A DNA stretch of 64,000 nucleotides, taken from NCBI RefSeq assembly GCF_024600715.1, contig NZ_CP102332.1, positions 6,572,001-6,636,000 of the forward strand, written 5' to 3'. Source of the stretch: Streptomyces changanensis (GTDB taxonomy: Bacteria; Actinomycetota; Actinomycetes; Streptomycetales; Streptomycetaceae). Position 1 is the stretch's first letter, and each line of letters starts with the position of its first letter. The notes beneath the pieces were generated by a model. The model saw only the letters and a list, made by a program, of their open reading frames with translations, made no database searches and was not told where the DNA came from. Of this stretch, positions 1 through 64,000 are shown piece after piece. The position numbers and the translations under genes were made by a program.

Positions 1-1020
1 ATGACGGTAAAAAAGGGACAGACGCGGAGCGGGGACAGGGGCGGTGGCAGGGGCGCCGAGCGGATCAGGGAGGTGCCCTTCGTCGCTCCGGCCGGCGTGC
101 CGTCCGGCGTGGAGGTGGGATCGCTCGCCGCGTTGGCCGCCCGGCTGCCACGGCGGAGCCTGGAGACGCCGCAGCGCCCCGCCTTCCACCACCTGCTGGC
201 ACCGTCCGTCGGCGTCCTGCGCCACGCGGTGGACTTCGTGGACCACGCCGTCCCACCGGGCTCGTGGCTGTGGGTGCGGCCCGGTCAGGTACAGCAGTGG
301 CACGACATGACGGGGACCGACGGCGCCGTGGTGTTCTTCGAGACGGACTTCCTCGACGCGGCCACGGCCGCCGCCGCGCACCTGGACGACCCGTACGGCG
401 CGGCGGTCCACACCCCGGCGCCCCGCGACGCGGAGGCGCTGCGGCTGGCCGCCGAACACCTGCGGCACGAGTTCGACGCCCTGGGACGGATGCCGCTGGA
501 ACCGCACACCGCCGCGCTGCGCCACCTCCTCGCCGTCCTCGTCCTGCGTCTGTCCCACCTCGCGCGGCCCGCAGCGGGGCCGGCCGTGGAGCACGACGAG
601 ACGTTCCTGCGGTTCCGGGACGCGGTCGAGCGGGACTTCGCGCGCAGCCGGCGGGTGGAGGAGTACGCCCGGGCGCTGGGCTACTCGCCGCGGACCCTCA
701 CCCGGGCCGCGTACGCCGCAACCGGGCTCGGCGCGAAGGAGTTCGTCGACCGGCGGGTGGTGCTGGAGGCCAAACGGGTCCTCGCCCACAGCGATGCCTC
801 CGTCGCCCGGATCGCCGCCCAGCTCGGCTTCTCCAGCCCCACCAACTTCGGCAAGTTCTTCCAGCACCGCACCGGGCACACGCCCCTCGGCTTCCGCTCC
901 GCCGTGCGGGGTCGGCACGACACGGTGGAGGCGGAGGCGGAGGCGGAGACGGGGACGGGGACGGGGACGGGGACGGGGACGGCGGAGGGTACGGGCCGGG
1001 GGAGAGGGGAGGGGAAGTGA
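1..1020 (+). CDS. AraC-family transcriptional regulator
   Basis: A 339-residue protein. Residues about 30-200 form a sensor-like half and residues about 205-300 carry two helix-turn-helix units of the AraC/XylS type: the first around VEEYARALGYSPRTLTRAAY, the second around VARIAAQLGFSSPTNFGKFF, followed by the usual RTGHTPLGFR ending. It should bind DNA and control nearby genes; the effector cannot be told. The ATG is the first base of the window, so an upstream start cannot be excluded. The last 30 residues are low-complexity, EAEAEAETGTGTGTG, encoded by GGCGGA and GGGGAC hexamer repeats, and look like a repeat-expanded tail that adds no DNA-binding function. Confidence 0.9.
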   Translation: MTVKKGQTRSGDRGGGRGAERIREVPFVAPAGVPSGVEVGSLAALAARLPRRSLETPQRPAFHHLLAPSVGVLRHAVDFVDHAVPPGSWLWVRPGQVQQWHDMTGTDGAVVFFETDFLDAATAAAAHLDDPYGAAVHTPAPRDAEALRLAAEHLRHEFDALGRMPLEPHTAALRHLLAVLVLRLSHLARPAAGPAVEHDETFLRFRDAVERDFARSRRVEEYARALGYSPRTLTRAAYAATGLGAKEFVDRRVVLEAKRVLAHSDASVARIAAQLGFSSPTNFGKFFQHRTGHTPLGFRSAVRGRHDTVEAEAEAETGTGTGTGTGTAEGTGRGRGEGK

Positions 1021-1096
1021 CGGCGACGGGCGCGGCTCATCCGGCCTGATCCGGGAAGGCTGTGAGGAGCCGACCCACAGACCCCCAGGAAGGCCC

Positions 1097-1519
1097 ATGA
1101 CGTCGCACCCCCAACTGCTGCACACCGTGCTCGACACGACCAGGCCCCGGGAGCTGGCCGAGTTCTACCGGCGCCTGCTCGGGTTGACGTACCGCCCCGG
1201 CGACGAACCGCCCGCGGACGGCGCACCCGACGAGCCCGACTGGCTCGTGCTGCGCACCTCCGACGGGGTGAACCAGCTCGCCTTCCAGCAGGTCGAGCGC
1301 CTGCCCCGGACGACGTGGCCCGCCCACGACGTCCCGATGCAGGCCCACCTCGACCTCACCGTCCCGGACGCGGCCGAGCTGACCAGGCAGCGGCGGCGGG
1401 CGGAGGACCTGGGCGCGGAACTGCTGCTCGACCGGTATGACGACCCGGACGAGCCGCTGTACGTCCTCGCGGATCCGGCGGGCCACCCGTTCTGCGTCTT
1501 CGTGCGTACACCGGTCTGA
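1097..1519 (+). CDS. VOC-family (glyoxalase/bleomycin-resistance fold) protein
   Basis: A 140-residue single-domain protein of the vicinal oxygen chelate superfamily. It shows the beta-alpha-beta pattern of the fold (LLHTVLDTTRPRELAEFYRRLLGL at the start) and the usual ending of YVLADPAGHPFCVFV. Such proteins bind metals and act as dioxygenases, isomerases or drug-binding proteins; substrate unknown. The ATG is preceded by AGGAAGG at 1088-1094, close to the start but the best site present. It follows the AraC gene by 76 bases on the same strand and could be its target. Confidence 0.85.
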   Translation: MTSHPQLLHTVLDTTRPRELAEFYRRLLGLTYRPGDEPPADGAPDEPDWLVLRTSDGVNQLAFQQVERLPRTTWPAHDVPMQAHLDLTVPDAAELTRQRRRAEDLGAELLLDRYDDPDEPLYVLADPAGHPFCVFVRTPV

Positions 1520-1569
1520 GTCCGTGCGGTCCGCCGGGCCCGGGTCCGGTGCGTCCACGCGCGGTCCTC

Positions 1570-2115
1570 TCAGGCCCAGAGCTCGCGGCTCTCGCACACG
1601 CGCGCGCCCATGTTGCGCTCCATCATGCGCAGGGCGGCGTCGGCGAGGTCCGCGTGGATGTGGGCGACGGCGTCGCGGGGGACCACCACCTCGAAGTGCC
1701 GGATGTGCGCGTCGAGGGACGAGTACAGCACGCACTGCTCGGTGACCTGCCCGCACAGCACGAGCCGTTCGATGCCCTGCTGGTGCAGCAGATACGTCAA
1801 CGGGGTCTCGAAGAAGATCGAGTGGCGCGCCTTCACGACGAAGAGGGACGAGTCGTCCGGCCGCAGCGGCTCGACGAGGTCCGCGTGCGGCCCCGCCAGG
1901 GCCGTGTCGAGGAGTTCTCCGTGATGCGAGCGCCACTCGCCGAAGTTGTCGTTGACGTAGATGACCGGGACGTCCCGCTCGCGGGCGCGGCGCAGCAGGT
2001 CGGTGACGACCGGCACCACGGTCCGGGCGGAGGGGAGCAGCTGGTCGGCGTCCTTGTGGTCATACGTGTTGATCATGTCGATCACGATCAGTGCGGTCTT
2101 GGCCATGTCGCTCAC
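1570..2115 (-). CDS. Isochorismatase-family cysteine hydrolase
   Basis: A 181-residue protein of the isochorismatase-like hydrolase fold. It has the expected triad: Asp in ALIVIDMINTY near the N-terminus, Lys in FVVKARHS, and the nucleophile Cys in CGQVTEQCVLYSS. Family members hydrolyse isochorismate, nicotinamide, carbamoyl sarcosine or related amides; the sequence alone does not fix the substrate. The GTG at 2115 has a GGTGG-like site; an ATG at 2106 (MAKTALIV) is an equally possible start. It converges with the VOC gene. Confidence 0.88.
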   Translation of the reverse strand: MSDMAKTALIVIDMINTYDHKDADQLLPSARTVVPVVTDLLRRARERDVPVIYVNDNFGEWRSHHGELLDTALAGPHADLVEPLRPDDSSLFVVKARHSIFFETPLTYLLHQQGIERLVLCGQVTEQCVLYSSLDAHIRHFEVVVPRDAVAHIHADLADAALRMMERNMGARVCESRELWA

Positions 2116-2179
2116 GTTGCCACCGTGCGGCGCGCGCCCGGCTCAACCGGGCCGCGCCGCTCGTCGTGTCGCCTACGGC

Positions 2180-2602
2180 TCACCGGGCGGCCGCGGCGAC
2201 GGTGCGGGGCTCCTCGCCGGTCAGCTCCACGATGCGCGCCAGGGGCACTCCGGCTGCCAGTGCCCGGCCGAGCAGGGCGTCGCGCCCGTCGGTGTACTCC
2301 CGGTAGGCGAGGAGCTGTTCCTCCAGGCGGGCGACGGACTCCGGGGCGTTGCCGTGCCGCAGACGGCTCAGCTCCTCGTCGCCCAGGGGGACCGGCAGGC
2401 GCTCCGCGCCCTCGGGGATGGCCGCCGTCTCCTCCGGCGGCACCAGGCGCAGTCGCGGGGAGGTCACCGCGACACCGTGCGCGTCGAGCCACGCCCGCAC
2501 GGCCGGGGTCTCCAGACACGCGAGGTCGCCGACGGAGCCCGGCGGAACACCGAGCGGGGTCGCGGTCTCGTCCAGCAGGAACAAGTAGGCGTCGTCGGTC
2601 AC
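2180..2602 (-). CDS. Hypothetical protein, 140 residues
   Basis: I do not recognise a named domain. The 140-residue product has balanced, coding-like composition (MTDDAYLFLLDETATPLGVPPGS at the start) and a C-terminal part that is probably alpha-helical (LEEQLLAYREYTDGRDALLGRALAAG) and ends in a helix-turn-helix-like run, VPLARIVELTGEEPRTVAAAAR. A Streptomyces-restricted small cytoplasmic protein is the likeliest description. It sits 64 bases upstream of the isochorismatase gene on the same strand and may be co-transcribed with it. Confidence 0.65.
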   Translation of the reverse strand: MTDDAYLFLLDETATPLGVPPGSVGDLACLETPAVRAWLDAHGVAVTSPRLRLVPPEETAAIPEGAERLPVPLGDEELSRLRHGNAPESVARLEEQLLAYREYTDGRDALLGRALAAGVPLARIVELTGEEPRTVAAAAR

Positions 2603-3051
2603 CTGTGCCTCCTCGGGGCAGTGGCAGTGGTGGGGTGGTCGCCGTCCTCCTACCCCGCCGCGGTCGGATCATCGTCGTGGGACGCGGCTCGTCACCCGGG
2701 TGGTGCCGTACTCTCCCGCGCTGCGGCCGGGACCGCCTCCGGAACCCGCCCACGCCCTCGCACCGGGGCGTGAGCCCCCGCCCCCGACCTCGGGCCACCC
2801 CGCCCCCGGGCCGGACCCGGCCCCGACCTGTCCCGGCCCCGACCCGCCCCCGGGCCGGACCCGACCCGGCACCCGGGTCGCGGGCCCCGGCGCGGACCCC
2901 GGCGTGGGGCGGGACGGGCCGGCGGGACCCCAGGGGGCGGAGCCGGTACCGGAAGGGCACACCGGCCGCGTCGACGCGGCGCACCACGACAGAAGCGGAA
3001 TTCGTAGCTCTGATCGGCGTGCCATCGATCATTGGCGGGCATTCGTGAGCG
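2603..3051. other. Intergenic region with C/G-rich low-complexity repeats
   Basis: About 450 bases without a convincing gene, between a minus-strand gene start and a plus-strand gene start, so both promoters should lie here. Bases about 2770-2900 are an irregular repeat of CCCCGGGCCGGACCCG and CCCCGACC units. The reading frames across it on both strands are proline/arginine/glycine artefacts. Confidence 0.6.
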
Positions 3052-4362
3052 GTGACCTCGGTTGATTTCCTCTTCACCCTGCTCGGGGCGGGCGCGCTCG
3101 CGGCGGCGGTCGTGCCGCGGCTGGTCGCCGGACGTCCGCTCTCCATGCCCCTGGTGTTCCTGCTGTGCGGGTTCGCCGTCCAGTTCCTGCCGCTCCCCAT
3201 GCCGCAGATCGACCCGGTGCGCGACCGTGCGATGATCGAGCACGTCACGGAAGTGTGCGTGATCATCTCCCTGATGGGTGCGGGGCTCGCCCTGAACCGC
3301 CCCTTCGGCCGCCGGACGTGGCGCACCTCCTGGCGGCTGCTCGGTATCACCATGCCCCTGACGATCGCCGCGACCGCACTGGCCGTCTGGGCGCTGCTCG
3401 GCTGGCAGCCGGCCGCCGCGCTGCTCGTGGCGGCCGTCCTCGCGCCGACCGACCCCGTCCTCGCGTCGGAGGTCCGGGTGGGCGCGCCCACCGAGTCCGA
3501 GCACGACGAGGACGAGGTGCGCTTCGCGCTGACGAGCGAGGCCGGCCTCAACGACGGCCTCGCCTTCCCCGTCGTCATGGCGGCCATCGCGATGGCCGCC
3601 GCGGGGGCCACGCCGGTGAGCGACTGGTTCGGGCGGTGGCTCCTCGTCGACGTGGCCTACAAGTGCGCGGTCGGCGTGCTCGCGGGGCTCGCCGTCGGCA
3701 AGCTCCTGGGCTGGCTGTTCTTCCACGCCTCCCGGCACGCGATGCGGCTGTCCGAGCACCGGGAGGGCTTCGTCGCCCTGGGCGCCACCTTCTTCGCCTA
3801 CGGGCTCACCGAGCTCGCCCACGGCTACGGCTTCCTCGCGGTGTTCGTCACCGCCTGCCGCATCCGCGCCGCCGAGCGCGCGCACGGCTACCACACGGTG
3901 CTGCACGACTTCGTCGAGCAGATCGAGCGGCTCCTCACGGCGGCCCTCCTCTTCCTCCTGGGCGCCTTCGTGGCGCAGGGCGCCCTGACGGCCCTGACCT
4001 GGCAGGGGGTGGTCGTCGGCCTCCTCCTGCTGCTCGTGGTGCGCCCCCTCACCGCCTGGGTCGCCCAGCCGGGCAGCCCCGCGGGACCGCGCGAACGCGT
4101 CGTGACGGCGTTCTTCGGCGTCCGCGGCGTCGGCTCGCTGTTCTACCTGGCGTACGCGCTCGGCCACTCCGGCTTCGGGGTGCCGGCCGACGCGCTGTGG
4201 GCCGTGGTGAGCGCGACGGTGGTGGCCTCCGTGGTCCTGCACGGGGTGACCGCCTCGCCCGTGATCAACCGGCTGGACCGCCTGCGCCTGCTCCAGGCCC
4301 GGAAGAAGTCCCGCGGCGGCGACGGACCCGACGAGGGCGACATCGCCCAGGAGCGCTTGTGA
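3052..4362 (+). CDS. CPA1-type sodium/proton antiporter
   Basis: A 436-residue membrane protein with 11-13 predicted transmembrane helices. It carries the signature acidic residues of monovalent cation/proton antiporters (NhaP/CPA1 type): APTDPVLASEV in the middle and TSEAGLNDGLAFP about 25 residues later, where the Asn-Asp pair binds the cation and proton. The protein would exchange Na+ or K+ for H+ across the cytoplasmic membrane, supporting pH and salt homeostasis. The C-terminal 25 residues are a charged cytoplasmic tail. The start is GTG; the first helix begins immediately after it, which supports this choice. It stands alone; the next gene converges on it. Confidence 0.92.
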   Translation: MTSVDFLFTLLGAGALAAAVVPRLVAGRPLSMPLVFLLCGFAVQFLPLPMPQIDPVRDRAMIEHVTEVCVIISLMGAGLALNRPFGRRTWRTSWRLLGITMPLTIAATALAVWALLGWQPAAALLVAAVLAPTDPVLASEVRVGAPTESEHDEDEVRFALTSEAGLNDGLAFPVVMAAIAMAAAGATPVSDWFGRWLLVDVAYKCAVGVLAGLAVGKLLGWLFFHASRHAMRLSEHREGFVALGATFFAYGLTELAHGYGFLAVFVTACRIRAAERAHGYHTVLHDFVEQIERLLTAALLFLLGAFVAQGALTALTWQGVVVGLLLLLVVRPLTAWVAQPGSPAGPRERVVTAFFGVRGVGSLFYLAYALGHSGFGVPADALWAVVSATVVASVVLHGVTASPVINRLDRLRLLQARKKSRGGDGPDEGDIAQERL

Positions 4363-4561
4363 ACCGGGACGCGCCACGCTGAGGAGAAACGTTCCGCCAG
4401 CGCGGTGGGGACGACTGCCCGCCTCCCGCGCCGGGTGGGCCACCGGATGCCTGCTTGTTGGGGCGGGTGCCGGGGCCCGCACACCGTACGCCGTGGCCCG
4501 ACGCCCCTCACCGCCACGGCCCCCCTTCGGTGCACCGCCGCGGGCGCGCCCCGTCCCCGCG

Positions 4562-5188
4562 TCAGGAGGGGCCTTGGGTCCCGTGGTCGCCGCCGGAGGG
4601 GCGGGGGGCGGCCAGGGCGGCCAGGTAGTCGTCCAGGAGTGCGACCTGACGTCGCGGCGGGAACGCCGCCGGGTCGAACAGGGCCTGCACCACCAGGCCG
4701 AGGACGAACGCCTGGGCGCCGGCCGCGACGCGTGCGGGATCGCCGGGGGGCAGCTCGCCGAGCTCCTGAGCCGCGGCCACTCGGTCGCGCAGTCCGTCGC
4801 GGCTCCGGGCGTACTTGCGGGCGTAGTCGGCGCTCAGCTCCGGGCTGGAGAGCGCGGTGTCCCAGGAGGACACCCAGATCCGGTTGCCGTCGGTGGCCTC
4901 CGGGGTCAGCGGCAGGATGTCCAGCAGCGCGTCCTTCAGTGCGGCCAGACCTTCACCGGTGCCGCGGCGCGGGCGGGAGCCGGTCCGCTGTTCGAGCAGG
5001 TCGAGGGCGTAGGTCACCAGGGCGCGTTTGGTGGGGAAGTAGTGCGTGAGCAGGCCGGTCGTCGCGCCGAGCTCGGTGGCGACGGCGCGCAGGGTCAGGC
5101 CGGCGAAGCCGCGTGTGGCCATCACCTGCCACACCGCCGCGGAGACGTCGCGCCGACGGGCCTCGTGATCTCCCCTGGTGCGTGGCAT
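4562..5188 (-). CDS. TetR-family repressor
   Basis: A 208-residue regulator. The N-terminal 50 residues hold the TetR helix-turn-helix (AAVWQVMATRGFAGLTLRAVA then LGATTGLLTHYFPTKRALV); the rest is the all-helical ligand and dimer domain. The ATG at 5188 begins MPRTRGDHEARR and gives normal family length. It is divergent from an acetyltransferase gene 51 bases away, with a dyad (5207-5222) in the gap, so the likely job is repression of that acetyltransferase and of itself. Confidence 0.88.
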   Translation of the reverse strand: MPRTRGDHEARRRDVSAAVWQVMATRGFAGLTLRAVATELGATTGLLTHYFPTKRALVTYALDLLEQRTGSRPRRGTGEGLAALKDALLDILPLTPEATDGNRIWVSSWDTALSSPELSADYARKYARSRDGLRDRVAAAQELGELPPGDPARVAAGAQAFVLGLVVQALFDPAAFPPRRQVALLDDYLAALAAPRPSGGDHGTQGPS

Positions 5189-5206
5189 GCCGACACGATA
5201 CATTTC

Positions 5207-5222
5207 CGTAACGCATGTTATG
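5207..5222. promoter_or_regulatory. Probable TetR operator
   Basis: CGTAAC-GCAT-GTTATG is an imperfect dyad (5 of 6 positions match) in the 51-base gap between the divergent TetR and acetyltransferase genes, in locally AT-rich sequence. That the neighbouring TetR protein binds it is inferred from position. Confidence 0.5.
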
Positions 5223-5239
5223 TGAAGGGGGAGGTGCTC

Positions 5240-5791
5240 GTGTTCTCGCTGCCGCTGGGCGACGGTGCTCGCCTCGGTCCGCTGGAGGTCCGGCACGCCG
5301 CGGAGTTCGCCGACCATCTGGACCGTGCCCGTGAACACATCCGGCCGTGGGTCGGGGCCGGGTTCGTCACCGACGACGAAGCCGGGGCACGGGCCACCCT
5401 GCAGCGGTACGCCGGACGTCAGGCCGCCGACGGCGCCCGCCTGTACGGCATCCGGCGGGACGACGTGTTGGTCGGGGGAGTGATGTTCACCGACTTCGAC
5501 ACCGCTCTCGGGTCGTGTGAGATCGGCTGCTGGCTGGAGCCGTCCGCCGAGGGCCACGGCCTGGTCACGCGGGCGTGTGGCGTGCTGCTGGACTGGGCGT
5601 TCACCTCCCGGTCCCTGCACCGGGCCGAATGGCACTGCCGGGCCGACAACGACCGGAGCTCCGCCGTGGCCCGACGGCTCGGCATGACACTGGAAGGCGT
5701 ACGGCGTGAGGCGTGGCCGTACGCGGGCGTGCGTCACGACAAACAGATCTGGGCGGTCCTCGCTCCCGAATGGCGGACCCCGGACCGGTGA
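5240..5791 (+). CDS. GNAT-family N-acetyltransferase
   Basis: A 183-residue acetyltransferase resembling the RimJ/RimL ribosomal-protein acetyltransferases: MFSLPLGDGARLGPLEVRHA at the start, a middle WLEPSAEGHGLVTRACGVLLDWAF stretch in the acetyl-CoA pyrophosphate loop position, and WHCRADNDRSSAVARRLGMTLEG near the end. It moves an acetyl group from acetyl-CoA to an amine on a protein or small molecule. GTG at 5240 is preferred because AAGGGGGAGG ends 5 bases before it; GTG at 5222 and 5234 are alternatives. It is divergent from, and probably controlled by, the TetR gene. Confidence 0.88.
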   Translation: MFSLPLGDGARLGPLEVRHAAEFADHLDRAREHIRPWVGAGFVTDDEAGARATLQRYAGRQAADGARLYGIRRDDVLVGGVMFTDFDTALGSCEIGCWLEPSAEGHGLVTRACGVLLDWAFTSRSLHRAEWHCRADNDRSSAVARRLGMTLEGVRREAWPYAGVRHDKQIWAVLAPEWRTPDR

Positions 5792-5931
5792 CCGCCGACG
5801 GTCCCGCCCCGTGGGGGATCGCCGCTCCCGTCCTTTGTGCCGCTGCGGCAACAGCACGTGACGGAGCCCGGGCGCCCGCCGCAGTCTGGTACCTGTCAGA
5901 AGCCGCACGCAGGCAGACAGGAGGTCACGCG

Positions 5932-6384
5932 ATGACCGTTCACCGCAGTGCCCGGACCGCGCCGCACACCGCCCCCACCGCTGACGGGGCACCGCTCGGC
6001 GACCGGGTCCACCACGTCCGCTCCGACGAACTGGACGGCTTCGCCGCCATCAGCGGCGGTACCGTCGGCTCCAGGAGGCTGTGGATGGGCAGGGTGGAGA
6101 ACCCGCCGCTGAGCGCGACGGACAACCACCACCACGGCGACTCCGAGGCAGGGATCTACGTGGTCAGCGGTCATCCCGTGTTCGTCTACCACGACGGCAC
6201 GCGGGAAGTCCGACTCGCCGCCGAGCCGGGTGACTTCTTCCTCGTCCCCCCGTTCGTCCCGCACCGGGAGGAGAACCCGGACCCGAACGAACCCGCCGTG
6301 GTCGTGATCGCCCGGACCACCCAGGAGCCGATCAAGGTCTCCGTCCCGGAGCTCTACCGATTCACGCCGGAAGAGCCCTCGTAG
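5932..6384 (+). CDS. Cupin-domain protein
   Basis: A 150-residue single-cupin protein. The metal-binding His cluster is visible as DNHHHGDSEAGIYVVSG (motif 1 with the downstream Glu), and motif 2 is EPGDFFLVPPFVPHREENP with its His. Cupins of this size act as metal-dependent dioxygenases, isomerases or small-molecule sensors; the substrate cannot be read. The ATG follows CAGGAGG at 5917-5923. It is 140 bases downstream of the acetyltransferase on the same strand. Confidence 0.85.
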   Translation: MTVHRSARTAPHTAPTADGAPLGDRVHHVRSDELDGFAAISGGTVGSRRLWMGRVENPPLSATDNHHHGDSEAGIYVVSGHPVFVYHDGTREVRLAAEPGDFFLVPPFVPHREENPDPNEPAVVVIARTTQEPIKVSVPELYRFTPEEPS

Positions 6385-6588
6385 GCGCCCGGCCGCGTAC
6401 GCACCTGCCGTGTCCGCCGCTGGAAGGCACCGCCGTGGGCGGGCACCTCCACCGAGGCGGGGGGCCGGCCGCGTGCGCGTGCCGTGGGCGCGGGCGTCGC
6501 GTGGAGTTTGTCGAGGGCGACGACTGGTCGGGACCGCCTCCCGGCGGTGACCCGGGCGAGCAGTCGGCCGGCGTGCGGTGACGCCCGC

Positions 6589-7293
6589 TCACCGTTGCGG
6601 AGCCTGCTGGGTGAGGTCGATTCCCCAGGTCCCGCGGAGGAGGTCGTGGCCGCTCCCCGTGACGTCGAGGCCCCGCCCGGAGCGGTGCCGCACCACCCAT
6701 CCCACCTGGAGGAACCGTCTGCCGACTTCGGCGCCCAGGGCGCCGGCCAGGTGCGCCCGCCGTTCCGTCCAGTCCGGGCACGCCCGCGTGGTGGCGCGCC
6801 GGGCCCGCACCGCGCCGTCGACGTCCACCCCGATCCCGCGCAGCCCGTCGGCGCCGGCGTCGGTGAGCGCGAGCGACCCTCGGTCGGCCAGCCACCCCTG
6901 GCGTGTCCAGGTGTCCGCCAGCGCGACGCCGAGCCGGCCGGCGATGTGGTCGTAGCAGAACCGCGCCGTGGCCAAGTGCTGCGTCTGACGGCTGCGTCGG
7001 TACCCGGAGACGGGGGCCGGGTCGGCCAGGAGGCCGAGCGCTTCCAGGGCGGTGGCGACCTGCGGGCCGGCGAGCGAGTAGTAGCGGCACCGCCCCCGCG
7101 CCTCGCAGGTCACCAGGCCGGCGTCGACGAGCACCGCCAGGTGCTCCGACGCGGTCGAGGCGCTCACCCCGGCCCCCTTCGCCAGCTCGCCGGCCGGCCG
7201 CCTGGTCCCGTCCATGAGCAGGTTCAGGAAGACGGAGCGCGCGGGAGCGGCGAGGGCCTTGCCCACTCGCGTGAAGTCCCGGTCTCGGCTCAT
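6589..7293 (-). CDS. ArsR-type winged-helix regulator with C-terminal extension
   Basis: A 234-residue regulator. Residues about 8-75 form an ArsR-like winged helix (LAAPARSVFLNLLMDGTRRP, then ASTASEHLAVLVDAGLV and the wing CEARGRCRYYSL). The remaining 150 residues are an extension common to a Streptomyces group of non-metal ArsR proteins, without a metal-binding Cys cluster. It is divergent from the OsmC-like gene with 65 bases and a good dyad between them, so it probably represses osmC in response to a redox or electrophile signal. Confidence 0.85.
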   Translation of the reverse strand: MSRDRDFTRVGKALAAPARSVFLNLLMDGTRRPAGELAKGAGVSASTASEHLAVLVDAGLVTCEARGRCRYYSLAGPQVATALEALGLLADPAPVSGYRRSRQTQHLATARFCYDHIAGRLGVALADTWTRQGWLADRGSLALTDAGADGLRGIGVDVDGAVRARRATTRACPDWTERRAHLAGALGAEVGRRFLQVGWVVRHRSGRGLDVTGSGHDLLRGTWGIDLTQQAPQR

Positions 7294-7314
7294 GGAGGTG
7301 ACGATACGGCGAAG

Positions 7315-7338
7315 ACACTTCGGCCGGTGCCGAAGCGT
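7315..7338. promoter_or_regulatory. Operator between ArsR-type regulator and OsmC gene
   Basis: The core is CTTCGGC-CGGT-GCCGAAG (7318-7335), a perfect 7-base inverted repeat. The dyad extends to ten positions per arm with one mismatch. It lies in the shared promoter region of the two divergent genes. Confidence 0.55.
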
Positions 7339-7358
7339 CCCGGTCCTACGGTTCGGAC

Positions 7359-7817
7359 ATGGACACCCACAGCTACCGCACGCGTCTGCACTGGGACGGC
7401 TCCACCGCGGCCGGGGTCCGCGCCTATTCGCGCGACCACACCGCCGTCGCCACGCCGGCCACCACCCGGGTCGACCTGAGCGCCGACCCGGCCTTCCGCG
7501 GCAACGCCGACCGGCTCAACCCCGAGCAACTCGTGGTCATGGCCGCCTCGTCCTGCCAGATGCTGTCGTTCCTCGGCGCCGCCGCCCGTGCCGGAGTGGA
7601 CGTGCTCGCCTACGACGACGAGGCCACCAGCCACCTCGACCTCGCCGCCGAGCCCACCCGCCTGGCCGCGATCCACCTGCACGTGACCGTCGAGGTCGCC
7701 GCCGGGACCGACGAGACCGAGGTCCGGGAACTGGCCGCGCGGGCCCACCGCGAGTGCTACGTGGCCAACAGCCTGGCGATCCCGGTCGAGGTCTCCACCA
7801 CCGTGGTGGCCTCGTGA
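7359..7817 (+). CDS. OsmC-family peroxiredoxin-like protein
   Basis: A 152-residue OsmC/Ohr-fold protein. The two redox cysteines lie in SSCQMLSFL (about residue 65) and RECYVANSLAIPVEV (about residue 137), the positions used for organic hydroperoxide reduction. It should detoxify hydroperoxides in the cytoplasm with a dithiol reductant. The divergent ArsR-type regulator is the likely controller; OsmC genes are commonly paired with a thiol-sensing regulator, although usually of the MarR type. Confidence 0.9.
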   Translation: MDTHSYRTRLHWDGSTAAGVRAYSRDHTAVATPATTRVDLSADPAFRGNADRLNPEQLVVMAASSCQMLSFLGAAARAGVDVLAYDDEATSHLDLAAEPTRLAAIHLHVTVEVAAGTDETEVRELAARAHRECYVANSLAIPVEVSTTVVAS

Positions 7818-7919
7818 CCCCCTGCGCGCAGGACCTGGACCGAAGCCGCATATGCCGACCGTGACGAGGCCACCGTCGGGTGTGAGCCGCGCACGCCGTC
7901 GCCGGCCTGTTCGACTGCG

Positions 7920-8537
7920 CTAAGCGGGATCGGCTTCGTCGTGGATGGTCAAGGTTCCCGCGAGGTCGAGGTCGCCGACGGTGCCGTGCGCCCCGGCGCG
8001 GACGAGAAGCACTGCACCGAGCGCGGTGCTCCAGAACGTCCTGGCTTCCACGTTGAGCGGTCGACGGGCCCTCCAGCCGCGACTGTCGATGAGCTGGCTC
8101 ACGAAGCGCTCGGATTGTCGGAACAGCAGCTGGAGGTGCCGGTCGACCACGGGGGCGAGTTCGGGCTTGGAGATCCCGGCGGCGAGTGCTCGCGTGACTG
8201 ACGGAAGCGAGGGCATGGCCAGTACGGCGCGGGCGATGTTGCGCCGAAATGTCGCCGCGTCCGGGGCTTGGCGACCGATGCGCTCAATCCGTCGGGCATC
8301 GTGCAGCAGGCCCAGAAAGGCGGCGTGCACGAGGAGCGCGTCCTTGGATCCGAAGTAGTACGTGACCTGATTGGGGAAGGCGCCCGCCGCGTTGGCGATC
8401 TCCGCGACGCTCACCTCGGCGCCGGGCCGCTCCTTGCAGAGCCGGGCAGTCGCCTCGATCAGCCGGCGCCTCGTCGCCCGACCGCGGTCCCGTGACCGAG
8501 CCGACGTCGATCGGGCTTCCGTTCGCTTCTTTTCCAC
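7920..8537 (-). CDS. TetR-family regulator divergent from a ketosynthase
   Basis: A 205-residue TetR protein. A basic N-terminal extension (MEKKRTEARSTSARSRDRGR) precedes the helix-turn-helix (ATARLCKERPGAEVSVAEIA, then AGAFPNQVTYYFGSKDALL). The C-terminal domain is of the type that binds small hydrophobic ligands. It faces a lone ketosynthase gene 63 bases away with two copies of a strong dyad between them, which makes autoregulation plus control of the ketosynthase the best reading. Confidence 0.88.
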   Translation of the reverse strand: MEKKRTEARSTSARSRDRGRATRRRLIEATARLCKERPGAEVSVAEIANAAGAFPNQVTYYFGSKDALLVHAAFLGLLHDARRIERIGRQAPDAATFRRNIARAVLAMPSLPSVTRALAAGISKPELAPVVDRHLQLLFRQSERFVSQLIDSRGWRARRPLNVEARTFWSTALGAVLLVRAGAHGTVGDLDLAGTLTIHDEADPA

Positions 8538-8544
8538 GCCTCGA

Positions 8545-8559
8545 TTGTATGTGATACAA
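8545..8559. promoter_or_regulatory. TetR operator copy 1
   Basis: TTGTAT-GTG-ATACAA is a perfect six-base inverted repeat with a 3-base centre, AT-rich in very GC-rich surroundings. It is one of two copies in the gap between the TetR and ketosynthase genes. Confidence 0.7.
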
Positions 8560-8571
8560 AAATCCCGTTCG

Positions 8572-8588
8572 CTTGTATCGCATACAAG
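8572..8588. promoter_or_regulatory. TetR operator copy 2
   Basis: CTTGTAT-CGC-ATACAAG repeats the core of copy 1 with seven-base arms. The two centres are 28 bases apart. This copy sits directly before the ketosynthase ribosome-binding site (GAAAGG, 8588-8593). Confidence 0.7.
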
Positions 8589-8600
8589 AAAGGTTCAGGC

Positions 8601-9863
8601 ATGCACCGGACTGAAGTCGTCGTGACCGGACTCGGCGCGATCACGCCCCTCGGTGGGGACGTGGCGTCCACTTGGGACGCCCTGCTTGCCGGCGAGTCCG
8701 GCATCCGCGGGGTCGTCCTGCGAGGCCACGAGGATGCCGGCCTCCCCGACACCGTCGCGGGGACGATGGCGATCGACCCCGCCGAGTCGCTGCCGCCGGC
8801 ACAGGCCAGGCGGCTCGACCGCTCACAGCAGGCGGCCTTGGCCGCAGCGGCCGAGGCGTGGGCGGACGCCGGGGCCCCGGAGGTGGAACCGGACCGGCTC
8901 GCATCGGCGATCGGCACGGGCATCGGGGGCGTACGGACGCTGTTGCAGGAGGACGACGTACTGGAGGCGTCCGGGACACGGCGCGTCTCGCCGCGCACGG
9001 TCCCCATGCTCATGCCCAATGCGGCGGCGGCGCTGATAAGTATCGAATACGGTGCACGGGCCGGTGTCCATACGCCCGTCTCGGCGTGCTCTTCCGGTGC
9101 AGAGGCGATCGCCCTGGGGGCCGGTCTCATCCGTGCCGGCGAGGCGGACGTGGTGATCGTGGGCGGGACCGAGGCCGCGATCACACCGATCACCGTTGCC
9201 GGCTTCGCCCAGGCGAAAGCACTGTCGCGGCATACCGTCGAACCCGCTTCCGCGTCCCGGCCGTTCGCCGCGGACCGCAGCGGATTCGTCCTCAGTGAAG
9301 GCGCGGCTGTCATGGTGCTGGAAAGCGCCGAGCACGCCGGCGCCCGGGGCGCGCGCGTCCACGCGGTTCTCGCCGGCGCCGGCATCGCCGCCGACGCCCA
9401 CCACATCACGGCGCCCGCTCCTGACGGCTCCGGTCAGATCTCGGCCATGCGGAAGGCCCTCGCGCAGGCCGGTCTGACTCCCGGGCAGATCAGCCACATC
9501 AATGCCCATGCCACCGGGACTCCGGTCGGCGACGTCGCCGAGGCGCACGCGATCGGGGAGGTCTTCGGCCGCGCCACCGTGACAGCCCCCAAGGCGGCGC
9601 TCGGTCATCTCTTCGGTGCCGCCGGCGCGATCGAAGCACTCATCGCCGTCCTCAGCGTGGAGCACGGCGTCATCCCGCCGACCCGCAACCTCACCGCGGT
9701 CGGCGTCGATCCCGACATCGATCTCGATGTCGTCGCAGAGCGACGAGACGCCCCCCAGAAGGCCGTGCTCAGCAATTCCTTCGGCTTCGGTGGGCAGAAC
9801 GTCTCGCTCGTCGTCACCGGTGCACGGCGCCATGCGTCCCCCACGGCCTCGACGACACCTTGA
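8601..9863 (+). CDS. Beta-ketoacyl-ACP synthase (KAS I/II, FabF-like), stand-alone
   Basis: A 420-residue thiolase-fold condensing enzyme with an intact Cys-His-His triad: Cys163 in VSACSSGAEA, His303 in NAHATGTPVGD and His336 in KAALGHLFGAAG, plus the glycine-rich ending SFGFGGQNVSLV. It would join an acyl-enzyme to malonyl-ACP by decarboxylative condensation. No ACP, ketoreductase or acyltransferase lies nearby, so it must borrow partners or modify a specific acyl chain. Its dedicated TetR regulator and twin operators argue for inducible rather than housekeeping use. Length is normal for FabF. Confidence 0.92.
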   Translation: MHRTEVVVTGLGAITPLGGDVASTWDALLAGESGIRGVVLRGHEDAGLPDTVAGTMAIDPAESLPPAQARRLDRSQQAALAAAAEAWADAGAPEVEPDRLASAIGTGIGGVRTLLQEDDVLEASGTRRVSPRTVPMLMPNAAAALISIEYGARAGVHTPVSACSSGAEAIALGAGLIRAGEADVVIVGGTEAAITPITVAGFAQAKALSRHTVEPASASRPFAADRSGFVLSEGAAVMVLESAEHAGARGARVHAVLAGAGIAADAHHITAPAPDGSGQISAMRKALAQAGLTPGQISHINAHATGTPVGDVAEAHAIGEVFGRATVTAPKAALGHLFGAAGAIEALIAVLSVEHGVIPPTRNLTAVGVDPDIDLDVVAERRDAPQKAVLSNSFGFGGQNVSLVVTGARRHASPTASTTP

Positions 9864-10293
9864 CCGACGCTAAGGCGCGCACCCCATGGTGCTGCCGGCC
9901 GAGCGGGCTCCGTGGTCGTCCCCGCCTCCGGGGCAGTCCGACGATGAGCCGGTCTGCTGCCTGCTGCCGACAGGCCTGACGGCCTGTGCGCGCCGCATGG
10001 TCGACAGGCTGCTCGGCGCAGGCGGACAGCGGGCGCCACGTCGCCCGATCAAGGGCGGACATCCATGGCCGATGTCGCAGACGTGAACGAGGACTGGCGT
10101 GGCGCCACCGCACCGTACGGGTGTCGCGACGTCATCACCCGGTGGGAGCGGGGTTGGCCGAGGGGTGGGGGGAAGTCGGTCGACGGGGCGCTCGGGAGGC
10201 GCGCTCCGGTCGGCGCGTCCGGTGGCGCGACCGTGGTGTGGGCCGGGGTGGGGTGGTGGCCGCCGGGTGGTCGCTGTGGTGGTATGTCAGGTT
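9864..10293. other. Intergenic region, no gene seen
   Basis: 430 bases between the ketosynthase stop and the chosen LtrA start. I see no coding signal of normal composition, no strong hairpin and no recognisable regulatory site. Part of it could encode a longer N-terminus of the LtrA-like protein. Confidence 0.5.
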
Positions 10294-11493
10294 ATGGAAG
10301 GGTATGGAGCTGGTCGCGGCGCGCCCCCCACTGCCCCAGGCGTGGAGCACAGCAGGCACGCGGGGTGGCTGGAGCTGTTCTTCGACCTCGTGTTCGTGGC
10401 CTTGGCCGGCCAGCTCGCCCACTCGTTGCACGGCGATCCCGGGCCGGCCGACTTCGCGGTCTTCCTGGCGCTCTACTTGCCGCCCTGGTGGGCGTGGATC
10501 AACCTCACGGTGGCCGCCAACCTCTTCGAGGACGACACCGCGCGCCGTCGGCTCCTCATGCTCACCGCCATGCTCAGCCTGGCGGTCATGACGGTCGCCG
10601 TCACCGAGGCCACGGGGGAACGCTCCACCGCGTACGCCCTCGGCTACGCCGGCTCCCGCATCGTCCTGCTCGGGTTGTGGTGGCCCTCCACCACCCGGCC
10701 CATCCACCCCGGCGACGCGCTCGTGCCCAGGTGGCGGCCGCTGGTGTACTGCCTCGTCCCGGCCGTCGGCTGGGCCGCGTCGGTCCTGGTGCCGGCCCCG
10801 TGGCGGTTCGTCATCTGGGGCGTGCTGCTCGCGGCCGAGGTCGGGGTGCTGTTCGTGGAGCGGAGTGCCGGGCTGCCGCGCCGACTGCACGTGGGGCACC
10901 TGGTGGAGCGGGTGGGGCTCTTCGTGATCATCGTGTTCGGCGAGTCGGTCGTCGGGCTGATCGGGTCGCTGGACACCGAGTGGACCGCTGCCGGCGGGTG
11001 GGTGGCGCTCGTCGGCTTCGTCATGCTGGCCGCCCTGTGGTGGTCCTACTTCGACTTCGGGTCCGCGGCGGCGGAGACCGTGTTGCGCGCGGCGGCGGGC
11101 GACAGGGCCGTCCCGCTCGCCCGGGACGTCACCGCCTTCCTCCACTTCTTCGTCACCGCGGGGGTCGTGGCCATGGCGGGCGGTCTGGCCACCGCCGTGG
11201 AGGAGGCCGGGCAGGGGCACGGGCACCTCGCACGCGGCGCGGTGGTCGCCCTCGCCGGGGGCCTGGCGCTCTACCACACCGCACACGCCTGCATCGCCCT
11301 GCGCTTCGGCCGTCGCCCCCTGCTCGTGGCGACCTGGGCGGTGCCCGGCGTCGGCGTCCCGCTCCTGGTCATCGGCGTCGCGGGGCACCTCGCGCCCTGG
11401 CAGGTCGTCGCGGTCCTGACCGCGGAGGTCGTCGCCCACCTGCTGTACGCCCGGTGGGTGACGACGCGACGGCTCCGCACACGCACCGCGTGA
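10294..11493 (+). CDS. Low-temperature-requirement A (LtrA)-family membrane protein
   Basis: A 399-residue protein from ATG 10294 with about ten transmembrane helices. The family hallmark at the N-terminus is present: HAGWLELFFDLVFVALAGQLAH, and GLFVIIVFGESVVGLIG in the middle is the other conserved segment. LtrA proteins are polytopic inner-membrane proteins of unknown transport or signalling role. The open frame extends back to 10099, but the upstream 65 codons are glycine/arginine-rich and unlike the family, so I start it at the Met before GYGAGRGAPP. The start is uncertain. Confidence 0.85.
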   Translation: MEGYGAGRGAPPTAPGVEHSRHAGWLELFFDLVFVALAGQLAHSLHGDPGPADFAVFLALYLPPWWAWINLTVAANLFEDDTARRRLLMLTAMLSLAVMTVAVTEATGERSTAYALGYAGSRIVLLGLWWPSTTRPIHPGDALVPRWRPLVYCLVPAVGWAASVLVPAPWRFVIWGVLLAAEVGVLFVERSAGLPRRLHVGHLVERVGLFVIIVFGESVVGLIGSLDTEWTAAGGWVALVGFVMLAALWWSYFDFGSAAAETVLRAAAGDRAVPLARDVTAFLHFFVTAGVVAMAGGLATAVEEAGQGHGHLARGAVVALAGGLALYHTAHACIALRFGRRPLLVATWAVPGVGVPLLVIGVAGHLAPWQVVAVLTAEVVAHLLYARWVTTRRLRTRTA

Positions 11494-11701
11494 CGGCGGT
11501 GTGAACGCCAGGCCCCGGCGCTCCGGCCGCCGAGCCGACCGGACGCAGGGTCGGCCGATGCCGTCCGACCGCCGCGCCCGTCGGCCGCAGGGCCGACCGG
11601 CCGCCGCGTCGACCGGACTCGGTACGGCCGTCCTGGCGGCCGGGGTCGGATCCGTGCGGCCGTCCTGGCAGCCGGTCACCGGGCCCGTGTCCGCCGTCGG
11701 T

Positions 11702-13240
11702 TCACGGGCGCAGGAGCGGGAAGTCGACGCGGGCCCACAGGTCGCGCACTCCGGTGGGCACCTCGTCGGCCGGGGTCCCGTCGGTGGTCCAGACGTGGGC
11801 GTGGGCGGGGGACCCGTCGGCCGGCGGCCAACCCGGCTCCCCGGTGGCGGCGAAGTCGGCCCAGGCGCGCACCATGCGACCCGCCAGTTCGCGGTCGGCG
11901 GGGGTCGGTGGACCGCCGATGAGGAACTCCAGGTGGGGACAGTCCAGATTGCCGAAGGCGAACGGCATGTCGGCGCAGTGCCAGGCCCGTACCACCCGGT
12001 CCGGCTCGAGGCGCCGACGGTCGAAACGTGACCGGAACACCCTGCCGCCGCCCCGTGCGTGCAGTTCGGCGAGCCGGGTGGTGAACTCGCCGAACAGCAG
12101 GTCGCCGAAGACGGCGAGGTAGACGTCGAGCACCGGGGCGTGGGGCATGGCCGCGCGGTAGCCGGCGACCAGGCCGTCGGGGAGGCCGAAGTCCTCGACG
12201 AAACGGGCGAGTCGCTCGTCGGTGGTGACCTTGGCACTGCTGCCGACGGCGTCGAGCAACCAGTACTCCTCCGTGGTGTGACACACCAGCAGGTCCACGT
12301 CGCGGGCCGCGCCGGCGGCCAGCCGCGCGAGGGGGTCGGTGGGCAGGACGTCGCCGTCGAGGACGGGCGCGTAGAGCACGGGGTCGTAGTGGCGTGAGCC
12401 GGACGCCGGGTCGTTCCGGTAGGCGTCCACGACCCGGTCCGAGGCGGCGACCAGGGCCTGCGGGCTCGTGGAGGCCAGGCCCCGGGCCGTGGCGGCGCAC
12501 CCCGCGGCCGCGGCGACCTCACGGGTCGTCGCCGCGGCCACGCCGGGGGTGGCGTACGGGCTGGCGGCGCTGTGCGCGATGGCCCGGTGGAACAGGCCCC
12601 GGGCCCGGTCCATCACCATCAGGCAGGCGACGGACGTGGCGCCGGCGGACTGGCCGGCGACCGTGACGTTTCCGGGATCGCCGCCGAACGCGGCGATGTT
12701 GTCGCGCACCCAGCGCAGGGCCGCGACCTGGTCGAGCAGGCCCCGGTTGTCCGGGTGGGCGTTCGTCCCGTCGCCCGGCCCGCCGGCCTCCGCGTGGTCC
12801 GGCTCGTCGGCCGGTACGTGTCCGAAGCCCTCGAAACCCACCCGGTAGTTGAGGGTGACCACCACCAGGCCGGCACGCGCCAGCGCGGTGCCGTCGAAGT
12901 CGGGTTGGGCCGAGGAGCCGAAGGTGTACGCGCCGCCGTGGATCCACACCAGCACGGGCAGGCGTCCGCCGACGCGCGCCGGGGTCCAGACGTTGACGGT
13001 GAGCACGTCCTCGTCACCGGGTGACCACGCCGGGGCGCCGGGCAGTCGGGCCGACTGCGGGGCCACCGGGCCGAAGGCGGTGCAGTCCCGTACCTCCGTC
13101 CACGGCCGTGCCGGGCGCGGCGCCCGGAAGCGGTCGGCGCCGAACGGCGGCGCGGCGTACGGGATCCCGAGGACGGCGACGACGTCGGCGGACGCCCGCA
13201 GGCCCCGTACCGGGCCGGTCGTCGTCTGGAAGACGTGCAT
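11702..13240 (-). CDS. Type-B carboxylesterase
   Basis: A 512-residue alpha/beta hydrolase of the carboxylesterase/para-nitrobenzyl esterase family. Visible are the nucleophile elbow GQSAGATS (Ser), the oxyanion-hole segment VWIHGGAYTFGS, a mid-region acidic residue in HTTEEYW, and the late His in RAWHCADMPFAFG. It hydrolyses carboxylic esters. No signal peptide is seen, so it should be cytoplasmic. ATG 13240 is chosen because GAGGTGG lies 6 bases upstream and it starts right at the conserved MHVFQTTTGPVRG. Confidence 0.92.
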   Translation of the reverse strand: MHVFQTTTGPVRGLRASADVVAVLGIPYAAPPFGADRFRAPRPARPWTEVRDCTAFGPVAPQSARLPGAPAWSPGDEDVLTVNVWTPARVGGRLPVLVWIHGGAYTFGSSAQPDFDGTALARAGLVVVTLNYRVGFEGFGHVPADEPDHAEAGGPGDGTNAHPDNRGLLDQVAALRWVRDNIAAFGGDPGNVTVAGQSAGATSVACLMVMDRARGLFHRAIAHSAASPYATPGVAAATTREVAAAAGCAATARGLASTSPQALVAASDRVVDAYRNDPASGSRHYDPVLYAPVLDGDVLPTDPLARLAAGAARDVDLLVCHTTEEYWLLDAVGSSAKVTTDERLARFVEDFGLPDGLVAGYRAAMPHAPVLDVYLAVFGDLLFGEFTTRLAELHARGGGRVFRSRFDRRRLEPDRVVRAWHCADMPFAFGNLDCPHLEFLIGGPPTPADRELAGRMVRAWADFAATGEPGWPPADGSPAHAHVWTTDGTPADEVPTGVRDLWARVDFPLLRP

Positions 13241-13267
13241 GGAGGGCCACCTCTCGCCGCGGGTCAC

Positions 13268-13591
13268 GTCGCCGGGGTCGGCGGTGGCCCCAGCCTCCCA
13301 CCGCCCCGTACGCCATGACCAACACCAAGATCACGACGACTGACGCGCCCGCGATGTCAATCAGGCCCAGGAGACGGGGCCTTGGGGTCCGCCGACGTCA
13401 CGCCGATGGGTCCGCGTGCCGCCTCCGCGTGCCGCCGCCTCCGCCGGGCCGAGGGCGGCCGTACGAGCACCGGCCCCCGGGCCGGCGCCCGTTGGGGTAC
13501 GCCCTCTCCGCCACTGTGCGCGCGAGGGCTCCCCGGCGCATCCGCCCGCCGGGAGTTCGGTGACAACCAGGCACCTAAACCTCGCTTTGCC
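13268..13591. other. Intergenic region upstream of the peptide operon
   Basis: No complete gene. On the minus strand, about 13295-13375, a short hydrophobic frame (SVVVILVLVMAYGAVGGWG) reads like a membrane helix, but it has no start signal and runs into low-complexity sequence; it may be a remnant. The rest is GC-rich noise up to an abrupt AT-rich switch at about 13575. Confidence 0.4.
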
Positions 13592-13601
13592 ATTATTTTA
13601 A

Positions 13602-13628
13602 TTGACAAATCACCCAAAGAGTGATTTG
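13602..13628 (+). promoter_or_regulatory. AT-rich promoter with overlapping dyad before the peptide operon
   Basis: A consensus TTGACA (13602-13607) sits in one of the most AT-rich stretches of the window. It overlaps an 8-base perfect inverted repeat, CAAATCAC (13606-13613) and GTGATTTG (13621-13628), separated by CCAAAGA. The -10 is not clear; ATTTGC or TTTGCG fall at the right spacing. A repressor or activator bound here would cover the promoter spacer. The 72 bases to the first start would be the leader. Confidence 0.5.
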
Positions 13629-13699
13629 CGAGGTCGGTCTGTGTGTGCTGCGCTGGATGTGCAAGGAAAGAATGCCCACTCCAAAGGAGATGATGGGGT

Positions 13700-13891
13700 A
13701 TGGCGACGCTGGACAACGTGACCCGTGAGCAAGTCAAGGCTGCGCTCGACACCGAGGTCGAACAGGTACTGAACCCCGGCGAGGCCCAGGGCTTCTACCG
13801 TGACACCCGCGAATGCGCGGCACTTGCCCTGAAGGGCGGCTCCGGCAGCCTGCTGCTGTCACCGCCTGCTCCCCGTCCGAAGAAGCGCTGA
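13700..13891 (+). CDS. 63-residue peptide, possible RiPP-type precursor or small partner protein
   Basis: I do not recognise a family. The product begins MATLDNVTREQVKAALDTEV and looks helical and acidic up to about residue 43. It then passes through ALALKGGSGS into a proline-rich basic end, SPPAPRPKKR. The layout resembles a leader of 45-47 residues followed by a Gly-Gly motif and a 16-residue tail, as in RiPP precursors; there is only one Cys (residue 39). The start is firm: AAAGGAGA at 13683-13690, 9 bases before ATG. It heads a five-gene operon with 11 bases to the next gene. It could equally be a small structural partner of the downstream proteins. Confidence 0.65.
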   Translation: MATLDNVTREQVKAALDTEVEQVLNPGEAQGFYRDTRECAALALKGGSGSLLLSPPAPRPKKR

Positions 13892-13902
13892 CGGGTAACG
13901 GC

Positions 13903-14658
13903 ATGGAGAGTCCCGGCACTCAGACGCCCCTGGCAGGCGCTGTGCAGGACCTCGCTTCCCAGGTGGTCTCCGCCCTCGAGGGCGGAGACCACTCGGCGGT
14001 GTTCGCCGGTACGGCGGCGGCCGTCACCAGCGACGAGGACCTCCTGCTCGCGGCCGTACGCGTCCTCGGCCCCGACGCGCTGCTGCCCGGCACCCTCGGC
14101 ACGAGCCCGCCACACCCCGACGACCTCGCACTCTTCGAGAAGGCGGTCATCGCCTTCCCGCCCGCCCCGGACGCGTCGCTCACCTCGCGCTGGACCCACT
14201 GGGGGATGACGCGCACCCTGCGCGACCTCAGCACCGCGGCCATCGTCCCGCACGACGACGAACCCGACACCGCATGGGTGGACACCCTGCCCTGGCAGAC
14301 GCTCACCCATCAGCTGGCGCTGCTCGCCGGCCTCGCGGCGCCCCCGGTGCCGGCCGCTGTCCAGGCGTCGTCCGTGCCGACCGCGCCATCGACGGCGGAG
14401 AGCGCACTGGTTCGCGCCGCCGGCCGGCGGACCGTGGACATCGCGCGCGGCTTCGTCCGTGCCGTACGCCGCCGGGGCTGGCTGCAGGCCGCCGGAGCGG
14501 GCCGCTGGCTGTCGGTCCTGGACGACGTCCCGGACACGCTGGGGCTCGACACCGGGCTGGAGTTCGTCGCGGCGATGGGCGGCGACGACCCCCGCGTGGC
14601 CCTGCACCTCCACGCCGCCCGGCACGGGCGGGCGCAGGGCCGGGGAGACGCCCGATGA
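13903..14658 (+). CDS. Unrecognised helical protein of the peptide operon, 251 residues
   Basis: No domain recognised. The product is predicted to be largely alpha-helical and acidic through the first half (LAGAVQDLASQVVSALEGGD; DEDLLLAAVRVLGPDALLPG). It has Trp-rich loops (SRWTHWGMTRTLRDLS) and a basic stretch, RGFVRAVRRRGWLQAAGAGRW. No signal peptide or membrane segment. The stop overlaps the next start by ATGA (14655-14658), so it is translationally coupled to the first toroid-like protein. ATG 13903 has only a weak site upstream, consistent with coupling to the 63-residue peptide gene. Confidence 0.7.
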   Translation: MESPGTQTPLAGAVQDLASQVVSALEGGDHSAVFAGTAAAVTSDEDLLLAAVRVLGPDALLPGTLGTSPPHPDDLALFEKAVIAFPPAPDASLTSRWTHWGMTRTLRDLSTAAIVPHDDEPDTAWVDTLPWQTLTHQLALLAGLAAPPVPAAVQASSVPTAPSTAESALVRAAGRRTVDIARGFVRAVRRRGWLQAAGAGRWLSVLDDVPDTLGLDTGLEFVAAMGGDDPRVALHLHAARHGRAQGRGDAR

Positions 14659-15746
14659 CGCCGCCGTCCGCGGGCCCGCCCCGCGGAGGCCCGACAGACC
14701 TGACGGGCCGGCCGGGCCGTACACGTCCGGCAGGCGAGGCGGAGCCGACGGACGAGACGCACGCGACCGGCCGGACCGATCCGACCGGCCAGGCCGGCCC
14801 GACGGATCTGACCGCAGTGGCCGGTGCCGCGCTGAGCTGGCTGTCCGCCCACCGCGCCGACTTCCGCCTCGGGCCGCACGCGCTGGAGCCGGATGCCGAC
14901 CCCAACGCCTCGTGGAAGCGCGTCGGCGAACTGGCCCAGCTGTGCGCCTGCGTCCGCCGCAGCACGGCCCCGGGCTCGCCGCTCCACGGGACGGCGACCG
15001 CCCTGGTGCGCCACGCCTGGCACGAGGCCGGCGACGGCGCCCTCTTCCTCGACGTCCAGCGCCTCGAGCCGAACGCCACGTACCCCCTCGAGGTGTACGC
15101 GGCGTTCGCCGACGCGGGACTGCGCCACCCGCCGTACGAGGAACTGATCGGCCTGCTCGTGCGCACCCGCGGCTGGCGTACGCCGGAGCTGCTGCCCAAC
15201 CGCCTGCTCGGCGTCCTCAACTCGGAGCACCGCGCCGGGCTGGCACCGCGCAGGCGGATGGACGAGCCGCTGCGGCGCACGTGGCTCGGGGCCCTCCCCG
15301 AACCGTGGCTCTTCGAGAAGTCCGCCGCCTACACCCTCACGCACGTCGTGTTCCACCTGACGGACTGGGGCCACCACCCCGACACCGTCCCCGACGACAT
15401 CGCCGCCTACCTGCACACCTGGCTGCCGCCCTGGCTCGACACGTGCGTCGAGGCGCAGCACTGGGACCTCTGCGGCGAACTGCTCGCCGTCGCCGCGAGC
15501 CTGCCGAGCCCGCCCGCCCCGGACGTCACCGAGGACGCGTGGTCGGCACTGGCCGCCGCGCAGGACGGGGACGGCGCCCTGCCGGAGGTCGGCCGCGGGC
15601 CACGCGGTGAGGACGTCCCGCGCGTCTTCGTCAACTGCTACCACTCGACGCTGGTGACCGCCTTCGCCGCCACCCTGACCGTGGCCCGCCGCACCGGCCA
15701 CCCCCACGGCGGCGACCGGCACACCCTCCGGGAGGCACCGGCATGA
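14655..15746 (+). CDS. Alpha-toroid-like protein A (DUF6895-like), 363 residues
   Basis: After a Thr/Gly/Pro-rich N-terminal stretch of about 50 residues, the body is helical and clearly homologous to the next gene product. Shared landmarks: LSWLSAHR at the domain start, ELLPNRLL, THVVFHLTDWG, WDLCGELLAVAASL, a QW-like AAAQDGDGALPEVG, and a final YHSTLVTAF. The repeated helical-hairpin pattern with a QDGDG turn suggests an alpha/alpha-toroid like those of terpene cyclases or glycan enzymes; the DUF6895 assignment is from memory. Conserved His, Asp and Tyr-His residues could form an active site. Coupled on both sides by ATGA overlaps. Confidence 0.75.
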   Translation: MTPPSAGPPRGGPTDLTGRPGRTRPAGEAEPTDETHATGRTDPTGQAGPTDLTAVAGAALSWLSAHRADFRLGPHALEPDADPNASWKRVGELAQLCACVRRSTAPGSPLHGTATALVRHAWHEAGDGALFLDVQRLEPNATYPLEVYAAFADAGLRHPPYEELIGLLVRTRGWRTPELLPNRLLGVLNSEHRAGLAPRRRMDEPLRRTWLGALPEPWLFEKSAAYTLTHVVFHLTDWGHHPDTVPDDIAAYLHTWLPPWLDTCVEAQHWDLCGELLAVAASLPSPPAPDVTEDAWSALAAAQDGDGALPEVGRGPRGEDVPRVFVNCYHSTLVTAFAATLTVARRTGHPHGGDRHTLREAPA

Positions 15747-16720
15747 GCGGCACCACCGACGCGGGCGGCCTGACCGGCACGGGCGGGATGACGGGCCCGG
15801 GCGGGATCCGTCTGATCCAATCGGTCGGCACGGGCGCGCTGGAGTGGCTGCACGCCCACCGTGACGGGTTCGGCCTCGAACCGGACGTCGACCCGGAGAC
15901 CGGCTTCCTCGACCGCTTCAAACCCGTCGGGGAACTCGCCGTGATCTGCAAGGTCCTCTTCCGGGAGGGCGTCTCCGGCTCCCGCCACGCCGCGCTCGCC
16001 CGCCAGCTCATCGACCACGCCTGGCGGGACGTCCTGGACGGGGGCCGCATGCTGGTCCGCGGCCAGCGGATCGAACCCTTCTCGCCCATCCCCTTCGAGG
16101 TCTACCTGCCGTTCAAGGAACTCGGCTACGCCCAGCCCGAGCTGGACCGCCTGATCCGCGTCAACCACCGCCTCGCCAGCTGGCAGGCCGCGGAACTCCT
16201 CCCCGTCCGCCGGCTGTGCCTGAGCGCCTTCGAGCGCCGCTACGGGCTCACGCCGACCGTGCCCGAGGACGAAGCGGCCGGCCGCACCTGGCTCGCCCGC
16301 ACCCCGGAGCCGTGGACGGTCGTCACCCGCACCGGGTACGACATCACCCACACCGTCTTCCACCTGACCGACTGGGGCGAGAACCCCGCCGGCCTCCCCC
16401 CGGACATCGCCCGCTACCTCGACCTGTGGCTGCCCGCCTGGCTCGACGACTGGGCCGACCTGGAGCGCTGGGACCTGCTCGGGGAGCTGCTCGTCGTGGA
16501 CGCCTGCCTGCCCCGCCCCACGCTGGACGCCGCCGCGTGGGAGGTGTTCGCCGCGGCCCAGCAGCCCGACGGCGCCATGCCCGCCATCGGCGGCATGCCC
16601 GAGGGCGACCCGGAGGACGTGTTCGACATCGTCTACCACTCCACGCTGGTCGCCGCGTTCGCCTCCGTACTGGCCACCTCGCGCGCCTTCACCGCCCTGG
16701 TCGACGGGGCCCCCTCGTGA
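15743..16720 (+). CDS. Alpha-toroid-like protein B (DUF6895-like), 325 residues
   Basis: A tandem paralogue of the preceding product. Landmarks by residue: ALEWLHAHR (32-40), PVGELAVICKVLF (61-73), ELLPVRRL (151-158), ITHTVFHLTDWG (201-212), WDLLGELLVVDACL (243-256), QQPDGAMPAIGG (273-284) and YHSTLVAAF (298-306). The invariant His207, Asp210 and His299 are candidates for catalysis or metal binding. No export signal. It overlaps both neighbours by four bases (ATGA before, GTGA after). Two divergent copies in one operon suggest a heterodimer or two successive steps on one substrate. Function unknown. Confidence 0.78.
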   Translation: MSGTTDAGGLTGTGGMTGPGGIRLIQSVGTGALEWLHAHRDGFGLEPDVDPETGFLDRFKPVGELAVICKVLFREGVSGSRHAALARQLIDHAWRDVLDGGRMLVRGQRIEPFSPIPFEVYLPFKELGYAQPELDRLIRVNHRLASWQAAELLPVRRLCLSAFERRYGLTPTVPEDEAAGRTWLARTPEPWTVVTRTGYDITHTVFHLTDWGENPAGLPPDIARYLDLWLPAWLDDWADLERWDLLGELLVVDACLPRPTLDAAAWEVFAAAQQPDGAMPAIGGMPEGDPEDVFDIVYHSTLVAAFASVLATSRAFTALVDGAPS

Positions 16721-17784
16721 CCGCGTCGACCAGCGTCGACCCGGCGCCCGGCGCCCCGGCCGCCAGGACGCGGGAGACCGACGCCGCACGGCTGGACGAC
16801 GCCGTGCGCGCGGTCGACGCCCCGGACGTCGTCTTCGCCCTCTCCCGCCACGGCCACCGCACGGTCCGCTGCGGCGGCACCGGGCCGCCGCCGCCCGCGC
16901 CGCGCGACCGCCTGCGTTACGAACTCGGCTCCGCGTCCAAGCCGTACACCGGACTGCTGCTCGCCCACCTCGTCCACCTCGGGGCGGTGCACGGGACCGA
17001 CCCGGCCTCTTCCTGTCTGCGCCCCGAGCGCGGCACGACCGTCGGACCCCGCGGCCCCATCACCCTCACCCACCTCGTCACCCACACCAGCGGACTGCCG
17101 CCGCTCCCCGTCGACTTCTACGCCCAGGCCCTGCCCCGGTGGGGGACCGACCCGTACGCCGGCTACCCCTCCCGGAGGGTCGTCCGCGCCTTCCTGCGGA
17201 GCCGTCCGCGCCACGCGCCGGGCACCCGCTGGCGGTACTCGAACTTCGGCGTCGCCGTCCTCGGCCACGCACTCGCCGCCGCCACGGCGACCCCCTGGGA
17301 GGAGCTGGTCACCGGCCACGTCCTGCGCCCCCTGGACCTCACGGGGACCGGGCTGCGGCCGGCCGGCCCCGAGACCGACGCCACCGGGCACCGCGCCGAC
17401 GGCACGACCCCCACCCCACCCCTGCGGATCGGCGGCTTCCAGGCGGCGGGCGCGGTCCGGGCCACCCCCCACGACCTGCTCACCTTCCTCGAAGCGCACC
17501 TCACCCCCGACGGCACGCCCCTCGCCGCCGCGCTCCACGAGGTGCGCCGGCCGGTACTGCGCCGGGGGTTCGGGCACCGCCACACCCACACCCTGACGTG
17601 GTTCCGGCACCCGGCGGCCGACGGGGGCACGATGTACTTCCACAGCGGCGCGACCTCCGGCCAGACCTCCTTCCTCGGCTTCCGACCGGACCGGGGCGGC
17701 GCGCTCGCCGCCGTGTGCAACCGCCGCCACGGCTCCACCAACGCCCTGATCCCGACGGCCTACGCCCTCCTGTGGGACCTCTGA
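16717..17784 (+). CDS. Cytoplasmic beta-lactamase/PBP-fold serine hydrolase
   Basis: A 355-residue class C beta-lactamase/esterase-fold protein. Motif 1 is S72-A-S-K75, motif 2 is the Tyr-Ser-Asn of RWRYSNFG, and the KTG position is held by HSGATSGQTS. It lacks any signal peptide, unlike cell-wall PBPs, so it most likely acts on a cytoplasmic ester or amide. In related biosynthetic pathways PBP-fold enzymes release or cyclise peptides; here that is inference. The GTG start overlaps the previous stop (GTGA), making it the last coupled gene of the operon. Confidence 0.85.
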   Translation: MTASTSVDPAPGAPAARTRETDAARLDDAVRAVDAPDVVFALSRHGHRTVRCGGTGPPPPAPRDRLRYELGSASKPYTGLLLAHLVHLGAVHGTDPASSCLRPERGTTVGPRGPITLTHLVTHTSGLPPLPVDFYAQALPRWGTDPYAGYPSRRVVRAFLRSRPRHAPGTRWRYSNFGVAVLGHALAAATATPWEELVTGHVLRPLDLTGTGLRPAGPETDATGHRADGTTPTPPLRIGGFQAAGAVRATPHDLLTFLEAHLTPDGTPLAAALHEVRRPVLRRGFGHRHTHTLTWFRHPAADGGTMYFHSGATSGQTSFLGFRPDRGGALAAVCNRRHGSTNALIPTAYALLWDL

Positions 17785-17865
17785 CGGCCCTTTGGCGTCC
17801 TCCCTCCCCGCCCGCCAGGAAAAGGGGTGGACGCCCACCGCCCGCCGCCGGTCGGATGGCGTCCC

Positions 17866-18834
17866 ATGGACGCAGCGCGCATGCACCCCGACCAGCACCC
17901 CATCGACGACGACCTCGTACGGCGGCTGGTCGCCGGGCGGTTCCCCCGGTGGGCGGGGCTGCCGGTGCGTCGGTTCCCCTCCGGCGGCACGGTCAACGCC
18001 ATGTACCGGCTGGGCGACGACATGGTCGTACGGCTGCCGCTGGTGGCCGGCGCGGCCGGCGACGTGGAGCTGGAGCGGCAGTGGCTGCCCCGGCTCGCGC
18101 CGCGGCTGCCCGTCGCCGTCCCGGAGGTGCTCGGGGCGGGCGAGCCGGCGGAGGGGTATCCGTGGCCGTGGTCGGTGTACCGGTGGCTGCCGGGCGGTCC
18201 CCCCGACGAGGCGGCGCCGCCCGAGCCCTTGCGGCTGGCGGAGGACCTCGCCGGGTTCGTGGCCGCCATGCGGAGCCTCACGTTGCCGGACGGGCCGCGG
18301 GCCCACCGCGGCGGCCCGGTCTCCTCCCTGGACGCGGAGAGCCGCGCGGCGATCGAGGAGCTGCGCCGCACACCGGGGGAGGGCGTGGACTGCGACGCCG
18401 CGACCGCCGTGTGGGAGGAGGCGCTGCGGGCCCCGGCCTGGGACGGGCCACCGGTGTGGCTGCACGGCGACCTGATGCCGGGCAACCTGCTCGTGCACCG
18501 CGGCAGGTTGAGCGCGGTGATCGACTTCGGGTGCGCGGGGACGGGCGATCCGGCGTGCGACCTGTTCCCGGCGTGGAACCTCCTGCCACCCGACGCCCGG
18601 GAGGTCTTCCGCGCGCAGCTCGGCGTGGACGACGCGACCTGGGTCCGCGGCCGCGGGCGGACGCTCGCGCAGGCACTGGTGGCGCTGCCCTACTACCGGA
18701 CGACCAACCCGGCCATGGCCCGCAACGCCCGGCACGTCATCCGGGCCGTCCTCGGGGAGCGCCGGGCCCCGCGGGGTCCCGGAGCCCATCACCCGGACGC
18801 CGCGGCTCCGATCCGTGACGGCCGCACCCCTTAG
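17866..18834 (+). CDS. Aminoglycoside phosphotransferase-family kinase
   Basis: A 322-residue APH/choline-kinase-fold enzyme: nucleotide-binding FPSGGTVNAMYRLGDDMVVRLP, catalytic loop VWLHGDLMPGNLLV (Asp of the Brenner motif) and metal-binding VIDFGCAGTGDPACDL. It phosphorylates a hydroxyl on a drug or small metabolite with ATP; members of this Streptomyces group are mostly uncharacterised. Starts at GTG 17827 (AGGA site 6 bases upstream), ATG 17866 and ATG 17881 are all possible; family alignment favours the last two. It follows the five-gene operon by 80 bases and might be read with it. Confidence 0.88.
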   Translation: MDAARMHPDQHPIDDDLVRRLVAGRFPRWAGLPVRRFPSGGTVNAMYRLGDDMVVRLPLVAGAAGDVELERQWLPRLAPRLPVAVPEVLGAGEPAEGYPWPWSVYRWLPGGPPDEAAPPEPLRLAEDLAGFVAAMRSLTLPDGPRAHRGGPVSSLDAESRAAIEELRRTPGEGVDCDAATAVWEEALRAPAWDGPPVWLHGDLMPGNLLVHRGRLSAVIDFGCAGTGDPACDLFPAWNLLPPDAREVFRAQLGVDDATWVRGRGRTLAQALVALPYYRTTNPAMARNARHVIRAVLGERRAPRGPGAHHPDAAAPIRDGRTP

Positions 18835-18845
18835 GGGGTGCGGCC
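18820..18845. terminator. Bidirectional terminator
   Basis: An 11-base perfect stem (GGCCGCACCCC pairing with GGGGTGCGGCC) with a TTAG loop. It overlaps the stop codons of the two convergent genes. Confidence 0.75.
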
Positions 18846-19547
18846 CGCCGCCATGGCGGGCCCGTCGCCGGCTCGGGGTGCCCGGCGCGGCATGCCGCGG
18901 ACGGCGACGGCCAGCGACCACAGGAGGATCGGGAGCGCCGCGACCCTCTCCATGCCGCCCATGCCCAGACCGAGGTACCGGTGGGAGAGGAAGAGTCCGA
19001 AGGCGGCGAGCGCCACGACGCCCAGCAGGCCCGTCACCCGGCGCAGCGCGCGCGGGACGTCGTCCGCCAGGCCGGAACCGGCCACCACCAGCCCGATGTT
19101 GCCGGTGCCCATGATGAGGAGGGCACCCAGGAGGTGCTGGTTCTCGTCGATGTCGGCGGGAGCCAGCCCGGCCAGGACGAAGCCCGCACCGGCGCCGGCG
19201 AGCAGGCACCGGGCGACCGCGCCGACGACGCCCCGGCGCCACAGGCCGGACGTGAGGACGGCGCCGATGACGAGCAGGACACCCAGGGTGACGAACGAGG
19301 CGTTCATCAGGGCGTGCTCGGGGGAGCAGACGTACCGGGGCTCGGGCTCCGCCTGGAGGGCGCAGTGCGCGTTGCCGAGATCGCTGATGTTGTTCCGGGC
19401 CCAGCTGTACGGTCGCGCCCACGCGGACTCGACGACGACGTGGATGACGAAGAACTGCACGACACCCGCGATCCACGCGGCGTATCCGATGCGAAGCCTC
19501 AACCGACCGTCCTCTCCCGTGTGTTGCCGGTACGGGAAGTCGATCAT
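18831..19547 (-). CDS. DUF998-type membrane protein
   Basis: A 238-residue protein with about six transmembrane helices and the DUF998 pattern: WIAGVVQFFVIHVVVESAWA in the first helix, YSWARNNISDLGNAHC just after it, and PADIDENQHLLGALLIMGTGN in the middle. The role of the family is unknown. ATG 19547 starts MIDFPYRQHTGEDGRLR, a short cytoplasmic lead-in. The 3' end overlaps the APH gene by four bases in convergent orientation. Confidence 0.85.
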   Translation of the reverse strand: MIDFPYRQHTGEDGRLRLRIGYAAWIAGVVQFFVIHVVVESAWARPYSWARNNISDLGNAHCALQAEPEPRYVCSPEHALMNASFVTLGVLLVIGAVLTSGLWRRGVVGAVARCLLAGAGAGFVLAGLAPADIDENQHLLGALLIMGTGNIGLVVAGSGLADDVPRALRRVTGLLGVVALAAFGLFLSHRYLGLGMGGMERVAALPILLWSLAVAVRGMPRRAPRAGDGPAMAAGRTP

Positions 19548-19586
19548 GTGGCGTCGGGGAGGGGCACTCCGGCCGGCCGCCGGAAG

Positions 19587-19610
19587 GGGGGTGGGGTTGC
19601 CCCCACCCCC
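19587..19610. terminator. Terminator after the ArsR-VOC operon
   Basis: Ten-base stem, GGGGGTGGGG pairing with CCCCACCCCC, loop TTGC. It lies downstream of the minus-strand VOC gene and before the DUF998 gene. Confidence 0.65.
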
Positions 19611-19646
19611 GGGAGGCGTGTACCGGGGGCCCGGGCGGGTCCTGCC

Positions 19647-20033
19647 CTACTCGCTGTGGACGAGCTGGATGAGGTTGCCGCAGGTGTCGTCGAGGACGGC
19701 GGTGGTGACCGGCCCCATCTCCAGCGGCTCCTGGGTGAAGCGCACCCCCAGGGCGCGCAGCCGGTGGAACTCGGCGCGCACGTCGTCGACGGCGAAGGAG
19801 GTGGCCGGGATGCCGTCCTCCACCAGTGCCGTCTGGTACGGCTGCACCGCGGGGTGGCCGGAGGGCTCCAGGAGCAGTTCGGTCCCCTCGGGGTCCTCCG
19901 GCGAGACCACGGTCAGCCAGCGGTCCTCGCCCATCGGGACGTCGTGCTTCCGCACGAAGCCGAGCACGTCGGTGTAGAAGCGCACCGCCTTCTCCTGGTC
20001 GTCGACGAAGACGCTGGACAGGTGGATCCTCAT
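19647..20033 (-). CDS. VOC-family protein in ArsR operon
   Basis: A 128-residue glyoxalase-fold protein (MRIHLSSVFVDDQEKAVRFY at the start, VLDDTCGNLIQLVHSE at the end) with the paired half-domain pattern. It resembles the PhnB/bleomycin-binding group. Its ATG overlaps the stop of the preceding ArsR gene (ATGA), so the two are co-translated; the regulator probably controls its own small-molecule-binding or detoxifying partner. Confidence 0.88.
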   Translation of the reverse strand: MRIHLSSVFVDDQEKAVRFYTDVLGFVRKHDVPMGEDRWLTVVSPEDPEGTELLLEPSGHPAVQPYQTALVEDGIPATSFAVDDVRAEFHRLRALGVRFTQEPLEMGPVTTAVLDDTCGNLIQLVHSE

Positions 20034-20323
20034 GGGGTGTCCTCCGATGCATCGGGCCTGAGCCACCGGTTGACGATGTGCTCGAGGGGTTCGGTGTTCA
20101 CGTCGTGGAACTTGTAGCGGCCCTCGCGTCGGGGAAGGACCAGGCCGGCCGCCTCCAGCACGGCCAGGTGCTGGCTGATCGCCTGGCGGGACAGCCCGAT
20201 GCCGTGTTCGGTCACCAGTCGCGCGCAGAGCTCGAACAGGGTCTGGCCGTCCCGCTCGACCAGCTCGTCGAGGATGCGCCGACGAGTGGGGTCGGCCAGC
20301 GCCTTGAACACATCCTCCGTCAT
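20030..20323 (-). CDS. ArsR-family repressor
   Basis: A 97-residue winged-helix protein: MTEDVFKALADPTRRRILDE, then LSRQAISQHLAVLEAAGLVL as recognition helix and RREGRYKFHDVN as the wing. It lacks the CxC metal site of arsenic sensors and matches the group that represses an adjacent glyoxalase-fold gene. ATG 20323 gives the normal start; a TTG at 20341 is in frame but unlikely. A perfect dyad lies just upstream. Confidence 0.9.
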   Translation of the reverse strand: MTEDVFKALADPTRRRILDELVERDGQTLFELCARLVTEHGIGLSRQAISQHLAVLEAAGLVLPRREGRYKFHDVNTEPLEHIVNRWLRPDASEDTP

Positions 20324-20332
20324 GACCGCCAC

Positions 20333-20358
20333 GATAGGCAAGTGGCGACTTGCCTATC
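20333..20358. promoter_or_regulatory. Autoregulatory operator of the ArsR-VOC operon
   Basis: An 11-base perfect inverted repeat, GATAGGCAAGT and ACTTGCCTATC, around GGCG. It begins 10 bases upstream of the arsR-type start. It is the strongest dyad in this part of the window. Confidence 0.75.
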
Positions 20359-20396
20359 AAGTCGGACGTCCGCCACCGCCCGCTCCGTGGGCCCCC

Positions 20397-21599
20397 TCAG
20401 CCCCTCGCGACGTCCTTGACGAACACGAGCCCGTCGGTGCCGGCCAGGTGCGCCGGATCGAACGGGGCGTAGCCGAACCAGGGAGACACGCGGGGCGCGA
20501 GAGGCACGTCACCGAGGGCGGCGGCCAGCCGGGGCGCGTCGACGAGGCACCGCTCCTCGGGCCGCGCGTACAGGAGCCCTTCGACGGTGTCCGGTGGCGG
20601 GGCGTCGACGCCCCGGTGCCGCAGCGTGCCGAGGGCCGTGGCCAGGACGGCGTACTCCTCGCCGAGCCGGGCGTTCACCAGCGCACCCGCGCTCCACCAC
20701 TCCAGCGGCATCCCGCCCATCCGCATCGAGCTCTTCGCCCGCTGGAGGTGGGAGTTGTGCGCGTGGACGAGCGCCGGACCCCGAGCGGCCAGGGCGAGGA
20801 GGTTGTCGGCCATCATCTGGTCGCGCACCCCCACCAGCCGGGTCAGGCGGGCGGATGAGGCGTCGGCCATCCAGTGGTGGTAGCGCAGCAGTCCGAGGGC
20901 GGTGCGCCCGTACAGGCGCGCCCGGTCCCAGTCGCCGCGCGAACCCGCCGCGAGCAGGTGCGGCGCCTGAGCGTCGAGCAGCGCCACCAGGTCGTCGGCG
21001 AGCACCCGCAGCCGACCGGCCTCGGCGGACTGCCCCACGGAGGGGGACGGGTCCGTCATCGCGGCGGGATCCGTCCACCGGTCGTCGGTGCCGAGCAGCC
21101 GGTCGAGCGTCGCTGTGGTGCAGGGCAGCAGGGCCGCGTCCACCCGGGTCGAGAGGTGGTCGTGGAGCGCGGTGAGGGCCTGCCGGGGGCTCGCGGCGCC
21201 GGTGATCTCCAGCGGTCCGTCGAAGCCGGCGAAGCGGAGCCGCTCGGACGGGGGTCGGCCGGTGTTGTGGGCGCGCATCCAGCGCACGAGCTCGCGATTG
21301 CCCGCGTGGGCGCCCCAACCGTGGCTGAAGCCGTGCTCCATGACCGCGTCGAGGGTGCCCTCGCCCCCGGTGACGTAGTCGTCGACGACCAGGCCCTTCA
21401 GGCAGTCGCTCTCGATCGCGATGGTGCCGTAGCCCTCCCGCTCGACGAGGTGCCGGAAGAGGTCGTTGCGCAGGTCGAGGAGGGCCTCCTCGTCGTGGGT
21501 GGGCTCGCCCAGGGCGAGCAGTCGCGGTGGGGCCGGGAGCAGCGCCATGACGGCGGCGGCGTCGACCGCGTGGACGGTGTCCGTGATGTCGGTGACCAT
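20397..21599 (-). CDS. Erythromycin-esterase-family protein
   Basis: A 400-residue member of the erythromycin esterase/succinoglycan-biosynthesis hydrolase family. Conserved elements are LLALGEPTHDEEALLDLRND (with the catalytic-type His and Glu), TIAIESD, VMEHGFSHGWG, and the mid-protein VHAHNSHLQRAKSS. True Ere enzymes open macrolide lactones; chromosomal Streptomyces members are mostly untested, so macrolide is only one option. It is divergent from a double-MerR regulator with a dyad in between, consistent with drug-inducible resistance. Confidence 0.85.
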   Translation of the reverse strand: MVTDITDTVHAVDAAAVMALLPAPPRLLALGEPTHDEEALLDLRNDLFRHLVEREGYGTIAIESDCLKGLVVDDYVTGGEGTLDAVMEHGFSHGWGAHAGNRELVRWMRAHNTGRPPSERLRFAGFDGPLEITGAASPRQALTALHDHLSTRVDAALLPCTTATLDRLLGTDDRWTDPAAMTDPSPSVGQSAEAGRLRVLADDLVALLDAQAPHLLAAGSRGDWDRARLYGRTALGLLRYHHWMADASSARLTRLVGVRDQMMADNLLALAARGPALVHAHNSHLQRAKSSMRMGGMPLEWWSAGALVNARLGEEYAVLATALGTLRHRGVDAPPPDTVEGLLYARPEERCLVDAPRLAAALGDVPLAPRVSPWFGYAPFDPAHLAGTDGLVFVKDVARG

Positions 21600-21601
21600 G
21601 C

Positions 21602-21621
21602 CTTCAACGCTATCGTTGAAG
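21602..21621. promoter_or_regulatory. MerR-type operator between esterase and regulator
   Basis: CTTCAACG-CTAT-CGTTGAAG is a perfect 8-base inverted repeat 3 bases upstream of the esterase start and 45 before the regulator. Its overall 20-base span fits MerR-family binding within a promoter spacer. Confidence 0.65.
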
Positions 21622-21665
21622 CTTCGGTGGAGACTTTCTCGCCATCCGGGCCGACGCACGGGGGG

Positions 21666-22403
21666 ATGATGACGCGCAACCTTCAAAGTGATCGACGGCT
21701 CCGGCCGGTCGACCTGGCGCGCGGGCACGGTCTGTCGACGCAGGCGGTCAGGAACTACGAGGAGGCCGGCATCCTCCCGGCCGCCGACCGCACCCCGAGC
21801 GGCTACCGCGCCTACACCCCGCTGCACGCGGCGGCCCTGCGCGCGTTCCTCGCGCTCGTGCCCGGCCACGGCCACCGCACGGCGGCGTCGATCATGCGGG
21901 CGGTCCACGCGGACCGGCCCGAGGAGGCGTTCCACCTCATCGACGAGAGCCACGCCCGGCTCCTCGACGACCGCCGGACCCTGCGGGCCGTGGAGGACGC
22001 CCTGCGCGACCTGGGGCGCGGCAGCGGACCCCCGCCCGGCGCGGCGGCGGCCGGGCAGGGCGGCACGTTCATCGGACCGCTCGCGGCCGGACTCGGGATC
22101 CGGCCCGCGACCCTGCGCACCTGGGAGCGCGTCGGACTGGTCCGCCCGCGCCGCGACCCGCTGACCGGGTACCGGGTGTACGACGAGGCCGACGTACGGG
22201 ACGCCCGGCTGGTCCACCAACTCAGGCGGGGCGGCTACCCGCTGGAGCGGATCGCCCCGCTGATCGCCCGGGTGCGGACGGCCGGGGGAGTGGAGCCGCT
22301 GGAGGGCACGCTGTCCGACTGGCACGGCCGGCTGTCCGCCTGGGGGCGGGCGATGCTGACCGGCGCCGCGGAACTGGAGGCGTACCTCCGCGAACGGGCC
22401 TGA
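21666..22403 (+). CDS. TioE-like regulator with two MerR domains
   Basis: A 245-residue protein carrying two MerR helix-turn-helix units. The first is PVDLARGHGLSTQAVRNYEE with GYRAYTPLHAAALRA; the second is GPLAAGLGIRPATLRTWERV with GYRVYDEADVRDARL. This tandem arrangement is that of the TioE group of antibiotic-cluster regulators. It should act as a promoter-distorting activator or repressor of the divergent esterase gene. ATG 21666 and ATG 21669 are adjacent; a poly-G site precedes both. Confidence 0.85.
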   Translation: MMTRNLQSDRRLRPVDLARGHGLSTQAVRNYEEAGILPAADRTPSGYRAYTPLHAAALRAFLALVPGHGHRTAASIMRAVHADRPEEAFHLIDESHARLLDDRRTLRAVEDALRDLGRGSGPPPGAAAAGQGGTFIGPLAAGLGIRPATLRTWERVGLVRPRRDPLTGYRVYDEADVRDARLVHQLRRGGYPLERIAPLIARVRTAGGVEPLEGTLSDWHGRLSAWGRAMLTGAAELEAYLRERA

Positions 22404-22583
22404 CACGCCGGCGATCCGGCGGCGCCGGGCGCTGCCCCGTCGTGCCGTCCACCGTGCGCGTCGCGCCCCGGGGCGCGGTTCACCCGCCGCCACCGGGGCG
22501 CGGACCGTCACTCGTCGAACGAGGCGGCGGGCCGAGCCGGCCGCCCGGCGGGAAATTCGGCTGCCCCGACGGACGGGGCGCGT

Positions 22584-22589
22584 TACCGT
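22584..22589 (+). promoter_or_regulatory. -10 box for a leaderless leader peptide
   Basis: TACCGT is a TANNNT-type -10 hexamer placed exactly 7 bases before the ATG of the Ala-rich leader ORF, the spacing of leaderless mRNAs in Streptomyces. No good -35 is seen. Confidence 0.45.
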
Positions 22590-22596
22590 GGCCCGT

Positions 22597-22665
22597 ATGA
22601 ACGTCACCGGCCGAAGCACCACCGCGACCGCGCGAGCGACCAGCTCGCCGGTTGCCGCCGCCTGA
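22597..22665 (+). CDS. 22-residue Ala-rich leader peptide
   Basis: A short ORF encoding MNVTGRSTTATARATS and ending Ser-Pro-Val-Ala-Ala-Ala-stop, six alanines in 22 residues with three at the very end. It lies upstream of an alanyl-tRNA synthetase-like gene. The mRNA probably starts at or near its ATG. Its 3' end (22648-22657) can pair with the 5' arm of a terminator-like hairpin, the geometry of a ribosome-controlled attenuator. Ala codons are common in this genome, so chance cannot be excluded. Confidence 0.45.
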   Translation: MNVTGRSTTATARATSSPVAAA

Positions 22666-22674
22666 CGTAACCCC

Positions 22675-22710
22675 GTCCCACCGGCGACCGGAAACGGTCC
22701 GCCGGTGGAC
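22675..22710 (+). terminator. Attenuator hairpin with GAAA tetraloop
   Basis: A 15-base-pair stem: GTCC, ACCGGCG and ACCG pair with CGGT, CGCCGGT and GGAC, interrupted by single-base bulges at 22679 and 22699 and capped by GAAA (22691-22694). It follows the leader-peptide stop by 9 bases. Bases 22682-22691 can instead pair with 22648-22657 over ten positions (one G-T), giving a mutually exclusive antiterminator. No U-tract follows, as is often the case in Streptomyces. Confidence 0.5.
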
Positions 22711-22794
22711 CCGTGGCGTTCGACGCCCCGGTTTCGACGACTGCGCGGTTCCGTTGTCCGGCGCCTCCCCGCTGCGACGCGAAGGAGCCACCCC

Positions 22795-23964
22795 ATGCAG
22801 ACCGAGCAGATCGTCCGCACGTTCGTCGAGTACTTCGAGGAGCGCGGCCACCGCCGCGTCACCGGCTCGACGCTGCTGCCGCCGCCCGGCGACCCGGTGC
22901 TGTTCACCACCTCCGGCATGCATCCGCTCACGCCCTACCTGGAAGGACGCCCCCATCCCCTGGGCAGGCGGCTGGTCGACGTCCAGCGCTGCCTGCGCAC
23001 CACCGACCTGGAAGAGGTCGGCGACCCCACCCACCTGACCGTCTTCGAGATGCTCGGCACCTGGTCGCTGGGCGGCTACGAGGGCCGCCAGAGCCTCGCC
23101 TGGGGGTACGAGCTGTTCACTGAGGGGCTCGGCATCGATCCGACGATGCTGCACGCCACGGCCTACGCCGGTGACGACCGGGTGGGACCGGACACGTCCT
23201 CCGTCGACCTGTGGGAGGGCCTCGGCGTCCCCGTCGAACTCACCGTGGAGGACAACTGGTGGTCCAACGGACCCACCGGCCCGTGCGGTCCCGATTCGGA
23301 GATGTTCCTGTGGACCGGCGACACCCCGCCCGAGTCCACGCCCACCCGCGACGACCGCTGGGTGGAGGTGTGGAACCACGTGATGATGCGCCACCGCCGA
23401 CTCGACGACGGCTCGCTCGTACCGCTGCCCCAGCGCAACGTCGACACCGGCCTCGGCCTGGAGCGACTGGCCGCCCTCCTGCAGGGCCGGTCCTCGGTGC
23501 ACGAGAGTGACGTCTTCGCCCCCTGGCGCCGCTCCGTGCCGGCCCTGTGGCCGTCCCTCGACGAGCGGTCACTCCGCCTCGTCTGCGACCATCTGCGCTC
23601 GGCCGTCGTCGTGCTCGGCGACGGGGTCCGCCCGGCCCACACCGGCCGTGGGTACGTCCTGCGGCGCCTGGTGCGGCGGGTGCTGACGGTGCTGTGGCGG
23701 GACGACCCGTCGCGCAGCCTGGGCGACCTGCCGGACGAGCTGGTCCGGCACACCCTGGACCGCTTCCGGCAGGGCACGGACCCGGACCTCGTGTCCCGGA
23801 CGCTCCTGGAGGAGGAGCGGCGCTTCCGCCGACTCCTGGAACGCGGCCGGCAGGTCCTCGCCCGGCCCCGCTTCCGGGGCCCGCTCGACGAGGAGGACCT
23901 CCACTACCTCCACGACACCCACGGCCTCCCGCGCGACCTGGTGACGCACCTGCGCCAGGAGTGA
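22795..23964 (+). CDS. Stand-alone alanyl-tRNA synthetase catalytic core
   Basis: A 389-residue class II synthetase-like protein. AlaRS active-site segments are intact: LFTTSGMHPLTPYLEG, TVFEMLGTWSLGGYE, DNWWSNGPTGPCGPDSEM, VWNHVMM and NVDTGLGLERLAALLQG. Full AlaRS is about 880 residues; the editing domain (HxxxH/CxxxH zinc site) and C-Ala domain are missing. The gene ends cleanly, so this looks like a dedicated paralogue. It could charge alanine to tRNA or a carrier without proofreading, or act as a resistance or sensor protein. ATG 22795 follows GAAGGAG (22781-22787). An Ala-rich leader and hairpin precede it. Confidence 0.85.
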   Translation: MQTEQIVRTFVEYFEERGHRRVTGSTLLPPPGDPVLFTTSGMHPLTPYLEGRPHPLGRRLVDVQRCLRTTDLEEVGDPTHLTVFEMLGTWSLGGYEGRQSLAWGYELFTEGLGIDPTMLHATAYAGDDRVGPDTSSVDLWEGLGVPVELTVEDNWWSNGPTGPCGPDSEMFLWTGDTPPESTPTRDDRWVEVWNHVMMRHRRLDDGSLVPLPQRNVDTGLGLERLAALLQGRSSVHESDVFAPWRRSVPALWPSLDERSLRLVCDHLRSAVVVLGDGVRPAHTGRGYVLRRLVRRVLTVLWRDDPSRSLGDLPDELVRHTLDRFRQGTDPDLVSRTLLEEERRFRRLLERGRQVLARPRFRGPLDEEDLHYLHDTHGLPRDLVTHLRQE

Positions 23965-24127
23965 CGGCGACGGGCGTGGCGCGGTCGGGACGGGCGCCTC
24001 ACGCGTGACGGACGTGACCCGCTTCGCGTCCTGGCCGGTGACGGGCCCGCGACCGGAGCACGGGACCGGCCGCGCGGTCCCCTCCGGACGTCCGGACGTC
24101 GGGGCACCCGGACCCCCGGACTCCCGC

Positions 24128-24622
24128 CTAGGTGATGGCGGGGCTGCGGCGTTCGACGAGGGTCACGTCGCGCCAGACGCCGTGGTGGCGGCCGATGCGT
24201 TCCCGGGTGCCGACCACGCGGAAGCCCGCGCGGCGGTGGACGGCGAGGCTGGCGCTGTTCTCGGGGAAGACGCCGGACTGGATCGTCCAGATACCGGCCC
24301 GCTCGGTGGCGTCGATGAGGGCGCCGAGCAGGGCGGAGGCGACGCCCCGGCCGCGGGCGGCGGGGTGGACGTACACGGAGTGCTCGACCACGCCGGCGTA
24401 GGCGCACCGGTCGGAGACCTTCGTCGCGGCGACCCAACCCAGCACCGTCCCGCTCCCGTCGAGCGCGGCGAAGCGGTGCTCGGGCGGCCTGGTCGCGTCG
24501 AACGCCTCCCAGGTGGGGGCGGTGGTCTCGAAGGTGGCGTCGCCCTCGTCGATGCCCGCCTGGTAGATCGCCAGGACCTGGCCGGCGTGTTCGGCGGTGA
24601 GCGGCACGATCAGCGTGGTCAC
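24128..24622 (-). CDS. arsN1: ArsN1/phosphinothricin-type GNAT acetyltransferase
   Basis: A 164-residue acetyltransferase starting MTTLIVPLTAEHAGQVLAIY, with GIDEGDATFETTAPTWEAFD and the acetyl-CoA loop HPAARGRGVASALLGALID, ending in WRDVTLVERRS. This pattern is shared by phosphinothricin acetyltransferases and the ArsN1 enzymes that acetylate the arsenical antibiotic arsinothricin. The ars context (ArsR just upstream, ArsO-like divergent) favours ArsN1. The GTG start has AGGGGAAG 4 bases upstream. The gene symbol is a contextual assignment. Confidence 0.75.
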   Translation of the reverse strand: MTTLIVPLTAEHAGQVLAIYQAGIDEGDATFETTAPTWEAFDATRPPEHRFAALDGSGTVLGWVAATKVSDRCAYAGVVEHSVYVHPAARGRGVASALLGALIDATERAGIWTIQSGVFPENSASLAVHRRAGFRVVGTRERIGRHHGVWRDVTLVERRSPAIT

Positions 24623-24648
24623 GTACTTCCCCTGTCCGTCGGTCGTCG

Positions 24649-25020
24649 TCAGGCCGCGGTCGGCGGGGCCAGCAGCTTGCCCATCGCGGCGAGCACCGAC
24701 GGTTCGACGCGGTAGTAGACCCAGGTGCCGCGCCGCTCGGAGGAGAGCAGACCCGCGTCCTTGAGCTTCTTCAGGTGGTGGGAGACGGTCGGCTGGGAGA
24801 CGCCGACGTCGGAGATGTCGCAGACGCACGCCTCGCCGCCCTCGTGGGAGGCGACGGCGGAGAAGAGCCGCAGGCGGACCGGGTCGCCGAGCGCCTTGAA
24901 CATCCGCGCGGCCGTCTCGGCCTCCTCGGCGGTCATCGGGCGCTCGGTCAGCGGCGGGCAGCACGGCACCGCACCCGGGGCGTCGGCTCCGAGCAGCGGC
25001 AGCACCTTCGTGTTCGACAT
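24649..25020 (-). CDS. arsR: ArsR arsenic-responsive repressor
   Basis: A 123-residue ArsR protein. The metal-site motif is EACVCDISDVGVSQPTVSHH, where the CVC pair in the recognition-helix region binds As(III). The wing is SSERRGTWVYYRVEP. An extra Cys pair near the N-terminus (GAVPCCPPLTE) may assist. It would release the operators at 25021-25124 when arsenite binds. The arsN1-like gene follows 26 bases downstream in the same direction. Confidence 0.92.
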   Translation of the reverse strand: MSNTKVLPLLGADAPGAVPCCPPLTERPMTAEEAETAARMFKALGDPVRLRLFSAVASHEGGEACVCDISDVGVSQPTVSHHLKKLKDAGLLSSERRGTWVYYRVEPSVLAAMGKLLAPPTAA

Positions 25021-25124
25021 GTGTCTATGTTGACACGCGTCGAAGCAGAGGGGGATTGCCGGGCCGGGAGAGAGGGTTGAGCGCACCTGTATAGACACAT
25101 GTCTATGTTGACGCTTGTCTATGC
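25021..25124. promoter_or_regulatory. arsR: ArsR operator region, repeated TGTCTATGTTGAC
   Basis: A 13-base element TGTCTATGTTGAC occurs twice (25022-25034 and 25100-25112). A perfect dyad, ATAGACA-CA-TGTCTAT, lies at 25091-25106, and TTGTCTATGC at 25115-25124 is a further partial copy. The first element starts directly before the arsR ATG; the others lie in the promoter region of the divergent flavoprotein gene. Control by ArsR is inferred. Confidence 0.65.
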
Positions 25125-25180
25125 AGCTGCCATCCTGACGGGGCAAGCCATTGACGTCCGTCGAATCAAGAGGAGTCGCC

Positions 25181-26590
25181 GTGAACGCGCCCGCCACCGC
25201 CGAGCTGCCCGTCGTCGTGATCGGAGCCGGGCCCACCGGCCTGGCCGCCGCGGCCCATCTGGTCGACCGGGGCATCGAGCCCCTGGTTTTGGAGGCCGGT
25301 CCCGCCGCCGGGTCGGCGGTGTGGGAGTGGGCGCACGTCCGGCTGTTCTCCTCCTGGGGCGAGGTCGTCGACCCGGTTGCCGAGAAGCTCCTCGCCCCGA
25401 CCGGCTGGACCCGCCCCGACCCGGCCACCTACCCCTCCGGCGGAGACTGGGTGGAGCGGTACCTCCTGCCGCTCGCCGAGGCCCTGGGCGACCGGGTGCA
25501 CCTCGGCGCGACGGTCACCGGGGTGTCCCGCGCCGGCCGTGACCGCATCGTCGACGCCGACCGCGAGGTCCAGCCCTTCGTCGTCCACGTCACCCGCGCC
25601 GACGGCCGCGAGGAACGGATCTCCGCCCGCGCCGTCATCGACGCCTCCGGCACCTGGCGCACACCGTCCCCGGCCGGCGGCAGCGGTCTGCCCGCCCTCG
25701 GCGAGAAGGCGGCCGCCGACCGGATCTCCTACCGCGTCCCCGACTTTCGGGACCCGGCCGTCCGCGCCCGGTACGCGGGCCGGCGCACCGCCGTGATCGG
25801 CTCCGGCGCGTCCGCCTTCACCGCGCTCGCCTCCCTCGCCGACCTCGCGGAGTCGGACGCCGGCGCCGGGACGAAGGCGGTGTGGATCCTGCGGCGGGGC
25901 ATCTCCGGCTCCACCTTCGGCGGCGGCGAAGCCGACCAGCTGCCTGCCCGCGGCGCCCTCGGCCTGGCCGCGAAGGCCGCCGTCGACCGCGGCCACGCCG
26001 ACGCCGTCACGGGCTTCCGCACCGGGGCCGTCGAGCGGACGGCGGACGGCCGGCCAATCCTCGTGGGCGAGGACGGCCGCCGCCTGGACCCGGTCGACGA
26101 GGTGATCGCCCTCACCGGGTTCCGCCCGGACCTGTCCTTCCTGTCCGAGCTCCGCCTCGACCTCGACGAGCGGCTCCAGGCCCCGGTCCGGCTCGCCCCG
26201 CTGATCGACCCCAACCAGCACTCCTGCGGCACGGTCCACCCCCACGGCCACCGCGAGCTCTCCCACCCCGAGCAGGGCGTGTACCTGGTCGGCATGAAGT
26301 CCTACGGCCGCGCCCCCACCTTCCTCGCCATGACCGGCCACGAGCAGGTCCGCTCCGTGGCCGCCGCGCTCGCCGGCGACCTGGACGCAGCCGACCGCGT
26401 CGAGCTGACCCTCCCCGAGACCGGGGTCTGCGGCGGCGCGGGGCTCTTCGACGCCCCCGACGCGCAGCCGGGTACCGACGGCGGCTGCTGCGCCACCCCC
26501 GAGTCCCCGCTCGTGCGGATCGACGCGTCCGCGACCGTGCCCCCCACCGCCGAAGAGGCCCCGGCGGCGGGTGGCTGCTGCGGCTCCTGA
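25181..26590 (+). CDS. arsO: ArsO-like flavin-dependent monooxygenase with Cys-rich tail
   Basis: A 469-residue FAD/NADPH protein: N-terminal dinucleotide fold VVVIGAGPTGLAAAAHLVDR, a second nucleotide site TAVIGSGASAFTALASL, and a C-terminal ALTGFRPDLSFL stretch of flavoprotein monooxygenases. The last 75 residues carry Cys-rich patches, GVCGGAG, DGGCCATP and a terminal GGCCGS, likely to bind As(III). ArsO-type proteins are linked to arsenic oxidation or reduction in ars operons; the exact reaction is unsettled. GTG 25181 has AGGAG 5 bases upstream. Divergent from arsR. Confidence 0.82.
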   Translation: MNAPATAELPVVVIGAGPTGLAAAAHLVDRGIEPLVLEAGPAAGSAVWEWAHVRLFSSWGEVVDPVAEKLLAPTGWTRPDPATYPSGGDWVERYLLPLAEALGDRVHLGATVTGVSRAGRDRIVDADREVQPFVVHVTRADGREERISARAVIDASGTWRTPSPAGGSGLPALGEKAAADRISYRVPDFRDPAVRARYAGRRTAVIGSGASAFTALASLADLAESDAGAGTKAVWILRRGISGSTFGGGEADQLPARGALGLAAKAAVDRGHADAVTGFRTGAVERTADGRPILVGEDGRRLDPVDEVIALTGFRPDLSFLSELRLDLDERLQAPVRLAPLIDPNQHSCGTVHPHGHRELSHPEQGVYLVGMKSYGRAPTFLAMTGHEQVRSVAAALAGDLDAADRVELTLPETGVCGGAGLFDAPDAQPGTDGGCCATPESPLVRIDASATVPPTAEEAPAAGGCCGS

Positions 26591-26610
26591 ACCCGCCTCG
26601 TGCCGCCTGC

Positions 26611-26659
26611 GCGGCGGGGGCCGCGACCGGAGCGGGGGACCGGTCGCGGCCCCCGCCGC
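26611..26659. terminator. Strong bidirectional terminator
   Basis: A 20-base perfect stem (26611-26630 with 26640-26659) and a 9-base loop. It sits between the convergent arsO-like and PAP2 genes. Confidence 0.8.
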
Positions 26660-26745
26660 CAGGTCCCGGGGTCCGCCGTCATCCCCCGGGCTCCGCCGTG
26701 GTCCCGGGGGTCACGCCGTACCCCTGCGGGCCCGCGCCGCCCGGC

Positions 26746-27294
26746 TCACAGCTTGGCGCGCACCCACAGCGACGGGGCCTCGTGGACGAGCCACCCGCCG
26801 GCCAGTCCGATGACGGCGCCGACGGCGACGTCGCTCGGGTAGTGCGCGCCGGAGTGGACCCGCTGGACCGCGACCGCCGCGGCGGGGACGGCGCAGACGG
26901 CGCCCCACGCCGGGTGGACGAGGGCGACGCCGGTGGTGAAGCCGACGGCGGCGGCGGTGTGCCCGGAGGGGAACGACGAGCTGTCCGGCCGGTCGTGGAC
27001 GTCCTCGTGCGGGATCAGCTCCTCGGGAGGTCGCCGCCGCTCGTAGAGCTGTTTGCACACGGCGTTCGACACCAGCTCCGCCAGCCCCATGGCGGCCAGC
27101 CCGGCCACCGCGGCCTTCCGCTCCCGGTAGCCGCCGGCCGCCGACATGACCGCCGCCGCGGCCCACCACAGCTTGGTGCGCTGCGCCGCCGTCTCGACGG
27201 CGGGCAGTACCCGCCGCGCCAGGGGCGAGGTCCAGTGGGCCGCGCGGCGGGTGAGCCGGCGGTCACCCTCCCGCACATCAGTGAGATCCATCAT
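26746..27294 (-). CDS. PAP2-family membrane phosphatase
   Basis: A 182-residue protein with the three PAP2 motifs: KQLYERRRPP, SFPSGHTAAAVGF and RVHSGAHYPSDVAVGAVIG, whose His residues form the phospho-enzyme site. About five transmembrane helices. It would dephosphorylate a lipid phosphate or pyrophosphate at the membrane. ATGs at 27294 and 27291 are adjacent. It ends at the terminator shared with arsO and follows the BrkB-like gene on the same strand with a 281-base gap that holds no gene. Confidence 0.9.
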   Translation of the reverse strand: MMDLTDVREGDRRLTRRAAHWTSPLARRVLPAVETAAQRTKLWWAAAAVMSAAGGYRERKAAVAGLAAMGLAELVSNAVCKQLYERRRPPEELIPHEDVHDRPDSSSFPSGHTAAAVGFTTGVALVHPAWGAVCAVPAAAVAVQRVHSGAHYPSDVAVGAVIGLAGGWLVHEAPSLWVRAKL

Positions 27295-27575
27295 GAGCGC
27301 CGGTTGCCCGGCTCCGCGGCCAGCACACGTACCCGGGCGGATCGGCCGCGACGGCCGCGGGGGCCGTTCCGTCGGGCGGACCGGCTCCCGCCCCTCCGGC
27401 GCCGGGCAGGGCCGACTCCCGTGTCCCCTCACACCGGGCGGGTCGGCGGCCGCGTCCCTCGCGCCGGACAGGTCGGCTGCCGGCCCCGGCCTCCTCCGCG
27501 CAGGACGACTCCCGGGGCCGTCCCCGACGAGCGGGACGGCCCCGGGAGGGCGCGTGTGAGCGGACCGCCGCGCGG

Positions 27576-28676
27576 TCAGTCGAGACGCCGGTGATCCTCC
27601 TCGGTCCACTTGGCCGTGTCGCGTGGCTGCACGTACGGCTCCTCCGTCCTGGGGTGGCCGCCTTCGATGGCGCGCTGACGGGCCATCTCCGCGTCGAACT
27701 CCAGACCCAGCAGGATCGCGAGGTTGGTGATCCACAGCCACACCAGGAAGACGATGACACCGGCGAGGGTGCCGTAGGTCTTGTTGTAGGAGGCGAAGTT
27801 CGCCACGTACAGGGCGAAGCCGGCCGAGGCGATCATCCACAGGAGCAGCGCGAGGAGGCTGCCGGGGGTGATCCACCTGAACCCCCGGCCCTGGGCGTTG
27901 GGAGCGGCCCAGTACAGGATCGCGATCATGATGGTGACCAGCAGGACCAGGACCGGCCACTTCGCGATCGACCACACCGTCATCGCCGTGTCCCCCACGC
28001 CGAGGGCCGAGCCCGCGCGCTGGGCGAGGGGGCCCGTGAAGACGACGATCAGGGCGCTCACGACCGCCAGCACCATCAAAACCACCGTCAGGACGAGGCG
28101 CAGGGGCAGCACCTTCCACACGGGACGGCCCTCGGGCATGTCGTACACGGCGTTCGAGGAGCGGATGAACGCGGCGATGTACCCGGACGCCGACCACACG
28201 GCCAGCAGCAGACCGACGATCGCCATGAACGAGCCGGTCCCGCCGCTGCCCTGCAGTTGCTCCACGGCGTTCGTGATGATGTCCCTGGCGGGTCCGGGGG
28301 CCAGCTTCTGCAGGTTGTCCATCACCTGCTGGGTGGCCGACTTGCCCGCGATCCCCAGCAGGGAGACCAGGACCAGCAGGGCGGGGAAGAGGGAGAGGAC
28401 CCCGTAGTACGTCAGGGCCGCGGCCCGGTCGGTCAGCTCGTCGTCCGTGAACTCCTTGACCGTCCGCTTCAGCACCGCGAGCCACGACCTCTTCGGCATG
28501 GCGGTCGGGTTGTCGGGGGCGTCGCGCTCCACCTGCGGATCCGGGCCGATGCCGTCCGACTCCCGCGGGGTGTCGGGCACGGCGCCCCGCCGGTCCCGGT
28601 CCCGGTACTGGTCGTCGCCGTCGCGGCGTCCGGGGGTGTCGTCTCCGTGGTGCCCTGGTTCTGGTGTCCGTGCCAT
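27576..28676 (-). CDS. YihY/BrkB-family membrane protein
   Basis: A 366-residue protein. A hydrophilic N-terminus of about 60 residues precedes six transmembrane helices with the family segments DRAAALTYYGVLSLFPALLVLVSL, SNAVYDMPEGRPVWKVLPLRLVLT and NFASYNKTYGTLAGVIVFLVWLWITNLAILLGLEFDAEMAR. The family was once mis-called ribonuclease BN; its transport or envelope role is not established. ATG 28676 starts MARTPEPGHHGDD; the frame upstream has no such signal. Confidence 0.92.
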   Translation of the reverse strand: MARTPEPGHHGDDTPGRRDGDDQYRDRDRRGAVPDTPRESDGIGPDPQVERDAPDNPTAMPKRSWLAVLKRTVKEFTDDELTDRAAALTYYGVLSLFPALLVLVSLLGIAGKSATQQVMDNLQKLAPGPARDIITNAVEQLQGSGGTGSFMAIVGLLLAVWSASGYIAAFIRSSNAVYDMPEGRPVWKVLPLRLVLTVVLMVLAVVSALIVVFTGPLAQRAGSALGVGDTAMTVWSIAKWPVLVLLVTIMIAILYWAAPNAQGRGFRWITPGSLLALLLWMIASAGFALYVANFASYNKTYGTLAGVIVFLVWLWITNLAILLGLEFDAEMARQRAIEGGHPRTEEPYVQPRDTAKWTEEDHRRLD

Positions 28677-28793
28677 GTCAGTGGGGTAACCGCTCCGAAG
28701 GGATGGAAACGAATCGCTTCTGTGGGGTGGGAAGGTTGTCGTCCCCACCTGGTGTGGGTCCCGCGCCGGACGGGACCGGACGGGACGGCGGCG

Positions 28794-29408
28794 TCAGTCC
28801 GCCGGGCGCCCGCAGTGCGCCATGTGCGACATGTGCGCCATGTGCATGGGCGGCACCATCGACCGGGCCCGTTCCCACCTGCCGCGCGCCTGCTCCTCGG
28901 GGCGCTGCTGTTCGCCGTGCAGGGCGTTGAGGATGAGCAGGCCGCCGGTGAGGGCGGGAATGACCCACTGCATGGTGGTCAGCCGGCGCTGCGCCTCGTC
29001 GGTGTCGACGGGGTGGTCGGCGGCCTTCTCCGCGTCCTCGGGACTGTCGGAGGAGGCGAGCTCGATCTTCTTGCCCAGGACACGGCTGTACGCGGTGGCG
29101 GCCAGGGCCGCGCCGGTCAGCAGCGTCTTGGCGACGGTGGACGCGCCCACGCCCCGCTGGGTGGCGACCCGGTCGGCGTTCGCCGCCAGCAGACCGGTGG
29201 CCCCGACCAGGTGGACCGCGATCGCCGCGGCGTTGACCGGCGTCCATTTCGCCCACCCGGCACTGGCGATCCGGGCGGTGTCCCGCCACGTCCCGCCCTC
29301 GTTGCGGGCCGCGCCGTTCAGGCCGACCGCACCCATCAGCGAGCCGCCGAACCACGCGGCGAGACCCAGGTCGTGCAGGCTGCGAAGCCCGGTATTGCGT
29401 TCCGACAT
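28794..29408 (-). CDS. Four-helix membrane protein with His/Met-rich tail
   Basis: A 204-residue protein: MSERNTGLRSLHDLGLAAWF at the start, about four transmembrane helices (GSLMGAVGLNGAA, NAAAIAVHLVGATGLLAANA, LLTGAALAATAYSRVLG, WVIPALTGGLLILNALHG) and a cytoplasmic loop rich in Asp/Glu. It ends PPMHMAHMSHMAHCGRPAD, with four Met, four His and one Cys in 16 residues, which could bind Cu(I) or another soft metal. The body is a Streptomyces hypothetical family. The start is supported by AAGGAG 8 bases upstream. Confidence 0.75.
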   Translation of the reverse strand: MSERNTGLRSLHDLGLAAWFGGSLMGAVGLNGAARNEGGTWRDTARIASAGWAKWTPVNAAAIAVHLVGATGLLAANADRVATQRGVGASTVAKTLLTGAALAATAYSRVLGKKIELASSDSPEDAEKAADHPVDTDEAQRRLTTMQWVIPALTGGLLILNALHGEQQRPEEQARGRWERARSMVPPMHMAHMSHMAHCGRPAD

Positions 29409-29779
29409 CTCATTCGCTCCTTGTGACCGATACGGCCGACACCCCGCCGGCACGCCCCCCACGGTTCCCCGTCCCGGCCGCGCCCGCACGCCGTACTGCT
29501 GCGAACGGACCACGACCACCCGCACGCGGGCCCGTCGGTCCCGGTCACTCCGTCGGCCCGGCCCGGGCCCGCTCACCGGACGCGGCGACGTACGGGCACC
29601 CGGCGCGCGGGGCCGGACGCGCCGCACGGCGCCGCGGCCCGGGCCGCCCCCCGGAGCAGGAGCGCGCCGACGGGCGCGGACGGTGGTGTGGGGGGCGGTG
29701 GTGGCGGGCGGCGTGCCCCGCCCGGCCGGCTCGCCCCCACGAGCGGCGCCCGAACGGCGCGCGCCCGTCCGGTCGGGCG
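29409..29779. other. Intergenic region, no gene seen
   Basis: 371 bases upstream of the four-helix protein and downstream of the aldo-keto reductase, both on the minus strand. Only GC-rich, Arg/Pro/Gly-rich frames occur here. The promoter of the four-helix protein should lie near 29410-29500, but no hexamers stand out. Confidence 0.5.
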
Positions 29780-30745
29780 TTACGGCAGTGCGGTGCCGCG
29801 GGCGCTGAGCCAGAGCCCGTACCACTCCTCGTGGGTGAGGTCCGGCTCGCGCCGCGCCGCGTCGGCGCACGCGCGGATGCGGTCCGGGCGGGCGCTGCCG
29901 ACCACCGGCGCGATACGTGCCGGGTGCCGCTGCAGCCACCACAGGAGGATCGTCTCCGGCGTGGTGCCCTTCGCCTCGGCGAGGGCGGCGACGCGCCGCG
30001 CCGTGGCGTGCTCCGCGGCGGTCTCCTGGCGGCCGGTGAAGCGGCCCTGGGCGAGGGCGCCCCAGGCTTGCAGCCGGATCCCGTGGGCGAGGCAGTGCTC
30101 GACCGTCCCGTGGGGGAAGCCGACGGACGCCGCCTGCGGGGTGTTCACCAGTACTCCGGACTCCAGCCAGTCCCTGCTGCGCAGGCTCATCTCCAGTTGG
30201 TCGGCGACCAGGGGGACGTCGAGGTGCGCCTGCAGGAGGGCGATCTGGGCGGCGCTCATGTTGGACACCCCGAACGCCCGCACCAGCCCCTGCCGGTGCA
30301 GCGACATCAGCGCGCGGGCCACGTCCTCCGGGTCGGCCAGCGGATCCGGCCGGTGGAGCAGCAGGACGTCGATGACGTCGGTGCGCAGACGGGCGAGGCT
30401 CTCCTCGACCCGGCGGACGATGGTGTCGCCCCGCAGGTCGTACATCCCCGGCCGGTCGCCGTCCGCCAGCCGGATCCCGCACTTGGTCTGCACGACGATG
30501 CGTTCCCGCAGCCCCGGCGCGCGGGCGAGCACCTCGCCGAACACGGCCTCCGCCTTGCCGTGCCGGTAGATGTCGGCGTGGTCGAACACCGTGATGCCGC
30601 TGTCGAGGGCCGCCGCGACCGCCTCCTCGGCCTGCTCGATGTCCGCCGTGCCGTACGGGGTGGTGTCCCAGCTCCCGCCGAGACCCATGCACCCGTACAG
30701 CAGCCGCTCCTTGCCCGTGCCCCGGGTCGTGTCCGTCGTCGTCAC
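29780..30745 (-). CDS. Aldo/keto reductase
   Basis: A 321-residue NADPH-dependent reductase of the AKR superfamily (YdhF-like branch). The tetrad is visible: Asp and Tyr in TVFDHADIYRHGKAEAVFGE, Lys in IVVQTKCGI, His in VLLLHRPDPLADP. C-terminal LLWWLQRHPARIAPVVGS binds the cofactor phosphate. It reduces an aldehyde or ketone; substrate unknown. GTG 30745 is chosen over a longer frame because the upstream residues are not family-like. Confidence 0.9.
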   Translation of the reverse strand: MTTTDTTRGTGKERLLYGCMGLGGSWDTTPYGTADIEQAEEAVAAALDSGITVFDHADIYRHGKAEAVFGEVLARAPGLRERIVVQTKCGIRLADGDRPGMYDLRGDTIVRRVEESLARLRTDVIDVLLLHRPDPLADPEDVARALMSLHRQGLVRAFGVSNMSAAQIALLQAHLDVPLVADQLEMSLRSRDWLESGVLVNTPQAASVGFPHGTVEHCLAHGIRLQAWGALAQGRFTGRQETAAEHATARRVAALAEAKGTTPETILLWWLQRHPARIAPVVGSARPDRIRACADAARREPDLTHEEWYGLWLSARGTALP

Positions 30746-30871
30746 GGCGCCCAGCTTTCCACGGGGCGCGCAGGCGGCCCAAACGACTTCGAGGGGGCCG
30801 CACGACCGCACCCCGGCGGAGGCTCGGCGCGCGGATCGGACGGCCGCCCGCGGCCGTTCCGCCGCCGTCCG

Positions 30872-31234
30872 TCAGGGGCGGGCCGTCCTGTGGTGGGCGG
30901 CCAGGGCTGCGGCCGGGCTGTCGTACAGGGCGAAGACGGTGTCCGCGCCGGTGATGGCCAGCAACCGTCGCATCTGGGCGGGCACGGCGGCCAGTGCCAG
31001 GCCGGCGTCGGCGGTGCGGGCGTGCCGGAGCAGGCGCAGCAGCGTGCTGAGGCCGGAGGAGTCGCAGAAGGTGAGATGGGTCAGGTCCAGCACCAGGTGG
31101 CGGTGGGTGGCCATCGCGGCGGCGGCCCGCGCGTGGAAGGCGTCGGCCGTGTGGAGGTCCAGGGCGCCGGCCACCGTGACCACGGCCGCGTGGTCCGCGG
31201 CCTCCCGGACGGTCACCCGCGGGTCCCCGTTCAC
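30872..31234 (-). CDS. STAS-domain anti-sigma factor antagonist
   Basis: A 120-residue SpoIIAA/RsbV-like protein with the central pattern LVLDLTHLTFCDSSGLSTLL; the Ser of CDSSG is the residue phosphorylated by an anti-sigma kinase. It would bind that kinase and free a sigma factor when dephosphorylated. The GTG start overlaps the stop of the PP2C gene (GTGA), so phosphatase and antagonist are coupled; no matching kinase gene lies in the window. Confidence 0.9.
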   Translation of the reverse strand: MNGDPRVTVREAADHAAVVTVAGALDLHTADAFHARAAAAMATHRHLVLDLTHLTFCDSSGLSTLLRLLRHARTADAGLALAAVPAQMRRLLAITGADTVFALYDSPAAALAAHHRTARP

Positions 31235-32538
31235 GGCGCGGCGCTCCCGCCGGCACCGCTTGGGTCCGCGGGGTCCCGGGACGGCAGACCGGCCAGGGCC
31301 GCTGCCCGGTCGGTGAGGTGCGCCGCCGGACCGAGCCATTCGCAGAACAGCACGGTGGCGTCGTCCTGCAACCGGCCGTCGTGGTACTCGAGCACGGCGT
31401 GGACGAGGCGGCGCAGGGTCTCGGGCACCGGCAGGCCGTCCGCGTGGAGGCGGACGAGGAAGTCGGTGAAGCGGCCCAGCCCGAACTCCTGGTCACCGGC
31501 CCCCCGGGCCTCGGTGATGCCGTCGGTGTACAGCACGAGCCGGTCTCCCGGCTCCAGTTGGTCCTGGCACAGCGTGACGGGCAGGCCGAGGTCGGTGCCC
31601 ATCGGGTGCGCGGGGCGGCAGCTCAGGTGGGTGCCCCAGCGCCCGCCGCGGATGATCACCGGCGGGTGGTGGCCCCGGTTGACCCAGGTCAGCACGCCGC
31701 TCCGGGTGTCGAGGTCGGCGAGGATGCCGGTGGCGTAGCGCCGCTGGTGGTACTGCTCGATCAGCGCCTCCTCGATCCGCTCCGAGATCTCGACCAGCCC
31801 GGCGCCCTGACGCCGCGCGTTGCGGCAGGCACCCATGGCCAGGTGGGCGGTCAGGCCGGCGGCGGTGTCGTGGCCCATCGCGTCCAGGATCGACAGGTGG
31901 ACCACGTGGCCCGCGGTGGCGTAGTCGTAGGCGTCACCGCTGATGGCGTAGGCGGGCTCCATCGCGGCGGCGATCATCACCCGGCCGTCGGCGTAGCTGC
32001 GTGGCGGCATCAGGTGCCACTGCATCTCGGCGGCGATGTTCAGCGGCTGGGTCCGCGTCAGCCGCGCGTGGGAGTCGCTGCTGCGCCGCTTGCTGTCGAT
32101 GATCAGGGCGATCACCGCGGCGAGCAGGATCATGTCCTCGCGTGCGCGCGCGTCGGCGTGTTCGGTGGTGACCCGCAGCACGCCCAGCCGCTCGGTGCCG
32201 TCCAGGAGGGGGACCCACCAGTGGTTCCCGTCCTGGCCCGCCGGACCCGCCGGCAGGATGTCCCCGTGCTGGTAGGCGCGCCCCGCCACGGTGCCGTCGA
32301 TCTTCAGCTCGCTCTCCTCGCCCACGGCCCCCCGCCCGGCGTCGAGGCCCTCACCGGTCAGCAGCCGCAGCACCTCCCGCTGGAGGTCGCCGAGGTAGAT
32401 CAGCACGTGGCTGAAGCCCACGGCCGCCGCGTGCTCGGCGGTCTTGGACGGCAGCAGTTCGAGGGGCATCAGATGGCTGGCGGTCAACAGGCCGGCCAGC
32501 ATCCGCCGGCCGTCCGTGTCGCGGCACTGGTCGCTCAT
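31231..32538 (-). CDS. SpoIIE-type PP2C serine phosphatase with N-terminal sensor domain
   Basis: A 435-residue protein. Residues about 20-150 look like a GAF-type sensor (AAAVGFSHVLIYLGDL to DMILLAAVIALIID). The rest is a PP2C_SIG phosphatase: LNIAAEMQWHLMPPRSYADG, SGDAYDYATAGHVVHLSILDAMGHDTAAG (metal-binding Asp), NRGHHPPVIIRGG and DRLVLYTDGITEARG, ending DDATVLFCEW. It should dephosphorylate the STAS antagonist encoded immediately downstream. ATG 32538. Confidence 0.92.
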   Translation of the reverse strand: MSDQCRDTDGRRMLAGLLTASHLMPLELLPSKTAEHAAAVGFSHVLIYLGDLQREVLRLLTGEGLDAGRGAVGEESELKIDGTVAGRAYQHGDILPAGPAGQDGNHWWVPLLDGTERLGVLRVTTEHADARAREDMILLAAVIALIIDSKRRSSDSHARLTRTQPLNIAAEMQWHLMPPRSYADGRVMIAAAMEPAYAISGDAYDYATAGHVVHLSILDAMGHDTAAGLTAHLAMGACRNARRQGAGLVEISERIEEALIEQYHQRRYATGILADLDTRSGVLTWVNRGHHPPVIIRGGRWGTHLSCRPAHPMGTDLGLPVTLCQDQLEPGDRLVLYTDGITEARGAGDQEFGLGRFTDFLVRLHADGLPVPETLRRLVHAVLEYHDGRLQDDATVLFCEWLGPAAHLTDRAAALAGLPSRDPADPSGAGGSAAP

Positions 32539-32831
32539 CGGCAGCGTCCCGTCCGTGGAGAAGCCCGCACGCCGGTCGTGCGCGGGTACCCCCGGTCCCA
32601 GTCTCCTCCCGTCCCGTCCCTCCGGCCACCTCCTCCGGCCACGACCACGGGCGGGAGGCACGGCGGGAGGGACAGGGCGGGAGGAGCCGCCCGCCGGGCC
32701 CCCCGCCGGCACACCGCCGCACGCCTCTCGCGCATCGGACGCGCCCCGGGGCGCGGGGCCGCCCCGGCGCCGACGGCCCCACTCCCACCCCCGCAGCCGG
32801 GGGCAGGATGGCCCCGCGCCCGCCGCCGGGG

Positions 32832-34154
32832 TCAGGAGACGGTGCAGGAGGTCCCGTCGAGCGTCACCCCGGACGGCTTGCCCGGAGCGCCGTCGGCCGC
32901 GTACCCGACGGTCACCGACCGGTCCCGGTCCAGCCGGGTGTTGTGCGCGACCGGCCGGGCGGTGACGGTGGCGCCGCCCTGTACGGCGGTCATGTTCCAG
33001 TGCTGCGTCATCCGCTGGCCACCCGGGAAGGTCCAGGAGAGCGTCCATCCGTCGAGTGCGGCCCCGCCGTTGGTCACGGCCAACTCGGCGGTGTGGCCGG
33101 TCCCCCAGGACGAGCCGGGCTTGTACACGGCCGCGCAGGCGCGGGTGCCGGGCTGCTCCGGCTGCGGGTCCGAGGGGCCGGGGCCGCCGGCCGCGTTGCG
33201 TACGAGCTGGTCGGCGAGGACCGGGTCGAACTGGCCGGCCGGCTTGTACCCGCGGCAGCTGCCGTCCGACTCGCCGGGCTGCTTGACCCACAGGTAGCCG
33301 TGGACCCGCGGGTCACCGGTCGTCAGGGTGGGCCGGGTGCCGAGCGCCCGACCCTCCGGGTTGCACCACTCGGCGCTCGGGTGGGGGCCGTTGCCGTTGC
33401 GGCTGGTGTCGACGACGAGGCCGAGCGAGGGCGCGCCCAACCGGTCGAGCAGCGCCTTGCCGTAGGCCGTCTCGTCCGCCGTCGTACGGAAGTTGGAGAC
33501 GTTGGTGACGATGCCGTCGCCCTGGGCCACGCCCGCCTCCAGCAGGTACCGGGGCTCCACCTGCCAGCCGCTGTGCCCGGCGTCGTAGTAGACCCTGGCG
33601 TTCGGCGCGGTCCGCTTGATGGTCGCGCCGGCCTGCTTCAGCGCGGCGAGCCGCGCCGGGACGTCGACCCCCCGGCACTGGTCACCGCGGGTGGCCTGGA
33701 CGATGGCGTCCGGCTCCAGCAGGACGATGACCTCGCCACTGCCCAGCCCCTGGGCGAACTGCGTGATCCACTCCTGGTACCGCGGCAGGTCGGGGGCGCC
33801 GCCCGCGGAGTGGCTGTTGCAGTCCCGGTTGGGGATCATGTACGCGACCAGGGCGGGAATCCGGCCGGCCTGCTCGGCCGCGCCGGTCACGGCCCGCACG
33901 TCGGCCCTGACCCTCTGCGGCTCGTACGAGGCGAACCACGTGGCCCGCGGAACGTCGGCGATGTGCGCCTTGATGCGGGGCGCCCGCTCGTCGCCGGGGT
34001 TCTGCGCCAGCCACGTGCTCACCTGCGTGTGCGGGTCGAGGTACAGGCCGGACGCCGCCGGGGCCGCGGCGGCGGGGCCGGGCCAGACCGCGGCGAGGGC
34101 GAGCGGTACGGCCAAGGGGGCCAGGCGGCGGCGGAGGGGTGTTCGCAGGGTCAC
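32832..34154 (-). CDS. Secreted GH6 cellulase with C-terminal CBM2
   Basis: A 440-residue secreted glycoside hydrolase family 6 enzyme. Signal peptide from RRRLAPLAVPLALAAVWPG to AAAAPAA. Catalytic domain: ALVAYMIPNRDCNSHSAGGA (proton-donor Asp), VIVLLEPDAI and HGYLWVKQPGESDGSC. A short Pro-rich linker precedes a family 2 cellulose-binding module (CAAVYKPGSSWGTGHTAELA, with paired Cys at its ends). It cleaves beta-1,4-glucan outside the cell. GTG 34154 follows AAAGGA. A CebR-like box lies 23 bases upstream. Confidence 0.93.
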   Translation of the reverse strand: MTLRTPLRRRLAPLAVPLALAAVWPGPAAAAPAASGLYLDPHTQVSTWLAQNPGDERAPRIKAHIADVPRATWFASYEPQRVRADVRAVTGAAEQAGRIPALVAYMIPNRDCNSHSAGGAPDLPRYQEWITQFAQGLGSGEVIVLLEPDAIVQATRGDQCRGVDVPARLAALKQAGATIKRTAPNARVYYDAGHSGWQVEPRYLLEAGVAQGDGIVTNVSNFRTTADETAYGKALLDRLGAPSLGLVVDTSRNGNGPHPSAEWCNPEGRALGTRPTLTTGDPRVHGYLWVKQPGESDGSCRGYKPAGQFDPVLADQLVRNAAGGPGPSDPQPEQPGTRACAAVYKPGSSWGTGHTAELAVTNGGAALDGWTLSWTFPGGQRMTQHWNMTAVQGGATVTARPVAHNTRLDRDRSVTVGYAADGAPGKPSGVTLDGTSCTVS

Positions 34155-34176
34155 GGGGTGTCCTTTCGCTGTCCGG

Positions 34177-34190
34177 TGGGAGCGCTCCCG
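34177..34190 (-). promoter_or_regulatory. CebR box (cellulose-utilisation repressor site)
   Basis: TGGGAGCGCTCCCG matches the 14-base CebR consensus TGGGAGCGCTCCCA at 13 of 14 positions. It lies 23 bases before the cellulase start. CebR is a LacI-family repressor that releases such sites with cellobiose. Confidence 0.85.
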
Positions 34191-34453
34191 CGCCACGGCG
34201 GGCGGACCGGAAGCCGTACGCCGGGCGGACGGTGGGGGAGGGGCTCGGGGAGGCGGGTGACAGGGGCGCGCCGGGGGGCGGGGCCCGTGGGGCCCGTCGG
34301 GTCACCGCGGGCGGTACGGGCTGACGGCCGAGGCGTGCCGGAGCCGAACATAGCCAACAACGCCGGCCGGCACCAGGGGAGTTGCGCACCCCGCGGCCCG
34401 CGGCCCCACCCGCGGCGCCCGAAAACGCCAGGACGGCCCCGGCCCCGCACGGC

Positions 34454-34459
34454 TATCGT
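34454..34459 (+). promoter_or_regulatory. -10 box for the ABC-F leader peptide
   Basis: TATCGT, a TANNNT hexamer, ends 7 bases before the ATG of the MASFFFV leader ORF, implying a leaderless transcript start at that ATG. Confidence 0.5.
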
Positions 34460-34466
34460 GGGACGC

Positions 34467-34490
34467 ATGGCTTCCTTCTTCTTCGTGTGA
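34467..34490 (+). CDS. Leader peptide MASFFFV upstream of ABC-F gene
   Basis: A seven-codon ORF with three consecutive Phe codons, 68 bases upstream of the ABC-F start. Short leader ORFs are the usual control element of antibiotic-resistance ABC-F genes. Its last two codons (GTGTGA, 34485-34490) can pair with TCACAC at 34536-34541, and GTCCGGGC after them pairs with GCCC and GGAC at 34523-34532, forming a long hairpin that a stalled ribosome would disrupt. Confidence 0.65.
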   Translation: MASFFFV

Positions 34491-34541
34491 GTCCGGGCGC
34501 GGCCGACGCCGCCGTTCCTGCTGCCCGTGGACCCGTCACAC
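34485..34541 (+). promoter_or_regulatory. Leader hairpin of the ABC-F gene
   Basis: Outer stem GTGTGA/TCACAC, then GTCC/GGAC and GGGC/GCCC, with small bulges and a 24-base loop. The 5' arm overlaps the end of the leader peptide; the 3' arm ends shortly before the AAGGG ribosome-binding site at 34546-34550. Confidence 0.5.
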
Positions 34542-34558
34542 CCCCAAGGGAAAGTCAT

Positions 34559-36277
34559 ATGCGCGACCGCGCCCACACCGCCGTGCCCGCCTCCGTGGCA
34601 CAGCTCTCCGTCAAGGACATCACCAAGTCCTACGGCACCCGCACCGTCCTCGACCAGGTCTCCTTCACCGTCCGCCCCGGCGAGAAGGCCGCCGTCGTCG
34701 GCGAGAACGGCTCTGGGAAGTCCACCCTGCTCCGGCTGCTCGCCGCGGCCGAGGAGCCGGACGCGGGGGAGGTCACCGTCCGCTTCCCCGGCGGCACCGG
34801 GCACCTCACCCAGACCCTCGACCTCACCCCCGACCGCACCGTGCAGGACGCCGTCGACCTCGCCCTCGCCGACCTGCGCGACCTGGAGCGTCGGTTGCGC
34901 GCGGCGGAGGAACGCCTCGGCGAGGCGCCGGACGACGAGCTGACCGCGTACGGCGAACTGCTCGACGCGTACGAGGACCGCGGCGGGTACGAGGCGGACG
35001 CCCGCGTCGACGCCGCCCTCCACGGCCTAGGCCTCGCCGGCGTCGCCCGTGACCGCGTGCTCGGCTCGCTCTCCGGCGGAGAGCAGTCACGGCTCGCGCT
35101 CGCCTGTGTGCTGGCCGCCGCCCCGGAGCTGTTGCTCCTCGACGAGCCGACGAACCACCTCGACGCGACGGCCGTGCGCTGGCTGGAGGAACACCTGCGC
35201 GCCCACCGCGGCACGGTGGTCGCGGTCACCCACGACCGGGGCTTCCTGGAACGCGTCGCCACCACGATCCTCGAGGTCGACCGGGACGCGCGCACCGTGC
35301 ACCGGTACGGCGACGGCTGGGCCGGCTACCGCGCCGCGAAGGCCGCGGCCCGGCGCCGCGCGGAGCAGGAGCACGCGGAATGGCTCCAGGCGGTGTGCCG
35401 GGCCGAGGAACTGCTCGAAGCCGCCGGGAGACGCCTCGCCACGTCCGGCAGGGACCCGCGGCAGGGCTTCGGCAAGCACCGTCGCTCGCACGAGGCGAAG
35501 CTCGGCGGCCAGGTCCGGGCGGTCCGCGAACGCCTGGCCCACCTCCGCCGCGGCCCGGTGCCACCGCCGCCCGAGCCCCTGCGGTTCACCGCCGCCCTGA
35601 CGACGGGCGCCGGCGAGCGGTCCGCCCACGGCGAGGATCCCGCCGGCGGCGGGGACGCCGCAGGCGACGGGCGGCCTGCCGGCGGCGCGCACGCTGCCGG
35701 CCGGCCCCTCGCCGAGCTCGACGGCGTCACGGTCGCCGGGCGGCTGCGACTGGACGGGCTGCTGACCATCGCGCCGGGGCAGCGCCTGCTGGTCACGGGC
35801 GCGAACGGGGCGGGCAAGACGACGTTGCTACGGGTCGTCGCCGGCGACCTGCAACCCGACACGGGCCTGGTGCGCCGCCCCGCCATGACCGGGTACCTGC
35901 CCCAGGAGCTGCCCGCGCGTTCCACCCGGCTTCCGCTGGTCGCGGCGTTCGCGGCCGGCCGGCCCGGACCGCTGGAGGAGCACGCCGCACGACTGCTGAC
36001 GCTGGGCCTGTTCCGCGAGGAGGACCTGCACGTCCCGGTCGCGGAGCTGTCGGCGGGCCAGCAGCGCCGGTTGCAGCTCGCGCGGCTGGTCACCCGGCCC
36101 GCGGCCCTGCTCGTCCTCGACGAGCCGACCAACCACGTCGCGCTCGACCTGGTCGAGGACCTGGAGGCGGCGCTGGCGGTGTACCCGGGGGCGGTCGTCG
36201 CGGTCTCGCACGACCGCGGCTTCCGGGAGCGGTTCCCGGGGGAGCGGCTGGAGCTGAGCGGCGGCCGGAGGCGCTGA
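34559..36277 (+). CDS. ABC-F ATPase, probable ribosome-protection resistance protein
   Basis: A 572-residue protein with two ABC domains and no membrane segment. Domain 1: Walker A GENGSGKST, signature LSGGEQSRLAL, Walker B LLLLDEPTNHLDATA. Domain 2: GANGAGKTT, LSAGQQRRLQLARL, LLVLDEPTNHVALDL. Between them lies a charged interdomain linker (about residues 245-340) typical of ABC-F factors that enter the ribosomal E site and displace antibiotics. A Gly/Ala/Asp-rich insert of about 30 residues follows the linker. ATG 34559 has AAGGGAAAG upstream. The Phe-rich leader supports antibiotic-inducible expression. Confidence 0.92.
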   Translation: MRDRAHTAVPASVAQLSVKDITKSYGTRTVLDQVSFTVRPGEKAAVVGENGSGKSTLLRLLAAAEEPDAGEVTVRFPGGTGHLTQTLDLTPDRTVQDAVDLALADLRDLERRLRAAEERLGEAPDDELTAYGELLDAYEDRGGYEADARVDAALHGLGLAGVARDRVLGSLSGGEQSRLALACVLAAAPELLLLDEPTNHLDATAVRWLEEHLRAHRGTVVAVTHDRGFLERVATTILEVDRDARTVHRYGDGWAGYRAAKAAARRRAEQEHAEWLQAVCRAEELLEAAGRRLATSGRDPRQGFGKHRRSHEAKLGGQVRAVRERLAHLRRGPVPPPPEPLRFTAALTTGAGERSAHGEDPAGGGDAAGDGRPAGGAHAAGRPLAELDGVTVAGRLRLDGLLTIAPGQRLLVTGANGAGKTTLLRVVAGDLQPDTGLVRRPAMTGYLPQELPARSTRLPLVAAFAAGRPGPLEEHAARLLTLGLFREEDLHVPVAELSAGQQRRLQLARLVTRPAALLVLDEPTNHVALDLVEDLEAALAVYPGAVVAVSHDRGFRERFPGERLELSGGRRR

Positions 36278-36385
36278 CGCACGGACGGCCGACGGACCGA
36301 CGACGCGGACGGCTCGTGCGGCCGACGGGCCGACGCGGACGGACGGGCCGAGGAGGCGAACTGACGGGCGGACGGACGGGATCCC

Positions 36386-36437
36386 CGCACGAAGACCCGG
36401 CGCGGGGGCCTCGCACGAAGGCCCGGCGCGGGGGCCT
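36386..36437. repeat. 26-base tandem duplication
   Basis: Two adjacent copies of a 26-base unit (36386-36411 and 36412-36437) that differ at one base, followed by a partial third (CGCACG). It lies in the gap between the ABC-F and DsbA-like genes. The surrounding 36278-36385 is made of irregular GACGG/GGACGGAC repeats. Confidence 0.8.
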
Positions 36438-36538
36438 CGCACGCGTGTCCGTTAGTGTGCCGGTGCGCCGCCGGGGCCGCGTGGCGCCGGTCGGGAGGCG
36501 CACCACCCGTGTCCCTGCCACCCCATCGGTTGAAGGTC

Positions 36539-37219
36539 ATGACGAAGAACCTGAAGATCTCCCTGGCGCTGGTCGCCGTCGCCCTGGCGGTCGTCGGCGC
36601 GCTGCTGGCCGGCAACCGGACCCAGGACGTCTCCGCGGAGGCCCCGGCCACGACCGGTGGGAGTGAGGGGACCCCCTCCGCCACGGCGTCGGTGCTGGTC
36701 CGCCCCGACAGCCACCGGCTGTCGACGGCGAAGGACGGCAAGGTGACGGTCGTGGAGTTCCTCGACCTCGAGTGCGAGTCGTGCCGGGCGGCGTTCCCGG
36801 ACGTGGAGCGGTTGCGCGAGGAGTACAAGGGCCGCGTGACGTTCGTCATTCGGTACTTCCCCATACCCAGCCACCGCAACGCCGAGCTGGCCGCCCGCAC
36901 GGTGGAGGCCGCGGCCAGGCAGGGCCGGGTCGAGGCGATGTACAAGAAGATGTACGAGACCCAGGAGAGCTGGGGCGACCAGCAGGTGTCGCACGAGGAG
37001 ACGTTCCGCGGTTTCGCCCGTGAACTCGGCCTGGACATGAAGAAGTTCGAGGCCGACTGGAAGGACCCGGCCACCGCCGAGCGCGTCGAGAAGGACCGCC
37101 GGGACGGCATCGCGCTCGGCGTCCAGGGCACGCCGACCTTCTTCGTCAACGGCCACCGGCCGCAGATCGGGTCGCTCGCCGACTTCAGGGCAGCCATCGA
37201 CGCGGAACTCGCCAAGTGA
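36539..37219 (+). CDS. Membrane-anchored DsbA-like thiol oxidase
   Basis: A 226-residue protein. An N-terminal membrane anchor (ISLALVAVALAVVGALLAG) is followed by a Ser/Thr/Ala-rich linker and a thioredoxin-fold domain with the CESC redox site at residues 79-82 (VVEFLDLECESC) and cis-Pro in GVQGTPTFFVNG. It would introduce disulfides into exported proteins. The last codons overlap the start of the VKOR gene by four bases (GTGA), so the oxidase and its re-oxidant are made together. Confidence 0.93.
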   Translation: MTKNLKISLALVAVALAVVGALLAGNRTQDVSAEAPATTGGSEGTPSATASVLVRPDSHRLSTAKDGKVTVVEFLDLECESCRAAFPDVERLREEYKGRVTFVIRYFPIPSHRNAELAARTVEAAARQGRVEAMYKKMYETQESWGDQQVSHEETFRGFARELGLDMKKFEADWKDPATAERVEKDRRDGIALGVQGTPTFFVNGHRPQIGSLADFRAAIDAELAK

Positions 37220-37860
37220 CCGTCACCGCACGGCCCGCCGCCGCCCCGGCCTCCACGGCCGCGGGCGGCGGCGCCGTGGGACGGCGGATGCTCGCCGTGG
37301 TCCTCACCCTCGGCGGCGCGCTCGGGTTCCTGGCCGCGTTCACGCTGGCGGTGGAGAAGATCGCCCTGCTGAAGGACCCCTCCCACACCCCGTCGTGCAG
37401 CATCAACCCCATCCTCAGCTGCGCGTCCGTGATGAGCACGCCGCAGGCGGAGGTCTTCGGGTTCCCCAACCCGCTGCTCGGGATCGGCGGGTTCGCCGTC
37501 GTCACCACCATCGGGGTGGTGCTCCTGACGGGTGCCGCGCTGCCGCGCCCGCTGTGGTGGGGCCTCACCGCCGGGGTCGTCCTCGGCGTGGTCTTCGTGC
37601 ACTGGCTGGTCTTCCAGAGCCTGTACCGGATCGGCGCGCTGTGTCCCTACTGCATGGTCGTGTGGGCGGTGATGATCCCGCTCTTCTGGTACACGGCCCT
37701 GCACGCCCTCACCGGTGGGCACCTGGGCGGGCCGCCGCGGCTGCTACGGGCGGCGGGTGCGGTGGCCGGCTACCACGGCGTGGTGCTGACCGCCTGGTAC
37801 CTGGCCATCGGCGTGCTCGTGCTGCAGCGGTTCTGGCTGTACTGGACGACCCTCGTCTGA
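37216..37860 (+). CDS. Vitamin K epoxide reductase (VKOR) family protein
   Basis: A 214-residue membrane protein with four to five helices. The four redox cysteines of VKOR are present: Cys61 and Cys69 in SCSINPILSCASVM, and the CxxC Cys143-Cys146 in ALCPYCMVVW. In actinobacteria VKOR replaces DsbB and re-oxidises DsbA with quinone. Translational coupling to the DsbA-like gene fits this. GTG start at the overlap. Confidence 0.93.
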   Translation: MTVTARPAAAPASTAAGGGAVGRRMLAVVLTLGGALGFLAAFTLAVEKIALLKDPSHTPSCSINPILSCASVMSTPQAEVFGFPNPLLGIGGFAVVTTIGVVLLTGAALPRPLWWGLTAGVVLGVVFVHWLVFQSLYRIGALCPYCMVVWAVMIPLFWYTALHALTGGHLGGPPRLLRAAGAVAGYHGVVLTAWYLAIGVLVLQRFWLYWTTLV

Positions 37861-37906
37861 CGGACCGCCCAGCCGCCCGACAGCAGCCCGGGCAGCCGTA
37901 CGGCAG

Positions 37907-37948
37907 CCGCCCGGCCGTACGGCGTGGGGACGCCGTACGGCCGGGCGG
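37907..37948. terminator. Strong bidirectional terminator
   Basis: A perfect 19-base stem (37907-37925 with 37930-37948) and GGGG loop between the convergent VKOR and trypsin-like genes. Confidence 0.8.
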
Positions 37949-37959
37949 TCGGATGTGGA

Positions 37960-39603
37960 TCAGAGGGTGCCGGTGATGCTCAGGCCGATCGGCGCCCCGG
38001 TGGCGCCGGTCAGGGCGACCTGGACGGCCGGGGCCCAGGTGCGGTCGGCGTGCCGGGTCGTGTGGAGGAGCTTGCCGTCGGCGGTCACGGCGGCCACCTG
38101 GAGCTCCCCGTTGACGTGGGCGGCGCTGACGGACTTCGCGGTGACCGTCCCCAGGACGCCCGCGAGGCTGCCGTACACGGTCCAGCTGCCGGAGGCGCTG
38201 CGCAGGGTGTGGTACTGCTTCGTGCCGTTGTCGGTGGCGATGACGACGTGCGCGTCGGTGCCCACCCCGGCGATCGCGACGGAGGAGACGGGGCCGGTGA
38301 CGCCCACCGCCTTGGTCATGTCGCCCCAGGCGGTCCACTGCCCGGCGGTGTCGCGGACGGTGTGGTACGGCTTGCCCCCGGTGACCGCGACGGTCTGGAG
38401 CTGACCCCCGACGCTGGCGGTGGAGACGGACGTCACCGTCCCGAGCGGGCCGGCGGCGCCGAGCACGTTGCCGAACCGGGACCAGTGGCCGTCGGCGTCG
38501 CGGCGCGTGTGGAAGACCTTGCCGTCGGCGAGCGCGACCACGTGCAGCTCGCGGCCGATGGAGACGGCGGACACCTGCTTCAGGTTGCCGAGGACACCGG
38601 CGACGGCACCGACGTCACCGAACGCGGTCCACGAGCCGTCCGCCTTGCGGATGGCGTGGCGCAGCTTTCCGGCACCGTCGATGGCGAGGACGTGGGTGTC
38701 ACGGTCGATGCCCGCCGCGGCGACGGCCGAGGCGGACGCCAGGGTGCCGCCGATGCTGCCGGCCTCCGCCTCCACGTCGCGGAAGTCGGTCCAGGTGCCG
38801 TCGGCGAGCCGGACGCCCTGGAAGACGCCCCGGTCGGTCTGGACGAAGCTCCGGGACTTCCAGCCGGGCTGCGCGGCGCGGACGTCCATGACCCACTGGC
38901 GGAGGTCGTCGACGCGGGCGGCCTCGGCGTTCCTGCGCGTTTCCGTCTCGGGGGTGCCGAGGCAACCGGCGCGCCACGAGCGGCTGGAGAGGGCGACGAC
39001 CTCGCCCGCGGCGTTGCTCACGGGGCCACCGGCGTCGCCCTGGCAGATGGCGTCGCCGGTCTGGCCGCCCTCGATGGCCAGGGCGGTCGCCGAGGCGGAC
39101 GTGGTGGTGAAGGCCGCCGTGTGAACCTTGTCCGGGACCCAGAGGGTCTTCGTGCGGCCGTGCCCGGCGGCGGTGAGCGCCGTGCCCGGCGCGGGGGCGC
39201 TGCCGGCGAGCCGGGCCGGGGTCACGCCGGTGACGGGGCGGTCGAGCCGCGCCAGGAGGACGTCCCGGTCGGTGCGGGGGAACAGCTCGGCGACCGTGAA
39301 GCCCTGACCCCCCACGGTGACCTTCACCGCCTCCGCCGGCTGACCGGGCGTGATGCCGGTGCCGGGCGTGGTGGTGAAGCAGCTCTGGGAGGTGAGCAGC
39401 CACTGTGCAGCCACCAGCGTGCCGGAGCAGCCGCGGGCGTCGGACGGGTCGCCGACGGTGACCTGGGCGGTGTGGGCGAACGCGCCGCTCGTGTCGGGGG
39501 TGCCGATGGCGGCGCTCGCGGTGTTGGTCGACAGCAGACCGGCGCCTATCGCCGCGGCGAGGCCGACGGCCATCCACGTGGGTCGTGGACGGGTACGCAG
39601 CAT
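37960..39603 (-). CDS. Secreted pseudo-trypsin fused to beta-propeller-like repeats
   Basis: A 547-residue secreted protein. After a signal peptide (to about residue 32) comes a chymotrypsin-fold domain (about 35-235) in which two of the three catalytic residues are gone: the His site reads TSQSC (71-75, Gln73 for His) and the Ser site reads CQGDAGGP (Ala191 for Ser), while Asp114 (RDVLLARL) remains. It should not be proteolytic. Residues 245-547 contain five or six repeats of about 50 residues ([60 protein letters not shown]), a likely propeller or lectin. A binding role is plausible. Confidence 0.85.
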
Positions 39604-39759
39604 GGGTGTCCTCTTTCGTCAGTCGGGTGGCAGAGCCGGCCGGGGAGGGTCGGCCGGGGGCCGTCCGCAGGTCCCCTGCCGGTGGAGCCCATGCAGAGTA
39701 TCCGAGCGGACGGACATCTGTGATCTTGATTGTGTCGGGGTGTCGTCGCAGGTCGGCGG

Positions 39760-40452
39760 GGTGGGGCGGCGGCCGCGGGCGGAGGCTGACGTTCCGCCGG
39801 CACGGGGCCGTACCGGAGTCACCCGGTCCGCCAGGTCCGGCAGTTGCGCGTCGTGCGTCGCCACGAGCGCGGTCACACCCTCGCCGCGGACCACGGCCCG
39901 CAACAGCTCCACCATGGGCGCGGCCCGTCTCCGCGTCCGGCTGGCCGGTCGGCTCGTCCGCGAGGAGCAGCGCCGGCCGGTTGGCGAGCGCCCGCGCGAT
40001 GGCGACACGCTGCTGCCGGCCGCCGGACAGCCCCGTCGGCCGCTGCTCGGCGTGGTCGGCGAGCCCCACCATGCAGCAGCAGCCGCACGCTCTCCTCGCG
40101 TGCGGCCCGGGTCGGTCCGGCGCAGCCGCATCGACACGCCGACGTTCTCGGCGGCCGTGAGGATCGGGAGCAGCCCGAAGGACTGGAAGACGAAGCCGAC
40201 CCGGTCCCGCCGCAGTTCCGACAGCCCCGCCTCGCCCAGGTCCGCGAGGTCCGTGCCGTTCACTGTGGTCCGGCCGCCGTCCGGGGTGTCGAGACCGCCC
40301 ACGAGGTTGAGCGGCGTCGTCTCGCCCCAGCCGGACCGGCCCTTCAGCGCGACCAGTTCACCGCGCGCCACCTCGAAGGACACCCCGCGCGGGGCGTGTA
40401 CGGCGGCGGGCCCGGAGCCGTACGAGCGGCGCAGGTCCTCCACCCGCACCAT
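39760..40452 (-). pseudogene. Decayed LolD/MacB-type ABC transporter ATPase
   Basis: The ATPase is split over two frames. MVRVEDLRRSYGSGPAAVHA to [13 protein letters not shown] reads in one frame. [20 protein letters not shown] and [16 protein letters not shown] read in a second frame (about 39940-40072). [20 protein letters not shown] returns to the first, so at least two frameshifts are needed. Walker A is also damaged, [10 protein letters not shown] where GRSGSGKTTL is expected, losing the essential Lys. No permease lies next to it. A sequencing error would not explain the Walker A change. Confidence 0.8.
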
Positions 40453-40645
40453 CGGGTGCCGTCGCGCGCACCACCGTCATGAACCGCCCCCGTACGTCGT
40501 GGAATGGGCCCCCGTATGCGCAGCCCTGCCCCCTGCGGCAACGCCCGCCCGATCCCGCCGTACCCGCTGGGCGCCACCATCGCCCCGGCCTCCCGTCCCG
40601 GCCCCGCGGCAGGGGAAGCACGGCAGCGCAGGGCCGGACGGCGGG

Positions 40646-41179
40646 TCACACGACATGCGCGGCGACGGCTCGCGCGCACTCCATCGCCTCGGCGTGGGTG
40701 GAGTCCACTTCCAGGTCGTACCTCACGCCCCGGTGGACCGACTCCGCCTGGGTGGCGGCCATCCCGACCGTCCGGTCGCCCCGGGCGACCTCGCGGCCCG
40801 CGGCCACCGCGGCGTCGCACCGGACACCGACCCACAGCACCCGCAGCCCGTCCAGGGCGTCCAGCCACCGCCGCTGCGAGGACGCCCCGCCGAGGAACAC
40901 CTCGTCGACGACGACCCGGGCGCCGGCGCGGGCCATCGCGGCGACCCCCTCGATCCACGCGGCCTCCAGCCTCCGGAACTCCGGACCGACGACCACCTCG
41001 CCGTCCGCGGCGAAACCGATGCCGCCCTCCGACGTCTGCAGGGACGCCGGCATCGCCTCGACGAGGGTGTCCGTCCCGAGGGCCAGCCACGGATCGGGCA
41101 GGACCGCCTGCAGACAGCGGATGATCCCGGACTTCCCCGAGCTGGAACCACCGTTGATCATGATCACCTGAGTCTTCAC
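40646..41179 (-). CDS. Chloramphenicol phosphotransferase-like kinase
   Basis: A 177-residue P-loop kinase beginning [20 protein letters not shown] (Walker A GGSSSGKS). Residues follow the pattern of chloramphenicol 3-O-phosphotransferase from Streptomyces venezuelae: [58 protein letters not shown] and [13 protein letters not shown], ending ARAVAAHVV. It would phosphorylate chloramphenicol or a related alcohol. No chloramphenicol biosynthesis gene is present, so it is either imported resistance or a kinase with another natural substrate. GTG start. Confidence 0.88.
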
Positions 41180-41517
41180 CGCGCCACCATAGGCCCGCAC
41201 CCACGCCACCCGAAGCGAATTTCCCGGCCCCGGCCCCGGCCCCGGCCCCGGCCCGGACCTCGCGGCCCTCGGGCTCGCGCCCCGCGCCGTCAGCGGCGAC
41301 GGCGAGCAGGGCCGCCCTCCGGGCATCGACGGGCAAGGCGCCGGCGCAGGCGGAGTCCGTGCGGGTCCGCAGCCGGCGTCCGCCGCGCGTCCACGCCGAC
41401 GCCGGGTGGCCGCCCGGCGGTGCCGACCGCCCACGGTGGGACGAACGCGTGGTGGCGGCCGACGAGACGGGGCAAGCGGCACCGCGCCCCGGGGGCCGGC
41501 CGGCCCGCGCGGGTCGT
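41180..41517. other. Intergenic region with CCGGCC repeat
   Basis: 338 bases without a gene. A run of about five CCGGCC units lies at roughly 41226-41256. Frames across the region are Arg/Pro/Gly-rich shadows. The promoter of the CPT-like gene should be at its left end. Confidence 0.5.
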
Positions 41518-41931
41518 TCAGGCCGTCGGCTCGGGGGCGATCTCGGCGATGAGCCGCTCGACCAGGGTCCTGATCTCGTCGCGGATCGGGCGGACCGCCT
41601 CGACGCCCTGGCCGGCCGGGTCCTCCAGCTGCCAGTCCAGGTAGCGCTTGCCCGGAAAGACGGGGCAGGTGTCGCCGCAGCCCATGGTGATGCAGACGTC
41701 GGACGCCTTCACCGCGTCGACGGTGAGAACCTTCGGGACCTCGGCGGAGATATCGATCCCCACCTCGGCCATCGCCGCGACGGCGGCCGGATTGACGGCG
41801 GCGCCCGGCGCGGAGCCGGCGGAGCGGACCTCGACCCGGTCCCCGGCGAGGTGGGCGAGCCAGGCGGCGGCCATCTGGGAGCGCCCGGCGTTGTGGACGC
41901 AGACGAACAGGACGGACGGCTTCTCGGCCAT
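41518..41931 (-). CDS. arsC: Arsenate reductase, low-molecular-weight phosphatase type
   Basis: A 137-residue protein: [20 protein letters not shown] holds the C-x5-R-S catalytic loop, and [26 protein letters not shown] contains the two later Cys used in the thiol relay. It reduces arsenate to arsenite for export. ATG 41931 begins [10 protein letters not shown]. It is divergent from arsR-acr3 with operators between, completing a standard resistance pathway. Confidence 0.93.
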
Positions 41932-41984
41932 GGTGATCGTTCTCTCCCGTCGCACGGCGGAACCGGCCGCCGATGACTTCAGCA

Positions 41985-42032
41985 TCCGCTGGTGTCAGCG
42001 GACGATGATGTGACAGTATCAGCGCATGCTGA
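41985..42032. promoter_or_regulatory. arsR: ArsR operators of the second ars cluster
   Basis: Two dyads lie in the 94-base gap between arsC and arsR: TCCGCTG-GTGT-CAGCGGA (41985-42002) and TCAGC-GCAT-GCTGA (42019-42032). The second spans the arsR start codon. Both contain the CAGC half and could be occupied by the same ArsR dimer type. Confidence 0.55.
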
Positions 42033-42334
42033 CTTCAGTCGATCCTGATGTGATTCGGGCGCTGGGTGATCCCCTCCGCCTCCGGATCGTGGCCCTGCTG
42101 GCGCGCGAGACGCTCTGCACGACGCACCTCGTCGAGGAGACCGGAGCCAAGCAGACCAATCTGTCCAACCATCTGAAGGTGCTGCGCGAGGCCGGCCTCG
42201 TGGAGACCGAGCCCTGCGGCCGCTTCACCTACTACAGGCTCAAGCCCGACCTCCTGGCCGGCCTCTCCGAGCAGTTCGCCGAGCTGGCCGCCTCCGCCCG
42301 TACCGCCTCCGCGAACAAGAGGGCCTGCCCGTGA
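42026..42334 (+). CDS. arsR: ArsR repressor of the arsC/acr3 cluster
   Basis: A 102-residue ArsR protein: [20 protein letters not shown], recognition helix [19 protein letters not shown], wing [13 protein letters not shown]. The Cys residues at TLCTTH, EPCGR and the C-terminus (KRACP) could form an As(III) site different from the CxC of the first ArsR here. The stop overlaps the acr3 GTG, so repressor and pump are co-translated. No ribosome-binding site stands out; the mRNA may begin near the ATG. Confidence 0.9.
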
Positions 42335-43446
42335 CCCCCACCGAGACCACCCCCGCCGCCCCCGGTCCGGTCGGCGGCGGGGGCGAGTCGATCGTCAGGA
42401 AGCTCTCCACCCTCGACCGCTACCTCGCGGTGTGGATCCTGCTGGCCATGGCGGTCGGCCTCGGACTCGGTCGGCTGATTCCGGGTCTGAACGACGCGCT
42501 GGCGAAGGTGGAGGTCGGCGGGGTCTCCCTGCCGATCGCGCTCGGCCTGCTGATCATGATGTACCCGGTCCTGGCGAAGGTCCGCTACGACAGGTTGGAC
42601 GCCGTCACCGGCGACCGGAAGCTGATGATCTCCTCCCTGGTCGTCAACTGGGTCCTCGGCCCGGCGATCATGTTCGCCCTGGCGTGGATCTTCCTGCCGG
42701 ACCTGCCCGAGTACCGCACCGGCCTGATCATCGTCGGACTGGCCCGCTGCATCGCCATGGTGATCATCTGGAACGACCTCGCCTGCGGCGACCGCGAGGC
42801 CGCCGCCGTGCTGGTGGCCCTCAACTCCGTCTTCCAGGTCGTCGCGTTCGGCCTGCTGGGCTGGTTCTACCTCGACCTGCTGCCCGGCTGGCTGGGCCTC
42901 GGCGCGGGCGAGCACCTGGACGTCTCGATGGGGGAGATCGCCCTGAACGTGGTCATCTTCCTCGGCGTCCCGCTCCTGGGCGGCTTCCTCACCCGCCGAG
43001 TCGGCGAGCGGACGATGGGCCGTGCCGACTACGAGGCGAGGTTCCTGCCGAAGATCGGGCCGTGGGCGCTGTACGGGCTGCTGTTCACGATCGTCATCCT
43101 GTTCGCCCTGCAGGGCAGGACCATCACCTCCCAGCCGCTGGACGTCGCCCGTATCGCGCTGCCGCTGCTGGTGTACTTCGCCGTCATGTTCTTCGGCACC
43201 TTCCTCCTCGGCAAGGGCCTGGGCCTGGCCTACGACCGCACCACGACCCTGGCGTTCACCGCGGCCGGCAACAACTTCGAACTGGCCATCGCGGTCGCCA
43301 TCGCCACCTTCGGCGTCACCTCCGGCCAGGCCCTGTCGGGCGTCGTCGGGCCGCTCATCGAGGTCCCGGTCCTCATCGGCCTGGTCTACGTCGCGCTCGC
43401 CTGGCGGAGGAGGTTCGCCGCGGACGCGGTGACGACGGCCCCGTGA
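42331..43446 (+). CDS. acr3: Acr3-type arsenite efflux permease
   Basis: A 371-residue membrane protein with ten helices. The family core is clear: LDRYLAVWILLAMAVGLGLG, VSLPIALGLLIMMYPVLAKV, and VGLARCIAMVIIWNDLACGD with the conserved Cys of the fourth helix. GNNFELAIAVAIATFG follows later. It exports arsenite using the proton gradient. GTG start overlaps arsR by four bases. A palindrome overlaps its stop codon. Confidence 0.95.
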   Translation: MTPTETTPAAPGPVGGGGESIVRKLSTLDRYLAVWILLAMAVGLGLGRLIPGLNDALAKVEVGGVSLPIALGLLIMMYPVLAKVRYDRLDAVTGDRKLMISSLVVNWVLGPAIMFALAWIFLPDLPEYRTGLIIVGLARCIAMVIIWNDLACGDREAAAVLVALNSVFQVVAFGLLGWFYLDLLPGWLGLGAGEHLDVSMGEIALNVVIFLGVPLLGGFLTRRVGERTMGRADYEARFLPKIGPWALYGLLFTIVILFALQGRTITSQPLDVARIALPLLVYFAVMFFGTFLLGKGLGLAYDRTTTLAFTAAGNNFELAIAVAIATFGVTSGQALSGVVGPLIEVPVLIGLVYVALAWRRRFAADAVTTAP

Positions 43447-43462
43447 CCGGTCACGGGGCCGT
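43435..43462. terminator. 28-base perfect palindrome at the acr3 stop
   Basis: A 14+14 base palindrome (centre 43448/43449) that includes the acr3 TGA and could fold into a terminator hairpin for acr3 and the convergent ynfA-like gene. Confidence 0.65.
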
Positions 43463-43524
43463 GGTGGTCGGCGGCGTCCGGGCAGGGGCGCCGCCGCCGG
43501 CCTGGCGGGGAAGGCGGGACCGGG

Positions 43525-43860
43525 TCAGTGGCCGCGGGGCGCGTACATGATCACGGCCATCCCGGCGAGGCAGATCAGGGCGCCGGTGACGTCGTAGCGG
43601 TCGGGGCGGTAGCCGTCGGCGACCATGCCCCACGCGATCGACCCGGCGACGAAGACGCCACCGTAGGCGGCGAGCACGCGGCCGAAGTCGTCGTCGTGCT
43701 GCCAGGTGGCGACCACGCCGTAGAGGCCCAGCGCCAGGACGCCGGCACCGATCCAGATCCAGCCCTTGTGCTCCCGGATGCCCTGCCACACCAGCCACGC
43801 GCCGCCGATCTCGAACAGGGCGGCGAGGACGAACAGGGAGACGGATCGCGCGACACTCAC
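43525..43860 (-). CDS. YnfA/UPF0060 small membrane protein
   Basis: A 111-residue protein with four transmembrane helices: [60 protein letters not shown] and [20 protein letters not shown]. The family resembles half-size drug/metabolite exporters; function not established. It converges on acr3. Confidence 0.92.
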
Positions 43861-43973
43861 GAACGGTGAGCCTACCGCCGGGTCCCCGGGCGCCCCGCCC
43901 CCGCTCGATGCACCGTCCCGGGGCGGACCCGGTCACGGAGGACCCCGTCACGGGGAGGCGACGGCCGGACCGG

Positions 43974-44230
43974 TCACCGGCGCACGAGGCGGGCGGCCGG
44001 CCGCCGGGTGACGCGGTCCGCGTCCCCTCCCACTCCGCGCAGCGCGCTCGACGACAGGTGCGCTGCCACTCCCGCCTGACGAGCGCCGGCCGTGGGACCG
44101 CGACCCGTGATGCCTCCGCGGTGCCGCGGACGCCCGGTCGGCGGCCAGGGCGCCGTCGGGACCGGCGAGGTGGGGCGGAGCGGGACGGTGGCCGGTGGCG
44201 AGGAGGACCGCCTCGGCCTCCACCCCGCCC
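43974..44230 (-). pseudogene. Remnant of a flavoprotein monooxygenase C-terminus
   Basis: Two frames together spell the end of a CzcO-like NAD(P)/FAD monooxygenase. GVEAEAVLLATGHRPAPPHL is read at about 44226-44167. After a frameshift, RPRHRGGITG and later LSSSALRGVGGDADRVTRR appear at about 44138-43990, matching the usual ending (SSNxLRGVGRDA). No intact dinucleotide-binding domain remains. Its position next to an ars cluster suggests a lost ArsO-like partner. The rest of 43861-44445 holds nothing. Confidence 0.55.
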
Positions 44231-44445
44231 CCCGCCCGGCCGGATGAGCGGGGGCGGCAGTCGGGGCCCCGGTCGGCACCCGGGGCGCGGGCCGGGCTTG
44301 GGCGGTGGGGGCCGGCGGCGGCGCCTGCCCCTCCCCCCGGCCCCGGCCCCGGACCGGACCGGCCAGGGTCCGGGGAAGCCTCGCCCCAGGATCCGGTGCC
44401 CACGCGGGTGAGGTCGGCCGCCCGGGCCCCCGGAGGGGCGAGGCG

Positions 44446-46206
44446 TCAGATGCGGTGGACGGTGTGCAGCTTCCTCGCGTAGGTTCCCGTGCCGTCCAGC
44501 AGCGAGGGGCCGCCCAGGTCCGACATGGTGGGCCCGTTGGCCGTCTTGCGGCTGGAGAGGAAGCGCCGCTTCCCGGCCGCGTCCTTGCCCAGGTAGATGC
44601 CGACGTGGTCGACCGTGACCGTCACGTTGTCGTCGCCCGAGTCCGCGTTGAAGAGCACCAGGTCGCCGGGCTGGAGCTGGGCCGCTGCGGGCGGGGTCGT
44701 GCCGTCGCCGGTCCGGTCGACGCGCACGCCGGGCGCGTACTCGACCATGTCCCGGGACTTGCGCGGGATGCGGGTCCCGGACGTGTCCGCGCCCGCGGCC
44801 ATCGGGACGCCCATGTGGTAGCCGTACACCATGCGCGTGTAGCCGGAGCAGTCGAGGTTGCCGACCTGCTTGCTGGACGGGCCGGTGTGGGCGCCGTCCG
44901 GGAAGGTCCAGCCGACGTTCATGTACTCGTGGAAGTCGGCGCCCTCGTAGCAGTAACCCTGCGGGTCCAGGTAGCCGTACCCGGCGGCGCCGAGGACCTG
45001 CTTGTCCTTGGCCGGTCCGGCGCCGCTCGTCACCGCGGGGGCGCCGGCGAGGAACATCGCCGCGTACGCGAGGACGTCCGGCACCGTGGAGCCGGCCCAT
45101 CCGCGGATGGTCTGCTCCAGCGCCGGGGTCCAGGTGCCGTCGAACGGCTCCGGGAGCACCCGCACCCACTCCCCGTGCGTGACGCTCGGCGGCGTCGCCC
45201 AGTTCGCCGCGTTCACCTCGAACCGGCTGACGTGCAGCTTGACGGGGAGGTTGGTGCAGCCCTGGTTGGCGAGCGCGCGCAGCCCGACGCGTCCCTTGGC
45301 GAAGGTCGCGTCGGTGACGTCCACGGCCCACGCGGACGGCTCCGCGGAGGCGGAACGCCACGCCTTGACCTGGATGCGGCTGCCCTGGCGGCGTACCCGG
45401 ATCGTCCAGTCCGTGCCCGCGGGCACGCCCGTGGCGAGGGTGACGGCCGTCGTCAGCTGGGTGACCGCGTCGGCGACCTCCTTCTCGACGCGCAGCTCGA
45501 CCGCGCCGGACGTGAGGAAGGACAGCCGGGCCCGGTAGTGGTTGTGGGTGTCCTGGTAGCCGAAGGACAGGGCGTACGAGCAGGCCTGGCCGGTGGGCAC
45601 CTTGTCGAACCGGGCCACGGTCCGCACGTCGACGTCGGTGATCTCGTCATCGCGCAGGGTGGCGTGCCGGCTGGCGTAATCCGTGGTCAGGGCGATGGTT
45701 CCGGTGCCCGGTATGACCGAGTAGTCGGTGTCGGCGGGGCCGAGGGCGGACCATCTTCCGCCGCCCCAGGACGTGCCCCAGTACTGGCGGTCCCCGACCG
45801 GGAGGGACGTGTCCGGCAGCGTGCGCGCGAAGTCGTCCACGAACGGCTTCTTGTTCTCGGTGAAGGTGCGCGTCGGGCCGGGCAGGACGACGGTCCGGGC
45901 GCCGCGGGTCAGCACGGCGACGCGCTTGCCGCCGGAGGTCACCTCGGTACGGGCCGGGGTGCCGGGGAGCACCGTGGCGGTGAGCGGGGCCGCCAGGGTC
46001 ACCGGGGCGAAGTAGGAGGCGTCGAGCGGCGGCAGCGTCACGGAGGAGCGTGCCGACGTCAGGCCGGCCGGGCCGGGGAAGGGGTCGACGGGGGCGGGTG
46101 TGGGCGGGGCGGCCTGGGCCGGGGTGGCGACGAGGCCGCTCAGCGGAAGGGCGGCGGCCGACGCCGCGAAGAGGGTGAGCAGGCCGCGCCGTGAAGTGTG
46201 CGTCAT
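44446..46206 (-). CDS. Tat-exported NlpC/P60 hydrolase with lectin-like domain
   Basis: A 586-residue secreted protein. The N-terminus MTHTSRRGLLTLFAASAAAL is a twin-arginine signal ending near AQAAPPT. Residues about 100-300 form a concanavalin-like beta-sandwich (DFARTLPDTSLPVG to KLHVSRFEV). The C-terminal 230 residues are NlpC/P60-like, with the catalytic Cys in GNLDCSGYTRMVYGYH and His in TVTVDHVGIYLG. It probably cleaves peptidoglycan stem peptides or a related amide outside the cell. ATG 46215 (MIPMTH) is an alternative start. Confidence 0.85.
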   Translation of the reverse strand: MTHTSRRGLLTLFAASAAALPLSGLVATPAQAAPPTPAPVDPFPGPAGLTSARSSVTLPPLDASYFAPVTLAAPLTATVLPGTPARTEVTSGGKRVAVLTRGARTVVLPGPTRTFTENKKPFVDDFARTLPDTSLPVGDRQYWGTSWGGGRWSALGPADTDYSVIPGTGTIALTTDYASRHATLRDDEITDVDVRTVARFDKVPTGQACSYALSFGYQDTHNHYRARLSFLTSGAVELRVEKEVADAVTQLTTAVTLATGVPAGTDWTIRVRRQGSRIQVKAWRSASAEPSAWAVDVTDATFAKGRVGLRALANQGCTNLPVKLHVSRFEVNAANWATPPSVTHGEWVRVLPEPFDGTWTPALEQTIRGWAGSTVPDVLAYAAMFLAGAPAVTSGAGPAKDKQVLGAAGYGYLDPQGYCYEGADFHEYMNVGWTFPDGAHTGPSSKQVGNLDCSGYTRMVYGYHMGVPMAAGADTSGTRIPRKSRDMVEYAPGVRVDRTGDGTTPPAAAQLQPGDLVLFNADSGDDNVTVTVDHVGIYLGKDAAGKRRFLSSRKTANGPTMSDLGGPSLLDGTGTYARKLHTVHRI

Positions 46207-46412
46207 GGGGATCATGATCCGTGCGCGTTCCGCGGAGGAACACGTCACCCCCCGTGAAACTCGGGCACGGGCACGGGCACGGGCACGGGCCGGCCCGCAC
46301 CCGCCCCGGGCACCCCCGCCGGGCCCCACCCACCCCGCCCGCCCGGCCCCGGGCGCCCCGCCCCCGCCAACCCGGCCCTGGGCGGGGGCGGACGGTCGTG
46401 TCGTCCGGTCGG

Positions 46413-47711
46413 TCAGCGCTCCGCAGCGCCGGCCCGCTGGTAGATGTCCGGGATGCCGTCCTGGTCGTCGTCGCGGGTCTCCTCCTCGTACAGGCGCCGG
46501 TAGACGGCGTTGCGGCGCTTGATGAGGAGGGCCGCCAGGGCGGCGGCGAGCACGGAGCCGACGAGGACGGCGGCCTTGACCTGCTCGGAGACGACCTCGT
46601 CGGGGAAGGCCAGTTCACCGATCAGCAGGGCGACGGTGAAGCCGATCCCGGCCAGGACCGCGAGGGCGAGGACGTCCGCCCACGCCAGCTCGGGGTTGAG
46701 CTTCGCCCGGGTGAACCGGGCGGCCAGGTAGGTGCCGGCGAAGATGCCGAGGGTCTTGCCGGCCACCAGGCCGATGACGACACCGAGCGGTTCCGGCCGG
46801 GTGAAGACCTCTCCCAGGGCGCCGGCGGAGATCCCCACACCGGCCGCGAAGAGCGCGAACAGGGGTACCACCACACCCGCCGAGACGGGGTGGAGCAGGT
46901 GGGAGGTCCGCTCGGCCGGGGAGGCGGTCTCGCCCTCGTCGCGGGTGGTGCGCAGGATCAGCCCGATCGCGACGCCGGCGACGGTGGCGTGGACACCGCC
47001 GTTGTACATCAGCGCCCAGGTGACGATGCCGAGCGGCACGTACCACCACCAGCCGCGCACGCGGAAGCGCTGGAGGAGGTGGAAGAGGAGGAGGCAGGCG
47101 AAGGCCCCGCCGAGCGCGGCGAGGTTCAGGTCGTCGGTGAAGAAGACCGCGATGATGAGGATCGCGCCGAGGTCGTCGACGACGGCCAGGGTGAGCAGGA
47201 AGGCCCGCAGCGCGGCGGGCAGGTGGGTGCTGAGCACGGCGAGCACCGCGAGCGCGAAGGCGATGTCGGTGGCCATGGGGACGGCCCAGCCCTCCATGCT
47301 GCCGCCGCCGGCCGTGACCGTCACGGCGTAGAGGGCGGCGGGCACGATCATCCCGCAGAGCGCGGCGATGACGGGGAGGGCCGCGGTGGCGGGGGTGCGC
47401 AGTTCTCCCACGACCAGTTCGCGCTTGAGCTCGATACCGGCGACGAGGAAGAAGAGGGCGAGCAGCCCGTCGGCCGTCCAGTGCTCCACCGACAGGTCCA
47501 GGCCGAGGGCCGGTATGCCGAAGTGGAAGTCGCGTATCTGCTCGTAGGTCCCGCTCCACGGGGTGTTCGCCCACACCAGGGCGACGAGCGCGGCGGCCAG
47601 GAGGACCAGGCCGCCGACGGTCTCCGTCCTCAGCGCCTGGACCACGGCCATGCGTTCCGGCAAGGGGAGGAGTCCGAGGAAGGGGGAACGCTCGCGCGGG
47701 GCGTCGGCCAT
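46413..47711 (-). CDS. nhaA: NhaA sodium/proton antiporter
   Basis: A 432-residue membrane protein. The diagnostic NhaA segments are present: FFLVAGIELKRELVVGELR, PMATDIAFALAVLAVL (with the Asp of the D-D-like site nearby), LAVVDDLGAILIIAVFF carrying the paired transport Asp residues, and GIGFTVALLIGELAF. It expels Na+ in exchange for protons. ATG 47711 has GGAGG 8 bases upstream. A hydrophilic tail of about 30 residues (EEETRDDDQDGIPDIYQ) follows the last helix. Confidence 0.95.
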   Translation of the reverse strand: MADAPRERSPFLGLLPLPERMAVVQALRTETVGGLVLLAAALVALVWANTPWSGTYEQIRDFHFGIPALGLDLSVEHWTADGLLALFFLVAGIELKRELVVGELRTPATAALPVIAALCGMIVPAALYAVTVTAGGGSMEGWAVPMATDIAFALAVLAVLSTHLPAALRAFLLTLAVVDDLGAILIIAVFFTDDLNLAALGGAFACLLLFHLLQRFRVRGWWWYVPLGIVTWALMYNGGVHATVAGVAIGLILRTTRDEGETASPAERTSHLLHPVSAGVVVPLFALFAAGVGISAGALGEVFTRPEPLGVVIGLVAGKTLGIFAGTYLAARFTRAKLNPELAWADVLALAVLAGIGFTVALLIGELAFPDEVVSEQVKAAVLVGSVLAAALAALLIKRRNAVYRRLYEEETRDDDQDGIPDIYQRAGAAER

Positions 47712-47906
47712 GAAAAGGACCTCCGGGAAATCGGGGGGAGAGAGGGCACACGAGCCCTGAGGACGCCGACCAGACTTCCCGGCACACCGCGCGTCCGCGG
47801 GCCCTGGACACGGGCACGGCGCTGACGCGTTCCTCACACCCTAACCGGACGGTCTCTTTCCCGCCATACCCCGTTTCACCTGCGGGAATCCGCTCCCCGG
47901 GCACGA

Positions 47907-47953
47907 CGAGCGGGCCCGTGCACACCACGCCGTGGTGTGCACGGGCCCGCTCG
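47907..47953. terminator. 47-base near-perfect palindrome, terminator
   Basis: A 23-base perfect stem (47907-47929 with 47931-47953) around a single base. It lies 21 bases downstream of the alanine symporter stop and upstream of nhaA. Confidence 0.85.
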
Positions 47954-47974
47954 GGGCCGGACCGCCGGGGGCGG

Positions 47975-49519
47975 TCAGACAGTGGCCTTCGCCGACTCCT
48001 GGTCCTCGTCGGACGGGGTGTCGTCGGTGATCTCACCGGCGTCGCGGGCCCGGACGAACTCCAGGAAGGAGTTCAGCTCGCGCTTGACGACCGGGGCGAG
48101 GAGGTACAGACCGATGATGTTGATGACGGCGAGCATGAAGAGCACGGCGTCGGCCATGTCGATCAGGGTCTGCAGCGTCAGCAGGGTGCCGGCGACCGCG
48201 AACAGCGTGTAGATGACCTTGAAGGTGATCTCACTGGCCTGGCTGCGCCCGAACAGGTGCGCCCAGGCCTTCATGCAGTAGTAGCCCCAGGTCAGCACGG
48301 TCGAGATGGCGAACAGCATCACCGCGACGGTGAGGATGTACGGGAACCAGGGCATGACCGTGGCGAAGGCGTCGGAGGTGATGGTGACGCCGCCGATGGA
48401 CTCGCCCGCGCGGGCCTCGGCCCAACTGGCCGGGTTGGCGATGACGATGGTCAGCGCGGTCATCGTGCAGATGATGACGGTGTCGATGAAGGGCTCCAGC
48501 AGGGCGACCAAGCCCTCGCTGGCGGGGTGCTTCGTCTTGACCGCGGAGTGCGCGATGGGGGCGGAACCGAGACCGGCCTCGTTGGAGAACGCGGCCCGCT
48601 TGAAGCCGATGATCAGCGCGCCCAGGACACCGCCGGCGACGCCCTGGGGGTTGAAGGCGCCCTCGATGATGGTGGCGATCGCGGCGGGGACGGCCGTGAT
48701 GTGCACCAGGATGACGACCAGGCAGGCGGCGATGTAGATGCCGGCCATGGCGGGGACGAGCTTGCTGGTCACGTTGGCGATGGAGCGGATGCCGCCGAGC
48801 AGGACGATGCCCACGAGCGCGGCGACCAGGATGCCGAAGAACAGCGCGCCGGCCGACGAGCCCATCAGGCCGTCCTCGCCGCCGGTGACGGAGACGAGCT
48901 GGGCGTAGGACTGGTTGACCTGGAAGAGGTTGCCGCCGAAGAGGCCGAAGAACAGGACCATGAAGGACGCCATGACGGCGAGCACCTTGCCGAGGGTCTT
49001 GCCGTTCTTGCCGAAGCGCTCGGCCAGGCCCTTGGGCAGGTAGTGCATCGGGCCGCCGGAGACGGTGCCGTCGGGGTGGACCTCGCGGTACTTCACACCC
49101 AGGGTGACCTCGACGAACTTGGTGGCCATGCCGAGCAGGCCGCACAGGATCATCCAGAACGTCGCGCCGGGGCCGCCGATGGAGACGGCCACCGCCACAC
49201 CTGCGATGTTGCCGAGTCCCACGGTGCCGGAGACGGCGGCGGTCAGCGCCTGGAAGTGGTTGACCTCGCCGGTCGAACCCTTCTCGTCGTACTTCCCGCG
49301 CACCACGTCGACGGCGAGTTTGAACTTGCGGATCTGCACCAGCCCGAACCAGGCGGTGAAGACGAGGCCGGCGACGACCAGCCAGGCGACGATGAGGGGG
49401 AGTGCCGTGCCGCCTACGGGCACGGAATAGAAGACGACCTCGCCGAGCCAGGTGGCAATGGGCTCGAAGAATCCGCTGACGGCTTCGTCGACGGAAGTGG
49501 TGATGGAGTCGAGTGACAC
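47975..49519 (-). CDS. Sodium:alanine (AGCS) symporter
   Basis: A 514-residue membrane protein of the alanine/glycine:cation symporter family. Hallmarks include FQALTAAVSGTVGLGNIAGVA, GGPGATFWMILCGLLGMATKF, GVKYREVHPDGTVSGGPMHY and FSNEAGLGSAPIAHSAVKT, followed by GLVALLEPFIDTVIICTMTALTI. It imports alanine or glycine with Na+. ATG 49519. It shares no operon; a strong terminator follows it. Confidence 0.95.
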   Translation of the reverse strand: MSLDSITTSVDEAVSGFFEPIATWLGEVVFYSVPVGGTALPLIVAWLVVAGLVFTAWFGLVQIRKFKLAVDVVRGKYDEKGSTGEVNHFQALTAAVSGTVGLGNIAGVAVAVSIGGPGATFWMILCGLLGMATKFVEVTLGVKYREVHPDGTVSGGPMHYLPKGLAERFGKNGKTLGKVLAVMASFMVLFFGLFGGNLFQVNQSYAQLVSVTGGEDGLMGSSAGALFFGILVAALVGIVLLGGIRSIANVTSKLVPAMAGIYIAACLVVILVHITAVPAAIATIIEGAFNPQGVAGGVLGALIIGFKRAAFSNEAGLGSAPIAHSAVKTKHPASEGLVALLEPFIDTVIICTMTALTIVIANPASWAEARAGESIGGVTITSDAFATVMPWFPYILTVAVMLFAISTVLTWGYYCMKAWAHLFGRSQASEITFKVIYTLFAVAGTLLTLQTLIDMADAVLFMLAVINIIGLYLLAPVVKRELNSFLEFVRARDAGEITDDTPSDEDQESAKATV

Positions 49520-50569
49520 GGTGGGCTACCTCGATGGCGCAGTACCGGCGCAGAGGAGGTTGCGCCGGGAAGGTGTGCGGTCTTTGAGCGAACGCCGTTG
49601 TCCGATCGGCGACCCTGGGGGCCGCGCTCCGCGGACTCGGAACGTGATCACCCTGGTCGTGCTGCCGGTGCTTGCCGGCACTCCGCGTGGCGGCGAGGGG
49701 TGGTGCTACCTGCGGAGTTGCGTAGTTCTACCACGGCTGCCGCAGAGTGTTGAGTGATGCAGATCACATAACCGGGAGTAGTCTTCGAAAATCCCAGCGA
49801 ACGAAACAAGACCGTTATGCGCCAGGTCTGATCCGTTCATCGGACATCTATGTCCGAATGTTGAACCCGACCGCGACGGTCCGTGACCGCCGCCGCTGGG
49901 GGCGGCCTCTCCGCGCGCCCCGGCCGGCGCCGGTCGACGCCCGCCGCCGGAGAGCGGCGCCCCCACCGAACCTGCGGCCGTGGGCGGAGCGGATCGGCGA
50001 GGGCGGGGGGTCCGCACATCCGGGCAGGCCCGAGGGCGAGCCGCGTCGGCGGCCCGCCGGCCGCTGACGAGGACCGGCCTCCGGGAGGGGGAAGGAGGAG
50101 TGCGGCGGACGGCGGGGCGGCGAGGAGGGCCTTGAGGGCCTCACCAAGAACGAGTTGTACGAGCGGGCGGCGCGGGTGGAGGCGTGCCCGGCCGGTCGGG
50201 GAGGAACCGTGACGAGCCGCTCGGGGCCCCGGAGGCCGTCGCCGCGCCATGAGGGGGACGGCGGTCCTACGGAACCGGACGACGCTCATACGGAACGCGT
50301 CCCGCCGGCGCGGTCGGCGTCCCGCCGGCTCGTGCCGCTCCGGGGGCGGGATGGGCACGCGAGGACGGCCGCGCACACCGTCACCCCCGCCGTCCTCTCC
50401 CGGCCGCCTCGTCGGGCGAGAGGGGTCGGGGGGCGGACGCCCGCGCCGGGGCGTCCGGCCCCGACACGGTCCGGCCTGGCACCGGAGGTACGGCCACCGT
50501 CCACTCGGCGAGCAAGCACCCTCGCCCGGGGAGCAAGGCCACCCCGACGGCAGGGGTCCGACGCCGGGG
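49520..50569. other. Long intergenic region with dyad and a coding remnant
   Basis: About 1,050 bases. An AT-richer stretch (49740-49860) probably holds the symporter promoter. It contains a perfect dyad TCGGACAT-CT-ATGTCCGA (49840-49857). At 50131-50184 (plus) a short frame LEGLTKNELYERAARVEA resembles the start of Rho-N/ChaB-like KxELYERA helical domains, then degenerates. No glycine-riboswitch core was found ahead of the symporter. The rest is GC-rich without coding signal. Confidence 0.5.
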
Positions 50570-50686
50570 TCAGCGGCTGACGCTGCAGATCCCCGTCTTG
50601 GGCGCGACCCCGTTGAGGGCGTCGTCGAAGTCGTACTCGAACGTGTCGTGTGGGGGCAGGCCGTGGGGGAAGTTGATCTCAACCAC
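50570..50686 (-). CDS. Possible 38-residue ORF or gene fragment
   Basis: The frame reads MVEINFPHGLPPHDTFEYDF and ends NGVAPKTGICSVSR. Its composition (Asp, Phe, Asn, Tyr, Ile) and G/C third positions are coding-like, unlike shadow frames here. The GTG at 50686 has no clear ribosome-binding site. I recognise no family. It could be a small protein divergent from the sigma-factor gene, or the N-terminal stump of a lost gene. Confidence 0.35.
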   Translation of the reverse strand: MVEINFPHGLPPHDTFEYDFDDALNGVAPKTGICSVSR

Positions 50687-50752
50687 GAGACGGTCCGTTC
50701 GTCGGCGGATGTGCGGCCCTCGCCCCGCCCGCCACCGTGCCGGTGGCCCCGC

Positions 50753-50758
50753 TACGAT
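50753..50758 (+). promoter_or_regulatory. -10 box of the ECF41 sigma gene
   Basis: TACGAT (TANNNT) lies 6 bases before the ATG at 50765, again suggesting a leaderless transcript. Confidence 0.4.
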
Positions 50759-50764
50759 CCGGCC

Positions 50765-51709
50765 ATGCCGCTGACCATGAAGGACGTGCACCGGTTCGAG
50801 GCCGCGAGGCCCCGCCTCCAGGCCATCGCCTACCGCCTCCTCGGCTCCGCGAGCGAGGCCGAGGACGCCGTTCAGGACACCTTCCTGCGGTGGCAGGCAG
50901 CCGACGTCGAGCGCGTCGGGGTTCCGGAGGCCTGGCTGACGAAGGTGCTCACCAACCTCTGCCTCAACCAGCTGACCTCGGCCCGCGCGCGCCGCGAGAC
51001 GTACGTGGGCCAGTGGCTCCCCGAACCGCTCCTCGACGGCGATCCGATGCTCGGCCCGGCCGACACCGCCGAACAGCGCGAGTCCGTCTCGTACGCCGTC
51101 CTCACCCTCATGGAGCGGCTGTCCCCCCAGGAGCGCGCGGTCTACGTGCTGCGGGCCGCCTTCGACTACCCGCACCGGGACATCGCCCAGATCCTCGACA
51201 TCACCGAGGCGGCCAGCCAGCAGGTCTTCCACCGTGCCAGGAAGCACCTCGCGGACGGCAGGTCCCGCACCCCGGTCGACGAGGCCGCCGCCCGGCGGAT
51301 CGTCGAGGAGTTCCTGTCGGCCGCCACCAGCGGGAGGACCGAGCCGCTCGTGAAGCTGCTCACCGCCGACACCTTCTCGATCGGCGACGGCGGCGGGAAG
51401 GTCCCGGCCCGGGCCGGGTCGATCGACGGCGCCCTGGCGGTCGCGAGGTTCATGCGGGGCCTGTTCAAGCCGGCGCAGTCCAAGCGCGCCATCATCGGCG
51501 GCTCCCCCGGGATCCACGCCACGACCGCCAACGGCGGCCCCGCCATCGTGGCCGTCCTCGACGGCCGGGTCGTCGGCGTCATCTGCCTGGAGGTCACCGC
51601 GGAGGGCATCGTCGCGTTCCGCAACCAGGTCAACCCGGACAAGCTCCGGCGGGCCACCGAGGTGTGGGCGGCGACCGACCGCGGGGAGCCCCTCTTCCAC
51701 GCCTTCTGA
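50765..51709 (+). CDS. sigJ: ECF41-family RNA polymerase sigma factor (SigJ)
   Basis: A 314-residue sigma factor. Regions 2 (ARPRLQAIAYRLLGSASEAE, DAVQDTFLRWQ) and 4 (LSPQERAVYVLRAAFDYPHR, then ITEAASQQVFHRARKHL) are intact. A SnoaL-like C-terminal domain of about 130 residues follows. All three ECF41 signatures are visible: WLPEPLL between regions 2 and 4, DGGGK in the C-terminal domain, and NPDKL near the end. The C-terminal domain acts as a built-in modulator in this group, with no anti-sigma factor. The adjacent flavoprotein gene is the expected target. Confidence 0.9.
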   Translation: MPLTMKDVHRFEAARPRLQAIAYRLLGSASEAEDAVQDTFLRWQAADVERVGVPEAWLTKVLTNLCLNQLTSARARRETYVGQWLPEPLLDGDPMLGPADTAEQRESVSYAVLTLMERLSPQERAVYVLRAAFDYPHRDIAQILDITEAASQQVFHRARKHLADGRSRTPVDEAAARRIVEEFLSAATSGRTEPLVKLLTADTFSIGDGGGKVPARAGSIDGALAVARFMRGLFKPAQSKRAIIGGSPGIHATTANGGPAIVAVLDGRVVGVICLEVTAEGIVAFRNQVNPDKLRRATEVWAATDRGEPLFHAF

Positions 51710-51760
51710 CCGCGGTACGGGGCGTGCTTCCGGACCCGCCGCGAGCCGTCCCGACCTCGA

Positions 51761-51776
51761 TGTGAGCCGCTTCACA
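51761..51776 (+). promoter_or_regulatory. TGTGA-N6-TCACA dyad before the ECF41-linked flavoprotein
   Basis: TGTGA-GCCGCT-TCACA is a perfect CRP-type half-site pair, 90 bases upstream of the flavoprotein start. It may be a Crp/Fnr-family site or part of the ECF41-dependent promoter, whose -35 element contains a TCACA-like core. Confidence 0.45.
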
Positions 51777-51866
51777 CCACGTTCCTGTCAGGAAGCGGCC
51801 GGCTGCCCGGTTCAAGGGGCGCAACCCGCAAGAGCAGGGCCGGGCCCCGCAGACAGGAGCATGGAC

Positions 51867-53099
51867 ATGCAGCACCGCATCATCGTTCTCGGCGCCGGAT
51901 ACATGGGTGCCATCGTGGCCGGCCGCCTCGCCAAGCGGCTCCACCGTGACGACGTCGCCATCACCCTCGTCAACGCCGAACCCGACTTCGTCGAGCGCGT
52001 CCGCCTGCACCAGCTCGCGGTCGGCCGGCACCTGGCGCCCCGGCCCTTCGGTGAGATGTTCGCGGGCACGGGTGTCGAGCCGAGGCTCGGCAGGGTCACC
52101 GGCGTCGACGTCGACCACAGGACCGTCGCCGTCACCGGCGTGGACGGCGCCGCCGAGACGCTGGCGTACGACACGCTCGTCTACGCCCTCGGCAGCGGCT
52201 GGGACGACCAGGGCGTCCCCGGCGTCGCCGAACACGCCTACGAGCTCGCGAGCCGACCCGGAGCACTCCGCCTGCGCCAGCGGCTGGCCGGCCTGAACGC
52301 AGGGCAGCCGGTGGTCGTCGTCGGTGGCGGTCTCACCGGCCTGGAGGCGGCCACGGAGATCGCCGAGGCCCGCCCGGACCTCGCCGTCGCCCTCGTCACC
52401 CGCGGCAGCCTCGGCGACTGGCTCTCGGACAAGGGCCGCGGGCACCTGGGGAAGGTCTTCGGCAAGCTCCGCATCACCGTGCACGAGCACGCGGCCGTCA
52501 CCCGTGTCGAGGCGGACCGCGTCAGCACCTCCGACGGCCGGGCCGTCCCCGCCGCGGTGACCGTGTGGACCACCGGCTTCGCGGTCCACCCGATCGCCCG
52601 GGCCACCGCCCTGGAGGTCAGCGGCACGGGCCGGATCGTGGTCGACGACACCATGCGGTCGGTCTCCCACCCGGACGTGTACGCCGTCGGTGACGCGGCC
52701 ATGGCGATGGGCCCCGGCGACAAGCCGCTGCGCATGTCCTGTGCCTCCGGCACGCCGGCCGCGTGGAAGGCCGCCGACGCCATCGCGGCACGCCTGACCG
52801 GCGGCAAGCTGCCGACCGGGCACATCCGCTACTTCAACCAGTGCATCTCCCTGGGCCGCAGCGACGGCCTGATCCAGTACGTCACCGCCGACGACCGGTC
52901 CGTCAACGCCGCCCTGACCGGCCGGCTCGCCGCCCTGTACAAGGAACTGGTCTGCAAGGGCGCGGTCTGGGGCGTCGCCAACCCCACCCTCGGCCTGCCC
53001 ACCCGCCGCCACCGGGTCACCCGGGGGGCGACCCAGACGGGCGCGGCCACGGGCGCGGCCACGGGCTCCGCCACCGCCAAGACGCGGACGCCGGCTTGA
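51867..53099 (+). CDS. NDH-2-like FAD-dependent oxidoreductase, ECF41 partner
   Basis: A 410-residue flavoprotein: FAD fold RIIVLGAGYMGAIVAGRLAK, NAD fold PVVVVGGGLTGLEAATEIAE, and the FAD-closing segment HPDVYAVGDAAMAMGP. It resembles type II NADH dehydrogenases but lacks an obvious membrane-anchoring C-terminal helix, so it may be soluble. ECF41 genes are typically paired with a carboxymuconolactone decarboxylase, oxidoreductase or epimerase gene, and this fits the oxidoreductase type. ATG 51867 is 7 bases from AGGAG; ATG 51861 is too close to it. The tail is Thr/Ala/Gly-rich low complexity. Confidence 0.9.
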   Translation: MQHRIIVLGAGYMGAIVAGRLAKRLHRDDVAITLVNAEPDFVERVRLHQLAVGRHLAPRPFGEMFAGTGVEPRLGRVTGVDVDHRTVAVTGVDGAAETLAYDTLVYALGSGWDDQGVPGVAEHAYELASRPGALRLRQRLAGLNAGQPVVVVGGGLTGLEAATEIAEARPDLAVALVTRGSLGDWLSDKGRGHLGKVFGKLRITVHEHAAVTRVEADRVSTSDGRAVPAAVTVWTTGFAVHPIARATALEVSGTGRIVVDDTMRSVSHPDVYAVGDAAMAMGPGDKPLRMSCASGTPAAWKAADAIAARLTGGKLPTGHIRYFNQCISLGRSDGLIQYVTADDRSVNAALTGRLAALYKELVCKGAVWGVANPTLGLPTRRHRVTRGATQTGAATGAATGSATAKTRTPA

Positions 53100-53368
53100 C
53101 GCGGACGGACCGGAGGGGGCGGGGCCCCATGCCGCCCGGGGCCCCGACCCCTGCCCACGGACCGCCCCGATCCACCCCTCTCCCGTGCGGCCCCACCAGC
53201 GCCCGACCGGGCACCCCGCCCCCGCTGCCCCGGCGACCCGGACCGACCGCCAACCGCTCCTCCCGCGGCCCCACCCGCCCCGACCGGGCCGCCCCGACCG
53301 GGCCACCCGGCCCGGATGGGACCTGACGCGTCCTCAACGCGCCGTGGCGCGGTCTCGACCGACGCGCC

Positions 53369-54829
53369 TCAGTCACGCGCCCAGGCTATGTAGCCGTCGG
53401 GGCGGACCAGCAGGGCGCCGTGGCGATCCGGGTGTGCCCACGTGGCGCGAACGACCCTGCCGGCCGCGGCGGTGACCTCAGGGGAGGCCGGGCGGTCGCC
53501 CTGCGGGGCGACCAGGACGAAGGCGCCCTCGCGCAACAACTCGTACAAGCGGCCCTCGGCGAGCGAGAGGTCCGGGGCGCGCCGCCCGGCGAGGGGGTGC
53601 GCCCCGCGGGCTGCGGCGTACGACACCCCGATCCCGCTGAGCATTTCCGTCACCCGGGTGGAGAGGGGGCGGACCGTGGTGACGAGGCCCGTCACGGCCG
53701 TCCGGGCGGCGCGCCGGAGGGGGGTGCCGGCCATGGCGAGGCGGATGACCGCCCCGCTGCCCCGGACGACGGCGGTGCCGACCGGGTGCCGCTCGGCGTG
53801 GTAGCTGTCGAGGAGCGCCTCGGGGTCGCTCGGGTCTCCGCGCAGTACGGCGGCGAGCTTCCAGGAGAGGTTGGCGGCGTCCTGGAGGCCGGTGTTCATC
53901 CCCTGGCCGCCGGCGGGCGAGTGGACGTGGGCCGCGTCCCCGGCGAGCAGGACGCGGCCCACGCGGTACGTCGGGACCTGCCGCTCGTCGCTGTGGAAGC
54001 GCGATGTCCAGCGGGCGTCGTGCATCCCGAAGTCCGAGCCGCAGGCCCGCCGCGCGATGCCGCGGATCTCGGCGAGGTCGACGGGTGCGTCGTCCGGCAT
54101 CGGGCGGCGGCGGTCCCAGCCCATGACCCGGTACCAGCCGTCACCGAACGGGGCGACGAACACGAACGCGTCGCCGGCGCCGTCCACGGTCAGTGTGTCC
54201 CCGGGCGGTCGGGTCAGTCGGACGTCGGCCAGGACGAGCGAACGGACCACGGAGCGGCCGGGGAACGGCAGTCCCACCAGCTCGCGGACCGTGCTGCGGA
54301 CGCCGTCCGTGCCGACCAGGTAGCGTGCGCGCAGCCGTCCGCCCGCCCCCACGTCCCCCGAAGGGGCGAGTTCGGCGGTGACTCCCTCGGCGTCCTGGCG
54401 CAGGGCGCGCAGTGCCGTGTCGTGACGGAACTCCACTCCGGCGGCACGGGCTCGGCGCTCCAGCAGGCGTTCCACCTCGTACTGCGGTGTGACGAGGAGG
54501 TAGGGGAATCGGGAACGCAGCCGCGAGAGGTCGAGCGTCAGGCGGCCGAACAGGCGCAGCCGGGTGAGGGCCGTGCCGCCTGCGACGAGCTCGTCCGCCA
54601 GTCCGCGCGCGTCGAGCAGTTCCAGCGTCCGGGCGTGGACGCCGAAGGCGCGTGTGAGGTTGCCGGTCGTGCGGGGGCGGCGCTCCACGAGTGTCACGCG
54701 GAGCCCTGCGGTGGCCAGGTCGCCGGCGAGCAGGAGCCCGGTGGGGCCCGCACCCACCACGACGACGTCCGTGTCCGTCTGCGCACCGACGTCGGTGTTC
54801 GGCTGATCGGCCGTGCCGGTCCTGGTCAT
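53369..54829 (-). CDS. FAD-dependent aromatic hydroxylase/monooxygenase
   Basis: A 486-residue class A flavoprotein monooxygenase (PheA/TfdB/rifampicin-monooxygenase type). FAD motif VVVVGAGPTGLLLAGDLA, DG motif YLVGTDGVRSTVRELVG, and GD motif RVLLAGDAAHVHSPAGGQGMNTGLQDAANLSWKL are all present, with a thioredoxin-like C-terminal domain. It hydroxylates an aromatic compound with NADPH and O2; polyketides and rifamycins are typical substrates. ATG 54829 follows AGGAGG. Divergent from a TetR gene with an operator array between. Confidence 0.92.
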   Translation of the reverse strand: MTRTGTADQPNTDVGAQTDTDVVVVGAGPTGLLLAGDLATAGLRVTLVERRPRTTGNLTRAFGVHARTLELLDARGLADELVAGGTALTRLRLFGRLTLDLSRLRSRFPYLLVTPQYEVERLLERRARAAGVEFRHDTALRALRQDAEGVTAELAPSGDVGAGGRLRARYLVGTDGVRSTVRELVGLPFPGRSVVRSLVLADVRLTRPPGDTLTVDGAGDAFVFVAPFGDGWYRVMGWDRRRPMPDDAPVDLAEIRGIARRACGSDFGMHDARWTSRFHSDERQVPTYRVGRVLLAGDAAHVHSPAGGQGMNTGLQDAANLSWKLAAVLRGDPSDPEALLDSYHAERHPVGTAVVRGSGAVIRLAMAGTPLRRAARTAVTGLVTTVRPLSTRVTEMLSGIGVSYAAARGAHPLAGRRAPDLSLAEGRLYELLREGAFVLVAPQGDRPASPEVTAAAGRVVRATWAHPDRHGALLVRPDGYIAWARD

Positions 54830-54857
54830 GCCTGCCTCCTCGAGTCGACCCAGCAAG

Positions 54858-54944
54858 TCAACGACCGTTGGCCAACGTCCGTTGGTCAACGCTTGTTGGC
54901 AAGGCTAGGCGGACCGGGACTGGCACGTCAACACCTGTTGGCCT
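54858..54944. promoter_or_regulatory. TetR operator array
   Basis: Two near-identical palindromes, CGTTGGCCAACG (54866-54877) and CGTTGGTCAACG (54880-54891), are 14 bases apart. They are flanked by further TTGGC/TCAACG half-sites at 54858-54863, 54894-54900 and 54928-54944. The array fills the gap between the monooxygenase and TetR genes. Confidence 0.7.
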
Positions 54945-54956
54945 ACATTCGTCGGC

Positions 54957-55562
54957 GTGAAGCAAGAAGCCCCCGACGCCTCGCCGGCCGCCCCCGCCTC
55001 CGGCCGCACCACACGCCGCTCGGACACGACCCGCGCCGCGATCCTGGAGGCGGCCCGCGAGCGGTTCGCCGCCGACGGCTACGAGCGCGCCACCATCCGG
55101 GCCATCGCCCGCGACGCGGGCATCGACCCGTCGATGGTCATGCGCTACTACGGCAACAAGGAGGGGCTGTTCGCCGCGGCCTCCGACATCGACCTGCGGA
55201 TACCGGTCCTGGGCGCGGTGCCCGCCCGGCACGTCGGCACCGTCCTCGTCACGCACTTCCTCGACCGGTGGGAGAGCGATGACGTGCTGACGGGCATGCT
55301 CCGCGTCGGTGTCACCAACGAGGCGGGTGCCGAGCGCATGCGCGACATCTTCAAGGCCCAGCTGGGCCCGATGGTGGTCGGCGTCTGCCCCGACCCGGCG
55401 GACGCCCCGCGCCGCGCCGCGCTCGTGGCCTCGCAGATACTCGGCATGGCGCTCGCCCGGTACGTGCTGCGGTTCCCGCCCGCGGCCACGATGGGGCGCG
55501 ACGAGCTGATCGCCTGGCTCGCTCCGACGATCCAGCGCTACCTGACCGCGGAGCGGCCCTGA
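54957..55562 (+). CDS. TetR-family repressor of the monooxygenase
   Basis: A 201-residue TetR protein: helix-turn-helix AARERFAADGYERATIRAIA then AGIDPSMVMRYYGNKEGLFAA, followed by a ligand domain (SQILGMALARYVLRFPP). GTG start with a short acidic/Ala-Pro-rich lead. The multi-copy operator upstream and the divergent hydroxylase imply a substrate-inducible detoxification switch. Confidence 0.9.
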   Translation: MKQEAPDASPAAPASGRTTRRSDTTRAAILEAARERFAADGYERATIRAIARDAGIDPSMVMRYYGNKEGLFAAASDIDLRIPVLGAVPARHVGTVLVTHFLDRWESDDVLTGMLRVGVTNEAGAERMRDIFKAQLGPMVVGVCPDPADAPRRAALVASQILGMALARYVLRFPPAATMGRDELIAWLAPTIQRYLTAERP

Positions 55563-55600
55563 GACCCGTCCGGGAGTCCCGCCACCGGCTGGGCAGACCG

Positions 55601-55763
55601 GCCGGCCGTACCCCGCCCGCGTCGCTCGTACCCCGCCCGCGTCGCTCCGGCCACCGTCCGCGTCGCTCCGGCCACCGTCCGCGTCGCTCCGGCCACCGTC
55701 CGCGTCGCTCCGGCCACTGTCCGCGTCGCTCGTACCCCGCCCGCGTCGCTCCGGCCACCGCAC
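55601..55763. repeat. Mixed tandem repeat array of 20- and 21-base units
   Basis: Unit A (GTCGCTCGTACCCCGCCCGC, 20 bases) occurs at 55621 and 55725, with a partial copy before 55621. Unit B, 21 bases beginning GTCGCTCCGGCCACCGT, occurs at 55641, 55662, 55683 and 55704, with a partial copy at 55745. Both share the GTCGCTC core. The order A-B-B-B-B-A-B is typical of slippage or unequal recombination. It directly follows the TetR gene; no frame across it looks genuine. Confidence 0.85.
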
Positions 55764-56256
55764 ACCGCGTCCGGGCCGTCGTGCACCGCGTCCGGACTGA
55801 CGTGTACGCCGCCCGCCTTGTCGTACCGGTCCCCGCACGGCGGCGGACGACCGTGGGCCGTGGTGGTGTTGCCGCGGGGGCCCTTGATCGTTGGACGCAT
55901 CGACCGGGGTGACAGCCCGTCACGGCCGTGTCCGTAGCCCCTCAGTGCCGGCAAGCCGTCGTCCGCGCGCGGGCCGGTGTGCGTGTGGTGATCGGAGTTC
56001 GGGCTGCCCGGGAAGACGCGTCGGCGCAAGACGGTGCGGCGCAAGGCCTTGCGCACGCTGGTGCACGGGTACGCGGCGCTGCTGGTGCGGGGCCGGCTGT
56101 GGGACGGCAGGACGGTACCCCTCGCGGCGTGGCGCTACGGGCCCGAGGCCGGACGGGCCTTGCCCTTGGGGGTGAGGACCGGCGCGGTCCCCGCCGAGGA
56201 GACTGGCCAGGGCGAGGTCGGCCACCTGGAATTCCTGTCGTCGCCGGCAGCACCGC
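55764..56256. other. Region without recognisable gene
   Basis: About 490 bases. A plus-strand frame from 56034 reads MRRKALRTLVHGYAALLVRG, which has coding-like composition for about 60 residues, but I recognise nothing in it and it loses character. It may belong with the hydroxylase fragment that follows. Confidence 0.35.
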
Positions 56257-56418
56257 CTGACGGCGCAGGAAGTCGGCCGGCTCCTCCTCCAGGTGCAGCA
56301 CCACTTCCGCGACGACAGCGTCGGGTTCGGCGTGAGCTGCCCCTACTGGGACCTCGTCTTCGGAACGGCGCGCAGCAAGCGCGGCGACACCGTCCTCGCT
56401 GCCCGCTCGGCCACATGA
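56257..56418 (+). pseudogene. C-terminal fragment of a fatty acid hydroxylase/sterol desaturase
   Basis: The frame reads LTAQEVGRLLLQVQHHFRDD, then SVGFGVSCPYWDLVFGTARS before TGA. This matches the conserved end of the di-iron fatty acid hydroxylase superfamily (HHF-D-GFGVSxPxWDxVFGT), including its last His pair. The membrane helices and the other His motifs are absent upstream, so only about 53 residues of a former gene survive. Confidence 0.55.
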
Positions 56419-56530
56419 GCAGCACAGTGCCGACGCCCGCCCCGCCCGCCGGGCGGGCGCGCCGACCGGCGCGGCGGGCCTTCCCGCCCCGCCGGGCCTT
56501 CCCGCCCCGCCGGGCCGGACCGGGCGACCG

Positions 56531-57019
56531 TCAGCCGTAGCTGCGTCGGCAGAGTGCCACGATCGCCGGGTCGACGGTGCCATGGGCCGCCGTGCACAAC
56601 TCACGCATCGGGACGCTGCTGCGGGGCTCGGGCCGACTCCGGCCCGCCGGATCCCGCGGGGCGGCCGGCCGTGCCACGGCGGGCCGCGGAGGGGGCGCGG
56701 CGGCGTGCCGCGGTCCCGGTGCGTCCGCGCGCGGGGGCCGCGGCCGCTGGACGCGGGCCTGCGGAGGGGCGGGCTCGTCGGCCGGGGCGACCTTCGGACG
56801 GGGGAGGGGCGAGGGGGTCCGGCCGGCGCCGGCGAGCTCCTCGCGCGCGGCGGCCGGAGCCGGGGCGGGGACCGGCGGCATGGGCGCGGGGGGCCCGTCG
56901 GTGACGGGTACCTCCGCGAGAACCGGCGGGGGTGCGGGGTGGTCGGCCTGGACCGAGGTGCAGCCCGCGAGCGTGAGCGTGGCCGCGGCCAGAGTGGTGG
57001 CGACCCGATAGGCGTGCAT
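56531..57019 (-). CDS. Proline-rich lipoprotein
   Basis: A 162-residue putative lipoprotein. MHAYRVATTLAAATLTLAGC ends in a lipobox (LAGC), so Cys20 should be lipidated. A Pro/Ala-rich disordered region of about 110 residues follows, then a compact C-terminus RELCTAAHGTVDPAIVALCR with two Cys that may form a disulfide. This short Cys-Cys ending resembles conserved Streptomyces surface proteins of unknown role. The flanking region 57020-57330 shows no gene. Confidence 0.7.
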   Translation of the reverse strand: MHAYRVATTLAAATLTLAGCTSVQADHPAPPPVLAEVPVTDGPPAPMPPVPAPAPAAAREELAGAGRTPSPLPRPKVAPADEPAPPQARVQRPRPPRADAPGPRHAAAPPPRPAVARPAAPRDPAGRSRPEPRSSVPMRELCTAAHGTVDPAIVALCRRSYG

Positions 57020-57330
57020 ACGGCCAGAATGCCCGACCGTGGTGGTGGCACGGGCGCACGGCACGCGCGGGCAACCGTCACGAGTGACACGCCGGAGCCC
57101 GCGCCCTCCCGAACCCGCCGAACCGCGTGCGGGCGTTCTGTCTCGGCAGCGTTCGACCGGCTCCACTGACGACGGGGACACCGCTGGTCCCCACGCCGAA
57201 CTCCGGCTGCAGTACCGGTCCTCACGCCCCTCAGCGGTTCGACGGCCGGCCGGACGTGCCGTCAGCGGCCGTACGCGGCGCGGGCGCTGGCGACGCCGAG
57301 CGGTCCTGTGTGGCCTGAGAGGATCAGGGC

Positions 57331-57720
57331 ATGACGGACGCACCCATGCGCATCCATACCCTCATCGTCGATGCCGCTGACCCCGAGCGGCTTGCCGCGT
57401 TCTGGTCCGGGCTGCTCGGCAGGCCGGTCGTAGGACGTGTGGGGCCCTATGTGTGGCTGCGGCGGGAGAACGGTCTGGGCCTGGGCTTCCAGCGAACCGG
57501 CGAGCCCAAATCGGTCAAGAACCGTATGCACTTCGACATCACCTCACCCGATCCGCCCGCGGAGCAGCAACGTGTCGAGGCGCTCGGCGGGCGCCGACTC
57601 GACGAGTACGCCGGCGGCGGGTTCCTGGTGATGGCCGACCCCGAGGGCAATGAATTCTGCGTCATCCCCGAAGGCCCCTTCGCACTCGACGACGAGGGGC
57701 GCGCGGACTACCTCGACTGA
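57331..57720 (+). CDS. VOC-family glyoxalase-like protein
   Basis: A 129-residue single-domain protein: MRIHTLIVDAADPERLAAFW at the start, KNRMHFDITSPDPPAEQQRV in the middle and VMADPEGNEFCVIPEGPFAL near the end, the pattern of the glyoxalase-like (Glyoxalase_6) group. Substrate unknown. It stands alone, ending at a strong terminator shared with the convergent TerD-domain gene. Confidence 0.9.
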   Translation: MTDAPMRIHTLIVDAADPERLAAFWSGLLGRPVVGRVGPYVWLRRENGLGLGFQRTGEPKSVKNRMHFDITSPDPPAEQQRVEALGGRRLDEYAGGGFLVMADPEGNEFCVIPEGPFALDDEGRADYLD

Positions 57721-57850
57721 CCGGCATCCCCGCATGGTCCCGAGGGGCCGTCGGCTCACGCTCGTACTGGGTGTGGCCACCGTCGCTCCGCTCGTCGTGA
57801 GCCCGATGCCGCTGACGGGGAGCAGCGACCGGCCGGGCCGGGAGACGACG

Positions 57851-57884
57851 CGGCCCTCCGGCACCGTTCGGTGCCGGAGGGCCG
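57851..57884. terminator. Strong bidirectional terminator
   Basis: A 16-base perfect stem (57851-57866 with 57869-57884) and a TT loop, between the VOC and TerD-domain genes. Confidence 0.8.
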
Positions 57885-57972
57885 AAGTCGAGGGCGAGGA
57901 AAGCGGAGGGACTGGATCATGAGGAATGAGGAGGAAGCCCCTTCATGGCCTCGCCACCGCCCACGGTAACAG

Positions 57973-60180
57973 TCAGTCCGGGATCACGTCGCGGAGATTT
58001 CCGGGGGTGATGACCCGGGACCCCGGGTGCAACCCCTCCGGCCGTTCGAGGCCGACGAAGGTGACGGGGCCGTCCGGGACGGCCGTCCCGTCCCAGCGGA
58101 TCACGGTCGTGCCGCTCTCGGCCAGCAGCCCGGTGAGGTAGCCGACCGTCAGGTAGTCGCGTTCGACGATGCCGCGCAGCAGCGTCGCCACCGACGCCTT
58201 GTTCCCCTCGACCCGGTTGGCCTCCGGGTGGCCGTCGAGGTACAGGTGCAGCCACTTCGCGCGCCACCGGCCGTCGGGTCCCCGCAGGAACACGAGCGGC
58301 AGCGCGACCCGGCCGGTCCCGCGCAGCTCCGACTTCATCCGCACCGTGCGCGGCTCGAACGGGCGGCCCGCCTGCTCGGCGTCCCGCAGCATGAACCCGA
58401 AGAACGACTCCGCGGCCTCCTCGAACCCCTCTCCCGAGAAGATGTTCACCTGGGGGACGACGAACGCGCCGCGCACGGCGCCCAGACGCAGGTTGATGAA
58501 CTCCGAGGCACCGTCGGGCGCGTCCGTGATGTCCCCGGAGTGCTCGCCCTCCACCTCGGTGAGCCTGGTGTAGGAGAGCCAGCCGACGGTCCCGTAGTCG
58601 GCGTCCAGCATCAGCGCCGACAAGTCGTAGTCGGTGCTGCGTTCCGTCTGCCTCCAGTACGTGAAGAAGCGCAGCAGCTCGCCGTCGACGGGGGAGAGGG
58701 AGCCCCGGGGCAGGACGCCCAGACCGGACGTGGTGGCCTTGCCGCTGAGGGGGAGGGCCACGTCGAGCACGTCGGGGTCGACGAGCAGCCGGTCCACGGC
58801 CGGGAGCCGGCGGCGCACCTCGTCGTCGAGCGCGGCGGTCAAGCGCTCGCGCTCCGCCGGCGGTACGGGCGGGCGGGCGTCGTGGGCGACCCGGGCACGA
58901 CCCGACCGCCCCACGAAGACCCGGCGCTCCCCGGTCACCCCGGCGCGGTTGTGCAGGTGTTCCCGCACCGACAACACCACCCGGCCCGACACCTGCCCCA
59001 CGACCTCCTCGGCCGCGGCCACCACCGCGTCACGCTCCTCCTGGGCGGCGGCCACGCGCAGCAGCCGGTCCACGGACCGGAACAACCGGCCCGGCGCGGC
59101 CTTCAGCAGGCGTACCGCCCCCAGGACGTCGTTCGCGCCGAGCAGTTCCTCGACCCGGCTGTCGAAGGACCGCGCTTCCTTCTCGCCGCGCGCGACGGCG
59201 AACACGTCGGCGGCGCGCGGCCAGCGCGGGTACTCGTGCGGGTGCAGGCGCTCCCCGAGACGCTTGAAGGGCTCCCGGTGCGCCGTGACGTCGGCGAGCT
59301 TGTCGGGGGAAGCCGCCACGACCGCGTCCAGACCCGCGAGCAGCGCTCGGCGCACGGGCCGCGACAGCGCGCGGAACCGGGTCGGCTCCCGGAGGGTCAC
59401 GTCACCGTCCGACAGCGCGCAGGCCAGGCGGAGGACGTCGGTGACCGTGTCCAGCAGCGGCTCCGCGCCGACCGCCAGCCGGGCCCGGTTGACGAGCGCG
59501 CGGTTCTCGCGGACGGGCATCGCCGCCGGCTGGGGCCCGTCCGCGCAGTGCCCGGCGAGGAACCGCAGGTCGCCCAGGGCGTCCTCGCCGAGCGGGGTGC
59601 TGCTCCCGGCCAGCGCGAGGTACAGCGCGGTGACCTCGTCCTCCAACGGACCGCCCGGGTGCAGCACCGTCGTGCGGTCGCCCAGGGCGGGGGCCAACTC
59701 GTCGTGCGCGGCGAGCACCTCGGCGTACGTGTGGCGGTAACGGCCGTACGAGGGCAGGGTGAGCAGGTCCACCACACCCTCGCTCAGCCGGACGAGGGTG
59801 CTGTCGCGCACGCGGTCGTCGGTGAGGGCCTCGGCGATGCAGCCCAGCCAGAAGTCGAGGGTGTCGGGGACGTTGGCCGGGAAGTCGACGAAGTAGACGT
59901 TGTGTTCGACGTGGTCGCCGACCATCTGACGGACCGTGCGCAGGGTACGGACGGCGGTGTCGACGACCGTACCCTCGGACAGCCCCGACAAGTGCTCCAG
60001 GACCCGCGCGGACAGCTTGAAGCCCACCGACATCAGCGCGGCGTCGAACTGCCGTGCCGCGACGGCACCCTGGCCGGCAGGGCCCGCGGCTGTGGCGGAC
60101 ACGGCGCGTCCGACGGCCTGCGCGGGGAGGGGGACGCGGTGGGTGTGCCGTACGACCAACTGTTCGAGGGTGTCACGCAT
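57973..60180 (-). CDS. Large TerD-domain protein (MXAN_6230/SCO0854-like)
   Basis: A 735-residue cytoplasmic protein. The first 500 residues are helical, Arg/Leu-rich and unrecognised (MRDTLEQLVVRHTHRVPLPA onward). The C-terminal 200 hold a TerD-like calcium-binding domain: STDYDLSALMLDADYGTVGW, the diagnostic HSGDITDAPDGASEFINL, and GAVRGAFVVPQVNIFSGEGF. TerD proteins belong to stress and tellurite-resistance systems. The family name is recalled from similar actinobacterial proteins. No terB/C/Z genes are nearby. ATG 60180 has GGGAG 9 bases upstream; ATG 60204 is in frame. Confidence 0.8.
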   Translation of the reverse strand: MRDTLEQLVVRHTHRVPLPAQAVGRAVSATAAGPAGQGAVAARQFDAALMSVGFKLSARVLEHLSGLSEGTVVDTAVRTLRTVRQMVGDHVEHNVYFVDFPANVPDTLDFWLGCIAEALTDDRVRDSTLVRLSEGVVDLLTLPSYGRYRHTYAEVLAAHDELAPALGDRTTVLHPGGPLEDEVTALYLALAGSSTPLGEDALGDLRFLAGHCADGPQPAAMPVRENRALVNRARLAVGAEPLLDTVTDVLRLACALSDGDVTLREPTRFRALSRPVRRALLAGLDAVVAASPDKLADVTAHREPFKRLGERLHPHEYPRWPRAADVFAVARGEKEARSFDSRVEELLGANDVLGAVRLLKAAPGRLFRSVDRLLRVAAAQEERDAVVAAAEEVVGQVSGRVVLSVREHLHNRAGVTGERRVFVGRSGRARVAHDARPPVPPAERERLTAALDDEVRRRLPAVDRLLVDPDVLDVALPLSGKATTSGLGVLPRGSLSPVDGELLRFFTYWRQTERSTDYDLSALMLDADYGTVGWLSYTRLTEVEGEHSGDITDAPDGASEFINLRLGAVRGAFVVPQVNIFSGEGFEEAAESFFGFMLRDAEQAGRPFEPRTVRMKSELRGTGRVALPLVFLRGPDGRWRAKWLHLYLDGHPEANRVEGNKASVATLLRGIVERDYLTVGYLTGLLAESGTTVIRWDGTAVPDGPVTFVGLERPEGLHPGSRVITPGNLRDVIPD

Positions 60181-60318
60181 TGCGGCATGCTCCCAGACGT
60201 CCATGACCGGCTGCACCGGGTTTTGAACCCACGCCCGGGTCATCTCAATGCCCCGTGTCAAGGCGTCGGACGAGGCTGCCTCCCGTGTCCAACCTGTGCT
60301 GGTACGCGTCGGCGGTGC

Positions 60319-60633
60319 ATGACACGTATCCACGTCACCGGCGCACTGGCGCTGCTCACCGCCGCCAGCAGCGCCCTCGGCATCGCTGCACCCGCAAGCG
60401 CTACCTCCATCATCGGCTTCGGCAACGCTGCCTTCGACAACGCTTGCGCCAACATCGGCGGCCCTCGTGCCGGTGGTGCCACGAAGCAGCACGGCGGCAT
60501 CATCACCGGCCTCGGTGTCGCCTTGCCCGCCAGCAGCCCAGGCAACCAGTGCGGCGCCCTGGGACTGCCAACCATCTTCCATGAGATGGGTGGTGTGGAC
60601 GTGGCCGGCACTTTGACGGGCGGGGAAGTCTAG
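60319..60633 (+). CDS. Small secreted protein, chaplin-like in style
   Basis: A 104-residue exported protein. The signal peptide ITGALALL-type core (GALALLTAASSALGIAAPAS) is cut near ASA-TS. The mature part begins SIIGFGNAAFDNACANIGGP and has two Cys (NACAN and NQCGA), many Gly/Ala, and hydrophobic stretches. Composition resembles chaplin-type surface proteins, but the chaplin consensus itself is not present. The ribosome-binding site is weak. Confidence 0.7.
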   Translation: MTRIHVTGALALLTAASSALGIAAPASATSIIGFGNAAFDNACANIGGPRAGGATKQHGGIITGLGVALPASSPGNQCGALGLPTIFHEMGGVDVAGTLTGGEV

Positions 60634-60674
60634 CCGCACGGATGCGATCGATCACCTCACCCCGACTCTGACAC

Positions 60675-60701
60675 CGCCCCGGATCACTGGATGCCGGGGC
60701 G
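60675..60701. terminator. Terminator hairpin
   Basis: CGCCCCGG pairs with CCGGGGCG around an 11-base loop, followed by TCTTCAT. It ends the small secreted protein gene and also lies downstream of the broken transposase. Confidence 0.6.
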
Positions 60702-60716
60702 TCTTCATGCCGCGTC

Positions 60717-61510
60717 TCAAGCCGCTGCGGGCACGGGTGGGGCAGCGCTGAAGTGGTGTTTGTCCCGCAGCATGGCCCAGAGAACGTCGACTCCGCGCCG
60801 TGCCGGCGACAGGACGGCCTGGGTATGGATCAGCCCCTCGTTCCGCTTCTTGCGGTAGTAGTCCCGGGAGGGCCTGTGCAGAGTCATCGAGATGTGGGCC
60901 GACATGGAGAAGATGTGCGCAGGCGTCGGTTGTCGTGCTTGGGCCGGTGCAGGTTGCCGGTCTTTCGCCCCGGGTCCCGGGGGACCGGTGCGAGGCCCGC
61001 GTGAGCGGCGAGGTGGCCGCCGTCTGTGTGCGAGGTCATGTCGCCGACGATGGAAAGGAACTCGGCTCCGAGGATCGGCCCCATGCCCGGGAGGGACTCG
61101 ATGATTTCGGCGCGTTCGTCGGTGCGGAACAGGGAGGTGATGGCCTGCTCGTTCTCCTTGATTCGCTCGTCAGGTTCGAGGACGCGGTGGGCAGGCCCCT
61201 TCACGAGCTTCGCCGCCAGGTCCTCGCCGGGCAGCGACGTGTGCTGTGAGATCGCGGCCTCCACTGCACGATCGGCGAAGACACCCGCGGTTCGGACGTT
61301 GCGGCGGGCAAGCCAGTCCGCCAGTCGCTTCGCTCCTATCCGCCGGATGGCGGCCGGCGTCTGGTAGCCGGTCAGCACGATCAGACCCGGGCGCTTGCGG
61401 TACTCGAAGGCCCGTTCCAGGACCGGGCAGATACCAACCAGGACCTCGCGAAGTCGGTTGATCAGCCGGACCCGGTCAGCGATCAGGTCGTGCCGGTAGC
61501 CGACGAGCAT
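60717..61510 (-). pseudogene. Truncated, frameshifted IS110-family transposase
   Basis: The frame starting MLVGYRHDLIADRVRLINRL corresponds to the middle of an IS110 transposase; the N-terminal DEDD catalytic domain (about 150 residues) is missing. ESLPGMGPILGAEFLSIVGD and AGLAPVPRDPGRKTGNLHRP are the C-terminal transposase domain. After RRLRT a frameshift near 60905 moves the end into another frame (MSAHISMTLHRPSRDYYRKK, then RRGVDVLWAMLRDKHHF). The broken end abuts the PP2C stop at 61528. No terminal repeats expected for IS110 were identified. Confidence 0.85.
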
Positions 61511-61527
61511 CGTGGGGACGGCGGATG

Positions 61528-62793
61528 TCAGAGGGGCTGCTGTGGGCGGCCTGCCGACGCCTGCCCGGTGTCCGCGCCGGAGCTGACGTGGCGCTGGGTC
61601 TCCTGGGGGCCGTGCCAGTCCAGGCACATCACGGTGGCGTCGTCCTCCAGCCGGCCGCCGGCGGCGTCCCGGACGGCGGACGTCAGCGTCAGCGCGGCCT
61701 CCCTCGGGTGCAGGTGCCGGGTGCGTTCCAGCAGGGCGAGCAGGTCGACCCGCTCGCCGTGGCGTTCGAGCATGCCATCGGTGATCATGAGCAGTCGGTC
61801 GCCGGGGCGCAGGTCGAGGGCCTGCACGCGGTAGCGGTAGTGGTGGGGCGCGACCACGGACAGACCGAAGGGGCGGTCCACCACGCAGGTGATCACCACC
61901 GCGGTGCCCCCGCGCAGACGCAGGGGCCAGGGGTGACCGGCGTTGACGAGCCGGGCGCGCCCGGTGGGGAGATGGATGCGCAGCAGTTGCCCGGTGGCGT
62001 GGCCGTGGCCGTGCTCGGACAGGGCCCGGTCCGCAAGGTCGGCCTGCTCGATCAGGTCCGCTCCGGCGCGGCGGGCCCCTCGCAGGGCGCCGACCAGCAC
62101 CGTGGCGGCCAGGGCGGCGCGGATGTCGTGGCCCATGGGGTCGGTGATCGACACGTGCAGGGTGTCGCGGTCCAGGGTGTAGTCGAAGGTGTCACCGCTG
62201 AGGTTCTCGGAGGGCTCCAGGTTCCCGCAGAGGGTGAACTGCGCCGCCTCGCAGGACAGTGACGGCGGCAGCAGCTGGTACTGGATCTCCGCTGCCAAGC
62301 TGGGGGGCTTGGAGCGTTTGCCCCAGGTGTAGAGGTCGGTGAAGCGCCCGTTGGCGATCACGATGTAGGCGAGGGCGTGCGCGGCCTCCCCGACCGCGGC
62401 GAGGACGTCCTGGCCGGGGTCGGCCGGCAGGAACAGTTCCAGCAGTCCGATCGCGTCCCCCCTGTTGGTGACCGGTACGATCACCCGCCGCCCTCGGCCG
62501 GTCGACTCCCAGTACAGCCGCTGGGTACGGATGACCTGCTCGTAGACGGAGCCGAACAGGGGGATCCGCTCCGCTTCCCGCCCACTCCCTCCCGCCCCGG
62601 CGGTGGACAGCCGTGCCACCGCCTTCCCGGTGAGGTCCACGATGAGGAAGGAGGTCTCCGTGGCCTGGAAACGCCGGCTCAAGTCCTCCGCGATCACGTC
62701 GATGGCGTCCGCCGGCGCCGCCGTCTCCGCCGCCGTCAGCAGACGGGGTAGTTCGCTCTGCCCACCAGTCACGGCCTTCGTTCCTTCCGCCAT
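61528..62793 (-). CDS. SpoIIE-type PP2C phosphatase
   Basis: A 421-residue protein. Residues about 30-150 form a GAF-like sensor ([19 protein letters not shown] to [14 protein letters not shown]). The phosphatase follows: [63 protein letters not shown] and [15 protein letters not shown], ending [10 protein letters not shown]. It is similar in plan to the 31.2-32.5 kb PP2C but has no STAS partner. The last 25 residues are not conserved and end at the IS110 fragment, so the original C-terminus may be altered. ATG 62793. Confidence 0.9.
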
Positions 62794-63248
62794 GCCCCCT
62801 CCCAGCCTGCGAAGCGCTGTGAGGAGCGTCAATTCATGATCAACCACGTCACGCGAGGGGCGAGCGGCTCGTCGGGGCGGCACCCTGGGAAGCCCGCGCC
62901 GCAGGGTGGTGGCGCCGATGGCGGCCCCTTGCCGCTGCGGGCCGCCCGGGTACGGCGATGTGCTGCTCGTCGGTGCGCATGTCTCCGGGGACGACACCGG
63001 CGCGGACCCCGGTTCGCCGGTGGCCGCAGGACCGCCCGGACGAGTGAACGCCGTCGTCGCGCCACCAGCCGAGGAGGGTCGGTGGCATCCCTGCCGCGGT
63101 CGCACGCGGGCGGCCGGCGTGCCCGAGGCCCTCTGGCGTACCCGCGGGGAGCTCCGGCACCATCTGTCTGCCCCACCTGCTCGCGCACCGCCCGTCCCGG
63201 CATCCACACCGGCACCCGCACCGCATCCACGTTCGCAGGAGGTACCCC
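62794..63248. other. Intergenic region, no gene seen
   Basis: 455 bases between a minus-strand and a plus-strand start. Frames are shadows rich in Arg/Pro. The right end holds a good ribosome-binding site (GCAGGAGG, 63234-63241) for the next gene. Confidence 0.5.
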
Positions 63249-63761
63249 ATGCGGCTCCGCTCCGTGCTCACCGCCCTCGCCCTGGTCCTGGGGGCGGTCT
63301 TCGCCCCGGGCTTCGGGGTCCTCGGCGGCGCGACCGACGCCCACGCCGTCACCAAGATCAGTCACGCCACGGCGACCTCGATGTTCCGCTCGTCCGGCAT
63401 CACGTGGTCGTCGTCCGGCGGTTGCTCCGACCGCAACAAGCCCACCTGTACGTCGTTCGAGCAGCTCAACCTGGCCACCGCCAAGGGCGCCCAGACCCTG
63501 AAGAGCGCCAGCGGCTGCGCCCTCGACATCACCGGCGGCACGGAGACCGGCCACGCCGGCGGCACCTACTCGCACTGGAACGGCTACAAGCTCGACTACA
63601 GCAAGTACACCTGCGTCGGGAACTACATCAAGAACACGTTCACCTACATCGGCACGCGTCCGGGCGACGGCGCGCCCCAGTGGCGGTCCGGCTCCGGCAA
63701 CGTCTACGCCGACGAGGGCAACCACTGGGACGTGACCTACCACAACTGCGGCGGGTGCTGA
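63249..63761 (+). CDS. Secreted M15-like metallopeptidase-fold protein
   Basis: A 170-residue secreted protein. Signal peptide [20 protein letters not shown] to AHA. The mature part, starting [20 protein letters not shown], has six Cys and the layout of M15/hedgehog-fold peptidases: Zn-ligand His and Asp in [13 protein letters not shown], and the last His in [13 protein letters not shown]. Members of this fold cleave D-Ala peptide bonds in cell wall; the substrate here is unknown. ATG 63249 follows GCAGGAGG. Confidence 0.7.
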
Positions 63762-63786
63762 CGGGCGCGCCGCCCCGGCGGCGGCG

Positions 63787-64000
63787 GTGAACGGGCGCCG
63801 TCCCGGCGGTGGTGCCGGTGGCGCGCCGTCCCGGCCCGGTCCGGGGACAAAGGCGCGAGGCGGCCTGCGTCAGGCGGCGCTGGAGGCGGTGGTGGCCACT
63901 GTCGCGGCGCGGAGGGAGCGGGAACGCTCGGAGGCCGGCTGGGCCGTTCTGGTCCGGTCGCTGGAGACCGGCGCCCCGACCTGCTCGTGGCGCCCCGACG
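63787..64000 (+). CDS. Partial ORF at the window edge
   Basis: From GTG 63787 the frame stays open to the end of the window. It begins with Gly/Arg/Pro-rich residues and then becomes coding-like, LRQAALEAVVATVAARRERE then SEAGWAVLVRSLETG. No domain can be named from this fragment. A GC-rich hairpin between 63765 and 63786 may terminate the upstream gene. Confidence 0.35.
   Translation, partial: MNGRRPGGGAGGAPSRPGPGTKARGGLRQAALEAVVATVAARRERERSEAGWAVLVRSLETGAPTCSWRPD

Follow-up and report, generated by a model that had tools for sequence, protein, structure and literature searches.

A DUF6895-family enzyme has been described as the epimerase of a lasso peptide, according to the title of Shi et al. 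(ACS Catal 2026) as cited in PMC13352647, and it falls in the same Pfam family as two of the proteins reported here. A precedent for such a reaction is MslH (PMC10406935), a lasso-peptide epimerase which acts on a residue of its ribosomal precursor before maturation, by a mechanism called metal-dependent in the title of that paper. S12/PBP-fold enzymes, including the S12 peptidase 3wwx, the R61 carboxypeptidase, alkaline D-peptidase and SurE-type PBP thioesterases, share their fold family and their SxxK, YxN and HxG motifs with a third protein of our operon, and a review of PBP-type thioesterases describes a pocket for the acyl-enzyme's C-terminal D-residue, a role proposed for a pocket in the SurE structure (6ksu). 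Operon-like, accessory groupings of a small peptide with unusual enzymes are likewise found among the candidate RiPP families that decRiPPter proposed in Streptomyces (42 candidates; PMC7794033).

Here, we describe a five-gene operon within a 64-kb window, meaning the whole stretch of DNA analysed (positions 6572001–6636000 of a Streptomyces-like 6.9 Mb genome), whose relatives were found in Streptomyces. While the epimerase of Shi et al. belongs to a lasso-peptide pathway, as far as its citation tells, this operon carries two DUF6895 paralogues together with an S12 hydrolase and is without lasso genes; and in contrast to the S12/PBP-fold enzymes named above, this hydrolase has no evident signal peptide and is coupled to a precursor-peptide operon. 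No lasso genes lay beside any DUF6895 locus that we read. A lasso peptide system was also considered for the operon itself and rejected, as Pfam searches revealed neither a B protease nor a C cyclase among the five genes or their immediate neighbours.

Results

The five open reading frames, re-read in coordinates and translation, are as the initial annotation had them (Table 1), as are the three 4-base overlaps between genes 2–5 (ATGA, ATGA, GTGA) and the ribosome-binding site of the peptide, AAAGGAG, ahead of its start. In the fetched homologous loci, where starts come from a rough gene caller of our own, genes overlap by 4 bases at the DUF–DUF junction in 80 out of 80, at the junction of gene 2 with the DUF6895 gene in 63 out of 80, and at that of DUF6895 with S12 in 67 out of 78. 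The five genes are genuine and act as one unit.

Table 1 Features of the operon, in positions of the window.
Feature	Position	Strand	Basis
8-base dyad, CAAATCAC-N7-GTGATTTG, upstream of the peptide	13609..13631	.	in sequence
Gene 1, 63-aa precursor-like peptide	13700..13891	+	ORF; tblastn in relatives
Gene 2, all-helical protein (hel), 251 aa	13903..14658	+	ORF; without Pfam family
Gene 3, DUF6895 paralogue A, 363 aa, predicted peptide epimerase	14655..15746	+	PF21836
Gene 4, DUF6895 paralogue B, 325 aa, predicted peptide epimerase	15743..16720	+	PF21836, model
Gene 5, S12/PBP-fold serine hydrolase, 355 aa	16717..17784	+	PF00144, motifs

The dyad reported upstream of the operon is present, but a conserved operator role for it is not borne out: an inverted-repeat scan of the 140 bases upstream of 83 other peptide genes found it in none, the nearest by eye being a form with one mismatch at a single locus. 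A scan for sigma-70-type promoters gave no site. Beyond the operon, only two syntenic families occur in more than 24 of the 80 loci, both consisting of convergent genes (68 and 47 loci), so that neither an exporter nor a dedicated regulator family is conserved, which counts against a RiPP-like reading. In one record, one of these flanking families carries the annotation alpha-lytic protease prodomain protein and the other alkaline phosphatase D. Both are secreted enzymes.

Paralogues A and B match PF21836 (DUF6895) with E-values of 3.7e-89 (299 bits) and 4.1e-84 (283 bits), above the curated Pfam cut-off of 23.8 bits, and they span 284–288 of the 289 model positions. The motifs THxVFHLTDWG and YHSTLV were found in both proteins; a third motif that had been described as shared, QDGDGA, occurs in A only, with QQPDGA in B. 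A confident structural model of B predicts an alpha/alpha toroid, the fold that had been proposed for the pair. MslH has a metallophosphatase-type fold, unlike the DUF6895 toroid. Candidate catalytic residues in B are K60, E64, H203, D244, E248 and H299; this K/E/H/D/E/H set is intact in A and is common to DUF6895 proteins across genomic contexts. In a tree of the family, A, B and single-copy proteins form separate clades, and within the single-copy clade type II and type III precursors (see below) fall with separate subclades. Family membership and the cited title together make A and B predicted peptide epimerases. It is conceivable that the pair, while retaining its relation to the precursor, performs another reaction in its cavity, for instance dehydration, lyase-type cleavage, isomerisation or cyclisation, with the lasso epimerase as a special case. 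We consider this unlikely, since epimerisation is the sole activity reported for the family, as far as the cited title goes, and the candidate residues do not vary with context.

Gene 5 matches PF00144 (E 2.3e-48) and carries SASK (S72, K75) and Y174-S-N, both read correctly at the outset, as well as the third box, H309-S-G; motifs and profile together place it in the S12 family. SxxK and HxG are present in 117 of 118 homologues and YSN in 114. The absence of an evident signal peptide also agrees with the first reading, and a simple window test detected a strongly hydrophobic N-terminus in just 3/118 homologues. PDB relatives by sequence (best E 2.9e-15) are IS11, class C beta-lactamases, flp, the S12 peptidase 3wwx, the R61-type D-Ala-D-Ala carboxypeptidase, alkaline D-peptidase and 6ksu. 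PBP-fold enzymes in general favour D-residues. Because the PDB relatives are generic, with class C beta-lactamases among them, the D-specificity that we infer for gene 5 applies at the level of the superfamily, by analogy.

Gene 5 could also be a cyclase or transpeptidase resembling the trans-acting PBP-type thioesterases, giving a macrocyclic or head-to-tail product rather than cutting only. The thioesterase pocket for a C-terminal D-residue, as described in the review, and the presence of 6ksu among the PDB matches (E 3.7e-9) are in line with this. That match, however, covers residues 69–355 of a 471-aa chain, implying that gene 5 (355 aa) lacks the C-terminal part of 6ksu, and its sequence resembles those of hydrolases (IS11, flp, 3wwx) more closely, which makes cyclisation a rather doubtful outcome. 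Assignment as a full-length SurE-type PBP thioesterase was rejected on the extent of the match.

Homologous loci were sought with gene 4 as query instead of the peptide, yielding 172 confirmed loci, of which the best 80 were kept. By tblastn, the peptide was found in 79 of these 80, the exception being a contig starting within gene 2, and four of the 80 carry two copies in tandem. An alignment of 84 peptides (83 relatives and the window's own) has invariant residues at positions 24, 26, 28, 31, 34, 37, 43, 55, 56 and 58–62, with LLL at 51–53 in most. Residues 19–44 form a conserved motif (EAALxPxExxGxYRDSRECAALAL in relatives), followed by a hypervariable six-residue loop at 45–50 and a nearly invariant tail at 51–63, LLLSPPxPRPKK. 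Among type I sequence pairs, the mean fraction of differing residues is 0.62 for positions 2–18, 0.21 for 19–44, 0.69 for 45–50 and 0.05 for 51–63, and where a pair has the same residue the codon differs in 0.25–0.37 of cases in each segment. In the tail, 5% residue differences thus stand against 37% codon differences, which indicates purifying selection at the protein level; together with the tblastn result, this shows conservation beyond chance. On the evidence of these alignments, the peptide is a real gene under selection; searches of Pfam and NCBIfam gave no match for it at E<=1.

The initial annotation had expected a conserved leader and a variable tail, and had held that loss of the peptide from most loci, or a strictly conserved tail beside enzymes of established unrelated function, would speak against its reading. 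The peptide is retained, and the expected pattern is inverted, variation lying in the N-terminus and the six-residue loop. The tail is indeed conserved; yet the sole function reported for DUF6895, judging from the cited title, is peptide modification. Type I precursors therefore depart from the usual RiPP pattern of a conserved leader with a variable C-terminal core, which is not a strict criterion, and this inversion counts against a RiPP-like reading.

For 106 of 110 gene-2 homologues, the gene caller placed an ORF of 35–95 aa directly ahead, compared with 51 of 1108 other genes at the same loci. We assigned peptides to types with our own regular expressions, and across 129 loci with a called peptide, repeat fetches included, 90 were type I, 12 type I', 17 type II, 8 type III and 2 other. 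Type I' precursors read GGGLLLAGLLLISPPTPRPK, type II LLLLLLLSPKEPKE and type III LLLLAGALLL...VQNLACAxAF; the precursor types share a Leu/Ala-rich patch and differ in their tails. Of 22 loci whose selection rested chiefly on a single or additional DUF6895 copy, 19 contain gene 2, one DUF6895 gene and the S12 gene in unchanged order, each preceded by a peptide of 58–82 aa (18 from the gene caller, one from a raw reading); the other three (L108, L114 and L118) have neither gene 2 nor S12. Loci of another actinomycete family are ordered peptide, gene 2, DUF6895, S12 in five out of five, four of these peptides being called and the fifth read from the DNA. Single-DUF6895 loci and those of this second family each have a peptide of their own bearing the Leu/Ala-rich patch.

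DUF6895 proteins also stand beside two unrelated small-peptide families. In context (b), seen in L114, L118, L162, L164, L165 and L166, a peptide of 65–72 aa ending in ...GYVLAWExYVLVV... precedes a DUF6895 protein of 547–596 aa. Context (c) has a 37–46 aa acidic peptide ending in ..C[IV][VT]N[NH]S[SH][AE][LM] (L163, L168, L169 and L170; the contig of L167 ends first), with neighbours whose functions were assigned by eye: a glycosyltransferase-like protein and either one DUF6895 protein or two, joined by an MFS-like protein in L163, L168 and L170. These contexts bear on whether the peptide is a substrate at all, since it might instead serve an enzyme complex as a small subunit, a carrier or a regulator, the complex itself acting on an unrelated small molecule. 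The nearly invariant type I tail, as expected of an interaction motif, and the lack of a conserved exporter around the operon in the 80 loci would suit such a role; it is nevertheless improbable, since the same enzymes accompany four precursor types with different tails, the peptide is duplicated in tandem at some loci, and the peptides of the other contexts are unrelated.

Gene 2 had no match in Pfam or NCBIfam at E<=1; its structural model is confident (pLDDT 87.6), and no telling match was obtained. It is a constant partner of the DUF6895 and S12 proteins, perhaps binding the precursor or acting as a scaffold.

In 249 Streptomycetaceae genomes, DUF6895 was detected in 141 (139 above the Pfam cut-off), gene 2 in 131 and, with the window's peptide as query (E<=0.001), the 63-aa peptide in 70. 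Gene 2 and DUF6895 occur together in 127 genomes, DUF6895 only in 14 and gene 2 only in 4 (Fisher p = 1e-48, a value that ignores kinship). Among the 70 peptide-bearing genomes, gene 2 lies beside the peptide in all and DUF6895 is present in 69; in the exception, gene 2 is shortened and the enzymes are absent. This genome is one of the four with gene 2 only, in which gene 2 is short, truncated or isolated and is taken for a remnant. Where DUF6895 occurs without gene 2, context (b) was found in four genomes and context (c) in five, with G191 in both sets; truncated or lone copies in three more are taken for remnants, one genome gave no called gene that matched, and two lie below the cut-off. 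Outside Streptomycetaceae, 14 genomes had a DUF6895 match; of the 13 fetched, five show the system and eight do not, which counts against a RiPP-like reading. Locus counts are not independent, since the same genome was in several cases fetched more than once. In the neighbourhood comparison proposed at the outset, the peptide stood with the enzymes wherever an examined locus was intact, other precursor types included. A defence or toxin–antitoxin-like module, which the patchy distribution and absent exporter might suggest, is very improbable, as none of the five proteins matches a PADLOC model at E<=0.01.

Discussion

These data give good support to an operon for peptide maturation in which both DUF6895 copies are intact: an encoded precursor stands beside its enzymes, and the pair is conserved. 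Of the initial proposal, a RiPP-like or other small-molecule pathway, the peptide-modifying, RiPP-like part stands, on the linkage of peptide and enzymes, contexts (b) and (c), the epimerase cited by title and the toroid model; the variable tail does not.

We propose that the 63-aa peptide is the precursor of a self-contained RiPP-like pathway. Gene 2 would probably hold or present it, and toroids A and B would take it into the cavity at their centre and epimerise at least one residue, most probably within or beside the Leu/Ala-rich run that precedes the SPPxPRPKK tail, through acid/base proton exchange at C-alpha by the invariant His/Glu/Lys/Asp set. The S12/PBP-fold enzyme, presumably cytoplasmic and from a superfamily built for D-residue recognition, would then acylate at the D-residue, and the acyl-enzyme would either hydrolyse, removing tail or leader, or transfer or cyclise. 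We give this reading, in which the DUF6895 enzymes epimerise the precursor before the S12 enzyme cleaves or joins it at a D-residue, a probability of about 0.5; the substrate relation and the order of steps are part of what we infer. The operon is accordingly presented as a candidate new RiPP class with a putative chemistry.

A more far-reaching version seems unlikely at present: a widespread, exporter-less actinomycete RiPP class in which tandem toroid epimerases, dividing the labour, would convert a Leu/Ala/Gly-rich core to D-residues at several positions. In this version, the resulting L,D-peptide would act on membranes or self-assemble, its intracellular release would fall to a dedicated PBP-fold peptidase or cyclase specific for D-residues, and DUF6895 would supply peptide epimerases in general, recruited by at least four unrelated precursor families.

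If the proposed pathway is correct, it would provide a substrate and a context for a domain of unknown function present in 141 of the 249 sampled Streptomycetaceae genomes, more than half, and would add a candidate RiPP class named in none of the family libraries searched. The small size of the operon and the conserved tail of the peptide make reconstitution practical. By pairing an epimerase with a D-specific hydrolase, a single operon would then offer a testable logic for how ribosomal peptides with D-residues are made and released.

Genomic surroundings of the operon and its plasmid-borne copies

About 1 kb downstream of the five-gene operon, a convergent gene for a secreted protein occurs in 68 of the 80 homologous loci retrieved with gene 4, DUF6895 B (L003-L082); the annotation of one record calls its product an alpha-lytic protease prodomain protein. 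The window differs, with an APH-family protein in its place. The operon is also borne by a Streptomyces fungicidicus plasmid, and a Kitasatospora plasmid carries a form of it that has one DUF6895 gene and whose S12 gene is shortened.

Coordinates of flanking genes and of DUF6895-associated loci
Feature	Location	Positions	Strand
COesterase-family protein, upstream of operon, opposite strand	window	11705-13267	-
APH-family phosphotransferase, downstream of operon	window	17827-18834	+
Five-gene operon, S. fungicidicus plasmid	L178	4139-7994	
Single-DUF6895 version, Kitasatospora plasmid	L177	4920-7915	
GYVLAWExYVLVV peptide and long DUF6895	L114	6696-8637	
	L118	6024-8090	
	L162	6223-8252	
	L164	5224-7217	
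	L165	5523-7526	
	L166	6162-8192	
75-aa peptide, methyltransferase-like gene and distant DUF6895	L151	5938-8246	
DUF6895, Cupriavidus oxalaticus plasmid	L176	8842-9783	

DUF6895 proteins beside other small peptides

Peptides of 65-72 aa containing GYVLAWExYVLVV directly adjoin long DUF6895 proteins at six loci; they form a second small-peptide family, unrelated to the operon peptide, and together with their DUF6895 partner look like another uncharacterised peptide system. A similar stretch, LAWDGYLLIY, lies in the 75-aa peptide of L151, a locus outside Streptomycetaceae.

At five loci (L163, L167, L168, L169 and L170), which constitute a third context, a short, acidic peptide with a C-terminal Cys-Ile/Val-x-Asn-x-Ser motif is accompanied by DUF6895 proteins and by what, judged by eye, are glycosyltransferase-like and, in L163, L168 and L170, MFS-like proteins. 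Wherever both DUF6895 copies are in view here, one is missing candidate catalytic residues.

The DUF6895 protein encoded on a Cupriavidus oxalaticus plasmid carries ITHEVFYLTDFG and CYHTTLV motifs, and the range of the family therefore includes Betaproteobacteria.
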